Source of the DNA: Corallium rubrum
Taxonomy: Eukaryota > Cnidaria > Anthozoa > Scleralcyonacea > Coralliidae
Reading direction: 5' to 3'
Length of the DNA: 64,000 bases
Assembly: GCA_964035015.1 (NCBI GenBank)
Contig: OZ035997.1
Span: 10,753,207-10,817,206, forward strand
Numbering within the stretch: the first letter of the stretch is position 1; each line of letters opens with the position of its first letter. Under the pieces are notes generated by a model. The model saw only the letters and a list, made by a program, of their open reading frames with translations. It did not search any database and was not told the origin of the DNA. The position numbers and the translations under genes were made by a program. Below are positions 1 to 64,000 of the stretch, one piece after another.

Positions 1-107
1 GTGATGTGATGTGATGTGATGTGATGTGATGTGATGTGATGTGATGTGATGTGATGTGATGTGATGAGGTGTGATGTGATGTGATGTGATGTGATGTGAT
101 GTGACGT
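1..107 (+). repeat. (GTGAT)n microsatellite
   Basis: About 21 units of GTGAT with two interruptions; truncated by the window edge. Lies in the SNAPC4-like intron after exon 8. Confidence 0.95.
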
Positions 108-149
108 GGATGTCGTTTCATTTTGTACAACAGGAGTGAGGTGACTTAC

Positions 150-236
150 TTTGTTTGCTCTATCACTGCTTTTATATTTTCGATTTCTCTTTCCTCTTCT
201 TCAGTTTTGGATTTTCTAGGAGTAAGTGCTTCTATC
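150..236 (-). CDS. SNAPC4: SNAPC4-like exon 8, last in window
   Basis: 87 nt, (R)[20 protein letters not shown] then IKAVIEQT, leaving AA. Acceptor ATTACCAG, donor GTAAGT at 149. The next exon must begin left of the window; the (GTGAT)n tract starts 40 bp into the intron. Confidence 0.8.
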
Positions 237-3200
237 CTGGTAATGAGAAGACAGACAAAACAAACTAAGGTATAGGCACTAAGAAAAGCTACCAAAATTT
301 AGTAAAGAGAAACAACATGTTTGGAACAAGTCTCTGAAATGGTATTTTCTGATTCTCAGAAGAGACGGCTTAAGGAACATTGGGGTCCTAAGGAAAATTC
401 AGATTCTGGGGCCACTTGAAAAGGGAGCACGGGTGGCGTGTGCTGGTAGCGCGCTGCCTATGGGTGACGGCTTGGGAATGAACCCGTTGTCCACCTTTGA
501 ACTAATGTGAGTAGAGTTGTAGTTGATCTCTCCTGTGCTTCCAGGGTTTTTCGCCGGGTTCTCCGGTTTTCCTCCCTCTATAAAATCAACACCTACTACA
601 TCTTAGCTGTGATCCGTGGTCTGAACTGTGTCGTATGGCGGCGGCCTGGAGCGCCTTGGATATATGCCTCGACACGGCCACGTTGATCTGCGTCCTTCGC
701 ATTTCAGCCACTGGCTGCAAGTAAGGATGATTAGATCCTAGTCCTTTACCCTTTTAAAAGGTTGACTAGTTGAACACCAGTCCTCGAGGCACGGGAGCGG
801 TTATATTACTTATCAGTTACCAATATAGATATCTTCTTTGGTCTCATAACTTATTTCAACAAAATAATTGTGTTGGTTATTCTGTGAAGGTAAATCAAGA
901 TTGTTGTGCATTTCTCATGGACGTTCTCGTGCACACGGTCATGGAGTTCATGCAGGATGGTTTATATTATGGAATATAGTAGATGATTCTGTAGTACACG
1001 GCTTAGTTACCATGCTCAGCGTACTGACACTCTAAAATTTCAAGAATCTCAAATTCTTATATGATACATTTTATCAAACCGGTATGGCACCCAAAAGTCC
1101 CCAGAGTCATACTCTCGCACGCGCGGCCCGAAAATGCTGGCTCTGGGAACGAGATTGCTATAGTATCAAAATATTTTTTTTATTTATACAATATTTTGTT
1201 CACGACGATTGCCCCAAAAGCTATATATAGCTTATCGAGGGAGCTTTCGCCATTTTACAATGGCGATATGACGATAATGGCGATAATTTGGAGGATATGA
1301 CGTTTTATAATAGTTATATGCTGTATAACTGATGTACATACAATTAGAATCATTTACATTCTGCCGTGTCTAAATTGTTGTGCAGTTGAAAAATGCTCAG
1401 GTATTTGAGCTAGAATAATCAGACCTCCCGCTGTGACGACGCGTCTAGTTCAATGTCTCCGCAAGCCGTACCTTGCGTTACAGCCAATCGACTCGGCCTA
1501 ACATTTAATTACCTATAATTGATGGCTATTTGTTGTTTATATTGGGTATTGTATATAGTGTACAGCAACAAACATACAGTACCTCTGCAACAAGGGCGTT
1601 AATTTGGTTGCTAGTACATCAGATTTCACAGCATCAGCAAGAATTTTATTCTCTTCCTTACTCCCTAAAAACGAAAGTTAACATCATCACAGCTATCCTC
1701 ACCATACTACAATAACTCTCATTATGAGTTTGTTCCTCCCCTTTAAGAATTTTGTGCAATTATTCAAACACTTTTGCTACAATAAAACACACATGTCAAA
1801 ATATATACACATTGTAAAAGTATTCTTTCCGCTAACATCCAAATAATAGTACATGGGTCTAATGCCCAAAAGTGTTTTTCCGAGTTCCAGTTGCAGTTCA
1901 AGCTGACGTAAGAGCAACGAACGACTCCCGTAGATATTAGTAACATCCGGTCACTCAGGCCTCGTGGATAAATGACTCTTCAGGAACGAGTCACCCCCCT
2001 AGATTTAATTGAGGGAACAGTCGTCGCTAAAAGGAATGATTCAAAAGAACCACATCCCCAGTCTCCTTTTTTGCGGCTTTTCCCAAATGTGCATGTCGTC
2101 AAATCTGTGTTTCCCGTGACTCTCAATATTTTTGCAATTTTCTGGATCACTAACCCCAACAACACCCTTAAACCTGGTCAAACGTCTGGTTTACCGCCTA
2201 GCTTTTTGGGAAAAGACATATTCGACAACATACATGCACATTTGGGAAACGTTGATGAACGACCAGGAGGATCTTTTTAGAAGAAAATTATCATTTTTAG
2301 TGTACACTTGGGGGAAATAAGGAACTCGGCCGAGGTATCGTCTACTGGTTCCAAATATGCAGTGACGACTTAAGATGACTTACTCTAAACCTGACCTTGA
2401 TCCCAGCCTCATTACAATCATTTTCTGATTCTAACCCAAATGGATCTCTTCCTATATGCACTAAGATAGAATGTTCAGACTCCAGAGGGTCATTCAGTAC
2501 TGCTACCAAGCAAAGATCAAATCAGCTCTGATGTAATTTGTATGAGGATGCCATGTCCGTCCAGAGGACCAATCAACTAATGTACATTGACTGTTGTGTT
2601 GCTAAGTCAGATGATGGATAAACCTCGGATGTGTCCACATGATGATGACGACGACGTACTACTTTCGGGGAGCCGCTACTTTCGGGGTGGGTGGGTGGGG
2701 GGGGGGGGGGGACCGCTACTTTCGGGCGCCGCTATTCTTGGGGGACGCTATTTTGGGGGGGCCCTATTTTCGGAGGGCGCTACTTTCGGGATTCTACGAC
2801 AATAGATAATCCTCCATTGCATGATTAGTTGATAACAGTATTCGTGTAATACTGAAGTATTCACTATTCGTTTGCAAAATAAAAAAAGAAACTGAATAAT
2901 TTTTTCTATTCACTCATTTTTTGGGCCGGTCAAAATCTGGGCAGGGTTGGCTCCCTTTGCCTCATTGATAATCTGCCACTGCCATCGCTCGGTATTATAT
3001 GAGCATCTTCATCAGCGACAAAACTTACAAGGTTTGGAAGCCTTTTCAAAAGGATATGGCTGACCAATAGATTTCCGCAGTTTCGTGTCTTCATTGTCAG
3101 GTGGACCCTACAAAACAGGAATGCGTTACAACGTGTTAAAGATGTTGTGATGGTTTCATGAGGTTCTCTTGCACTTCTTTTTTATTACAATGTATAATTT

Positions 3201-5318
3201 TTTATGTGGCAAATAAATAATGATGATAGTTCAAACAGCCAATTCTCGTTATAGCGGTCACCGTCACGACCTGAGTTTGATCTCCGCGCAATTGGTGGGT
3301 TGCAATCAATGCCCTGAGATTTAGAGGACAAACACACAGCGGCCATGTTGGTCAGTGCTGTACCAACCAACATGGCCCCCATGACGTTACATGCAACCCA
3401 ACAATAGTGTACACACGTAAAAATCTCACAGCTTGTCAACAGGATGTGTTTACAACAGGCTAGTACAGCAAGGCTGTTAACAGGTTGTAACAATGCTGTT
3501 CATTCAACAAGCTTCTACAACCTTTTTAGCATCAACCTTTTAACAAGTTGTTAGCTGCAGCATGGTAACAGGTTGTTGGAACAAGTCGGAACAGCTCGGC
3601 TGTAACAACTTATTTGCAGGTCTGTAACAGCTTGCGCGTTTTTACGTGTGTAGTAAGGAAGTGCAATCACGTGACTTTAATGATGTAAAATAGATGTGTA
3701 TCCCTAGAGAGTGCAGCATTGTCTTTAATGCGACAAATACGCGGTGGAACTGATGGAAAAATAATGAAAATATTGTAAAACACATTCCATTGAGATTTTG
3801 AAAAAATAAATATATGTTATTTACCGGCTGGGAGGTCCGTATAGAGAAATATTTCGCGAGGTCTCAAAAACTGCCCGAGGCCGCAGGCCGAGGGTCCTTT
3901 TTGAGACCGAGGGAAATATTTCTCTATACGGACCGACCAAAATCGTACGATTAATCGTACGATTTATAATTTACATAATTAAGTAAATTAACATAATTTA
4001 ATTGCGTAATCGAGATGACATTCACGTGATATTCAAAAGTCCAAAGTTTATCGTTCGACAGTAAACAACTGCCGACATGCAGTCTGACAGGGAAGCTTGG
4101 AACGTCTTTTGTGATAAAAAACCAGTCAAAACTTGAAGATCTAGTGCTTTTAAAGTTTAGTTGATAAAGATTCTTCGTCCTTCTTCGTCGCTTGCTCGTT
4201 TTTGGCTGTTCGTTTGGAAAATCGCTTTCAATACTCGGCTGACGGCATGGAAATTGAAAGTGGGTCGTTCGAGTTTGAAGACGAAAATGCTTGTAAGAAG
4301 CCATTTGAAACTTTTTTCAAAGACATGACACGATACGAGGTTGGCATGTGGAAAATATTTGACTAAAGGGTAAAGACTTATAGCGGTTCTGTTGAGTATA
4401 GTTGGACAACAGAAGAATGACAGTTTAGTATCAAAAGGTTTCAGTTTTCTGTCCTCTCGTGGTATGTTTTTTAATATATACTTCTATATAGTTTCATTTA
4501 GTGATTCAAAATACTGTGTTCACAAGTTTATGTATGTTTTGCCTATTGTTTTAAACTGTTTTCATACGTCGTTGAGCAATAATATTTTAAAACTTTATAA
4601 ATGTCGCTGGCTGAAATTTTGCTTTTTCACGGCATCCTCGCTTTCTTTTAAAATTCGCTGTTTTCACACGAAGTTGTCAAAGCCATTTGGATAATAAAAC
4701 TCATTTGTATCCCCGTAGCTCTCTGTTGAATATATTTTTTCTGTGGCAAGCGAAATAGTTATGAAAATAGATCAATTTTACGGCCTATAAAACACATTAA
4801 AAAAATTATCTCGAGCGGTCCGTACGGGCTCATACGGACCGCTCGTTAACCAATCAGAAAGCAGGATTTGGTAGGATACGGACCGAAAAAAAATAATGTG
4901 CTTTATTTAAATAGAGATAAACATCGAACATCAATTGGCCATCACTTGTGGCCTAGAAAATATAAGTACTGTTAACTGTCAGAAACGACATAATTGGGAT
5001 TTTGAGATCCAGGTCATTTATGAGTTCTACAAGAAAGTTAACTGTAACAGCATTCTAACCTAACCACCACCATGAAATGCTTTAGCAATTAGCTGCATGA
5101 CCTCTTCGAAGACGAATATTACCACACAAGTTACCTCCCGTGGACTTACCTCTTTGGATTTGTCTTTAAAATATGGATTCGAACAACTCGATAGCCGTTT
5201 GAACACCAACGCTTCTGCCTGTGCTATGGAACGCTGAGTCATGTGGGTGAGACCAAGCTAGAAAACAAAATTTCTATAGTTAGCTGACGTCGATCGATTG
5301 TCATCTGTTGTTTGCCTA

Positions 5319-5400
<82 letters not shown>

Positions 5401-8400
5401 GGTTGAATACATGGACGATTCGCTGAACCGACCGCTGGACATCTGTTCATTAGTTCGTTCGTGCTAACAGATATTATGTGAAGCATGCATGGACAACATT
5501 ATATACTGTACATTAAAAATAAACATACGTAAAGTTGATAAAATGCATTTCAAACTTTAACCTAGACCTTCTCCTGGTCTGGCGGGCGCTCAGTGATATA
5601 TAATCCATTTAACCTCTTAAGTTTTCCCTCACATATCAATAAACGAACAAAGTCAACACCGCTGCCAAACGTTTGCGCATGCGTGAATTCGCTAGAGTAA
5701 ACATTGCAAGAGAAGTGGGAACTAGCCGTAGCGACAACAATCAGACAGTGAAGGCTAAGTAAGACTCGACTATTCATTTGTGTTTTAAAAAAGGGTAAAG
5801 AAAATTACGAATGGGTAATTTCAGAATATGTTACAATGTTGACAAAGAAGCCATACACAAATTATGTTAACATGCTAATTATGTTAACATGCTATGTAAT
5901 CGAGTGAAATGCCCAATATTACTTATAACATACACAAATTACCTACCTTACCTTCTTGGTAGTATGCTTATAATTTTAATCATGGCCAGCAAAGCATGCG
6001 CACTGAATCCCTTATTAATTAATTCAATATGGCGTCCTTCAATAGATTTCTTAAGGAAATATAAAGAACAATCATTTTCGGTTATTTACTATTGTAAATT
6101 CCGACATGCGAACGTCCAAAACTTCACCAAATTGAACAATCGTTGAGCACTACAATTTCTATCAAGTTTGGAGCGTCCTAAATAGGTTCCCGAGCCCCTC
6201 ATAAGCATACCTCTTATTCGCTGTTTGAAGTCTCTTAATCTGCTATAGCACTTATTTTGGAGCTCCAATTTTGGCTGCTTCTGTGTTGTTTGTCCACGAT
6301 GCAAACGTCTGAATTTGCTCGGGATGAACGATACTTTGTTTTGCGGAGTTGTTCGTTCCACTTTTTCGTTGTTTAATAGGTTCTGAAACACTTAAAATGT
6401 ACGCTTTTAGTGCAGCCCAGTCGTTGTAATTTAATCCATCAAGCGCCAAGATAAATACTAAACTTGGGTAAGAAATGGGTCAATAAAACATTTTAGTGAA
6501 TAACTCTACTTTAATTTATTGTTATAGACTTCTGTTTATAGCCGAAATGATCGATATTTAGCCATCAGAATCTTTAAATTAATATTTCCATCTAAATCTG
6601 AGCCCACAGGCCACTGCCGCTGGCTGTCCTCGATTTCTGGCCATGTTTTGTGTCGGACTCTCGGACCAGTCCAAATATTTCAGTGTTTTCCCGCTCTTTT
6701 CTGAGGTACGAGCTCGGACGTCGCGCATGCGCAAAACGTTTGGCAGCGGTGTTAACAAAGTCTGGATAGTATAAAAACTTAATTTACACGATATTGTTTA
6801 TACAAAAATTCGTCTTGACGCTTGACGATCTTAATATTTACTGTAATAATTAGCCATTCCAGGTTAGTAATATTGTGACCAAGGGTCCAGTATATTCTAA
6901 AGCGTGCGGGTAGCATTAATCCAACTCTCTATAGTTATCATGCTAAGTACTCTTACCTGCAGTTCTATATTTTCCAGGAGAGACCTCTCAGTTCTTCTTA
7001 GCTCTTCTTCAATAATGGCCTAGTTGATGAAACAATACCATGCACGAAATGCTTACGAAAACATAATACATCTGCACTATTTTGAAAATAGCATTAACCC
7101 GCAAAGTACGACATCAGTGGAAGGCGCAACAGCATGCGCAATAACGTTTTTAAATGCTGTACAGTTGGCGGACATGTACAGCATTTGATAAGCGATAAAA
7201 GTTATACCATAACAATTGTTCAACAAGCTTCGCTGTCATGTTCCACGTCTTGGTTCCACATTTCCCCTATCTAATGGCTTGGAGACATTGTGCATGACTG
7301 TATGATATTTTAGTAAATGTAGATTCGGTTAACCCTACTGTTAGTACTGTACCTGGGGAAATCTACAGCAGCGTTCTAACCCGCCGTTGACTTAGAAGTT
7401 GCACTTTTATCGCAATTGGTCCAGGTCGAGTCTTAAACGAGATTTGAGGAATTCGAACAAACCCCTCTTATTAGATCAGACAAATAATAGTAGACGGGGA
7501 AATGACTATTATATAAACCCAAGCCGCGAAATAAATCTTGGAAATCTGCCAGTCATTGTGACTGGTAAGAAATGAAATTTGCCGGTCACGGAAGATTTGT
7601 TACCGGTCATATTTGATTTTTCATTTATTGCCTATTAATTAACGTTTAAGTGCAATGTGCACTTGTGTAGCCGGTATAAGTTAGTTTACTTATAGAACAA
7701 CATGAAAATTGTCCAAAAAAATATTATTCCTTTGGCAAGAAAAAGATGAACAAACTGAACGTCTGCAACGATTGTAAAAGCAACATTTTCCGAAACAAAA
7801 AAAAACAACCTTGATTTCACTCGCATTTTTTTTGAGGAAAAAAATTACCGGTCATGCATGACCGGTAGGTATTACCGGACTAACTGGATAATTTTACCAA
7901 TCAATCACCGTTGACTGGCACTAATTTCGAGGCTAAGATATGAATCAAAGAGAAAATGACTTGATTAGTACAGTGAAACATGGTCCCTAGAATTATATTG
8001 TCTGGAGACGCGGCGAACATCAAAGCGGTTAACAATGAGCTACAATTTAGGTTGAGGGTGGCAAATAAGGTGCACAATCTTTTGTTTTATGGTCATTAAT
8101 ATTTATAAAGCAATGCTGTTATTGGTTGATTGCTTCATTATGCGAAAAATACAATGTGTTCAGCAAGCGTTAAGGTGAAATAAGGTGCACAAATGTGAAC
8201 AAAAACCTAGAACAAAAACTTTGGCCGCGTTTCCAGACAATTTATTTCTAGGGACTATGAGTGAAACAAGAACCTACTAAAAAAAAATTCTTAATTTCAG
8301 CCTGAGGTTCTTAATAGTTGTAGGTTCTTGTTAGCGGGTTTTTACTGTGTTCTCTAAAGCGAAGCTTAAGTTGAATTTTCAATAATTAAAATTAAACTTA

Positions 8401-11267
8401 CAAAAGACACAAAACTTACAAAAGATGTTGAAAAGTCTGAAAACAAGTCATAATGAATTTATACTTAAGGCGGGGGTTAACCCAAACTATATATAGGAGA
8501 TTCTTCCAAATTGTCATAACAGGCCAGGTTTTACTCCAAACCATGACAAACTATATATCATATGAAAGCTTATGAAGCATAGATTCTGAAAATATAATAA
8601 ATATAATTTATATTATCAATAATTACATTATAACCTGACACCGGCTACCACTTGCTGTGAATTACCTATTCCCTTCGAGAAAAGATTTCAGAGTGGACTA
8701 TTACACTAAACTGCCTATTTTCAGTGCCAAATAAAAGATCACAGATGCCTTTGGATGAGCATAGAACTTTTTTATACTATAAAATAAATGAAATACTAGT
8801 CATACTTTTGTTCAAAACTTCCCCAAAATTCGACATTTCAAAAATCTCTATACTTAGCCAAGAAAGCTCATCTGGAACAACAATCTCTGATATTAAGGTA
8901 CTGTAATATAAAATCAGTAATGATTGAAAACGGGGTTAAGAGGTACCATATGATAAATTGAACATACATGACTTGTGCATGTGGTACGTTTGCGAGCTTG
9001 GTTTGATGTAACAGACGTGTGGTAGACGTTCGTCAAAATTATGTATGAGCCTCAGACTGGGTTCAAACCTGCAATCTTCTAAATACCGGTTTACAGACGC
9101 TCTAACCATTGAGACTCAGTATATGCCTCCTAAGTGGTAGCGTTTGCATACGAGATGTAGATGTACCGCATGTTAAGTTTATTTTAAAGCCATTAAGCCA
9201 ACTCGGTGTTCAAAACTCTTCTAAAATCCTGGAAATACGAGCCAGAAAATATAAACGTATCGCACTATCTTTTACTAACTCCAATAATTGAGTAAATGAC
9301 AAATATCCATAAGAATATTTAACAAATAAGACACAAAGCTTCGTGTATACTTAAAAAAAAAAAGGGCTTGTATATAGTGCTCGCTGATGAAGACTTTATA
9401 CCCTGGGTACAAGATTGGATGACTTCATGGTATTTTATACGTATGCCCAGTCCAGTGAATCAAAGCGTGCTTTGTGAACACCTCATTTCATAAACAACGT
9501 TACCCCCAAAAAAGCCCGATGTGGATTAAATTTAAAAAAATTCTTAAATTTCTTCATAAATTAACACTGCCGTATAAAGACCATGTTACACGAGGCAATT
9601 TTCCTTGCAACTTGCAACGCAATTTTTGTCGAAAAAAAATATTGCAAGTTGCAGTGGGGGAGTCACACGTTGCAACTTGTCTCGTGGCGTTGCGAAAAGT
9701 AGAAGCTGCTTCTACTTTCTCTGCGACTCGCAACGCAATTTTTCGTTGCGAGACTAGTTGCAAACATGGGGTGTCACACGAGGAAATCTTTCTTGCAACT
9801 TGCAATACAACGCAATGACAACATCATTGCGTTGCAACTTGCAAGGATAATTGCCTTGTGGCTCGTGTGACATGGCCTTAACTAAGGCCTCATTCGTTAT
9901 CTTATATTATCTTAAGAACAATTCAGCTACAGTACATACCTGATATTTTCTATTCAAACTCAAACAGCGGCGCACTTCGCTCTGTTCCCCAACATTATCG
10001 TCATTAGTGTAATCCTCATTCAATGTTTCAGTGTGATTGCCTAATTCCTCTGCTCCGGTTTCAACATCTGTCATTTGCTCTGTTTCTGAAACAGATTCGA
10101 GATAAGCATACTCGGAAGGCATCTCGTACACTGGGCTCCGACAAAAGTCTTCTTTGGAGTTTCTACGTTCAGAAGTAATGTTCTTTTTGGGTGGTTGTAC
10201 ATGTAGTTCAGTAAGCGTGTAATCATCGTTCTGGTCGTCAGAGTAAACAGGGCTATCAATTTGTGCAGCGCTTGCTTGGTAGGTTAAACTACCAGGAATT
10301 AATATCCCTTGCGTTTCCTGAGGCTGGCCTTCCTGAGCATCATCTGTCTGCCTTTGCTGTGAGTATGGGCTCACTGGTGTGAGTATAAGCTCAACTTCGT
10401 CTGAATTATCACATGGGTAAATCGCAGATATCTTGTAAGAAATAGCTCCATTAGAATCCTGTGTGATTTCATTGTGTTTCTCACTCTGCTCTGATGTGAG
10501 TTGGATATTGCCAAGCGCACTTTCGTCAGTAATTTCTTCAGTTTCGCTACCAGAAGAAATAACATCGACAGGAACTCGCTAAAGAGAAGAAGAAGAAGAA
10601 GAAAAAAAACAGTTTAACGGTAACTTCGTGTTGCTGGTTTTCAAAGTAACGACGTACGTGGTCATAGCAGAGGAAGATTCAAGGAATGAAGGTAAGAAAG
10701 AAAGTAGGAAAGAATGTAGAGAAAAGATGAAATAAGAAAAAGGGAATGAAGGAAAGCAAGAAGGAAAGCCAAGAGAGAATGAGAGAAAAAGAACGAGAAG
10801 GAAGAAAGAAATGGAAGGAAGAGCAAGGAGGAAGAAAAAAGGATAAAAAGGAAAGAAACAAAATGAAAAGAGAGAGGGAAACAGGAAGAAAGAAAAAGGA
10901 TTATATAAAAACTGAATACACATACCTGCTCATTGAGTATTTTTTCGTCATCTAGGTCTTGGATATATTCAAGTGATTTAATAATGGCTAGAAAATTGGA
11001 TAAACTACAAGTTACATTTGGCTCCAGCTCCAGGCTCCAAAATGTGTACCGATATCAATTGTTTCAGGTTAATGTAGGGTACAATGGTCTGACACAGGCA
11101 AGGAATAGCCCTTGAACAGTTAAAGACTCATTGGCCTCATCATCTATAGCTTGCACAGACTTATAGCCTAATTAACATACTGTATACAATAAAACGTTTA
11201 AGAAATATTTTAACAAAAGTTTATAATGCCCGTCCGTGAAATGTGATCGCGATTAGCCGTCAATTGC

Positions 11268-11362
<95 letters not shown>

Positions 11363-14300
11363 GTTTATTCGCATCACAAATAAATATTTACATCAATTGA
11401 TAAATACACAAATACATATGACATGGCACAGGTCACCAGAAATAGTAAAAGCTAAACGAGTCTGGTTACCTTTAGTTAAAATATTTCAAATAATATCTGT
11501 ATATTCTAGGGTGAGGCGGTTCAGGGTAAAAACCGAAAACCGAAAACCGCCTGGAAAAACCCGAAAAACCCGAAAAAATCGATATTTATATCTGTAGATT
11601 TACTTGATTAAACTTCACGCTACACGTTCAAGACTTTAGTTTTTAAAACAGTTAGTACAATGTATCGTAATATTTACAAGAATTAAATTTTCAAACATTG
11701 TAGCTATATACGTTCTACACACAAGGAAATGACTAAGTAACAGTAAAACTGGCTTTCTTTCTATCTATATACAAGCGAATGCGATAGTCTATCCTTACAA
11801 ATTCTCCGCTAGGAAGACAAGTTTGTCAACTTTCTCGGGCTTTAGTTGCGCTCGCGCTGGTGTAGCAACTTGCCCCGCTTTGCTAAAAAGCCTCTCTGAT
11901 GGCGAACTGGTGGCTTGAATGGCGAGATATATTCTTGCCAATTGTGACAGTAACGGAAGTTCTTTTGCGTTAACCGTCCACCATTCTAAAGGTTCGTCGT
12001 CTCCGTCAATGACTGGATAACTGAGGTAAGTGTCAATCTCCTTGGAGAGACGGCTATGTGGAGAGGCTGCTGGTGACGCCGTTTCTTTCTTTTTCAGGCT
12101 GGTCAATGCCCCAAGGCTGAGTTTTGCCTTCTTTGCAGCGGGCGATGGCAAGACATCTTCTTCTTCTTCTTCAATGCTGCACTCTAGAAGAACAACATTC
12201 TTCAAGAGCTCGTCTTTGACATTGTTCAATTCTTCGCTTTCTGTTTCTAAAAAATCAGTCTTGTATCTAGCATCCAAGAATGATGCGACATTCATCAAAC
12301 CTTTCAATCGATCGGCAACATAACGCGCTTGTAGTCGCGTCATGACCTCCTCCTTGATTTCGGCGGCCAATGGCAAATCGTCATCTTGAGGGGCCAATTC
12401 AGTTGTTGACAGGCGATGGAGAATTGGCTTTAACGCACTTATTGTCACATAGTTGCTCGCAGACATAATATCTGTGAACGCCTTCAGCGGACCAAGTGCT
12501 TTATCCACACACTCCAAGACTTCCAAATCTTGCCACTTCGGGACCAAATGGGAAGTATCCTTGTCGTTGCCAAGAACTCGTCGAATGGCCTTCTTATTGC
12601 GCAGCACCCTGCTGATCATGTGTTGTGTGGAACCCCAACGTGTTGGGCACATCTAAAATCATTGTTCATGCGACACAACAAAAATTGTTTAGTAAAAAAC
12701 AGTAACTAAGTTTTGAAACTTTTGATTGACTTAAGTTTATATAGTCTCAATAATACATAACACATTGCTCACGAACCTATTAATATAATGATATTAAAAA
12801 TACTCAATTACTCAATACCCACCGATGACAAATTCTTGAACTTTTGTCCAGGTTCCTCTTGAACTTGAGCTGCGGCAAGATCTCTCCGTCTCTTCCAGCT
12901 TGTGCCAAAAGCTGCCACGATTTTCTTGGATACACCCAATGCACGCTGTACTCTTGGGTTGTTCTTCATGGTATTGGTGATTGCGAGGTGGAGATTGTGT
13001 CCAAAACATGGCAAGTTTGTCCATTTGTTGTCTTTGCAGGCTTTCTTTATGTTTGAACCATTGTCTGTGGTTATGGCAATTTGCTTCGAAGCGCTCAGTT
13101 TCCAATGCCCAAGCATGTCGTTCATCGTCTCGGTCAACTGTTCGGCAGTGTGGTCATCAGGAACAAACTTTGTCCCAAGGTTTCGGCTTTGTAACTTCCA
13201 CTCAGCGTCTACCCAATGCAACGTGAATCCCATGTACGGTGTCAAGCCGTGAGAAGACCACATGTCAGTTGTAGATGCGAAGTAGTTTATGCTGTTTAAG
13301 TCTAGCATAACTGCTTCTCTGGTGACATCATACAGCTTTGCAAGTTTGTTTTTCGAAAACGTTGTCTTGTTTGGAATCTTGTAGCGTGGCTCTAATACGT
13401 TCAATAGTTTTTGAAATCCTGGTCGACTCACTGCGTTAAACGGGACGTTGTCTTTACAGAGAAAGTATGTGATGGCATCTGTTATACTTTCGTGGCGCTT
13501 GTTACCAGGTGTTAATGGCGTGCTGCTGGCAAAGAGGCTCTTTACTGTAGGTTGGGTAACTTGCGTATCTGATGAAACTGGGCTGCTATCGCTTGTCGCT
13601 CGACTCGGTGCTGACTTTCGTCCTGATGGAGTCATCGTCGCATATTGGGAAGGATGGGTTCTTCGAAGATGTTGCAGCAAATTGGTTGTGTTTCCTCCCT
13701 TGTTTTTAACGGACTGCGTACAGATTTTGCACACGGCAAAATCCTCTCCTCTTTCTGGCTTCTTAAAGAAATTCCAAACTGCACTCTTACTCATTTTAAC
13801 AAAAACAGAAAGACTTCGGGATAGTGTACGCAAACGACCAACTGAAGTTTAATGTTTGAATGCTATTGCACGTGTTTATATGTTAATTTGTTAACTCTGA
13901 ATATTTTTGCGATGAGTCATACGCTACCTGTCTTCGCAGAGGTCCGCTTTCTGTTGAACCAATCAGGGCGCTGATTTGCTGAACCAATCAAGCGTGTGAT
14001 CCGGCTTAGCTTTGATGCTTCGCTTCCCTGTAATTATTACTGCCATTTTGTTTCAATGTTACTGAGATTCAAACGGGTTTTTTCGGTTTTTTGCCTGGAG
14101 CAACATCGGTCGAATCGGTTTTCGAAAAACATCGGTTTTTTCCGGTTTATCGATTAACCGCCTCACCCTACTATATTCAAATTTGTACATTTAATATCAA
14201 GGTATTTCTCTGATTAATTTTTATATACTTGTGGCGTTCTAGTAAATGCAAATCAAATCTTCCGCGATTTTATTTTTGAAAGATGATTTGCTAAGAGTTT

Positions 14301-17300
14301 TAAATTTATCATCAAGAACATTCCATGCCTGAGGACCCTGACACCGAAGACTGAATTTGCCATAATTAGTTCTTACTGTATCGATATAATATGTACTTCT
14401 CGAAGCTAATCTCGTATTATAATTATGGACTGATGTTACATGTTTGAAGAAGCTATTAAATAAAGGCGGAAGGTTGTTGAAAGTCGTACATGAATAAAGC
14501 ATTGTGGAAAAATACAAGGTCAACAAATTTCAAAATATCAGGAGTTTTAAATAAGGGACTAGAATGGTCATCAAATTTAGAAAAGTAATAATTCGAACAA
14601 CTCTTTCTTGTAAGATTATAATTGGGTTAAGATTAGAAATGTAAGTGTTCCCCCACACCGTTATACTGTAAGTCAAGTATGGGTAAATCAGGCAATAATA
14701 TAGTTGAGTAGTTACATGTACATGTGACGTAACAATAACGAATTTTGGATAACACACCAATACTCCTCTTGATTTTTTTTGAAACATGTTGAATATGACT
14801 TTTCCAGTTAAGGTTACAATGTATATGGATTCCTAAGTATTTGATGCTAGTTTCTTGTTTAATTTGTATTTGATTAATAAAAAGTTTTATTGTAAATCTA
14901 ATTTTCTTTTGAGGTGGCCGGAAGATACATGTAACAAAATTTGTCTTATTAATATTCAGAGAAAGTTTATTACAATTAAACCATGAATTAATATCTGCAA
15001 TGTTATCATTAACAACATGTTCCAGGTCTGAGATGCTCTTATTAGTACAAAACAGATTGGAGTCATCAGCGAAGAGATGAAATCAAAAATTTTGTGGAAA
15101 TCGTTTAGATATAAAAGAAATAACAACGGACCGAGTACAGAACCTTGAGGAACGCCACAAGGGACAACATGCTCATCAGACGTTGAACTGCCAATAGATA
15201 CAAATTGTCTTCGATTTTCTAAATACGAAGTAATAAACCATGCAATCTTTTACTATACCCCGAATACCATAATGCTCAAGTTTAGTTATTAAGATTTTGT
15301 GGTTAACAGTGTCAAATGCTTTACTCGAATCCAAAAAAATACAAGAAAATAAGCCTTGAATTTTATCAGTAATTAATGACTGCTTGTACTGTAGAGTGCT
15401 TAGACCTGAATCCAAATTGTCCCTTATAAAGAATTTTTCTTTTCAGCTCAATATAATTGGTTAGCCTATTGTATATTAATTTTTCTAGTATTTTATTAAA
15501 GATTGAGAGCAAGGAGATCGGACGATAATTGCTGACACAAGTTTGAGAGCCTTTTTTGAATATAGGAATTACACGTGCTAATTTGAAACTTTCAGGCACC
15601 ACTCCAGTCACAAATGAACAGTTGAAAAGTATTTCTAGTGGCTTAGATAAGTGGTATATATTGAGTATTTTAAGTAATTTAATTGGTATACTAAATGGCC
15701 CAGTGGCATTTGTAGAATTTAAACTGTTAATTTCCTGTTCAATTTCATTCCTTGTAATAGGACTGAGAAAAAAGCTAGAAGTTTGAGTGGGTTCATGTAA
15801 CTTAAGGGTGAAATATTTGTACTAGGAATTGAGCTAGCAAGATGGTTTCCTATGTTAGAAATATATTCATTAAAGGTTTTTGTAATTTCTTGAACATCTA
15901 TAATTTCAGTATTATCTTTGATTAGTTTAGAGGGTGTGGTTAATTTTTTGGTTTAAGTGTAATTAGATCTTTTATTCCTCTCCAAATAGCTTTAACATTC
16001 CTATTATTTTTTGTAAAATAATTATTATAATACTTTTCCTTACTAACTTTTAATAATTTATTTAATTTATTTCTATATATTTTGTATTTATTTTTAACTA
16101 TATATTTTTAATTTTAATAGAAACCTTAATACCTTGTGTAATCCAAGGTTTAGAAAGAAATTTAATCTGCTTTTTACTGAGCTTCTTAAGAAGGGTGTGC
16201 TTATCAATAATGTGAAAAATTGTAGAATAAAATCCGTCGAAAATGATATTAACATCGCAATTATGGGGGGAAATAGTTTTCCAATTTCAGATTTTATTTC
16301 ATCAATTAAAGCACTTTCATCTAAATTTGAATAATCTCTTTTATATATCTTGAAATTTTTCGGTAATGCTTTGAGTTTATTAATGAGAAAATTACGAAGA
16401 TGATCAGAGATGTCAGAGAGAATATTACCACTTATAAAGGATAAAGGACTGGGTGGCTAATCATCCTTACTTGCAGCCAGCGTCTGAATTGCGAAGGACG
16501 CAGAGCATTAACGTGGCGGTGTCGAGGCATATCAAAGGCGCTTGAAGCAGCCGCCAACGACACAGTTCAGACCACGGATCACAGCTAAGATGTTAGGTGT
16601 TGATTTTATGGAGGGAGGAAAACCGGAGAACCCGGCGAAACACCATCGAAGCACAGGAGAGATAAACTACAACTCTACTCACATGAGTCCAAGCACGACA
16701 ATGGGGTAATTGGGGTAATTCCCAAGCGGTCACCCATCCAAGTACTAACCCCGTCTAACCGGGCTTAACTCTTTGGTGAGAGGCAGCGCGCTAACAGCAC
16801 ACGCCACCCGTGCTCCCCTATACTTAAAAGAATATTTTATCGATACGAGTTGCAGTGTGGTTAGTTATTCTTGTTGGTTTCAGGATATGTGGAGTATAAA
16901 AATAAGAACTCATGGTATTAACAAAATTCTCAGTAGGGGTATGAGATGAATAATCAATAAGGTTTATGTTAAAATCTCCCAAGATAATACAAGTTTTATT
17001 TTCCTGTTGGATTTTATCAAAGCATAGATATAAATAATTAGTAAATGAATCTAGATTGGCTCTGGGATGCCTATACAAAACACTAGATTAATTTTTGATT
17101 GGGAATTCCAATATCAACCCACAAGCCTTGGAATTCTTCTTTTGACAAACTTTAGTAATTTCTTACAATATAGTTTAAAGTTTCAGTTATACACCACCCG
17201 CATTAGTGAGGCTTGGTTGTGATACAAAATTATATCCAGGTAAATCAATATGGACTAGACAATCTTTACCAGTTTTTATTTTAGTTTCAGATAACCCTAT

Positions 17301-20300
17301 TACTGAAAATGGAAATTGAAGTTCGTCAAGGATAACGGAGAGCTTGTCAAAATTAGCAGCTAAACTTCTTATGTTGCTGTGCATGAATGAAAACAAATTG
17401 TTGGTATTTAAATTCTGAATCTCTGAACAGGCGTGAAAATCATGCGTAGAGTAATAAACAAAATTAGTGTGAAGTGGTAGTTGTGAATCGATATCTGCAT
17501 CAGAGAGATGTGAAATATGATCAAAAGTAGACAAAATATCTAAATGAAGGATTCAAGTAAGGATTCAAGCCTTGAATGGTCTAAATATTTTGGAGCGGAC
17601 AGGCTATCAGTATCTGACACGCCAGATTCTTGTGCACAGCAATTATCGTCAACAAACTCCCTGTATTTAAGGCAATCAGTCATTTGGCGCAACAATCTGA
17701 GTTGAGTTTCTTAGCAAAATCATATCATCAAATTTTAAAAAGCGGAAGATATGGAAACCACACAAACAAAGCTTCATAACAAACAAATTTAACAAATACG
17801 ACAGGTAACTAAACATTACGACAGGTAACTAAACATTACGAAATAGCTTGACTATATCCAATCAGGTTGAGAGAAGATCAATTTATTAAATGTAAATTCA
17901 GCCTTCGACTCACTTCAATCAGGATAAAGTCGAAAAAGGAAAACGAATATAACAAGCAACCTTGCCACAAGCAATCTCAAATAAAATTAAAAAATATTAG
18001 TTACGAAATTTAGATTTGTACGATATAGGTGGTGTGCAACCACAAAGATATTTACGCAATGTTGGATGATATTATAATTGCAGATGATGAAATCTTTTGA
18101 AATCGTCAACCAACATGGTGGCAATGATGTAAGATGCACACCAGCAATATTGCGTAAATTTATGAGTAATTTAATAAGACTATGTGCACACGGTAACGTT
18201 TCCGAGCGTTTTCGTATTGTTTCAAGTAATGAGCTAATTGTTCTCGATTCCCTTGAGAGCAGTAAACAATACGAAAACGCTCGGAAACGTTACCGTGTAC
18301 ACATAGCCTAAGTGAGCAATAGCAATAATTCCTATACTACGTAAGTCAATGTTTGTCATAAATTCGTAATAATATTAATTTAAATTCTAAACCATATGGT
18401 CATTCGACATGTTCAACAAGACAACTTCATCAAATCACTATTGCTTTCAATGAAAATGTTTTTTATGATCTCCTGAACATAAGGCAATAATCTTACCATC
18501 TAATGTCCACACAGTCGCGTATAAGATATTTAAAAAGTTTAAAGATCAACTGACATAAAAAAAAAACCGTCAGAAAAACGATAAATTTTACCAGAAACAG
18601 AATTAGCCAGTTTTAAATGGACGCGATTTCTCCGTTTTTTGAAGAGAATAATTCTTTTTCAAAAAACAAAACTTTGATTTTGTTAAAAAACGATATGCAC
18701 AGTAGATCAGACCCAATAAGTTTATAATTAATACCCAGTTTCGTCAATGCGACGCAATTTTTCAATTTTCTGGAAGGGAATAATCATTCTGCCCGTTATG
18801 CAGGCCAGACACCATATAAAGTTTAGAATTAATAGTCAGTTTCAATAAAGCGACGCGATTTTTCCGTTTTTGGAAGCGAATAATAAATTTTCGCCAAAAT
18901 CAGAATTTTGGACGCCATGCATAACCGGTGTTGTGCATGTCTATTGACACTTCAGGAGAAAAAAGGGTCTTGTCAAGAGAATAATTTGTCCAGCAAATAA
19001 TTTCTAAAAAAGCCATAAGAACGATAAGGTTTGGAAAAAAACAACTTAATTTACAGTACTAACTCCGTAACTCGTCACTTTTTCAATTTCTGTAATCATC
19101 ACTTTATCTCAAAACGAAATACTTCTTGGTTTACAATAATTTCTATTAAAAATAGTTAGTCATCTGTTAATACTGCGCACAGTTTGTATATTATAATCCT
19201 TCTTAATGTTGGCATTATATATAATCCTTCTTAATATTACAAAAGAGGTCAGTGACCTATAGACCTTATTCAAAAATGGCCACGGCCCACCGAATTAAAA
19301 TTCTTTTATATACATATAAATTAGCCCTTATATGAACTCGTTTTCATGTGTGAAATTCAAAATAATTTTTACTTTAAAACGAGGTCATAAGGGCTAATTT
19401 ATATGCACTTAACTTATTATTGAGTCGGTTTTCTTTGTTCTTTCGAGGGCTTTATATCGCATAAAGCCCTTGAATAATAATTAGATAAGAAATGAAGAAA
19501 AAAACTAGGAAAATCTTTGTTCAAGGTAGAAAAAAAGACAAAACTTTGTTGGAAAAAATCCTCAATAATAAATTAAGTCAGATAAATCCCTCGAACGTCG
19601 GGATTTATGCGATATAAAGCCCTCGGATGCTGCGCGTCCTCGGGTCTTTATATAGCATAAATCCCTCGTTCTCGGGATTTATCTATTACATAAAAGAATT
19701 CTAATTCGGCGGCCATTTTTGAATAAGGTCTATAGTTTTTAATATTTCTTATTGTTATATGCATGACAAAATTACTACATTCTGATTGGTTGAGAGGAGT
19801 ACAATTGTTTTATTAATTGTACTGCTCCCAAGGCCCTGGGAACGATGTTAACAATAAAATTCAAAATGGCGGCCAATTCTGCAATGGAAAGTATTCACAT
19901 TTCCAACGACTTACACTATGAACTAAAAATTCCATGTAAATATTTTGAAATGAGTACGGAGAACACCCAGAATGAAAATGTTTCTTGTCAAGTAATGAAA
20001 CAAGATGTTTTTAAAGGCGTGAATGAGTACGAAGCGTTACGCGTCGTAATTTTGGCATGCATATAATAAATGAGTAATCATATGATTTTGCTCGTACGTA
20101 CAATTAAGGATTTACACTACTCTTGATATTTGAAAATTATGCCAAATTGCGCTCGCCTAACGACTCGTGCAATTTTGGCAAAATTTTCAAATATCACTTG
20201 TAGTGTAAATCCTTAATTGTACTCGCTATCATATGATTACCTATACTAATATACTTTAGTATAACTTAAACATAAAGATCTGCAAATTAAAATTTAAGGT

Positions 20301-23300
20301 GTGTAATTTTTTGAATAATAAATATTTGATTGTTGTAATAGAAGAACATTTCACTCAGTGACATGTCTCATTGTCGTGATACAGTATCTTTGCAATCTGG
20401 AGGTGCATGAGTGTGTGCGTTATCGCATTATTCATCGCATGTTTATTTTTCTGTTCGAGTAATAGTCCTAGTCAAAAATGCCTTGACAAAGTTAAGACAT
20501 GGAGGAAAACAATAGTTCACTCAAGTCCCGTGTTCATATTTTGTTCCAGTGAACACATTATTAAATATTTATAGATCATTGATCTTCCCCTACTTGTCTT
20601 ATGGTATAAATGTATGGCGGCAAGCTTCTCAGACACACCTAAACAAAATTTTGAAATTACAAAAACGTGTCATTTGCCTTATTTATTTTGCACACCACAG
20701 ATCTCACGCTGTTCCCCTTTTTATTTCTTCAAATATTTTACCATTGAATATGCTTTATTTTAATGAAGTGGCTATAGTTCCGGTAAGCGGAACTCGTTCA
20801 AGAAAAACTAAAGGTCCGGCAATCGTTTCCAGCACCAGCGCAGCCAGATTCCGATTAAACGTAACTGTCGTAACACGTCTTTGATATCAGGGTAATCTTT
20901 CCTAGTTTTCGATTCACTCAGCTCAGCAGATCACACATTCAATGACAGTATTTGAGTATACACTGGTTGACACAGCTCAGCTTCTTTTACGTTATGAGAA
21001 TGTTTTAATTCATGTATAGTATAACCTTGAACCAAAGGTAAAACCTTACACATTACACATTACACATTACAGGAGCCAACTGACCTAACTCGTGTCACGA
21101 AATTCTCTTATCGGTCGGTGGTCAAAACAATAGTACGATTTTACTGTTTACCATGGGTTACATGGGAAGCGTAATGCATGGTTTGCCTTAATTTGTCTCA
21201 TTCCGTCTACATATACAGTATATAAAAGAAAGGGTTTACCAAGAGGTTTCTAAACTGATGAGATAGAGTAAACGTCGAATGTAAAACTTAAGATAGACTG
21301 CTGCATTGGCAGTGTTTTCGATATAACAATAGCAAAGCAACAACCTTTGTGAACTGCCAAGACTTTAGTAAAGAAATGCTGACGTTTTGAGCGGCTGATA
21401 GTTGCTAGTGGTCAGTGATAGAACAGAAATTCGTCACGTCCCACTCAGCGGTCTCGCTACTTTCAGGCCGCGCTGATACTGGAACCGATTGCCGGACCTT
21501 TAGTTTTTCTTGAACGAGTTCCGGTTGCCGGACCTATAGCCACTTCGTTATTTTAATTTTTAAATCAATTTCAATTTTAATGCACGACGTATTTAATAAA
21601 TTCACTCCACGCACCATTTCAAGTTTATTTATATGCTCAAACGAGATCCATGCATATTATACCAGATTCTCTTCATCTGGTAATTACTATATTTAACAAT
21701 CAAGATCAAATCAGCTAAAAAAGTCTTTTTCAAGACAGGGAGCCAAAATATGGAATGGTATTCTACTTGAAATATGAAAACTATCTAAGAATTGTTTAAA
21801 GAAAAAAATGCAAGATACTCTACTTCGAATTTTGCATGAGGAGGATACTTATGTTGATAAGCCAACAATAATGAATAAGATTAATACCAAATAGTTTGAT
21901 TGCTCTGGAAACTTTTTTTCTTTCATATTCCATCTGATACAATCTCTCATTTATTTAAATACAAATTTCTCTTATTAGGAAGTTGCAATCTAATTTAAGC
22001 ACTGTGGGAGGTGGCTGTATTTCACTGCTTGTGGTCTCGGGTGTTCACTGCCTTCTCTCACCTGACTATGTGCTAAACGTTGTCTATGTAGTTCTTTTGT
22101 TCTTAATCAAATAAGCACTCTAAAATTTATTTAATATTCTCCCTCTACCCACCTAGATTAGCTTTTGCTGCATGTATCTGCGGGATAGTGTTATTTTGTA
22201 AATTGTTTGTATACAATCAATAAAATAGTGTGAACCACTGTGTGAACTACTGTGCCTGTCACTTATTTCATAAACTTGTGTGAATCAGGTTTTACCGTTT
22301 TAGAGTGTCTACTTTGCAAGTGTTTCATAATCACAACATACATGTATTTCTTGAGCAACTGCATCATGGGTCAACATTGTCTCCAAGATCACATCATGAT
22401 CAACCTCAACTGCAGATAAGAAAAGGTTTACTCAAATGAAGCCGAGTAGATGTAATGTAGTTTTCTTTATTTCTAAAATATATTAATATTAAAGGTGCTG
22501 TCCAGTCCATTTTGCACATGATCCACCATCCTTGTTATAGAGGACACTCAGACATGACATTCATAGATAATTACATGAAGTATGGCAGAAAACCAAGTGA
22601 TTCGGTGAGGATATCTCTTTGCATTTCTTCTAACATCAGTTTCTACATGTGCAGAATGGACTGGAGGGCACCTTTACATATCAAAATTTCACCGTCTGTC
22701 ACAGACATTCACAAGAAAAGCAATGACATTTATATACATGCAGTATAAAACATTTTAATGCACCAGCCAATATAAACCCCCATTGAGTGTTTTATCGTTC
22801 TTTACCCATGGGACCGGGGTACAATCCTAGAAGAAAGAAAACTGGAAACTAAATTAAAATCATCAGGCTGGCAAAATATTAGCATTTTTAGCTGGTTAAT
22901 TGTCATGTACAAGTTCAAATCTGATTTAAATCCAATGCAACTAATAATCTGTGATTCAAATTAGTCATCATGATTGTATAAATATGTACAGGTACAGGTA
23001 CTGTACATGTAATTACCTAATTGCCTGACTACACAAAATTGAGTGTAGAGTTTTGGGAAAAAATTTTTAACGAATGTGGCATAGTGGGAAGTATGATGAA
23101 AAGTTTGTAGAATACTGTATATAATATGTTAGTAGTGTACACTACTGTATAATTGTTCTTTTTGTTTTGATATGGAAAAAAATTAACAAAAAAATTATAA
23201 CTCAATCTCATGTAAATTTTGAGCATTTGTGAAACACCTAACAATGACTTCCAAGGGGACCTTCAAGAGCTTTATTGCACAACAAGAGTGAGGGATTTTC

Positions 23301-24064
23301 CTTGCAGCAAGTCCCTGGTGGCAAGGTCCGCAGCACTTTTCCCCAGTTTTAAAATTCAAGTCCCCACTTATACGCAGCCTGGGGTGCAGAGGTTTACATT
23401 TCAAGACTGGAATTGTATCAATAATAATGTATACCACAACCCTGTGCCTGGGGCATGTACAATGTAATACTCCACCCTCACTACCATGCTACAGTCTTGC
23501 ACACAAAAAGCCCTGCCAAATTAATATCAACATTTTGTAAGGGAGGTATAGGAGCTGAATAAAGAAGATTTTAACAAGCCAAGGCAAGTGTCCCACAATA
23601 ATTAGCCAAACATCCTTGATTATGATTGCAATACATTTTATGCACTTTTAATATACATTCTTCTGACAAAGAGGAACAGGAACTCGAGTGCTTTAAAGAA
23701 TAGGAAAAACAACTAAAAACAAATGGTCAAAAACCACACGCTTACTTTCAGCACTATAAACACTTGCTAGTTGATGGGAATGATGGCACATGTACGCATG
23801 TGCATTTTAACCTAAGATAATCCCAAGACATTTAAGCAAATAATGTCTTCTAAAAATATATTTTTGCTTACCCAGTTCATCCTCTGAGTCATCGGAAATT
23901 TCTTCAACCAATTTCTCGTCTTCTAAATCATATTCTGTCCTTGAATCTGACTTCTCAGTGACTATGTTCGATACGACTCCAAGAGTTTGTCGAATAAGCT
24001 CAATTTCTTTAACTAAACTATCTCTATCAACGTCACCTAACTTTGTACCTTCTGATCCTTCCAT
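150..24064 (-). CDS. SNAPC4: SNAPC4-like protein (SNAPc large subunit), N-terminal 437 residues, gene runs off left edge
   Basis: Eight minus-strand exons: 24064-23872, 10987-10926, 10578-9940, 7019-6957, 5257-5150, 3107-3029, 1664-1583, 236-150. All have GT..AG boundaries and all phases join without a stop. From known family knowledge, SNAPC4 is the largest SNAPc subunit; SNAPc binds the proximal sequence element of snRNA promoters in the nucleus and serves Pol II and Pol III. The match rests on the conserved N-terminal blocks: [20 protein letters not shown], the NPYFKDK block followed by GPPDNEDTK across an intron, [21 protein letters not shown], and [11 protein letters not shown]. In the family these precede the Myb repeats, which must lie left of position 150. 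An acidic, poorly conserved insert (exon 3, 213 residues) fills the N-terminus. The start is the ATG at 24064. Introns are loaded with transposons; intron 1 is 12.9 kb. I am confident of the gene model and fairly sure of the orthology, which is recognised from memory rather than aligned. Confidence 0.85.
257..1582. other. Intron sequence apart from SINE copy 1
   Basis: Besides the SINE at 425-756 and a single CTCTGGGAACGAGATTG MITE end at 1141, nothing recognisable. Confidence 0.5.
425..756 (+). mobile_element. 5S rRNA-derived SINE, copy 1
   Basis: Starts GAGCACGGGTGGCGTGTGCT as in the copy at 16433-16818 and shares the TCTCCGGTTTTCCTCCCTC body and AGTAAGGATGATTAG tail. The middle of the 5S-like head, including the promoter core, is deleted, so this copy should be transcriptionally dead. 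It lies in the intron between exons 8 and 7 of the SNAPC4-like gene. Confidence 0.8.
1583..1664 (-). CDS. SNAPC4: SNAPC4-like exon 7
   Basis: 82 nt after acceptor TTTCGTTTTTAG; encodes (W)[20 protein letters not shown] then LTPLLQ(R). Donor GTACTG is weak but in the right phase for exon 8. Confidence 0.8.
2655..2805. repeat. Cluster of GCTACTTTCGGG boxes
   Basis: Six variants of CGCTACTTTCGGG with poly-G, related to 48667-48956 but without its ends. The 72-aa open frame across it (2587-2805) is a by-product. Confidence 0.7.
3029..3107 (-). CDS. SNAPC4: SNAPC4-like exon 6
   Basis: 79 nt, [20 protein letters not shown] then EKASKP, leaving one T. Acceptor TTTTGTAG, donor GTAAGT. The T joins GG of exon 7 to give the expected tryptophan. 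Reading through the donor in the same frame soon meets a stop. Confidence 0.85.
3290..3410. repeat. Dispersed repeat, second copy of the 52790 family
   Basis: Carries TTGGTGGGTTGCAATCAAT, CAGCGGCCATGTTGGT and the inverted ACCAACATGGCCCCCATGAC. Lies in the SNAPC4-like intron between exons 6 and 5. Confidence 0.65.
3834..4886. mobile_element. Region bounded by GGTCCGTAT hairpins, with a 39-codon frame inside
   Basis: Hairpin 3834-3934 (arms GGTCCGTATAGAGAAATATT) and a second GCGGTCCGTACGGGC..ATACGGACCGC near 4813-4846. Between them ATG 4247 to TAA 4366 reads [20 protein letters not shown].. Nothing else coding. Confidence 0.55.
5150..5257 (-). CDS. SNAPC4: SNAPC4-like exon 5
   Basis: 108 nt, phase 0, 36 residues ending [14 protein letters not shown]; the PYFKDK motif is a family landmark. 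Acceptor TTTTCTAG, donor GTAAGT. Confidence 0.85.
5321..5400 (+). repeat. (TCTG)n microsatellite
   Basis: 20 units, 64 bp upstream of SNAPC4-like exon 5 on the minus strand. Confidence 0.95.
5655..6753. mobile_element. Mutator-like non-autonomous element with perfect 9-bp target duplication
   Basis: 1099 bp. Inverted termini AACACCGCTGCCAAACG, extending to a GCGCATGCG motif, flanked by AACAAAGTC at 5646-5654 and 6754-6762 (9/9). A 9-bp duplication is typical of Mutator/MULE elements. Inside are only short minus-strand reading frames (6449-6089), without a recognisable transposase. It lies in the intron between exons 5 and 4 of the SNAPC4-like gene. Confidence 0.85.
6957..7019 (-). CDS. SNAPC4: SNAPC4-like exon 4 (coiled coil)
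   Basis: 63 nt, phase 0 at both ends, [20 protein letters not shown] plus Q. Acceptor CAACTAG, donor GTAAGA. Heptad-like; continues the conserved block from exon 3. Confidence 0.8.
7980..8259. mobile_element. MITE, ATGGTCCCTAG ends, with AGTGAAAC duplication
   Basis: About 280 bp. Left end ATGGTCCCTAGAATTATATT, right end AATTTATTTCTAGGGACTAT(G). Direct repeat AGTGAAAC at 7972-7979 and 8260-8267. A solitary end CCGCGTTTCCAGACAATATA is at 56097. Interior holds two GGTGCACAA boxes. Confidence 0.75.
9577..9879. mobile_element. MITE built of TTGCAACTTGCAA repeats
   Basis: About 300 bp. Ends AAGACCATGTTACACGAGGC and CTCGTGTGACATGGCCTT; the interior is repeated TTGCAACTTGCAACGCAA in both directions. 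It ends 60 bp from SNAPC4-like exon 3. Target duplication unclear. Confidence 0.75.
9940..10578 (-). CDS. SNAPC4: SNAPC4-like exon 3 (acidic linker)
   Basis: 639 nt, 213 residues, open throughout, rich in S/T/E/D/Q. It starts [20 protein letters not shown] and ends in [11 protein letters not shown], where family conservation begins. Acceptor CTCTTTAG sits just after a (CTT)n tract; donor GTATGTAC. Most of it looks disordered. Confidence 0.8.
10680..10910 (+). repeat. GA-rich (GGAAAGAA-like) tract
   Basis: Purine-rich low-complexity intron sequence between SNAPC4-like exons 2 and 3. Gives spurious Phe/Ser-rich and Lys/Glu-rich frames. Confidence 0.85.
10926..10987 (-). CDS. SNAPC4: SNAPC4-like exon 2
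   Basis: 62 nt between acceptor TTTTCTAG and donor GTATGTG, encoding [20 protein letters not shown]. Links exon 1 to exon 3 in phase. Lies across 12.9 kb of repeat-filled intron from exon 1. Confidence 0.7.
11267..11362 (+). repeat. (CAA)n microsatellite, LINE tail
   Basis: 32 units; reads (TTG)n on the LINE strand right after AATAAACTTG, consistent with a LINE 3' tail. Confidence 0.9.
11507..14170 (-). mobile_element. hAT DNA transposon, apparently full length and intact
   Basis: 2664 bp. Terminal inverted repeats TAGGGTGAGGCGGTT at both ends, followed by CCGAAAA-rich subterminal repeats. Target-site duplication of 8 bp with one mismatch: gtatattc (11499-11506) and ctatattc (14171-14178). 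It carries one transposase gene on the minus strand with no stops or frameshifts. It sits inside the 3' region of the LINE at 11267-17720. Confidence 0.9.
11795..13794 (-). CDS. hAT transposase with BED zinc finger (ZBED-like), 609 aa, one intron
   Basis: Two exons: 13794-12823 (324 residues) and 12652-11795 (285 residues). The 170-bp intron has GTGGGT..TTTTAG and phase 0, joining NLSS to MCPTRWGS, which rebuilds the usual hAT xPTRWxS motif. Cut-and-paste transposase acting in the nucleus on its own ends. BED finger C22-x2-C25-x16-H42-x4-H47. RNase H-fold acids: D177 (TTDMWSS), D244 (TTDNGSN), the C263-x2-H266 motif (CFGH), and E577 in [12 protein letters not shown]. The C-terminal dimerisation block has W548/W549. 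An Asp/Glu- and Lys-rich insert lies near residues 484-514. The start is the ATG at 13794; an upstream TTG in frame is not used. Could also be a domesticated ZBED gene, but the flanking TIRs argue for a live or recent transposon. Confidence 0.9.
14239..16420 (-). pseudogene. LINE reverse transcriptase remnant
   Basis: Minus-strand pieces in order: [20 protein letters not shown] and [20 protein letters not shown] (15611-15366), [15 protein letters not shown] (15415-15176), [12 protein letters not shown] near 15150, FADDSNL near 15070 (catalytic box), then [17 protein letters not shown] (14787-14530) and a conserved C-terminus ending [13 protein letters not shown] (14526-14239). Several frameshifts separate them. 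Confidence 0.88.
16433..16818 (-). mobile_element. 5S rRNA-derived SINE, copy 2, inserted in the LINE
   Basis: Read on the minus strand, the head is 5S-like: AAGCCCGGTTAGACGGGGTT then AGTACTTGGATGGGTGACC, the 5S internal promoter region. The body contains TCTCCGGTTTTCCTCCCTCC and the tail AAGGATGATTAGCCACCC. It interrupts the LINE between its endonuclease and reverse transcriptase parts. It shares its whole body with the copy at 425-756. Confidence 0.85.
16824..17534 (-). pseudogene. LINE endonuclease domain remnant
   Basis: Minus-strand fragments [27 protein letters not shown] and [13 protein letters not shown] are the N, E and GDFN boxes of an apurinic-type LINE endonuclease. The two pieces (17534-17187 and 17078-16824) are separated by frame breaks. 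Sequence just upstream (to ~17720) continues an open frame that may be the ORF start. Confidence 0.85.
18172..18312. mobile_element. Short MITE, TAAGACTATGTG ends
   Basis: About 137 bp; arms AACGTTTCCGAGCGTTTTCG with the outer CTATGTGCACACGGT and complements. Arms span most of the element. Confidence 0.75.
19257..19735. mobile_element. Foldback element with internal repeated ATAAAGCCCT/ATAAATCCCT boxes
   Basis: 479 bp, inverted ends CTATAGACCTTATTCAAAAA and complement. The interior has further inverted pairs around TTAGCCCTTATATGA and ATCGCATAAAGCCCTTG. No coding. Confidence 0.8.
19760..20260. mobile_element. Foldback-like region with a short ATG-initiated frame
   Basis: Hairpin arms TACAATTAAGGATTTACACTAC at 20099 and complement at 20202. 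Upstream lies AGTACAATTGTTTTATTAATTGTACT. An open frame from ATG 19866 (AAAATGGCGGCC) to 20066 reads [14 protein letters not shown]..; function unknown. Confidence 0.55.
20545..22230 (+). mobile_element. Third LINE, 3' fragment on plus strand, split by an inverted-repeat element
   Basis: C-terminal reverse transcriptase part: [20 protein letters not shown] (20570 on), then after the insertion [20 protein letters not shown] (from ~21575) and RQGAKIWNG. The probable 3' untranslated part runs to about 22230 (CAATCAATAAAATAGTG). Stops are present. Confidence 0.75.
20763..21547. mobile_element. 785-bp inverted-repeat DNA element in the third LINE
   Basis: Inverted ends of about 55 bp containing GAAGTGGCTATAG, TCCGG and AACTCGTTCAAGAAAAACTA, flanked by direct repeat TTATTTTA at 20755-20762 and 21548-21555. 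No transposase. The LINE protein resumes on the far side. Confidence 0.8.
21960..23800. other. Intron 1 of the SNAPC4-like gene, nothing recognised past ~22230
   Basis: After the LINE tail I see no coding motif, long inverted repeat or tandem array. Short open frames here lack splice or family support. Confidence 0.5.
23872..24064 (-). CDS. SNAPC4: SNAPC4-like exon 1
   Basis: Encodes residues 1-64 plus one base (start [10 protein letters not shown], ending in an acidic [10 protein letters not shown] stretch). Donor GTAAGC follows at 23871. Its phase (1 nt over) matches exon 2, which supplies CC to make an alanine codon. Confidence 0.8.
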
Positions 24065-24208
24065 ACAAACAAAGAATCCCAGAATGAAGGTAAATTAAAG
24101 GAGAATAATACACTAAAACTAAACAACTACGTCGAGTTTACGTCCACATTGCCGTCCCACATTTTCAACGTTCGTTTCTTTGGACCATCAACCATGTAAC
24201 CACGCTTT

Positions 24209-24270
24209 CGTAGGGATAATGGGGGTCGCGCACATTAAGAAATAAGGTCGCTGTCCCCATTATCCCTACG
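24209..24270. repeat. 62-bp hairpin 145 bp upstream of the SNAPC4-like start codon
   Basis: Arms CGTAGGGATAATGGGG (24209-24224) and CCCCATTATCCCTACG (24255-24270), perfect over 16 bp. Could be a tiny MITE or a promoter structure. Confidence 0.8.
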
Positions 24271-24519
24271 AGTGCAGCATATCCTCCTACCTAGAATTAC
24301 CGATAATCGTTAATTTTAAAAAACTAATTCCCAACTCCCACCCCCAAAAAGATATCTGTGAACTCGTGACAAGACACCCCCCCCCCCCCCATGCCCCCCT
24401 CCTCTATTTAGGGTTAGGGTTTTATTTTAAGTATTAGTAACAATAAAATGACTAAATTCAACCCTAACCTAATATCAACATACAACGAGATTGTACTACA
24501 TAATGTCCAACCGCACTTT

Positions 24520-25152
24520 CAACAACACCGCTGCCAAACGTTTTGCGCATGTGCGGCGTCCGAGCTCGTCTTCCGTCCTCGGAAAAAGAGCGGAAATTAA
24601 ACACTGAAATATTTGAACTGGTCCGAGAGTCCGACACAAAAAGTTAAAATTTTTAGCATACTACCAAAAAGATAAGGTAAGTAATTTGTGCATGGCTTCT
24701 TTGTCAATATTGTAATATATTATCATGAATTTACCCCTTCGTAATTAATTTCTTTACCCTTTTTTTTACACACAAATGAATAGTCGAGTCTTACTTGGTC
24801 TTCACTGTCTGGTTGTTGTCGCCACGGCTAGTTCACACTTCTCTTGCAATGTTTACTCAGCGAATTCACGCATGCACAAACGTTTAGCAGCGGTGAATGT
24901 TACACCGCTGCCAAACGTTTTGCGCATGCGAGACGTCCGAGCTCATCGTCAGAAAAAGAGCGGGAAACACTGAAATATTTGGACTGGTCCGAGCGTCCGA
25001 CACAAAAGTTAAAAATATAAGCACACTACCAAAAAGATAAGGTAGGCATAGGCGTACGAGGCGGGGTGGCTGGGGGGGGGGTGGTTCGCGTGCACTTCTC
25101 TTGCAATGTTTACTCTAGCGAATTCACACATGCGCAAACGCTTGGCAGCGGT
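24520..25152. mobile_element. Two adjoining relatives of the Mutator-like element at 5655
   Basis: Ends ACCGCTGCCAAACGTTTTGC recur at 24526 and 24902, with inverted ends near 24893 and 25151. The part at 24650-24890 matches 5690-5960 on the opposite strand, including an open frame starting MNSRVLL. Head-to-tail arrangement; no clean target duplications seen. Confidence 0.65.
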
Positions 25153-26105
25153 ATCCCTTTTTGGCATTTCACGAATCATTTCAAAAAGTAAAATAGCATC
25201 TTCACGACTTTTTCAACAGCTCGATCACGATTCACGGGACAATATTGCTCTAAATCACGATTCACAAAGCTCAAAAATAGCCAATCACAGGTTTACGAAA
25301 ATACCCCCCCCCCCCCCTAAATATAACTCGGCGGTAAAAAACCTAACTAAAGGCCCGTTCACTCAATCCAATTTGTCGGATTCAGTTTAATAGCAATCCG
25401 TTCCCATGCTCGTTACTAATTTTATGTTGCTATATGGTTAGGGTTTTGTATGGATTAGGTTACTAAAATTAATCAGAAACCTTCTTAGTATAGCCATAGG
25501 TGGTACTGATTTCCTTTGCGTTTTTCCTCATGAATTGTTAATGAGTGTTTGAAATATGTATCTTGAACAATCTTCTTCAGTTTCAGTTTCTGCTGCATAT
25601 TTGTACATATGCATGTGAAAGTTTTCAGAAATATTGGTCTTGATGGATAATGATAATTTTGATAATCATAAAAATTACACGATATTAATTATCACCACAG
25701 CACAACATTTGCATAAGATACATAGAGTAAATTATGCCGGGGAGGAGTGAGCAAACTTCAATTGGGTGGGCAAACTCGAGTGGAGTCAATGGATGGCAAA
25801 CTTGCGGGCAGAGTGGGAAAAGGGGCATAGCGGAGTGGGAATCGAAATCTTGGGTGGAGTGGGCATGAAACTTGGGTGGAGTGGGCAAACTCGGGTGGAG
25901 TGGGCAACGTGTCACAATTGGTCACCGACTGACAGACGGAGTTGAATGCAGAGTAGGCTAAAGGTTTCCATCCCATCCCATCATAGTTAATAGAACACAT
26001 ACATGGTTTGGAAACTCGTTGTATTTTCTGTATAATTAATGAAGTAGTTATCCAATAGTCATCCAATATCGTCACGTGTCCATAGAATTTACTTCCATAT
26101 AAGGA

Positions 26106-26521
26106 CAGGGACGTAGCGAATTCGAAGCGCCGAAGGCGCGAGAAACTTCTTGGGGAGTTCGGGGCATGCCCCCCGGAAAATTTTGAAATCTAGAGCTCGA
26201 GTCCCTAAAATGGCATTTCCTGCATTTTGGGGGAAGATATGACACAATTCTGAAAGTTTGAAAAGTCATAAAATACTGAAAAAAAACCCGTTGAGTTAAG
26301 TTACATGCGTGCGATACATCAATAAACGTTGGCCCGGGCCCCGGGGTATACATAAACAGAAAGGTACCATTTCATATATTAGTCAGTAGCGTCAGAAGAG
26401 CGACTGATATCCAGTCAATAACCGCCTGGTAAATCACCTGTGCAGTCTGAGTACGAGTGTTCAAAACAAAATTTCATCATGCAAAGAGGGGGGAGCGACC
26501 ACTCCTCTGGCTACGTCCCTG
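26106..26521. mobile_element. hAT MITE, CAGGGACGTAGC family, copy 1
   Basis: 416 bp between termini CAGGGACGTAGC and GGCTACGTCCCTG, with perfect 8-bp target duplication TATAAGGA at 26098-26105 and 26522-26529. No coding capacity. Shares the core motif GAAAATTTTGAAATC with the copies at 27306 and 38737. Confidence 0.9.
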
Positions 26522-26625
26522 TATAAGGAACTCCACTGTCATGACCATGCTTCATGTTGAAAGACAATAGAGCTTCAAAAACCATGTATATGTTCTATTA
26601 ACTATGATCCCATTGAGGCAGCATG

Positions 26626-27290
26626 CCAACTTCGTTTCCAGGGCCTTTTTGAAAATGGGATGGCGGAGAAAGGCCCTGAAATCAAAAAAAAATACAGCAC
26701 CCAGAAATACCGGGTGTAATAAAGTAGAAATTTACTGTTTAGTTTGCAAAATCATTCTGAGTAATGGCAGTCCCAAGGGAGAAGTTCATTGTAATGGCGG
26801 CGCCATTTGTCTCGTTGGCGGTCCCGTTGAAGCTATTTGATCATAACTGGCACAAAACTATGCATAAATATATTTCACGATCGAAGAATGTTTACTGCGA
26901 TTTTCAGTTGAGCTTGAAGATAAATAGTTTTATTTAAAAGTTTGATCGTTGAAACGCACAAGTTACCAAGGGGAATTCTAAATGTTGTCATGTGAGAATT
27001 TGAATGTTGTCATGGGCAAATTTAAAGTTTGCAATTGGACAACGCCTTAATTTCTATTGGTCAAAATGCGCAAACATTAAAATTTCCCATGGAAACGTGT
27101 CAAATTGTGAAACGATCAAACATTTCAATAAAACGTCCGGTCTCCAAGCTCAACTGAAAATCGTAGTAAGAAAAGCAATCAACTAATGAAAATGCAGAGT
27201 CCACCAGCTGATGCCGTTGATGCCGGGGCCTTTTCCCGCCCCACCAATTTCAAAAAGGCCCTGGGAACGAGGTTGGCAGTATGTTTCACT
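26626..27290. mobile_element. Foldback element, CCAACTTCGTTTCCAGGGCC ends
   Basis: About 665 bp. Ends CCAACTTCGTTTCCAGGGCC and GGCCCTGGGAACGAGGTTGG; an inner inverted pair ATTTTCAGTTGAGCTTG (26901) / CAAGCTCAACTGAAAAT (27147). A single related end is at 36725 (CAGGCCCTGGGGACGAAGTT). Coding not seen. Confidence 0.75.
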
Positions 27291-27305
27291 TGCGATAGTA
27301 ACTTA

Positions 27306-27620
27306 AAGGGACGTAGCCAGGATTTTGAAAGGGGGGGAGCCGAAACCCAAATAAATTTTTAGGGGGCTCCGGGGACATGCTCCCCCGGGAAATTTTGAAA
27401 TCGAGAGTCGCAGAAATGCCATTTCCTGGCTTTTGGAGGAAGATTTTATAGACTCTAAAGGTTAAAAAACGTCATATAAAATACTAAATACACTGTTTAC
27501 AGTTTATTTCCTGACACAATTCATATTGCATCAGTTTTGTAGTTACATGTCTGTTGTTTTATATCAAAAGGGGGGGGGGGAGCCGCGGCTCCAACGGCTC
27601 CCCCCCTGGCTACGTCCCTG
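27306..27620. mobile_element. hAT MITE, CAGGGACGTAGC family, copy 2
   Basis: 315 bp, termini (A)AGGGACGTAGCCAGG and CTGGCTACGTCCCTG; target duplication gtaactta / gtaacttc (7 of 8). Internal sequence matches 38737-39068 in the opposite orientation. Confidence 0.88.
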
Positions 27621-27639
27621 GTAACTTCCAGTAGTATCC

Positions 27640-27855
27640 CTTTATCGACCACTGTAGCCTTTAGTATTTTACTCTTGGCTAACGCCAAACGATTTTACTC
27701 GTCAATAGGAGACCGCCTGGTCAGTATAGGGTTAATAAGCTATATATCTCAATTAACCCTTTATCGACCACTGTAGCTTTTAGTATTTTACTCTGGCTAA
27801 CGCCAGACGATTTTACTCGTCAATAGGAGACCTCCTGGTCAATATAGGGTTATAG
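27640..27855. repeat. Tandem pair of a ~120-bp repeat, TCTGGCTAACGCCAGACG core
   Basis: Two copies of CCCTTTATCGACCACTGTAG .. ACTCGTCAATAGGAGACC. Single pieces are at 31010-31060 (inverse) and 36778-36840. Core is a small hairpin CTGGCTAACGCCAG. Confidence 0.85.
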
Positions 27856-27893
27856 TTAAATAAAAAGCTGTAAATTCATTGTTTGCTGAAAAT

Positions 27894-27899
27894 TTTATT
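27894..27899 (-). promoter_or_regulatory. Possible polyadenylation signal of the cGLR gene
   Basis: AATAAA on the minus strand about 310 nt after the stop codon. Position is reasonable, but the sequence is AT-rich and the motif is common. Confidence 0.3.
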
Positions 27900-28204
27900 C
27901 AATAAGAGAATTCTTTAAAAAAAATAGTTCAATATAATTCGTCTATTTCAGGTACAGTAATTTCTATAGTTTTGTGACAACTTTTGCTGTCACTCTTTTG
28001 ACAGAAGCCACAATGCCACATAATATATTTTCATGAGATAACTACCTAAAAATTGATAATGCAGACTTGCAGTGTGATAAAAACACGCTGTTATAACAAA
28101 ATAGAAAATTTATGTTATTCTAATGAACAATACAAAACCAACTCAAACTAATATACTTTTAAACGGTTGACGTAAAATATAATTGTATATTCTGATAATT
28201 TATC

Positions 28205-29220
28205 TTAATATATTGCAAGGTTGCTGTGCAACAATTCTTCACAGTATTCTTTTGGATCATCTTCTAGTTCTTTGATTATTGACCCAAGACTTCTGCTGAC
28301 TGAAGTAACTTGTTTTTCGTTAAACCATGTATAAAAGTTATGGCTTGGTACAAAAAAATTCAAAAGCTTCTTATTTTCCACGTCTTGCTTTACTCTACTT
28401 AATAAATCTACGGTTCTCGGGCCGAGTTTGCTTGGCAGCCAATATTCGTTTTCAGGATGTTCTGCCATCAAATGCATCATGGTCATCTTTAAATGATAAC
28501 TTTTTATATCCTGCACAAGACATTCGGATCTTCGATCACAACCACGAATAAGTTTGGCTATTTTTAGGCATTCCTTTTGGCAACCGTTTTTGCAAGCTGG
28601 CCGCATTAACTTTTTCTCTGCAACAGAGAATGACATTCGCCAAAGAATTCTTGGCGAGACATCTTCAATTGGATCTGGGCATTGCTTTGGAACTAGATGA
28701 TACACGTTCTTGCATTCGTTGACTTTGCTTGCACTGGGCCAAGAACGAGGTGTGGCATGGTCACCCCAAAGACATGCCGATCCGGTGGTCGGCCAAGCTT
28801 TCATTTCAATGCTAAACACCAAGTCCACCTGCATAGGTGGTTTATCTTTTTCTTTAATAGAGATTGTTACAGCAGGACTTCCAGTTTTGGATTCATTGAT
28901 GACTCTTAAACTCGCCAACTGGGAGTCTTCTCGCGTTGTAATATTTTTAACTGCTTCTCTAATTCTTTTTTTAAAGTACCGCATTACTTTGTACGACGAA
29001 AGATACGGCTCTGCTGATGTTTCATCATCAAGGAAATTTCTAAGAAAATGGTTTCCTCGTTCTGAAAGGTTTACTCCGTGTTTTCGTACGAGTTTGGCAT
29101 AAGCTGTAGCACCGCAATGTTTTTCGCATCTTACTTTAAAAACATCTTCAATTTGAGAAAATACGAACATTACATCAAACTCGCTGGGCTTATCCACCTT
29201 TAAGCCTTCCATGGAACTAC
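28205..29220 (-). CDS. cGLR exon 3 (catalytic core and C-lobe)
   Basis: 1016 nt after acceptor GCGTTTTCAG; encodes G136 (shared) to Y473 and the stop. Holds the whole E149/D151/D268 triad and the Mab-21 C-lobe. An internal ATG at 29212 would give a 335-aa product lacking the GS motif, so it is not the start. Confidence 0.9.
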
Positions 29221-32170
29221 CTGAAAACGCAAAATACAGAGCCTTAGCTTAGCATGGAAGAGGGAATTAGTTGGGGCATGGAGGGAGGCTACCTGTGACA
29301 GATGTATTTAGAAATGAAATATTTATATGCCAGTGCATGACAAGGACAAATGTCTAGCTATAATAAAATCTTGAAATAATACTCGAGGTCTCCTCAAATT
29401 ATTTGTTTTAATTAGTCTTTAATTTTGTTATTTGAGAAACCGATTAATTTAATATTAATGTAATGATTATTACTACAATATATAAACTATACATACCAGA
29501 ATCTAAGACCCCGTTTACACGGTACAGCGGACGAATTCGGAACCGGTCTCGAATTAGTACGGTTCCGCCTGTTTACACGGTGAAATAGGACGAATTCGGG
29601 ACTGCTCGCGAATTCGTCCGGTGTGTAAACGTAGTTACTTTTCACATGCCTCGGTTTCCTTTGTTTTTTAGGGGAATATATTCAATAGCCCCCTGGCAAA
29701 ACAATAGATTAATATTCCCCTCATATTCCCCTCTAAGGCTCCAATATTCCCCTCTACCATTCCTCGCTATAATATTCTCCTCTAATCTTCCCGTCTAATA
29801 TCCCCCGCACCACTCCTTATCTTATGAAATCCTGTCAACCTCGCCATGTGAAAAGTAAGTACGTTTCGAGGCCCCTTGGGGATATGTGTTTATTCACCTC
29901 GGGCTTCGCCCTCGGTGAATAAATCATATATCCCCTCGTGGCCTCAAAATAACCTATAGATCGTTTTCACTCACGTGATCGGTGGCCCCATTGGGGTGGT
30001 GAAACAATACGAAATATTTGAATAAGAAAGAACTAATTCCCATACCGTACACCAATATGGCCGCCATTTCATTGTTTTGGTACACCAATATGGCCGCCGT
30101 GACGTCAGATGAAAACGATCTATACTTGATGACCAATATCACTAGTTAATATTATACAATTATTATTTTGATGGTTTGAGCCTTCAGTCTTTGTTATTTC
30201 TTACGTTTTTCTCTGATAAAGGGCCTTCGCTCGAAACACTGCCTACGCAGCACGCTACAATTTATTTCACTTTAGTCCGCTTATAGTGTTTGACACTGCA
30301 TGGTGTCCGTTGAACTGCAGTTGTGACATTTATTTCAACGTCAGTTTTAAGCGAATGTATATATTGCCAGATACATCCTTAGCAAGAACAATTAAACAAG
30401 GGTGGCGAAATAGGGGGGCTATGGGGCCGTATAGCTCCCCCAATATTTTGGATAGCCTCCCCTATATCTTCCACAATGGAGCTAAAAATGGCCTAATATT
30501 TGCTGGGGGGGGGGGGGGGATACACTTTTTGTCATGCTATTGGCAAATTAGCCACTACATATATCTTCCACTGCAATTAAAATATACACGAATGTAGTGT
30601 AAATTACTAAGACTGATTTTGTAATGTTCCTAATTATTGCAGAACGCTATCTGCAATCAGTGATTTGAAATGCTTTACCTGTATATAATAGTTCAAATTT
30701 AGAAAAAAACGCCGGATCCAAACCACGACATTCCTTCACTATCTGCTCCACTCGCTTCATTACTACCTTCTTATTATTTCGCACTTCCAGTCTTTTTAGT
30801 ATTCCACGCTCTTTCAGGATATACCTCAGATATTTTGTACTCACAATATTACATCTAGATATCTTTGCGACTTTTACACCTGACCTAAAAAGAAAGACAA
30901 GTATTACTCAAGTCGTACGTCAATGGCCTACTTAGTATATTTATATTTTCTTATTTATTTTTATTGAAATTTTGAAGCTGTTTATTAACCCTTAGAGTAC
31001 CGGGAATTTCCCTATTGACGAGTAAAATCGTCTGGCGTCCAGAGCAAAATACTAAACGTATATGTGCAGGGAGGCCGGGGGGACCTGGGCCCCCCACTTC
31101 TTTTTTTTTGGGGGGGGGGGGGCAGAATATGTTTGGGCCCCCCCACTAGCTTTTTTAACAAGGCCGGTAATTAAGTTATGATTAACAAAATCACTAACCC
31201 TAGCTAACCCACGACTTTGAATAGATATAATAAAGAAATTTGAATGCAGATATTCAATATCTGGAAAAGTGTTGTCTTTTGAGTATTTTATGACGTGTTT
31301 AGAATTCTGTAAATCCTTGTCCCAAAATGCAGGAAATGGCATTTCAGAGACTCTAGATTTCAAAATTTCCCGGGAGAGCATGCCCCTGGACCCCCTAAAA
31401 ATATTAACCCGCCCCCCCCCCCCCCCCACCACCACCACCACCACCACTCTTAGTGTCGCTTCGACACTCCTGTTAATACATGTCAGTACTGAAAAGGTTA
31501 AACGAACTCGGGGAAAAGAACCACAAATGCCTACTTAGACGTCATCTTTATTATATTCGTCATCTTTATTTTTGGAAATGACAACTGAAATAAAAATCCC
31601 AATAAAAAAAATATTTTGGCATCAAGTATTAGTCAATAGTTAAATGCCAAATATTTTTTGAATCAGTTTTCGTATATAATCCATATCAGTGTATTGTATT
31701 TGAGGCTATACCCACTTCAAAAAACACGGTTGAGCGATTGTACCCAACTGCTCAGTTATATTAGATGTGATTGCTTCTTTAAATTGTCTTCACCGTGCAC
31801 AAGTTTGCATAAACCATAAACAAAAAGATAGAACAAAGACGTTTTCTGAATTCCTATATACTAGACAATGTCTCTACTGTATCGTACAAGCCTGTAATAG
31901 TGCAGCCCAGTATAAAATCTGAATATCACTGAAGATTAATTGATATCTAAGATATATAAAACAAACTTACTTTGCATGGTCCATCGCCATGTCTTCAGTA
32001 ACATCCTGATCTTCATCATCATCATCAGAGGCAGAACTTTCAGAATGATAAGACGCACTATCGTCGCTCTGCGAAGCATTTTTAACGGCTGCTTTTAACC
32101 CTGAATCAGCAACATTATCGTCTGCTTCACATGCAGTTTTACAATCGACTTTTTTCCGACTGGTTTTCAT
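28205..32170 (-). CDS. cGAS-like receptor / Mab-21 domain nucleotidyltransferase, complete, 473 aa
   Basis: Three exons: 32170-31971, 30884-30679, 29220-28205. Splice phases (2, then 1) fit exactly. Family knowledge: cGAS-like receptors sense nucleic acid or other cues and make cyclic dinucleotide second messengers for STING-type signalling in the cytosol. Seen here: an acidic serine-rich tail (residues 1-66), a helical segment, then TGSSMEGLK (135-143), the G-S nucleotide-binding motif, made by joining exons 2 and 3. Next come E149 and D151 in SEFDVMF, and D268 in MQVDLVFSIEMKAWP. The C-terminal Mab-21 lobe has WRMSFS (329-334), a short Cys cluster C345-x3-C349-x3-C353 where cGAS has its zinc thumb, and SYHLKMTMMH (377-386). 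The thumb is reduced: no His and no Cys-Cys pair, so DNA sensing like vertebrate cGAS is not assured. The triad suggests an active enzyme. Ligand and product are unknown. Confidence 0.85.
29508..29640. repeat. Partial relative of the GACCCCGTTTACACG element
   Basis: Starts GACCCCGTTTACACGGTAC, has internal inverted CGAATTCG-rich segments, and ends GGTGTGTAAACG. No matching opposite full terminus. Confidence 0.6.
29870..30125. repeat. Two adjoining inverted repeats
   Basis: First, CGAGGCCCCTTGGGGATAT.. with complement and a CCTCGGGC/GCCCTCGG centre (29865-29950). Second, CTATAGATCGTTTTCA (29953) with TGAAAACGATCTATA (30109), enclosing CCAATATGGCCGCC twice. Upstream of cGLR exon 3, in its intron. 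Confidence 0.7.
30679..30884 (-). CDS. cGLR exon 2 (helical spine)
   Basis: 206 nt after acceptor TTTTTAG. Encodes S68-T135, including STKYLRYILKERG and the basic KKVVMKRVEQIVK helix, ending FELLYT(G). Donor GTAAAG at 30678. Such a helix followed by the GS motif is the family order. Confidence 0.85.
31060..31460. mobile_element. Diverged relatives/fragments of the CAGGGACGTAGC hAT MITE family
   Basis: The stretch 31265-31400 shares the order AAATGGCATTTC, TTTCAAAATTTCCCGGG, GCATGCCCCTGGACCCCC with the intact copies. Ends are replaced by poly-G/C and (ACC)n runs. Related scraps occur at about 42085-42225 and 43540-43700. No duplications found. Confidence 0.5.
31971..32170 (-). CDS. cGLR exon 1 (start and acidic tail)
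   Basis: Starts with ATG at 32170 (MKTSRKKVDCK) and encodes 66 residues plus 2 nt. Rich in S/D/E from about residue 33, likely disordered. Donor GTAAGT at 31970. The phase fits exon 2, making K67. Confidence 0.75.
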
Positions 32171-32199
32171 GTTTATACATCAAAGATATCCATACAACT

Positions 32200-34000
32200 A
32201 AAAATTTTTTGCACTCGATATCAATGTAAATGGTTATTGATGAAGCCACAAAATTAGAATTATAACTTCTATTTTTATATGTTATTATATACCGCACAAA
32301 CGAAAAGCGAAATATTGACTGATGATGGATTGTCAGCTCCTATTATTTATACTTTCATTTTATTTAATTAATTTTCATTTTCAGTCATGGCATGCAGCAT
32401 GTGTTATATTGCCTTGTGCGTTTGCCAATGATCACCATATAGTCGGCAGATTTTATATTTTATTCATATAACCAGAAAAAATATATGGGGGTTTTACCTG
32501 TACAGTACTGCTGATGTATCACTTTTCCATGACAAAATGTGAAAACGTAGATTTTGCCGGGAAATTGAGGAGTGATATTGCAGGTGCATGGTCGTAAAAA
32601 ACACATTATTTTGTTATGTACTATTTACAATATGAGTGGCCGTGTTCCAATACAACATGGACACGAATATTGTAAATAGCTTAAAATACTCCGAGTCTTT
32701 GATGTTAATACGAGTAATATTTGTTCAGATTAATTCAGAAAAAGCTTAATTTCAATGTTTTATAGCTGAGATAGACCTGATATACAACTACTAGTGGTTG
32801 TATCAAATGATATGTATCAAATGATATGTATCAAATGATACAACCACGCGTGGTTTGTATTAGATATACATCCTCCTTCACGGTCATGATTTCTTTTGTG
32901 TTTTCTTCATGAATTATTAAATGAGTATTTTAAATATATTTTATCATGTTTTATCTGAAAAAAAGCCATTTCTTTTATTTAAAAATATATTCGTTCACCA
33001 TGTATGCAGGCATCATGTGCTGCTATGGCCTGATATCACAAAATGAAAAAGAAATTAATTAATTACAAACTCTGGAAATATCAAAATTGAAATTATTTGA
33101 AATTCGAGGTAACCAAAAGTGGAAGATTATTAACGACGCCGGTTTACGAATACGCTAGTGCCAGTATACTGACATGTTATACGGCTCCGCCCGAGGGGCG
33201 ACAAGCTGTGAATCACTCCCAAAAAAGCGTACGATTTCCCGTGGGATTTGTTTTTTTTTCTTTTTAGATTTTTTTAGATTTTTTTAGATTTTTTTAGATT
33301 TTTTTGAGATTTTTTGATTTTTGGAGATTTTTGCGCATTTTCTGGGAATTGTTTTTGAGATTTTTGGGATTAGAGATGTATTAGCTAGCTAGCTAGCTAG
33401 GTAACTGAATTTAATTGCATGACTTGCAATTATCTTACAAATACATGCATATAACATATAACATTAGATTGCTATTAACTTCAAATTTATAGAAATGAAT
33501 ATTGTCATGCAGAGCACACGGATATATAACAATTTGAGTATAGTTATTGTTTTCGGTTAATCACAAAAGGCTAGGTGATGAAACTGAATGAAACAAAAGG
33601 AAACTGAATTTACAAAATAAGATTTAATTCAAGACTGTGCTTTACTGAGTAGTGTAATACAAAGTGCATGAACTATTTAAAATGTATGAGCGGCCGTGTT
33701 CTATACGGGGTATATATACTCGAGCTAAAGGCGAGAGGTTGCATGTCCGATAGAACACGGACCCGAATATCGGTGAAGTGCTTGTGATACAAATAAATGT
33801 AAACGTTTAAATTCGTCAATAATCTTAAAGATAGAAATGCATGATTTTTGGTGAAAAACCGAACTGACGAAAAGCTTATGTAATCAGCAGGATTTTGTAT
33901 CAAAGATGCATGCAACTACTGTTAACTGATTATTATAAGTAATAGCATGTAACATATAGGTCGATCCGGCTCTGTAGGTTGATTAAGGGGATTACTAATG
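32200..34000. other. Intergenic, upstream of the cGLR gene
   Basis: Holds a TCAAATGATATGTA triple repeat inside inverted GGTTGTATC (32795-32860), related GGCCGTGTTC..GAACACGG inverted pairs near 32640 and 33690-33770, and the T-rich repeat. No gene seen. Confidence 0.5.
33258..33365 (+). repeat. T-rich 10-bp tandem repeat
   Basis: TTTTTAGATT repeated four to five times, then degenerating variants with GATTTTT. Confidence 0.85.
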
Positions 34001-34602
34001 TACCCGAAAGATGAGGGAGGTTTAGTAACTGAAGTATGTTATGCTATCACTTTGTAATATTACGGTCGGTACCGAGGAAGGAGAGAAAAATTCTCAAGCC
34101 CGAGGCCCGAGGGAATGTATCTGGCATAAAACCGACATCCAAACGTGGCCATGTATCATGTGTGTAAAGCGACTGACAATTTTTTACGGTAACTATCTTT
34201 ATTTGAAATGCAATCGCCATTTATATATCTATATGGTCTGTAAATATATTAAATAACAATACATGTATATGATCGGTTCAATGGTTACCATTGATCTAAT
34301 GCAATTTCATGCACGCACATAAACTAATATTAGATATAGTTGTCTATAAAAACAACAACAGTGTAAAGACATGCATGCGCATTGATTTAGTATTCGTCCC
34401 ATGCCACATTTTATGTTCTAGGCAAACTGTATTAAATTCTTGAGATAACAAACCAGTAACACAATGAAAGTTTGCCTTTCGTTTATAGGGCGCTGCCGCT
34501 ACAAGCGGGCTCAGCGAACCTACTTCGACTGATAGGCAAAACTTGTCTCTACTTCTCGATTGGGGGCGCTACCAGTGTACTCTACTCGAAATGTTTTAGG
34601 CC

Positions 34603-34797
34603 CAGGCCCGCACAGAGACTAAAGTGGGCCCGGGGCAAAATAAAGAATTGGGCCCCCCCCCTCCTTGCAAACATTTCGCATGCCATTTTACGGATAAATC
34701 TATATATACAATATATAATATAATTAGGGGGCCCCTCTCGAGCTGGGGGCTCGGGGCAAATTGCCCCAGTTGCCCCCCGCCCCTCTGGGTAGGCCTG
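34603..34797. mobile_element. hAT-like MITE with 8-bp duplication TTTAGGCC
   Basis: 195 bp, termini CAGGCCCGCACAGAG and CTCTGGGTAGGCCTG (imperfect inverted repeats), perfect duplication TTTAGGCC at 34595-34602 and 34798-34805. Interior is GC-rich with GGGCCC runs; non-coding. Confidence 0.85.
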
Positions 34798-35299
34798 TTT
34801 AGGCCTATAAAGAAATCCTTCTAATTTTCCCGTGCATGTTGATGAGGGAAAATTAGAAGACAAAGAAATCCTTTGTCTTCTAATTTTCCCAAAGAAATCC
34901 TTTGTCTTCTTCTAAATTTCCCGCTTGCATATATTCTCCCTCATCAACATCCACGTGAAAATTGTGTAAATTTCCTGTCAGTTGTAGACCCCGTTTACAC
35001 GATGCCGGTACAATTTGAAACTGGAACAAAATCATGCCGGTGTGTAAATACAGGCCAAAAATATGCGTTTACACGGTGCCGGTATAATATAATGACGGAT
35101 TAGCATGTGACTATTATCTTCCAATGAGAATTGAGAAAACTTTGTGACTACTGCTGACCCGAATACTGTGGTTCAGGCTGTTACGGCCACAGGGACACTC
35201 GATCGTGGTGTGCTCAAGAAAATAATAAAGGGATGAAACACGAATTCTTCCTTGTTTTGAACATCGTTTCAAGCGCCTATAGATATTAAAATTGTAAGC

Positions 35300-35560
35300 C
35301 AATAGACGAGTTTCAGGGTGTTGCGTGCGCATCGTTTTGGAAAGAAATTGGTGGGCTCTTGGCGGGCTCCCCACAAAGTAAGGAATGGCAAACAGACTTG
35401 CTAGCGAGCCAACAACAGGAGAATAACAATGTTTTACATCCAGAAACTGTATCTACACTTTGTTTATTTTAAACAGTATGTTTACTTTGGGTGGAGCTTG
35501 CGGCAGTTTTTTTGAAAAATGATGCGCGCGCAACACCCTGAAACTCGCCTATTGAGCGAA
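35300..35560. repeat. Inner hairpin nested at third level
   Basis: Arms CGAGTTTCAGGGTGTTGCG at ~35308 and CGCAACACCCTGAAACTCG at ~35529, about 200 bp apart, inside the 34985-36244 element. Confidence 0.75.
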
Positions 35561-35664
35561 GTGGTTGTGATAATGATTCATTTATCAAAATATAAATCAA
35601 AATGATGCAAAATCTGAACTGTTAGCCGTGATTTTGCAGCTAAATTACATATCGTATTTTCGGG

Positions 35665-35882
35665 AGATGCATGTGTTCCGCAAGTAGCTAGGACACTACA
35701 TCATCGTTGACACTTCGGATAGCTACGAAATCCTACGATAAGCTTTTCGGATAAAGCGGGAAGTCTCAGGATTATTGATTTATTGCACATTCATCTGAGT
35801 CTGAGTTTCAGTAGGTTTCAGTATTCCAACGGCGGCTCCCGACGATACAAGATGGCCTGGCTACTTGCGGAACACATTTCAC
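35665..35882. repeat. Inverted repeat, ATGTGTTCCGCAAGTAGC arms
   Basis: ATGTGTTCCGCAAGTAGCTA near 35670 pairs with GGCTACTTGCGGAACACAT near 35858. Second hairpin inside the 34985-36244 element. Confidence 0.7.
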
Positions 35883-36846
35883 GTTGAACGTTTGGTGTTT
35901 CATCCCTTATATTTTTCCTCTCCCTCCCCCCCCCCCTCTTTTCCCGCGTTTTTTCCCTTTTTTCCACCTTTTTCCCGCTTCTGGTAACCGTTTTTCTTTT
36001 TTTTTAAATCCCCTGTCACAGTTCCCCGCGCGTCTTTCGAGTCCGCCACAGTGCCCACGCGCTGCCAAGATGGGCTCCCTCGGTTAGTATTCAGTTTTCA
36101 TTCCATGCCGTCAAGGAACCCGTCTTCATTTTGTGCCGTTTTCAAGTCATTTTTGTGCCGGTATCGTATGAACGCAAGGCCTAAATTAACGGCATGATTT
36201 TGTTCCGTTTTCAAATTGTACCGGCATCGTGTAAATGGGGTCTACGATTATCAAAGTTTTCCTCGGCGATCATAATATTACAAACTAATAACATGACTTT
36301 TTGGGAAATTAGCGATTAAATTTCCCCTTTGCCTCGGGAAGATTTGTAAAAGTCCTCGGGCCTGCGGCCCTCGGAGTTTCACAAATCTTCCCTCGATCGG
36401 CGGCGGGGAAATTTAATCGCTAATTTCCCTCGGGCAAGTCACGATGTTATTACTTGTATGTAAAAAGAATACTTGTATGTTGAATATCAAATGACGTCAA
36501 AGTAATGTTCTGCATGGTACGGCAAGAGAGATATTACCCAATTCACGTACACGTTAATGGCATACTTGAATAGCATATTCTACCCACAAAATGCCTACTT
36601 TGACATTATCCACAATGGCATTACTATTTTGGAAATACAAACTTTTGGGCCAAAAGTTTTGGCTATATCACAATAAATAAAAATTTCAGTCACAAAAATT
36701 GGCATGCAACTATTTACATATCAGTGCAGGCCCTGGGGACGAAGTTGATATCAGTAATATCATATTTGCATGCAGACGAGCCTTTAGTAGGATTTTATCT
36801 GGCTAACGCCAGACGATTTTATTCAGTACACGGAGAGGTCCAAGGC

Positions 36847-37551
36847 CTCAATTAATTTAATTTAATTTAATTTAATTTAATTTAATTTAATTTAATTTAA
36901 TTTAATTTAATTTAATTTAATTTAATTTAATTTAATTTAATTTAATTTAATTTAATTTAATTTAATTTAATTTAATTTAATTTAATTTAATTTAATTTAA
37001 TTTAATTTAATTTAATTTAATTTAATTTAATTTAATTTAATTTAATTTAATTTAATTTAATTTAATTTAATTTAATTTAATTTAATTTAATTTAATTTAA
37101 TTTAATTTAATTTAATTTAATTTAATTTAATTTAATTTAATTTAATTTAATTTAATTTAATTTAATTTAATTTAATTTAATTTAATTTAATTTAATTTAA
37201 TTTAATTTAATTTAATTTAATTTAATTTAATTTAATTTAATTTAATTTAATTTAATTTAATTTAATTTAATTTAATTTAATTTAATTTAATTTAATTTAA
37301 TTTAATTTAATTTAATTTAATTTAATTTAATTTAATTTAATTTAATTTAATTTAATTTAATTTAATTTAATTTAATTTAATTTAATTTAATTTAATTTAA
37401 TTTAATTTAATTTAATTTAATTTAATTTAATTTAATTTAATTTAATTTAATTTAATTTAATTTAATTTAATTTAATTTAATTTAATTTAATTTAATTTAA
37501 TTTAATTTAATTTAATTTAATTTAATTTAATTTAATTTAATTTAATTTAAT
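36847..37551. repeat. (TTTAA)n tract, about 140 units
   Basis: Almost perfect 5-bp repeat for about 705 bp, abutting the 3' end of the minus-strand LINE. On the LINE strand it reads (TTAAA)n straight after the last unique bases, as a LINE microsatellite tail would. Confidence 0.95.
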
Positions 37552-38197
37552 CCATTTTCACTGCGTACAAATGTTAACAAATAAAAATAAAAATAAATAA
37601 ATAAGTAATAAACAAATAAATTAAATAGATAAATGCAGTGGGGAAGGACCAGAAAGGATTAAAGGAACCATACTAGCTAGTCCACCCTGAATAATAACAA
37701 ATAATAAAAAAAAAGATAAAAAAAGAAAATAAATAAATAAAATTAAAAAAAACAAACAAATTATACATACACTAAATTGTCCAATATACATGTGGCCTCT
37801 CGGGGTCGAAAATTTGGTCTTACAATACTGTTTACAATTTCTGGTAAACGACGAAGGAGTAGAATTTCGAAGTTCTTAAGTCCTGTGGTAGTTTGTTCCA
37901 TAAGTAGGGTATTCTATTAAAAAATGTTGTTTTAAAGAGTTCAGTTCTTCATTTTGCAAATTTTAGTTTACCTTGGGAAGATGACCTCAGCCTAGTGTCA
38001 GTACAAAACTCTACATATGATTCAATATTGTAGTCATAAGATCCACATTTCATTTTATAAAACGTGGATAAGTCCTTCACTTCTCTCCGATAGACTAAGG
38101 GAAGAAGGTCAAGCTGCTGTAGACGCTCAGTATATATGGCTCGTATCAGCTAGGGGTAGCCGCGTGGCACGCCGTTGAACACCTTCGACACGCTTTA

Positions 38198-39380
38198 TCA
38201 GTGAAACAGACTTGGGGTAATGTTCCAGACTTCCGAGGCGTATTCCAGGTAGACAGACTTCATAGTGGGTATGAGGAGCTCATCTCTGCAGATAGTACGG
38301 CGGATGAAGCCCAACATCTTATTAGCTTTGCTCACCTGGGTGTATATATGATCGTTGAATCTTGCATCATTCGTCATGAGAATCCCCAAGTCTCGCTGTT
38401 CTTGAACTCTTTTCAATCTCTGACCACCCATGCTATAATCATATATAATAGGTGAGCGTTTTCTTGTCACTGTGGAGATGGTGCACGTTAATTTCCCATA
38501 TTAAATGTTAATTTCCAATTTTTACTCAATTTGTTCAAATTTTCAATATAATTCTGTACTGAGTATTCGGCAATCACTCCCAGTTCTTATTGTGCGAAGG
38601 CACTTGGCGTCATCGGCAAACAACGCCCGAGAGAACACTAGGCATATCATTGTCCCATTGATAAATAAAACGAATAAAGCTGGTCCAAGGATTGAACTCT
38701 GTGGTACACTGGAAGTAACTTCTAGCCATTCTGAAGCAGGGACGTAGCCAGGGGGGAGCCAGGGGAGCCGCGGCTCCCCCCTTTTGATATAAAAGTAACT
38801 ACAAAACTGATGCAATATGAATTGTGTCAGGAAATAAACTGTAAACAGTGTATTCAATCTACTGAGTGTATGCATTTTGAGTATCTATGTGACGTTTGCG
38901 CGTTTTGAGTATTTTATATGACGTTTAGAGTCTGTAAAATCTTCCTCCAAAATCCAGGAAATGGCATGCATTTCAGCGACTCTCGATTTCAAAAGTATGC
39001 CCCCGGACCCCCCTAAAAATTTATTTTGATTTCGGCTCCTCCCTTTCAAAATCCTGGCTACGTCCCTGTTCTGAAGATTTACCATCAATCATGACGCGCT
39101 GTTTCCTATCACGCAAATAGTCCGTAAACCACTGTAGCAAAGGTCCTTTGATTCCAGTTTGTTCCAATTTACAAATGTCACAAATCAAATGTTCATGTGA
39201 GACAGAATCAAAGGCCTTCGAGAAGTCCAAAAAGACAATGTCTGACTGGCTTCCCTCGTCAATTGATTTAGTGAGGCGATGAACAATGTCAAGAAGCTGA
39301 GTTACCGTAGAACGACCTTTCAGAAATCCATGTTGCAAACAATAGATGTTATCAGCGAAAAATGGAAAAAAACTTGTCAA
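38198..39380 (-). pseudogene. LINE reverse transcriptase remnant (second LINE)
   Basis: Pieces: GFLKGRSTVTQLLDIVHRL and IVFLDFSKAFDSVSHEHLI (39380-39070), VPQSSILGPALFVLFIN and FADDAKCLRTI (38737 down to ~38543, catalytic FADD), DLGILMTNDARFNDHI and ASEVWNITPSL (38470-38198). The MITE insertion and frameshifts separate them. Confidence 0.88.
38737..39068. mobile_element. hAT MITE, CAGGGACGTAGC family, copy 3, inserted in a LINE
   Basis: 332 bp, termini CAGGGACGTAGCCAGG and CCTGGCTACGTCCCTG, perfect target duplication TTCTGAAG at 38729-38736 and 39069-39076. It splits the reverse transcriptase frame of the LINE at 37552-40260. Confidence 0.92.
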
Positions 39381-39627
39381 ATATACATCGTTCAGCTATC
39401 TTAGAAACTAGACCGTCCCAACAGGGAAATAGGTCTATAATTGGCCACGTCTTCATTATCTCCTTTCTTGTGAATATAGGCACAACATTAGCACATTTCC
39501 ATTCCTGGGGTACTTGACCAAGAGAAAGAGAGAGATTAATTAGCTAGCCGCGTGAGTGAAGGTGCGATTTCAACAGCACATTCTTTGAGTATTCTCCCAG
39601 GAATTTGGTCGGGACCACAAGCCTTAA

Positions 39628-39859
39628 GCCTGGTTTTCATATGTCGCCGATCGTCGGCGATTTGTGATTTACATGCATGTTAAGTAAAAGAATAATAATA
39701 ATAATAATAGACTTTATTTAAAGAAGGTAAAAAAACCCAGTTTAGCGAAGCTAATCTTACACTGGGCCTTCTAATAAAAGCACTGCTTTTCGGCATTGTT
39801 CTTTATTACTTAACATGCTGCTGCATTTCCCGACGATCGGCGACATATGAAAACCAGGC
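39628..39859. mobile_element. MITE with TTAA target site, inserted in a LINE
   Basis: 232 bp, inverted ends GCCTGGTTTTCATATGTCGC and complement, flanked by TTAA at 39624-39627 and 39860-39863. Removing it and one TTAA restores the LINE frame (FKACGPDQIPG), which confirms the insertion. TTAA is the piggyBac-type target. The interior holds a LINE-tail-like segment with an (AAT)n run. Confidence 0.85.
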
Positions 39860-40679
39860 TTAAAGACGATCTCAAAATATGGAGCAAGGAGTATGCTGGA
39901 TCAATATCCTTTAAAGCACTTAACACTTGCTCAACTTGTTTGAATTAAATGAAGCTCATTATCGTTAGTTAAACAAAGTCAGTGCTTTAGCTATATTGAT
40001 GTGAAAGCTTTCTCCTTTCCAAGATGCACAGTTCTCGGGATCCTTGCGGCCTTAATCTTCGCTCTGTAGAACGACCAGAATTGTTTAGGATTATCCTTGA
40101 GTTTGCTCTGAATTTTTAAAAGAAAATCACGATATTTACGCTTCGTAGCAGTTTTCACTTGTTTACGCATATCTTTATAGTTGTTCCAATGGTATGCCAG
40201 GTTTGATTGTTTAGCTAATTTCCACAACTCTTTTTTTTCTGTTTTGAGAGTTTAATAATTTATCCATCGATCTACTTGGGCGATTTTGTATCCCTGACTA
40301 TAATTTTCGGAATAAACATTTATTCAACAGCAGTAAGGAACAGGCCCTCCAGTTTTCCCAATAGAGATCAATGTCATGATCTTCGAACGTGCATATAACT
40401 ATATACTTAATAATATATCTGAAGACATTACAAGACGCGTACATGCAAAAATATCATCAAGCATTCTGATTCACGAGCGGATTCATATGATATTTTACAA
40501 TAAAAATACAATTATTCATTGTAAGTATATATTGGCAAAAGCAATAAACTTTAATTTGGATTTCATCCGCATCTTGGCAGTTTCCATATATCAGCTTTTC
40601 AAGGCGGCAACATGCATGTTTGCTTATTCTAGTCAAAGTTAAAACAAAAAAACAACAGTCGTTTTACGGCCGTTTTTCC

Positions 40680-40935
40680 CGCTTACGCGGGGGTTGGCCG
40701 GCGGCTCCCCACAGCAGTTTCCTCCACTTCAGTCTCTCTCCCCAGAGCATCCTCCCTTTTCAACACACACTTTCTCATGTCCCTTTCCACCACCTGACTC
40801 CATGTCATCCTCGGCCTTCCTCGTCCTCTTAATTGTACCTTCCGTGCACCTCGAGCGACATGTTCTTCTTCACCCAGTCACCATCGTCTTTCCGCAGCAC
40901 ATGTTCCCAACCATCTCAATCGGTTCCGCTTTATG
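40680..40935 (-). pseudogene. RTE-like LINE C-terminal fragment
   Basis: Minus strand reads RWLGHVLRKDDGDWVKKNM, later RGRPR and LKREDALGRE across frame breaks. This pattern is typical of the C-terminus of RTE/BovB-type reverse transcriptases. Only about 250 bp remain. Confidence 0.65.
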
Positions 40936-41439
40936 ACATCAGATTACGATGAAAAACAATGGAAGAGGACTAGATCAGATCTTGGCCATTAATTATATAC
41001 GGCCAATCCGCGATTCCGCGTCAACATAATTCCACAAATAATCTCCCGCGCTTGGCTGTGCACGTGCCTGCGCGTTTTCCATGCGTAAAGCGCGTACGCG
41101 TGACTAAAGAATTGCTGGCGCACGCAATTTTCACTAACATACGCTCTAACCGGTATCACGGTATGCAACAGTATGCGCAATGCATACATCATCAAACTGA
41201 CTGGAAAATTTGTTGCAATCCTACCAAAATTAATGTAAATTTTTAATTTTTGTATTTTTATGGCATTTTATAATCTTCAGAATTCTATAAATTCTTCTCC
41301 CTAAATGCTACCCTAGCCCAGAGGTTTTGGAGGTTGTCCGCCAAAAATTTGGAGGTTTGGAGAACTGATCCCTATAAAACGAGCTATTCGCCATATTTGG
41401 CACGAGGCAAAAAAAAAAAGCGGGAGGCGCGAGGCGAAA

Positions 41440-42020
41440 AAAAACGCGGGATCCAGAAAGGTAGGTTAAAAACACACTAGCCTCGTCAACCTTAGCTGAT
41501 TTCCACGAGGGGCGTCACACTATTTAGATTTAGTTCTGGGCTTCGGAAGTGTTAAATCTGTATCACTATTTCTTAAATTATGTGTATTTTGTGAAACGCT
41601 CCTTTCACAAAAGGATTGTTTTAGACCTGGGGCAGTGTGGTCATTGAGTATTTTGTACATAAAAACAGATTTAATTTTTGTATATATATAGGATCGCTTT
41701 ACATCCTACGTTTCCCATGATAGGATGTCGAGAACATCGGATGACCTTAGCGTCATAAGTGGCTCCCGTAATTACTCTTGCCGCGCGAGATTGACTGAAA
41801 TTTTTGTAATTTATCTTGGAGCAATTTACCGCAGTTATCCCATAAGGGGGAACAGTAATCAAAGTAAGGTTGTACTAGTGCTTTGTATATAGTTTCCGTA
41901 ATGTGTTGGCAGGAACATAAGGTTTAACGCGTCTAATAGCGCCAATACCAGCACCTGCCTTCTTGCATATAGTCTCAATATGTTTTTCCCAGCTCAGTTT
42001 TTCGTCGATTTCTACCCCCA
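41440..42020 (-). mobile_element. LINE 3' fragment (family shared with 51615-52215)
   Basis: Minus strand reads LGVEIDEKLSWEKHIETICK, then FSQSRAARVITGATYDAKVI. The 3' part resembles 51615-52215 (CACACTAGCC, TTAGCTGATTTCCA). Broken frames. Confidence 0.75.
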
Positions 42021-42413
42021 AACAAAGGGGATAATAGAGAGATAAGAGGATAATAGAGAGATCCCTCTGGTTCCCAGGGTACTTAAACGCAGGAAATCCT
42101 AAATTTCAAAATTTTCCGAGAGGCATACCTCCGCCTCCGCCCAGCCCCTTCAGAAATGTCACTTTGGTCCACTTGGTGCCCGAACAATTGCATGGTCATC
42201 AGTTGGCTACGCCACTGTCGCCAATGCGTAGACGACGTGCATGCAGAAATAATTTTAATTGATACATACGGGAATAGTAAATTTGATTAAGTTATACAGC
42301 GTTCTCAAAATGCTTTCGTGTCACAAAAATTTAATATTGGTTTAGCAATTAAATCATATTGCTTAAGAATATAAACGACGATTATTCCAAAAAAGGAAAG
42401 AAATTCAAAGAGT

Positions 42414-43115
42414 AGACATAGTTTAACGCTACTCAGTCTCTGGTTTAAAAGTTTTCAGTTGAACATAGCTTAAAAAGTTACTGTTCATGACCCATGCGCG
42501 CAACGTTTCGACACTCCGATCTAGCGTCTTCATCAGGGGTAATCACCCCTTATGTCATGAAGACGCTAGATTGGAGTGTCACCCCTGATGAAGACGATGA
42601 AGACGCTAGATCGGAGTGTCACCCCTCATGAAGACGATGAAGACGCCAGATCGGAGTGTCACCCCTCATGAAGACGATGAAGACGCTAGATCGGAGTATC
42701 ACCCCTGATGAAGACGATGAAGACGATGAAGACGCTAGATCGGAGTGTCACCCCTCATGAAGACGATGAAGACGCTAGATCGGAGTGCCACCCCTGATGA
42801 AGACGATGAAGACGCTAGATCGGAGTGTCACCCCTCATGAAGACGATGAAGACGCTAGATCGGAGTCAGTCACCCCTGATGAAGACGATGAAGACGCTAG
42901 ATCGGAGTGTCACCCCTCATGAAGACGATGAAGACGCTAGATCGAAGTGTCACCCCTGATGAAGACGATGAAGACGCTAGATCGGAGTGTCACCCCTGAT
43001 GAAGACGATGAAGACGCTAGATCGGAGTGTCGAAACGTTGGGTCATATGAACAGTAACTTTTTAAGCTATGTTCAACTGAAAACTTTTAAGCCAGAGTAG
43101 CGTTAAACTATGTCT
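42414..43115. mobile_element. Inverted-repeat element with central 40-bp minisatellite
   Basis: Ends of about 75 bp are inverted repeats (AGACATAGTTTAACGCTAC; TTAAAAAGTTACTGTTCAT and complements). Between them lies a tandem array. Non-coding. Confidence 0.85.
42560..43030 (+). repeat. 40-bp minisatellite, about 11 units
   Basis: Unit CACCCCTSATGAAGACGATG + AAGACGCTAGATCGGAGTGT, with small variants (one unit has an extra GAAGACGAT, one an extra CAGT). The last unit leads to TCGAAACGTTG. Confidence 0.92.
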
Positions 43116-43119
43116 GATT

Positions 43120-44690
43120 CTCCACCTGCCGCTGATATGGGAATTTATTTGTTAAATTCAAAGATATTAATTAGTTAATTTTACATCAAATCATGCATCT
43201 TTTGCATGGATTGTGCCATTATTTCTAAGCTTTTAAAAATTGAAGATCGGACGTCAAATGTTTATCTGATATAGTACAGTGTACATGTATATAATATATA
43301 CCCTTTGCGCAAAGCGCTTCAGGCATCTACCCGCGGCTTGGTTGAGCCTGACTTCAGCATATATTTTGGTGAGACAAAATTGACGATTGATTGAGCTTTA
43401 CAGGGGCGCAACTAGAAAATTTCGAGGGCATGCGTTGAACGCAAAAAAAGAGCAAAGTCGTTCAGTATTCTAAACAATTTGGGAAACTAGATATCCTCGT
43501 TATGCTTTTTCGAGAACACTAAAATAACAACCACAACAACAATCAGTGCCGTAGCAAGGTGTCAAAAAGTGGTGGTGGTGGTGGTGGTGGTGGTGGTGGT
43601 GGGGGGGGGGGCACTAGTAGCAATTAGTGACCGCATTTGTAGGGGGGTCGGGGGGTCCTCCCCCGGAAATGTTTGAAATCAAGAACCTCGGTAACACCAT
43701 TTGCAGCAATGTGAGCGAACTTTTTCATCTAATTCTACAGGCGAGTATAGTTGAAATTTTACTGTAAAAACGAAGAAATTGAGAGATCAGATTTGCGGAG
43801 AATTATGTTGCGTACTACAACAGACGATTAATTATTTGTTTATCTAATGTCTAACCTAGTATTAGAGGTCTCACAGAAAGGGCAGGGGTTAGAAAGGGTA
43901 GGAGTTGCAACTCCCCCCCCCCCCCCTAGTTGTTAGCCGATCAAACTTTTGGCAGTTTGCACGCTCCTATTAAATCGGATATATCAAGTACACATGCCAT
44001 GCCCGTGGTTTAAATAACTTTCCCACACAGTACTTATGAAGGGCGGAAACATATTAATAATTCATAATTATATTGTACTAGTAATATTATCAATATCGGC
44101 AGTGTTTGTGTTTGGACCTGCGATAAAGATTAATAAAAAAAGAAGGCTCTACTCGCAGGGTATAAATTTGCAAAACTGCAAAAGTAATAATAAGCCTTCA
44201 GGCCTAACCTAACCGGCTCAGTCTAACTCTAACTCTAACTCTAACTCCAACTAACTCTAACTCTACTCTGGCCTGATTCTTACTCTAACCCATAACCCGA
44301 ACGTTAAATTTAAATTAAATTTATCATTTTATATATGGTGATTCCAAAAGTGGCCAATTGTATTTTAGGTGAATTTTATGCAAATCTTTCAAGCTACTAC
44401 ATGTAAAACTTATCCGAAGTCTAAACGTGATGACGTAACGTAGTGTCATACAAGGAAATGGCAATGGTAAATATAGTTTCCAGTATTTATTTGTTGACCG
44501 TGATCTTTGATCTTCATATGTATGTATACATTGAACATATAATTACAGGTATTTTCGTGCTGAATGAGACCAAAACAAGCAGATATAATTAAATATGTAA
44601 GAAGGAATAGTCAACCCAATGTTCACAGTTTTTTGTGTACCGAGGGATGGCTTGGATGTTAAATAATCTTTACATGTAACTATACAAGTG
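43120..44690. other. Upstream region of the ARAP-like gene
   Basis: Decayed MITE at 43540-43700, poly-C near 43912, and a short CTAACT tandem at 44223-44270. No promoter motif convincing enough to call. Confidence 0.45.
43568..43612 (+). repeat. (GGT)n then poly-G
   Basis: About 11 GGT units and a G run, within a decayed hAT-MITE fragment. Confidence 0.9.
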
Positions 44691-44698
44691 CGGAAACG

Positions 44699-46220
44699 AT
44701 GAACGAACATTTGAGGAAGCAAGATGGAGATGCAAAGGAATTTTTTAACTTTACAGAATGGCTAACGAACGAAGTGAAACTACCCCAGTATGCTGAGATC
44801 TTTCGTGACCAAGGTTTTGAACAGCCTTCTGATTGTTCTAGAATCGACGAAACCGTGCTTGATAAACTTGGAATTACGAAGATTGGTCACAGAAAACGAC
44901 TGTTGGGTTCGTGTCAGAAACTGGCCGATAGATATGGCTTATCGAGCGATGTTGCGACGGCAGCCAAGACTGGAGATGGTGAAATAGAAGAAAAACAGAG
45001 TGCAACCGAGAACGTTGATCTGTTGGGTGAAGTTGATGCTCCTCCTGTTCTTCCTCCGAAGAAGATAAATTTAAAGAAGATAAAACCTTCACCACCACCC
45101 AGAAGGCTCTCGCTCGAAACAGAACAGGAAGTATTGCATGTAAATGGCAGCGCCATGGAAGGACAAAACAACGTCTTAACTGGAGATCGTACCGAGTCTA
45201 CCGAGTTGGAATTGGATGTTGTTAATCCACCAGTGACAGAGTTGGGGAAGGATGAAAAAGTGACTGCTGACGCCATGAACAACGCAAAAAGTTCGACAAG
45301 TGACTGTCCACCAGGGCTTCCGCCTGGCACACCAATGGAAAGTTATGATCGCATTTGGGACTACAGTGAAGGAGAACCTCTGCCTATAAGCCCTGACAAA
45401 ACTGCTCACGAGTCATTTGATGGTAATTCTATTTCTAAAACTGGGAGTGATAATATTTCTTCTGAATCTTGGGGGCAGCTTGGTGTGTCAATGAATACTG
45501 GTATAGATATAAGTGTTGACAACAAGCAAACAAGTGAATCCCTTATCAAGGTCCCAGAGGAGCCTCCTCCCATTCCACCAAGGGTTGATCTAGATAGCAT
45601 AGCAGGTACTACATTGGATCCTTCAATATCGTCTACTGAACAAAACTCAGTACATGAAACCGTTTCTGAAGAAAGTAGTAATGTTACCACTGACAATACT
45701 GCAAAGTTAGCACCTGAACCTGCTGAGCAAAAGCCTGAAGAGAAACCAATTATGCGTCGAAAGAAAATTCCTCCCAAAAAACCTCCTAGATCAAACAAAT
45801 CGAAACCTGTTTCTATGTTTATACAACCTACTAATCCAGTGCCATGTACTGAGCCACGACGTAGCTTTGGGCAATCAAATATTCACAAATCCAATGAAGA
45901 AGATATTTATGAAAATGAAGTATTTTCCCCTCTGAGTGATGGACCAAAGGAACAACAAGTTTGTTTACCAGAAAATAAGGTACATGTTCCTGATGCTGTA
46001 TATAATAATCCCGAACAAACCAAAGATACAGATACCAGTCATGATGATGTCGATCATGACGATGGTAATATTTATGGCAATGTTGAGCAACCACAGAAAG
46101 TATCATTGCAACAGAAAACATCTATGCCAATTTTGGATTCAAGGGGATTATTAAAAAGACCAATTCCAGTACCAAGAAGTAAAAGTGTATCTGAGAGAGC
46201 TGGGATTGGAATTGCTTCAG
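44699..46220 (+). CDS. ARAP-like exon 1 (SAM domain and Pro-rich linker)
   Basis: 1522 nt, 507 codons plus one base, ending GIAS(G|). The donor GTAAAG at 46221 is chosen because exon 2 restores frame; reading on would add 32 unrelated residues before a stop at 46318. Start ATG follows GGAAACG. Confidence 0.85.
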
Positions 46221-46468
46221 GTAAAGTAAAACTAATAAATGTTGATAATATGTTTATTTGTTTAATTCAAGCAATCCAGGCAAACAGTTGTCATGTGAAT
46301 TTATATAATGAAATCTAATGCAACTAGTCAACTACATATATGTTTTTATGTCAAATGCTCAGATGTTATTTAATTACATTTATAATAATTGAATAAAAAA
46401 AATTTTAGCCAATAAAAATATATGTATGCATTGCATCCACATGTCTACACATACAGTAGTCAATAGAA

Positions 46469-46502
<34 letters not shown>

Positions 46503-47581
46503 CTCTGTTATATAACTCTGTATAACTCTGTTCAGTGTTAGTTAAACTGTCTCTAAATCACTATGAATCAAAATATGGACTGTTTTCTGTATTACTAGAT
46601 ACTTCTATTGTGCTTTACTAAAGTTTATTACCATTTCTATCATTGTTTAACTTAACCTCAACCTCAACCGCACTGTTAGGTTATTTCTGAGCAGTACTGT
46701 ACTGTACTGTACAGTATATATATATATATATATATAAAGTAGCACCCACCCACGCAATGTTTTAATTTTCATCAAAAGAAGGGGGTGCGACTATGATGTC
46801 ATGGCAGCCATCTTGGAAAACGTTTATATAATTATCCTTACCGACGCTAAATTCTGTACTCGCTAAATGCCTAAAAGTTTGCTTTGTTATAATTTAAAAC
46901 CAATAAAATATTTGGTAAGAAAGAAAGAAAGCTTTTTTTCCTGCTGAAGGCAGTTTCACGCTGTAAAAGAGAACCCAATGCATTAACAACATGCAAATAC
47001 AGTGTACTACATACCAGCTGAGAGATATCGCTTGTCACTTTTGTACAGCACAACAAAACATTAAATAATAGGGGGAAAATTCTAGAATACCGACATGTAT
47101 CATATGTATTTGAATCATTCAAGTATACGCCTTCAACTTTCATCGTATTATGCTCATATCTTGTTTATATTGTTAACTACAGTATGAGTAATAACACTAG
47201 CAACACTTCCAGTTTTCTGTTTTCGCATGTGGTCGCATTTGCATTTGTTTACTACGAAAAAAGGGATTTCTTTGTAATGTATTTCGGCAGTTTTACATTG
47301 AGATGGTCACTCATAACAGGTAAATATCTTGTTTGGGACACAGTCTAAAATGTAGTCATTGGTCGCGTTAGGCAGGTGGTTGCTCATTGGAGGTACATTT
47401 CTATTACAAATCATCCGTGCCAGAAAAAGTGGTTGTAAACAGCAGGTAGTTGTAAAACGGGGTGTCGTAAAACTCAGGTTCCACTGTAGCCTTGGAAAAT
47501 TACTTTTTCCTTAATATGGGTGGGGGGGGGGGGGGGGGTGAGTGCTTGCTTGAAGATGGGTGCTTACCCAGTCAACTACGA

Positions 47582-47626
<45 letters not shown>

Positions 47627-50600
47627 CTTCGAGCAAGCACCCACCCTCCTGTTTAAGGAAAAAGTAATTTTCCAGGCTATTTTTAAATTTTATTTCCATT
47701 TTCGTGGTTGTTGTTTTTCAGTTATTGCTTGGAATCATAAAACATACATCTACTTTCAGATTGCTTATATAAATATTGTCTGATCCAGTGCTTTAGGTTA
47801 CTGGATTTATTAATTTTTTATAATACAGGCCCCTTTTGGCCCCTTTACAATACAGGCTGCAAGTATTGTTGTGTATAGTACACATTTTTTTGCAAAATAG
47901 GAAAAATTCAGAATTTTCAATACAGAACACAACATATACAGTACGTTGGGATGCCAAATCTTCAATTAGCATCAATGTTTCAGGTGTTTCAATATATTTG
48001 CTGGGGTTAATGAGCCAAAATTGGACAGATTATTATTCTGCAAGGAAGAATTCTATTGAAACACATCTGATCAGAAACTAGCCACTGATCTATGTGAACA
48101 TGCAGTACTAATTATCAGGAAACAATTAGCTGAGTGCTTAGCACAAGGCTCAAAATAACAGCTGACTGGTTGCTGGTCAAGATGACCAACCAAATTAATT
48201 TTAGCTCCTATAGTGCTTTTATGCCCAATTGAATTATTTAGCTAAACTAGTCTGACCTGACTGAAAGTACCTTAAAAACCCACAGGGCCTTCATATCCAT
48301 GTGGTTTGAGCTGCTGGTACAGTACATTGGTTTGGGCACATAAACTACAGTAGATGCAACCAAAAACCTGTACATGTATTTATGAGGTGAGCAGGATCCC
48401 CCTCACCAGCAGAAAAGTGGATTAGCAGCATTAGCCGGTGAAAACGGATGTTTTGTAACTAGTTTAATAATGCTAATCATTATTTGTGTTGGTTGTGTTG
48501 ATGTGTTGGAAACTGAGTAAATTGGAATGTTCTTTTTTCACTTGGGCCTCATTGTCACTAGATTTGCGCGATTTAATGCTCTTTCGATATGGCAAACCAA
48601 CTTTTCAAGTAAACATATCAATCAAGTCCGTATTCCGATTGTTTAATTGCACTGTAGCGCACAACTTACGTAAAGTTCCGAAAGTAATGACCCTCGTTAC
48701 TTTCGGAATCAGCAGCCTTTAAGGATCGCTACATTCGGGCGGGCCGCTACTTTAGAGGTGCTAAAATCGTTATCTTTTACACTGGTACACACTCTAGCTC
48801 CTATATAAAAGACGCAAATTACTATCAACAATTGTTGCTAAAACCGGATTTATTTGTGTGTATTTTGGGGGATTTACTATGGGAGCCGTCCAATTTTACT
48901 GTTACTTTCGGGGGTCGCTACTTTCGGGGGGTCGTTACTTTCGGAACTTTACGGTATTTAGTTATCATATGTCACACTTATGTTGAATCAAATTCAATGA
49001 AATTAAAAAAGTCTATCAGAAATCCATCACATGCATGACTACATCACAAGAATGGCTTTGATATTTGCCAAAATCTAGTATCAAAAGTGTTTTAACAATA
49101 CAATACGCTACGCACAAGAACATGTCACACTGCTACTGGCAGCGCAATCTGGTCGAACGTTATAATAATGGTAGTACATGTATATAAAATCCTTAGATTC
49201 GACATAACTGCAAGTTGCGAGGTATCGCTAAGTAATAAGTATATTAAAGGCGGCGTTCAGACTGAGTACCCGTGCCCAGTGTCCGGGAACGGGCACTAAA
49301 TGCACTGGTGTTCAGACACGTTCCCCCCAAACCCTGGATGCTTTTGGTGCTTCTAATCTTGACGCCAAAATATATTTTGTCGATGTGTTTCCACTGTTTG
49401 TTCCTATTAAGAGTGTATGTTGGCTCAGTTTATGTATGTTGTTTTGAGTAAAAGTGCTGGGCACCGTGAAAACCCTGTTCAGATTGGTGCTCGTGCCCGA
49501 CACGGTGCCCGGGTACTACCTCTCGAGGTAGTGGGCACTTGGCACGGGCACTCAGTCTGAACGCCGCCTTAAATTACCACACACAAATTTAATTACTATT
49601 GTTTTTATACTACTTTACCACGGTGTACGTGTCGTGTTGCGAAATAAGAAATTTGTTGCCATTGTTGGAAATTATAAGTTTGTTCGGAACTATATTCGGA
49701 GGAGGAAAGAGGGAGGAAACCATTGTTCGCGTGTTAGAGGTGCTGCGGCATGCATGTTATATTCTCCTCAATTGCACAGATGTTAAAGTGCCTATCGCCT
49801 CTACAGGGATTTAATATTTTTATGATATTTGGAACATTCTGAGAAGAAATGTAATATATCTTCTCAGACAAAAACTTCATCTTCATGGACTTTTTCACTG
49901 TCAAAGTTACGGGATATGACGTCAACCAGAACTACAGTACTTGTGAAATTGAAACAAAAGAAAAGCGGTTTGCAAGTTCTGGTTGACGTCATATCCGTAA
50001 CTTTAACAGTGAAAAAGTCCATGAAGATGAAGTTTTTGTCTGAGAAGATATATCACATTTCTTTTCAGAATGTTCCAAATATCATAAATATATTAAATCC
50101 ATGTAGAGGTGATAGGTACTTTAATACTAGAACGTGACGCAAAGGCGCTTTATCAATTGTACGCATGTTAAGGTGCACCGGGAGAGGTACAATAGGAAAT
50201 GCAGAATCACATAGCTTGATTCTCAAGCATTGAAGCAGACTCGCGTTTGTTCAGACAACATTTAATCAATGTGAGTTTATGACGTACAATGACATCTGGT
50301 CTATAAATTAGTTCTACTATTATATGTAATACTTGGTGTTTTATACATCTTTTCGTATTAGTTTGTCACGGTTTCACTGCGCGATCGCGTTGCGAATTCG
50401 TGGTTCTTGGCGGCGCGATCTTGCTTTCGCGATCGCGTCTAAACATAAAGCACGATCACCTTAACCCAATCGCATTTGGCCTAAACGCTATCGCGTTTTA
50501 CCAAATGCTATTAGGATAAAACTTACACATGCCGCTTGTCACACAAAGGCTTTCAACCTGTTTCTCTATAATAAGGGTAAAACCTAAACCCAGCAAGACT

Positions 50601-53600
50601 TACTGTTTTTCAAAACCAGCAAGACTAGGTGTTATTTTACTTGGCCTTGCCATCTTCTTTCGCGAATGTGTTTCTCTCTTTTCGTGACGCTTAAAAATTT
50701 CGAAACACCAGATTGTCTAACTTTGATCCCTTCACCTCCTAAGGCACGACAGCTCACTTGACGATTTAAGAATCTCAAATGTATTTGTCTCTCTTGGTTT
50801 CTCACCAGTAGCAATGTTTTATTCGTAAGTGTATTTAAACAGGTTCAAGACAAGGCATTTGTCAGGGCACGTCCTGTATTTGCCGCCCCCCCCCCCCCCC
50901 CCTCCTTCCCCTTACAAAAAGGGAAAAAAGGGGGAAAGGTTAACTACACATACCAATTACTCCAAGATTCCTACATGGAATTCTTAAGCATTTGTTTGAA
51001 AGAAAGTAAATGCCAATTTGACAAGCGTTGCCATTCTGTTCAATTGAAAGTCAAAAATGCATGTACTAATGTTGGTCACTTATTCTCGGTTTAGCATTAT
51101 CTGCAAGATCCATTGTGGGCAAAGCTGCATCTTCAGAAAGACTCGATGTCATTCTAGCAGGTATCAAATATATTTGTAGTGTGATTTTTGGTATATTTTT
51201 AAAGCACGCTTTAACGTACTCGCTCGTCCGCTGTTTACCCAGGCAGGGCCTTCACACATTCTGACTGAATTGAGCCTGTAGATTACTATTATGCTAGATT
51301 TTTCAAACGTTTTCCAAACGTATAAACTGTACTTTTCCTTTTCTATTTATTTATATATATTCATATAATTATATACAATAAATATTTAAAAAAATATTTA
51401 ATAAAATGAGTATTTAAACGGAGGAACTAGTGTAAATGCGACGATGCGTAACTATTTATTTTTTTGTTCTTGCATGTCGTGGGAATTGATCACTTTTCAT
51501 AAAAGTAAAAGTAGAATTCATACAGCACGTGATATCTGTTTTCTTTTAACCTTAATTATGATGAGTTTTTGGTGAACAAGTGAAAGATTGCTGTCCGTCA
51601 TTAAGTGTATGTATGTATGTAAATCTTTATTTAAAAGAAACACGCTAGCCCCAACAATATTAGCTGATTTCCATGGAGGGCGTGTCAGTACAATATAAGA
51701 GATATAAATAGTATAATACAAATTAATTATTAAAATAAAGAAATACAAATGTTCACTAAAATTACATTACAAAAACTAAGCTAAAAACTAAAAGTTATCA
51801 AAAAGAAAGAAGATGAAGATGTGACCCAACTAAGGCCTAATATTGCTTTTGAACCTGTATAGCGACTCGGCTGTTTTCGCCTCACAGGAAAGCTGATTCC
51901 AAAGCACAGCGCCGCTATATTTAAATGTCTTTTTTAAAAATTCTCTTTTTGGCTTTGACAGTGTTAGGTCTGTCGCATTATTGCGAAGATTGTAATTATA
52001 TTGACTAACACTTCTCTTCTCAAAAGAATTTTTAAGGCCCGGTGCGGTGTGGTCATTCAGTATGTTGTACATTAAAACCGATTTAGCATAGGTCCGCCTT
52101 GTATCAAGCGTGTCCCATGAGATGGTATCAAGTACATCAGCCGACCTTATATCGTAACTGGCACCTGTTAGGACTCTAGCAGCTCGAGATTGAAATCTTT
52201 GTAGCTTGATCTGTTGTTATTAAAATATTGTGCTACGAATAATACGACATTTGCGCGTCTTTTCATGGATGGCATGCATGCAGTGCCTTCTGCCGATTGA
52301 CTGGTTTCCTATGTCTCCCAGGGGGGGGGGGGGGGGGCACCGCCGGGTGTATTATTCAAATCTAGTGGCTAGTGGCTACCGTCCCTTTTCCGCTACGTTT
52401 ATAATGATTTCAGTTGTATTTATTTGTGTTACTATATGTTTGTATATGGCAGATTATCGTGGCGTAGGTTCTAAACATGTCGGATTTATTTGTAATGGAT
52501 GGTCTACATCGAAAAATAGGTTGCGTCTTACCCACGCTGTGACTGGTCAATTACCGTGTTTATATCAGGCTATGTAAACAGAATAACTTGTCGTTTGGAA
52601 AACGAGTGATCAGGTTATTCCGAAGTATTTTAGAAATTATTCTTGTTCAGGAATAACTCAAACGAAGCACCCTATAAGTGATCACAGCACTGCACTAACA
52701 TTGTGGGGTCGCGGGTTGGATTCTATTGGGAAGGTCTTGATTTTGCATTTTGCATCTTGTCCTTTGATCTTAAAATTTATGTATTCTTGCACCAATTGGT
52801 GGGTTGCAATCAATCCCCTGAGATTTACAGGACAAAGACACAGCGGCCATGTTGGTTGGTAGGTACAATAGCATCTAATATAATATTCTTTTGTACCACT
52901 GATCTCAAATAATAGACTCATTATATAGGATAGAGCATTCGGCGCTCGCTGTGAAGTCGGAATAAATTAGCGGCGTCCATTTCAGGTGGGACCCACTTGG
53001 TTTTCATACAGCCACTTTTAAGTTCTCCCATAGCGACAGATACATGTCACAAAAATTTAGCTGGTTTTCGTTAAAAATCCGATCATTTAAAGCGAAAACC
53101 AGAGGCGAAAGCTATGATTCAGCAATATTGTGGGTCCCACCGGATATGGCCGCCGCGAGATTTTTAGCCTCACTTCCGACTTCAATTTTTGCCACGCGGA
53201 AAACAGTAGATGCTCTATCCAGTATAATGAGTCTATTATTTGAGATCAGTGTTTTGTACCTACCAACCAACATGGCCGCCATGACGTAACGTGCAAGCCA
53301 GCAATATTACCCAGAACATGTAGTTAGTCAAGTGAAATGCTACTTAACTTATAACAATGGCGGTCCTTTTTAATACATGGGCAATGGAACACAGCTTTTA
53401 CAAGGCTCGGAGTACACACTATAAGCACACTAGTTTAACCGTTTTGAAGACGTAAAAACTGCCTGGATATGGTAAATCCAAACCAAAGTGGCTTGAATAG
53501 TCATATGATAATACGACCAGGCGGGCATTGTACTTGTTTCTCGCATTTTCCTCGCCCTTTCTGCACAACCCATCAAATATACCTGACTGTTTCATCGGTC

Positions 53601-56600
53601 AAACCATTCAATAAGTTATATGTAATTTATCTCATGACACACGCATTTCATTGTTCCAACAGACTGGTTAAATTCTTTATTCGACTTATTAGTATGCATA
53701 CCATGTGGCAAATGACTATCACATTTTTTTTGTATAGAAAAGAGTGTGATAACCACTTATCACACTGTTTATCCATACTAATGAGTATTTTGATTTCTAA
53801 CTCTTGAAGTCTTTTTCTTTAAATTAAATAAAAAACAAGATTTTATTGCAGAAGAGTCGTGAGATAAGATGGTTAATTAATGGTCACCAGTTTAATAAAG
53901 AATTTATCATCGCTTGTGAAGCTTTAGCGTTAAAAACACAGCGTCAGGAATTAAATTTCCGCTTAATTAATAGTTTTGCGCGAGACAAAAATTATATTTG
54001 TATGCAAAATCATTAGTGAATTTTCTTACGGACTATTTAGTCCAAGTTTTGACGTGTGTGATATTCACCATAATGTTAATCATGAGAATTTGAGTTTGTT
54101 CACGAAGTTTTTCAAGTTTGCGTCATGGTTCCAACAACAATTTGTCGTCTCTCGTGAGCAAGCCATGTTAAAACAAACCCTTTATTATTTATTAAGTGCC
54201 GTCCCCGTCTCATGCCTAACTTAATTTGGTTAATGTTTACATATGACGTTACCGACGGCGTTCTAATGCCAGTCTTCCTCGGTCATTTTCTCTCGTTCGC
54301 GTCGTAGATCCGCTGTGTGCCGGAAAGCCATGCGTGAAAGGGTTAAGGTCCCTACTGTGCCTTAACTCGGGGCCATTTTCGTCCCCAGATCCCCTCACTT
54401 TCCTTGCGCGGCCGCACGAAAATTCCCAAAATTAATTTTCGTGCAGCGGCGCTAAGAAACGTGAGGGGATCTGGGACGAGAATGGATGCCGACCTTACAT
54501 ACTTAATTATTCACGGCATTACCACCATTCTATGCGCACAGATCTCGTGTCTAAGCTCCCGGCAGCTGCCTCGCCGTACAGTAGTAGTTCAGTGGTGAGA
54601 AAACTGCACAAATATCGCAGGGTCTTGGTTTCGATTCCAGCTGGAAGGCCTTTGTGTTACATTTTTGCAACTGGTTTCGGTTTGGGCTTTACGTATATCA
54701 ACTCTTAAGATTTTTCTTCACAAGTTAGCTCCAGGGACCGGTTGTATAAAAAGGTAGTTACTGCAGTTAGAGATTAATTCTAGCCAATCAGGACCAGCAT
54801 TTAAAAAGTTAACTACGATTTAGCTACGCGACGGGTAGTTACTATAAAGTTACTAACTGTCATCTTAATGACAAAACTCTTAAGTTTTATACAACTGGCC
54901 CTGAATAAGAAATAGGATGGTTGTGGAGAACAGTCTCTGCACATTACCATGCAGTTATCTAAAGATCATAACCTGGTACGAGGTTGAAGATCATCTTACT
55001 TAACGTCATTATATTTAGCACGTATGATGTCATATAAATATATTATGTTTATATCTAGTGCTTTGCGATTGACACCTCCTCATATCACTTATTTGGTACA
55101 CCAATTACTTGATATTTAATTACCAGCGATAGTAACCTACTGTACTATTCATGGTGTATTTTTTAAATTTGTCTAGATTCTGGTGCTGATGGTGCCGGTA
55201 GCTGCACTGACGATGATCTGTCTGGTAGTGATCGGGAGGAAATGCCAACTATAACTGAGGTGTCGTCAACATATGAAGTACGTTTGTTCCTTATAACAAT
55301 AGAGTTGATGTTTGCGGCATAAATATGTTTTTGGCCCGACCCAGGCTAATTTTCGCCCGAGCCGCTGGCGAGTGTTAAAATGAGTTCTGAGAAGGGCCAA
55401 ACACATTTATGACCAAGAACATCAACTGTATTATTATTATAATAATTTTAATGGGATATCAATCCATTGCTCAACTGATTTGCCTGAGCGGTTGAACTAT
55501 CAGGTCACAGGGGGTGGGGCGAGTTTTTATCTAACTTATAAGTGCACGCATAGGCCTTAGAAATAAATTTTCTGGAAACGTGGCCAAAGTCTTTGTTCTA
55601 TGTTTTTGTTCACGTTTGTGCACCTTCACGCCTGCTAATGATATCTTTATTGAAGATGCCAACATCACCCTAAAGTGTTTTACAGTGGGGTCCTCAGCTT
55701 GCTGAATACATTGTATTTTTGGTATAACGAAGCAATTTGCCAATAATTGAATATAGTAAGGTTAGATATACTGCCAAAGCAGAGAACGTATGAGTCTAAC
55801 GTTTCGAGCGAAGGCCCTTCGTCAGAGAGAAACGTTTCTCTCACGTTTCTCTCTGACGAAGGGCCTTCGCTCGAAACGTTAGACTCCTACGTTCTCTGTT
55901 TCGGCAGTATATCTAACCTTACTATATTTCGATTGTTGTTTCTACACTGCCTACGCAGCACGCTACTTTTATTACACAATTTTCCAATAGCAACGTTGCT
56001 GCATAAATTTTATTGAACGCTAAACAAACGATTTGTGCACTTTTAGGCCACCCTCCACATACATTGCAGCTCAGTGTTAGCCGCTGTGATGTTCACCGCG
56101 TTTCCAGACAATATATTTCTAGGAACTATAATGGTGCACGAGATATTTTTTGCGAGAATACCTAACGCTTGTCTAAGAGGATATGCAGTATTTCTACTAT
56201 TTTTATTTCTTCCCCAGTCCTTATGCATGTACTCGGTAGGTCAATAGCCTGCGTAGCGGCGCTTACTCGCTGCATTCCCCCCAACCCCAAGCGCCGCTGC
56301 GAAGACTAGTAGGTCAACAACTAAAGCGGCGCACTTGTTTACCGTACCAGAAGTGCGAGTTCAAATCTCGCTCGAGTTAACTTTCGTTTGACTTCGTGCA
56401 TTGTAAGAAAATCGTGAAATTTTATCATTATTTTTAAGGATAGTTTTGAAATAGCATTGAAATACGTGCAGTCTCATGGATAAATATTAGCTTGTTGCGA
56501 GAATATCTTACAGTATGCCATTAAATTGGATGGAAACTGGACTCGATTGCTTATAACAATTATAAAGTGTTTCACGGACACTAAGAAAATGTGATGGGCC

Positions 56601-59600
56601 AGCTTAGGTCGACAACCCAGGACAGAGGGCTCGTACAAACAGCGGTCTATTCCTCAGGAGGGGTGACGGGTATAATTATTAATATTATATCTCAACTGTA
56701 AATTGTCCAGTCAGAGAGCTTGATTTGTACCACGTGACCAGTTAATTTATCGTAGAATTGCCCGCCACAGCGGGGTATAACCTCGAATACCCCGGTGTGG
56801 TGTGGTATTCGAGTTCGTGTACCACGCGTGATTGTCACGCACGATTCACGAAGCTGTCAACAATGGCGGAGTTTGGCGAGACAAGAAAACGTTTCGCCTG
56901 AACATTCAGATGTTGACAAGAAGATTGTTAGGTTACAAGAAAATAAGGATTCAGGGAATACAAAGAAAGCAACAAACAATGCATCCAGAAGCCTTGAGAC
57001 GACAACAGAATGGAAACAGACCCTGAAAAGCGGACAAAAGTTAAGCTAAGCGAACTTTATTAACATTATTTAAGCTTTTTTTGGAAAGGTTAGTTAATAT
57101 GTTCGCCCGAGGGGTATATCATACCTTGGGGTAATATTTTATCGAATTCCCCTCGCTCCAGGTCTATAAATGATAATTGTTTCGTGCAACTTTGCAAATT
57201 GTTGTGAAATTCGTTTCTATCAGTATGCCTGATGCAGATTGTTACAACAACTTGCTATGGCGTTGCTCGTAAGAAGTAGCATCAAGTCAGTCAACCGCAA
57301 CTTTGATGTGTACTTATAAGTAATAACATGAATTGAGGGAAATTAGCAATTAAATATCCCCGCCGCCGAGGTAAGATTTGTGCCCCGAGGCAATTCCCCC
57401 CCCCCCCTCCCCCGACACAAATCTTCCCGAGGCAAAGGGGAAATTTACTCGCTAGTTTCCCTCAAGTCATGTTATTAGTTTGTAATATTATGATCGCCGA
57501 GGAAAACTTTGAGAATCTTACCGACAGGAAATTTACACGGTTGATCAGAGAAGTTGCATCGAATTTTCCCGTGCATGTTGATGAGGGAAAATATATGCAA
57601 GCGGGAAATTTAGAAGAAGACAGGATTTCTTTGTCTTCTAATTTTCCCTCATCAACATGCACGGGAAAATTAGAAGGATTTCTTTGTCTTCTAATTTTCC
57701 TTCATCAACATACACGGGAGTATTAGAATTTCCCTCTTGCATGAGCGATGAGAAAAATACGAGGTTTATATTCCCTCGGAGAACAAAAGAATCCGAGTCG
57801 ATCATGGTATCATATGAGTAAAAGGGATGCCGTTATGTTCGAGGTTCAGAACCTAACGGCTTATGCTGTAGGTGCTTGTGTCTGCTGAACTTTACTTGCC
57901 CCCGATTCCGTACTTGTAACCGTTTTAGTTTGTGTATAAGAAGCGCATTGGCCCGCCAGAGCAATGTGAGTTTCGTTTTAGGTTTTTATTATTACAGTAG
58001 GTTTAACACCATAATTTTGTTATCTGTTCTAGACTGTTGACTTTCCAGCCATATCCTCAAGCACCCAACAGGTGAGTATTGTAGAAATGTAGTCTTTTAT
58101 TTTCTTTAAAAGCACATTCCGACATTTAAATTAGACTTTATTTTATTCCATAATTTGCATTGAGTAACTAAGACAGATGTGTTGGTACGAATGGTAGGTA
58201 TAAGCTAACTGTAATAACCAAAAATAGGTACGCGCTGCGTACATGCGGATACTGGTATTTGGCTAACATGACTGAACAATGTAAATTGTATGTTGCAAAC
58301 ACATTAATGTACTGAAGATACCACGTACAACTTATTATTGTAAAGCAAACATATGATGGTGATTGTAAAATGCGTTTGGGAAATTAAATCTGCAAGAAGC
58401 TGAATACTTCAAACTGGCTAATTTTGAGGGGAATGAGCAAATTTGATAGACTGAAATTTCAGCATGAATTTACAAACAAATCACTTTAAAGTAACACTGC
58501 AATTTGATGGGGAAACTGCAGCCTATTTAAAACTGCCAAGGCTCCCAGGCTCGCTCAAATTTTCAGCCCACTAACTGCAGTAAAACTTTAGACCAGCTTT
58601 ATGCCAGCCCAGACTGAAATTACTTATTCAGATCATCTGAAAAAAACACACAACAAGTCTATTTTACACTATGCATTTAAATTCTGACATATTGCTCAAG
58701 TTCACAGCTCACTTCATTTTCACATTTAACAGCTAAACTAGTTGGAAGTTATTTGCAAATTATTGCACATTATTGATTTATTGAAAGAAAGTTACTTGTT
58801 TATATAATTAAATAGTCAATTGTTTACTGTCTATTTTAGTACAGTACAGTTTGAGCACAGCTAAGCACAGAGACTTTGTTTTGGGTTTGATTTGATCTTT
58901 GCTTTGCAAATTTTGTGAGTATCATCACAGCCTGCACACTGACAGATGCAGTCTGATGAAATTGTTGATTGGAGACTGACAAACACAGCGCTGACTCTGC
59001 GAGAACTGAGTGAACTTGCAAATATATAACAGTTTACAGTTTATACATGCACACCTAGAAACAAGGAAAACTACGTCAATGTTTGGAAATAAATAAAAAT
59101 TCTCTATATACAATATACAATATTAATAGTTGAGCCAAATTATAAGCTGTCTCTTATTTTTCATCTAAATTATATCCAACCTCGAAGAAAGGCAAATAAT
59201 TCATACCTTCTATAAACCTTCCTGTGTTAAATCTTCGTTCGACGTACCATCAACACTAAATATTTGAAATCTATATTCATGTATAAGTTTTCTTACCTTC
59301 TAAATGAATCTTATCGTCCTTGAAAAGGTCTTTGTAATCGCTTTAACATCAACCCTTGTCTTCGATATTAATAAAGCGTTGAACAATGAACAACACTTGA
59401 GTCTCAAAATTTGATGACGTACTATATCACATTCGCTAAAGCGCAATTCGGCTTACGTTCGTGGGCGTTCGTACAACGTTCGTACATACGAATAAGACTT
59501 CTGATCGATGATCTTACGCCTTGACCACTTGATTGACGAAACATCTCCACACATAGTCAAGTGCAACCGAGCTCATGACATAACGGACCTGGTTTAACAA

Positions 59601-61950
59601 CCAGTATCCGCAAAAAGGCTAGACGGACAGTTAGCTAATTATAATAAAATTATATACAAGAGTAGGTCAGATGAGAAGGTTACTGCAAGTACTAGTCAGA
59701 ATATTTATAGGTTACAGTACGATTGCAGTAAGACATTTTTTCAGTGTTTCCTTAAATTTTGATTTTCCTGATTTCTTCATCAATTTGGTTCCATTTAATA
59801 ATCCTAAATGAAGGCGGTCATCGTATATCGTATCTTTTTACAGTATATGTGATAAGGACATGCTTGCTGTTCTAATTAAGAAAAGTCCTGCTTTTACGCT
59901 GCTATTCAAAATTATCAATTTAGGAAGTTCACAGTCTTTCAGATTGGGAACATTGGGAGAGCATTTATATTTTACAACAAATGTCTCCTGCATTTTTGCG
60001 ATAATGAAGGATGAAAACTGCATTATGGTTTATACTTTAATGCATTATGGGACATAAAACGTTGATAAAAATATGTTTGACTTAACCTTAAAACAAGAAA
60101 AGGCAACTAACTAGCAGAAAACAATTTCTTTTTGTCGTGCATAGGATGTCTCAATCTCGTTCCCAGAGGCCACGTTCCCCACCCGGGAAACGAGAGAACG
60201 GGATAATCCGTTCACGCCATCACAGGATTCTTGTTATCCGGAAGAAGAGTTATATATAGTTCACTGTGTTCGTCAGCCAATGAAATATCGATGTGAAACG
60301 GATTATCCCAGAGCCTCTCTTTCCCAGGTGGGGAACGTAGGCTCTGGGAACAAGATTGAGGATGTCTGAGAACTACTGCAATGCCATAGCAACGCTAATT
60401 TAGGATGCGTTTGTGTTTCGGAGCATTTTGATATAGGAGTATAGCCAGAATAACGCACGCGATTGCTTGTGTAGGACCTATATTCCTAATACGAAATACT
60501 CGGAATTACCATTCCGTTAAAGGTTTCGTCAAGTCCGTTCTGCGCATGTACGAAACTAATGTTTACATCTTTATTTACAAAAAAAATATACTGATACCTT
60601 ATTCAAGTTTGTAAGCTTTTCTTGCTTCCTCTTCGTTACTTGTACTCAAAACAAAACATTTTTAGAAGAAATCGAAGAAATCCGAAGAGGTATCCTCACC
60701 GAATTGCTTAATTTTCTGCCATGTTCCTCCGAAAGGGTTTACACTGACCTGAGTACTTCATGTAATTATCTACGAATGGCGGATCGTGCGCAGAACAGAC
60801 TTGACGGCACCTTTAAGCCCTCCAGATTACCTCCAGATTAACAAGAATAATGTTCATTTGGAAAACCAGAGATCATGCTAGTTTGAAATATTTCTAATAT
60901 CTTATCCGGAATAACTCAAACGAACGCATCCTTAGCATAATAATGATTTATACACATGGAGATATTTGAGTAATTTTGTCTAGTTCATTCAAAGATACGC
61001 ATGAGTTTTTTGACGTAACATCATAGAGTATTATATATCAGACTGATTTAAATAACTCAAGAATGAAACGAGACACACAAAAGTAGTAAAGGACTTTTTA
61101 CTAATTTTAGATTTTTTTTTCAAACGAAGCAATGTATTCTCTTTTCGTTTAAAAATAATTCAGTCAACATTGAATTATGTGTTCACGGTATTTAATATTT
61201 TATCGTGTTTTTTAAGGTAGTTAATTTATAATTGAATGTGTTTTTTTTTGTTAATTCTCATTTAGTCTCGCCTCACGTACAAGGACGGTTACTTGTTTAA
61301 ACAAGGAGGGTAAGTTTTGTTTGTGATTTACTGGGTCTGTTCATGTACTGTACTGTACTCTACTACTCCTAATCCTAAGCCTAAGCCTAAGCGCGGGTTG
61401 CATGTGCTGTTAGCGCACGTTCTCTCTCCGCTAAGGACCGAAGTTAAGCCCGGTTAGACGGCATTAGTATTTGGATGGGTGACTTCTTGTCCAAGCTTGG
61501 GAGTCATGCGAGTAGAGTTTTTGACACTCTTCCGTGCTTCGAGCGTGTTACTCCGGGTCCTCCAATTTTCTACTCTCTGCAACTCACGCTGATTTACCTA
61601 TAATATTCTCAGTAAAAGCTACATGTTTTTTGCTTCATTGAAACTTTAAAAAGGTGGCGGAACGATTTGTGTGGATTTGCTCGTGTTAGTAAACCCCATA
61701 CATCCAGATGATTGTTTGACGCGATTAATCGCATGCAGTGTGTGAACTTGCCCTGAGGTTGTATATATATGAACGTCTTTTTCGAAGTCATATTCTTTTT
61801 GTGTGGCGAGATTTTTTATGGTAACCTTATGTTTCTTTTTTTTTTGTAACTTTCTCTTTCTGAAAATTATGTAGGCAGCAAAATAATAAAGGTTGGAAGA
61901 AAAGATGGGTTGTGTTTGATGGAAACGAGCTTTGTTATTACAAGGATAAG
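44699..61950 (+). CDS. ARAP-like SAM and PH domain protein, N-terminal 594 residues, gene runs off right edge
   Basis: Five exons: 44699-46220, 55177-55277, 58033-58071, 61266-61309, 61875-61950, all GT..AG and in phase. Family knowledge: ARAP proteins are PI(3,4,5)P3-dependent Arf and Rho GTPase-activating proteins at membranes and the actin cortex. Seen here: a SAM domain at residues ~17-83, with LGITKIGHRKRLL as in ARAP. Then come proline motifs (APPVLPPKK, PPPIPPR, KKIPPKKPPR), possible phosphotyrosine sites (DIYENEV, NIYGNVE, AVYNNPE), and the start of a PH domain: YKDGYLFKQGG, then KGWKKRWVVFDGNELCYYKD. The remaining PH domains, ArfGAP and RhoGAP would lie right of the window. SAM plus PH also occurs in CNK proteins, but the order SAM, long Pro-rich linker, PH fits ARAP better. 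Orthology is inferred from memory. Confidence 0.75.
46471..46502 (+). repeat. (TA)n, with further (TA)n at 46716-46735 and 47586-47623
   Basis: Three short AT dinucleotide tracts in ARAP-like intron 1. The third lies between partly inverted flanks (GGGTGCTTACCC / AAGCACCCACCC), so it may be the centre of a foldback. Confidence 0.85.
48667..48956. mobile_element. Inverted-repeat element of the GCTACTTTCGGG family
   Basis: Ends TACGTAAAGTTCCGAAAGTA and TACTTTCGGAACTTTACGGTA; interior contains reiterated CGCTACTTTCGGGG boxes. TA flanks would fit a Tc1/mariner-type target, but this is not certain. Confidence 0.7.
49246..49575. mobile_element. MITE, GGCGGCGTTCAGACTGAGT ends
   Basis: About 330 bp between inverted ends GGCGGCGTTCAGACTGAGTA and complement, each flanked by TTAAA. 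The interior repeats CGTGCCC/GGGCAC boxes. Confidence 0.8.
49783..50124. repeat. Near-perfect inverted repeat, two 150-bp arms
   Basis: Left arm 49783-49933 and right arm 49975-50124 are reverse complements with only a few mismatches; the spacer is about 41 bp. Both strands read almost the same peptide (VTLTVKKSMKMKFLSEKIY), which is a shadow of the symmetry. Lies in ARAP-like intron 1. Confidence 0.92.
51615..52215 (-). mobile_element. LINE 3' fragment with (TACA)n-type tail
   Basis: Minus strand reads LQRFQSRAARVLTGASYD, then MYNILNDHTAPGLKNSF (52072) and FKYSGAVLWNQLSCEAK. The 3' end has CTTTTAAATAAAGATTTACA then a short TACA repeat. Lies in ARAP-like intron 1. Confidence 0.78.
52790..53310. 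repeat. Older dispersed repeat split by the MITE at 52897
   Basis: Outer parts carry TTGGTGGGTTGCAATCAAT and CCAACCAACATGGCCGCCAT, also present together around 3290-3400. The second copy lets the pre-insertion order be seen. Confidence 0.7.
52897..53251. mobile_element. hAT-like MITE with perfect 8-bp duplication TTTTGTAC, nested in another repeat
   Basis: 355 bp. Long inverted ends CACTGATCTCAAATAATAGA and complement, flanked by TTTTGTAC at 52889-52896 and 53252-53259. It splits an older repeat (~52790-53310) whose relative is intact at ~3290-3410 (GGGTTGCAATCAAT..CGGCCATGTTGG). Confidence 0.9.
54732..54903. mobile_element. MITE, CAGGGACCGGTTGTATAAA ends
   Basis: 172 bp; ends CAGGGACCGGTTGTATAAAA and TTTTATACAACTGGCCCTG. 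The CAGGG start suggests hAT, but no target duplication is visible. Confidence 0.7.
55177..55277 (+). CDS. ARAP-like exon 2
   Basis: 101 nt after acceptor TTTGTCTAG, encoding (D)SGADGAGSCTDDDLSGSDRE then EMPTITEVSSTYE; donor GTACGT. Acidic linker. Phase 1 to 0. Confidence 0.7.
55750..55929. repeat. Palindrome with TCGAAACGTTAGACTC arms
   Basis: Arms of about 85 bp: GTAAGGTTAGATATACTGCC, GAGTCTAACGTTTCGAGCGA and complements, with loop near 55838. A single-arm relative GGGCCTTCGCTCGAAACACT with CTGCCTACGCAGCACGCTAC is at 30217-30265; the same CTGCCTACGCAGCACGCTAC follows here at ~55947. Confidence 0.85.
56862..57049 (+). pseudogene. Possible captured first exon, KDSxNTKKA motif (tyrosine-recombinase/DUF3504-like)
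   Basis: ATG at 56862 (CAATGGCGGAG) opens MAEFGETRKRF. After a frame slip the sequence continues DVDKKIVRLQENKDSGNTKK and ATNNASRSLETTTEWKQTLK. Proteins with a (K)DSxNTKKA block precede DUF3504/KIAA1958-like, Crypton-related domains in many animals. This is recognised from memory, one short piece only. It lies in an inverted-repeat-rich stretch. Confidence 0.35.
57340..57765. mobile_element. Foldback element, copy 2, uninterrupted
   Basis: Same blocks as 34820-36475 in reverse. It has a hairpin GAGGGAAATTAGCAATTAAA..GCTAGTTTCCCTC with C-rich loop, then several head-to-head TTAGAAG/CATGTTGATGAGGG repeats. It shows the pre-insertion site TTTCCTGTCGGTAAGATT. Lies in the intron between ARAP-like exons 2 and 3. 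Confidence 0.8.
58033..58071 (+). CDS. ARAP-like exon 3 (microexon)
   Basis: 39 nt between acceptor TGTTCTAG and donor GTGAGT, encoding TVDFPAISSSTQQ. Phase 0 at both ends, so it could be skipped without a frame change. Confidence 0.65.
60152..60358. mobile_element. MITE with 9-bp target duplication AGGATGTCT
   Basis: 207 bp, inverted ends CAATCTCGTTCCCAGAG and CTCTGGGAACAAGATTG, perfect duplication AGGATGTCT at 60143-60151 and 60359-60367. The 9-bp size points to the Mutator group. A single end (CTCTGGGAACGAGATTG) is also at 1141-1157. Confidence 0.88.
61266..61309 (+). CDS. ARAP-like exon 4 (PH domain start)
   Basis: 44 nt after acceptor CTCATTTAG; encodes SRLTYKDGYLFKQG(G), the first PH strand. 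Donor GTAAGT. Confidence 0.8.
61388..61590 (+). mobile_element. 5S rRNA-derived SINE, copy 3, partial
   Basis: Contains GTTAAGCCCGGTTAGACGGC and TATTTGGATGGGTGAC (5S promoter core) followed by a diverged body with GTGCTTC and ACTCCGGGTCCTCC. The 3' tail of the other copies is missing. It lies in the ARAP-like intron between the two PH exons. Confidence 0.75.
61875..61950 (+). CDS. ARAP-like exon 5 (PH domain strands)
   Basis: 76 nt after acceptor TTATGTAG; encodes QQNNKGWKKRWVVFDGNELC then YYKDK, a clear PH core (KKRWVV). Donor GTATGT. The next exon was not found up to 64000. Confidence 0.85.
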
Positions 61951-61959
61951 GTATGTATA

Positions 61960-63540
61960 GAAAAAGTAGAGTGTTGCGTAGGCAGTGTTTTAGATAGAGT
62001 GAAGTTAATATAAGCAAGGTGACTAAAGGTAGTAAACTGTCGAGAATAGTTTTTGATAACGAAATATACTCACGTTTTAAGCGAAGCTTTTCATCATAGT
62101 AAAATGCGGTGAAATGAAATAAAACAGACCTTATATAGCCAAACGTTGGGAGGTATAAACAAGTTGATATTAAGATGCAAAAATGTTAAATATTTGCTAT
62201 CTTTTACAATCGATACCACACTGTGGGGGAGGGAGAATAAATGAGGCTAAATACTCAAGGAGCTATGAGTGGGAGTAAAGCAGTAGAAAACAGAAACTTA
62301 AAAAGGAACGAGTGCATAGCTACCAGTGATAATATTGAGAAAGATAGAAAAAAAATGCATGAAATAAAATAAAATAAAAACGTTCGTTAAGGCACCAAGT
62401 TTGAAAATGAGACACCTCTCTTGCCGCTTACCGTTATCACTATACCATCTAAGTTTGGAGGGGTTGCATATACTTTATTATTATATGGAGAAGAGTATTT
62501 TACAAGCAACTAAAACACTCGTAGAATCCATATCTTACGACACCTGGGAACCGAGTGGCGTATTTCTCGTATGTAACGCTCGCGAGTGACATATCGATAA
62601 GTCAGAATTCCGTTAGTTTCGAATCAAGTAAATTTGAGCCAGTAACTTCTCTTAATTCAGTTTTTCACGTAAAATGACGTATTCGAATAAGCTAGTCCAT
62701 ATAATAAATAGAACATTACACGGTGGCGAGAAGATATGGATTTTATGTTTGTCAACGACATTGCGATGTTATTTTCAAGGAGTAGTTTTAACTCGGGTGA
62801 GAGGATTAGCCGGATTAACCCCTTCAGGGGAGTTATTTACAGGAGTTATTTTAACTCCATTCATGGCGTTATAATGACTCCAGCGGAGGGGTTTGTTAAT
62901 TTCAAGGCGTAGCTTTAAGGGGGTGATTACATGGAGAAATTTCAGCCCGGTATGGAAAAAAGGAGACTGATTTGAATACGAAACACGAAGTGTGGGAATC
63001 AGCCAAGTTGTCACAAACATGCAGCATAAACAAACATCATTTAGATTGCGTATTTCAAATAAACCATATTTATTACTTCTTTTAATATCACCTTTGGGTA
63101 TCTTTGGTATAAGGGACAACTTCTTAACCAAAGGAGATATAACGTTGTTAAAAAGATAGAAATGAGTTTTGTGGATTTACTACAAACGGAAACAATTGGC
63201 TTGCCAGGATTTTTAGGTTGATGGATTAAAGGAGTAAAATATATGACAGGCGTTTTGGGGTAGTTAACATAAGGTTAGACGCAGAGACAGGTAATTTTCC
63301 AGCTTGGATAAAATGGTTGGTGATGGTTTTTACAGGGTTTTTTCTGTGGAATGGAGTAAGTTGGATTTGAATTTAATTTAGTGTAAAAAAGTGGTGTCGC
63401 TGGCTCGCTGCTCTCCAGACAACCACAGCGCCACCATTCTCTTCAGGCTTTATGACAACGTCGTCCCGACATCGTATGTTTTCATGACATTCTACCGCCG
63501 GCAAGCCGTCGAATTTGAATCTGAGTCGCCGGCATATTAG
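61960..63540. other. ARAP-like intron after exon 5
   Basis: No next PH exon found. Minus-strand frame 63131-62775 has no recognised motif. Confidence 0.45.
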
Positions 63541-63552
63541 CCTTTGTCCCAA

Positions 63553-63773
63553 CCTGTCCCGTGACATCACCATTTTCACCGCTAGGCGGAGAAAATTTAC
63601 GCATTTATAATCAAATTATGCTTTTTAACTTTTAAGTTAAAACATCAAAGACAATTTTCACTGTCTTTGAAAGTTAACCTTTTGTAGAAAAATGTTAATC
63701 TTTTGCATAATTTGATTATAAATACATAAATTTTCACCGTCTGACGGTGAAAATGGTGATGTCACGGGACGGG
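63553..63773. repeat. Foldback repeat, CCCGTGACATCACCATTTTC ends
   Basis: Arms CCCGTGACATCACCATTTTC and complement, with inner pair AATCAAATTATGC / GCATAATTTGATT. About 220 bp. Confidence 0.8.
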
Positions 63774-64000
63774 TTTTTGGAAATCGATACACAGGCCATA
63801 CACGAGGCGTGTTTGGTCTGAGGAGGCACAAGCTCTGCCATGTGAGAATTTACTTAATAAGTAATTTAGGTCGTTCTTTAAAGGGGCCATGCATGTCATG
63901 CTATTTTTAGCCTTGAGTCTTATGTTGAAATTTTGAGCTGCAAACTTGAAAATTAAAACTGTACATTAATTCGATTATGAATTACGGATTTTTTCGCCAC

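Follow-up and report, generated by a model that had tools for sequence, protein, structure and literature searches.

An intact and probably functional cGAS-like receptor gene in the genome of Corallium rubrum

Background

The closest described systems are cGAS and the cGAS-like receptors (cGLRs), a family for which 3,020 enzymes from 583 species have been surveyed (Li et al., PMC9980059). In the sections of that survey on which we draw, members are recognised by an h[QT]GS motif followed after 8-20 residues by [DE]h[DE]h and, beyond a 50-90-residue spacer, by a third acid in h[DE]h. The same sections place dsDNA sensors near human cGAS in the tree and dsRNA sensors in other parts of it, name 2'3'-cGAMP as the commonest product, and give nucleic-acid-sensing cGLRs an isoelectric point (pI) above 8.5. 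For Mab21L1, the active site is counted as complete by the text of these sections and not by a legend.

The literature is also divided on the zinc ribbon. In the excerpted part of a review (PMC10855445), vertebrate cGAS members and cGLRs retain this element with three exceptions, whereas the alignment in the corresponding part of a shrimp paper (PMC12928593) contains non-human homologues without it, so that these two sources disagree on its conservation.

Here we describe a member of this family in C. rubrum (assembly of 474,352,983 bases in 312 contigs). The whole stretch of DNA that was analysed, hereafter the window, is 64 kb long (C1:10753207-10817206). Judging by its sequence, the gene within it is intact, probably functional, and related to cGAS. 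It adds a member to the known cGLR family, not something new in kind.

Results and discussion

The protein of 473 aa matched the Pfam families Mab-21 (9.7e-28, residues 139-342) and Mab-21_C (1.1e-15, residues 349-446), and the homology therefore spans the NTase core as well as the C-terminal helix bundle. This HMM search had been proposed in a preliminary description of the same DNA, which assigned the gene to the cGLR/Mab-21 family. The assignment is backed by the Pfam results, by matches in the PDB, and by the gene family and STING matches found in the same genome. Searching the PDB with the 473-aa query returned 43 distinct sequences with E no higher than 0.1, led by cGAS chains (E 4.9e-24, about 88 bits). 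For comparison we used 5xzb and 7bum, which we take to be mouse cGAS, and 4jlx, presumably pig cGAS. The window protein shares with them the NTase core plus helical domain and the TGS...EFDVMF...VD, W-R-x-S-F-S, K and SYH residues. It is unlike them in its low identity (about 31%; 96 identities over 308 aligned residues with mouse cGAS), in not keeping the zinc ribbon, and in its short acidic tail.

Matches other than cGAS were 8gjy (4.6e-23), Mab21L1 (5eog, 1.1e-16), 8gjw (2.6e-16), 7lt2 (3.2e-14), and MB21D2 (0.0014). The first of these, named 'cGAS-like receptor 1', scored 84.8 bits over query residues 115-453, but only 20.5 bits with the 170-residue NTase part alone. Meanwhile, 8gjw (also 'cGAS-like receptor 1') and 7lt2 ('Mab-21 domain-containing protein') belong to the same family and, at 62.5 and 55.7 bits, are more distant from the window protein than cGAS. 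Mab21L1, a developmental member of the family, scored 63.7 bits, about 24 bits below cGAS, so that the closest match does not lie in the Mab21L branch.

All of the 12 positions looked up, which we take to have catalytic or substrate roles in mouse cGAS, are kept in the window protein (T135, G136, S137, E149, D151, D268, R330, S332, S334, K358, S376, and Y377). These include the T-G-S motif and the acids E149/D151 and D268 to which the preliminary description had drawn attention. Each aligned with its mouse counterpart, and the displacement of the three acids from the catalytic triad, named there as an argument against competence, was not seen. The first part of the published pattern is present as Y-T-G-S, 11 residues, and E-F-D-V. 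The third acid lies in V-D268-L, aligned with mouse D307, after a spacer of 114 residues (about 90-92 in cGAS), and the literal pattern with its 50-90 residues is therefore unmatched. That written range is loose, since the spacers calculated from aligned lengths in pig cGAS (about 92), 8gjy (about 102), and 7lt2 (about 121) all exceed 90.

The zinc ribbon, with its histidine and three cysteines, is absent. Among the positions that we take to be the ligands in mouse cGAS (H378, C384, C385, and C392), one in four is aligned to a cysteine (mouse C385 = C345), H378 and C392 stand opposite gaps, and C384 stands opposite A344. The corresponding loop in mouse cGAS is longer by about 10 residues. The protein as a whole has a pI of 8.70, which rises to 9.33 for residues 67-473 and to 10.25 for the spine encoded by exon 2 (residues 67-134), and six of the eight basic positions looked up in mouse cGAS remain basic. 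Exon 1, in turn, encodes an acidic N-terminal tail (residues 1-66, pI 4.15). The tail of human cGAS is basic. With 66 residues, exon 1 fits the range of invertebrate tails, under 7 to 70 residues, in the cited part of the review (PMC10855445).

The missing zinc ribbon and the acidic exon 1 would also suit a catalytically competent cGLR that responds to a non-nucleic-acid ligand or is active by itself, and six enzymes active without added ligand are described in the sections of Li et al. considered here (PMC9980059). We regard this as unlikely, given that the acidic auto-active example in those sections has a pI of 5.0, against 9.33 for the domain and 10.25 for the spine in the window protein, values that suit nucleic acid.

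The coding exons (Table 1) join in phase to a CDS of 1422 nt without internal stop or frameshift. The three-exon structure proposed earlier is thus upheld, its coordinates being correct and its four splice sites conforming to the GT-AG consensus. Exon 2 is bounded by the acceptor TTTTTAG and the donor GTAAAG. Exon 3 carries the remaining NTase core (E149, D151, and D268) and the Mab-21_C helical domain. Four codons upstream of the exon 1 ATG is an in-frame TGA, and the interval contains no AG. This leaves no possible acceptor there and makes exon 1 the first coding exon, if transcribed.

Table 1 Features of the cGLR gene, in positions of the window
Feature	Position	Strand	Details
Candidate core promoter	32317..32351	-	TATAAA, then TCAGTC initiator about 31 bases downstream
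Coding exon 1	31971..32170	-	200 nt; ATG start, residues 1-66 and two bases of codon 67; donor GTAAGT
Intron 1	30885..31970	-	GT-AG
Coding exon 2	30679..30884	-	206 nt; last base of codon 67, residues 68-135, first base of codon 136
Intron 2	29221..30678	-	Phase 1, GT-AG; cuts the Gly codon of the GS motif as G/GT
Coding exon 3	28205..29220	-	1016 nt including stop; acceptor TTTTCAG
AATAAA polyadenylation-like signal	27894..27899	-	About 306 bases beyond the stop; seen in the sequence only

Codon usage was scored with exon 3 and the window's SAM-domain ORF as the training set and with stop-free windows outside both genes as the null. The score of exon 1 in its frame was equalled by one of 632 such windows. 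That of exon 2 was weak by itself (17% of null windows attain it), and its coding status therefore rests on homology: the later part of exon 2 aligns with cGAS, and the exon 2/3 join passes through this alignment ungapped. No homologue of exon 1 was found among the 18 genomic loci searched, the best match (E 0.022) being an aspartate run. The TATAAA...TCAGTC pair has a single match in the window, against a mean of 0.11 in shuffled sequences (at least one in 10 of 100 shuffles), the motif having been picked after inspection of the sequence. A second gene copy within the window was considered and rejected, as E fell below 1 for the three exons only. Rfam and tRNA scans of the 64-kb window found nothing. 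A repeat in intron 1 (31440-31060) has a related inverted copy, recognised by eye, in the 3' flank (27600-27330).

The preliminary description correctly observed that the Gly codon is split over the exon 2/3 junction in phase 1. Its further claim that the GS motif is created by splicing is overstated and mostly wrong. The unspliced open frame, 347 aa long (29248-28205), contains FSGSSMEG, with G136 and S137 in place, because the terminal G of the intron followed by GT makes the same GGT codon, and we rejected the idea that the motif is lost in the open frame. The warning that a single-exon reading would miss GS holds for the ATG-started frame of 335 aa (M139 to Y473), which lacks the motif only because it starts at a later ATG, two residues after GS. 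It does not hold for the whole frame.

Nor is the split peculiar to the window gene, a possibility discarded on account of a paralogue 200 kb away (L013, C1:10.579 Mb, 29% identical). This gene has the same Gly split in the same phase 1, with the donor CAG/GTATGT and the acceptor TTTTTAG/GTAGT. At the sister locus (L014, C1:10.600 Mb), the acceptor G/GC AGT would fit the same split, and a search of about 25 kb upstream failed to reveal an exon 2. Eight further loci (L022-L029) have GS inside an uninterrupted frame, by pattern match in seven and by eye in L029, and in L015-L021 and L030 a GS motif was either not clear from the frames examined or not judged. The intron shared with L013 suggests inheritance, and the GS-codon intron looks inherited within the branch of the window gene. 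A literature search on intron positions in this family found no paper.

The genome contains at least 30 Mab-21 places (of 33 candidates scored, three with an internal stop), at least 33 Mab-21_C places (of 39 scored), and at least five STING_LBD places (of five scored, best 3e-49), where a place is an exon or a gene and the counts are lower bounds. The same family searches matched none of 14 control genomes. Viral contigs and prokaryote genome contigs gave three and five pattern stretches, respectively, with no relatives among them, and nothing matched in plasmids, as one would expect of a gene from an animal.

The sister at C1:10.600 Mb has an open frame of 334 aa that is 44% identical to exon 3. 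Comparison of their 320 codons showed differences in 137 at position 1, 96 at position 2, and 190 at position 3, and 25 of 33 fourfold sites also differ, a pattern which points to long constraint on the protein. This bears on whether the locus could be decayed or mis-modelled, with exons that are not joined in life. The gene model is known from sequence alone, exon 1 is without a homologue, and exon 2 is weak in its codon score. In addition, the failure to find exon 2 in the closest sister copy makes decay in this group possible. Against this stand the stop-free 1422 nt, the four consensus splice sites, the ungapped homology over the exon 2/3 join, the intron shared with the paralogue, and the codon-position constraint on exon 3, and we consider such a locus extremely improbable.

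A tree of 13 rows was built from the window gene, 11 of the 18 fetched loci, and mouse cGAS, with no labelled Mab21L1 row. It omits L016 (Mab-21 frame not among the two longest), L017, L019, L020, L021, and L030 (short or partial), and L029 (frame broken by a repeat). The window gene and its sister at C1:10.600 Mb paired at 98/98; the next row by path was mouse cGAS, in a tree with weak deeper forks where long branches meet. A gene at C1:9.397 Mb, taken by eye as of Mab21L type, matches no GS...[DE]x[DE] pattern and is not paired with the window gene, its own placement being unsure.

The tree also bears on a reading of the window protein as a Mab21-like developmental or scaffold protein without nucleotide signal, in the way that shrimp Mab21 proteins act on IKK-epsilon. 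It has its domains in common with Mab21L1, and the shrimp proteins are said, in the part of the paper cited, to bind IKK-epsilon without the essential NTase residues (PMC12928593). The window protein, however, keeps 12 of 12 positions and scores higher with cGAS than with Mab21L1, and the Mab21L-type candidate sits elsewhere in the genome. A scaffold role is thus improbable.

Other loci of the genome displayed further architectures. On the minus strand of L014, tandem repeats of about 199 bp lie some 4-5 kb upstream of the sister exon 3. L025 (3927-6656, minus strand; C8:16.8 Mb) has a frame of 909 aa in which ankyrin-like repeats, read by eye, precede a Mab-21 domain that has both the GS and the acid motifs; ankyrin-cGLR fusions are reported in the cited sections of Li et al. 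(PMC9980059). L023, L024, and L029 (C18:7.72, C1:41.19, and C53:5.56 Mb) have frames of about 850-940 aa, in which an apparent second, degenerate NTase (by eye) stands ahead of the one that has the GS and acid motifs. The gene at L029 is interrupted by a long repeat of REVNDVDEV type. L022 belongs to a cluster of seven Mab-21 places at C12:15.74-15.81 Mb, whose frames measure 327-512 aa; two of the seven contain an internal stop.

We consider it likely that the window gene is a cGLR, that is, a nucleic-acid-activated synthase of a cyclic dinucleotide acting via STING. If the gene is expressed, double-stranded nucleic acid would be bound in the cytosol at a basic face formed by the spine and NTase core. 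Binding would order the GS loop and so allow E149, D151, and D268 to hold the metal ions, and two nucleotides would be joined into a cyclic dinucleotide. Judging by the base- and substrate-contact residues, which agree with those of mouse cGAS, these would most likely be ATP and GTP. The product, most likely 2'3'-cGAMP, would activate a STING protein of the same genome. From the sections of Li et al. cited above (PMC9980059), together with the pI of the domain and spine, we infer nucleic-acid activation, this product, and a STING receptor.

Several observations count against this prediction, namely the zinc ribbon with one of four ligands, the spacer of 114, an acidic exon 1 unlike the human cGAS tail, and a sister in which no exon 2 could be located. 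As for the ligand, a tree position near cGAS would favour dsDNA and the missing zinc ribbon disfavours it. Since the zinc ribbon of vertebrate type is missing, we rate dsRNA no lower than dsDNA as the likely ligand. We also put forward, as a speculative and rather unlikely proposal, that a cGAS-branch sensor lacking the zinc ribbon uses the acidic exon 1 as an electrostatic gate on the very basic spine. Displacement of the tail by long nucleic acid would be needed to turn the enzyme on, and the inherited GS-codon intron would divide the tail-plus-spine module from the catalytic one.

The window gene leaves the understanding of the cGLR family unchanged. It adds a complete, probably active gene model to a family with few members assigned a ligand and product, in a genome with the Mab-21 and STING repertoire counted above. 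Its cGAS-like active site without a zinc ribbon makes the question of dsDNA or dsRNA directly testable.

Elsewhere in the window, the plus strand carries a SAM-domain ORF with a proline-rich tail (44663-46318, Pfam 7.1e-11) and a PH-like exon read by eye (61864-62013), which together look to us like a gene of ARAP type. On the minus strand, a hAT-type transposase lies in two frames at 11795-13848 (Pfam BED finger 2.4e-12, hAT dimerisation region 1e-19). Reverse-transcriptase fragments occur on the same strand at 14633-15082, 15366-15821, and 39021-39395, two of the three at or above the Pfam cut-off.
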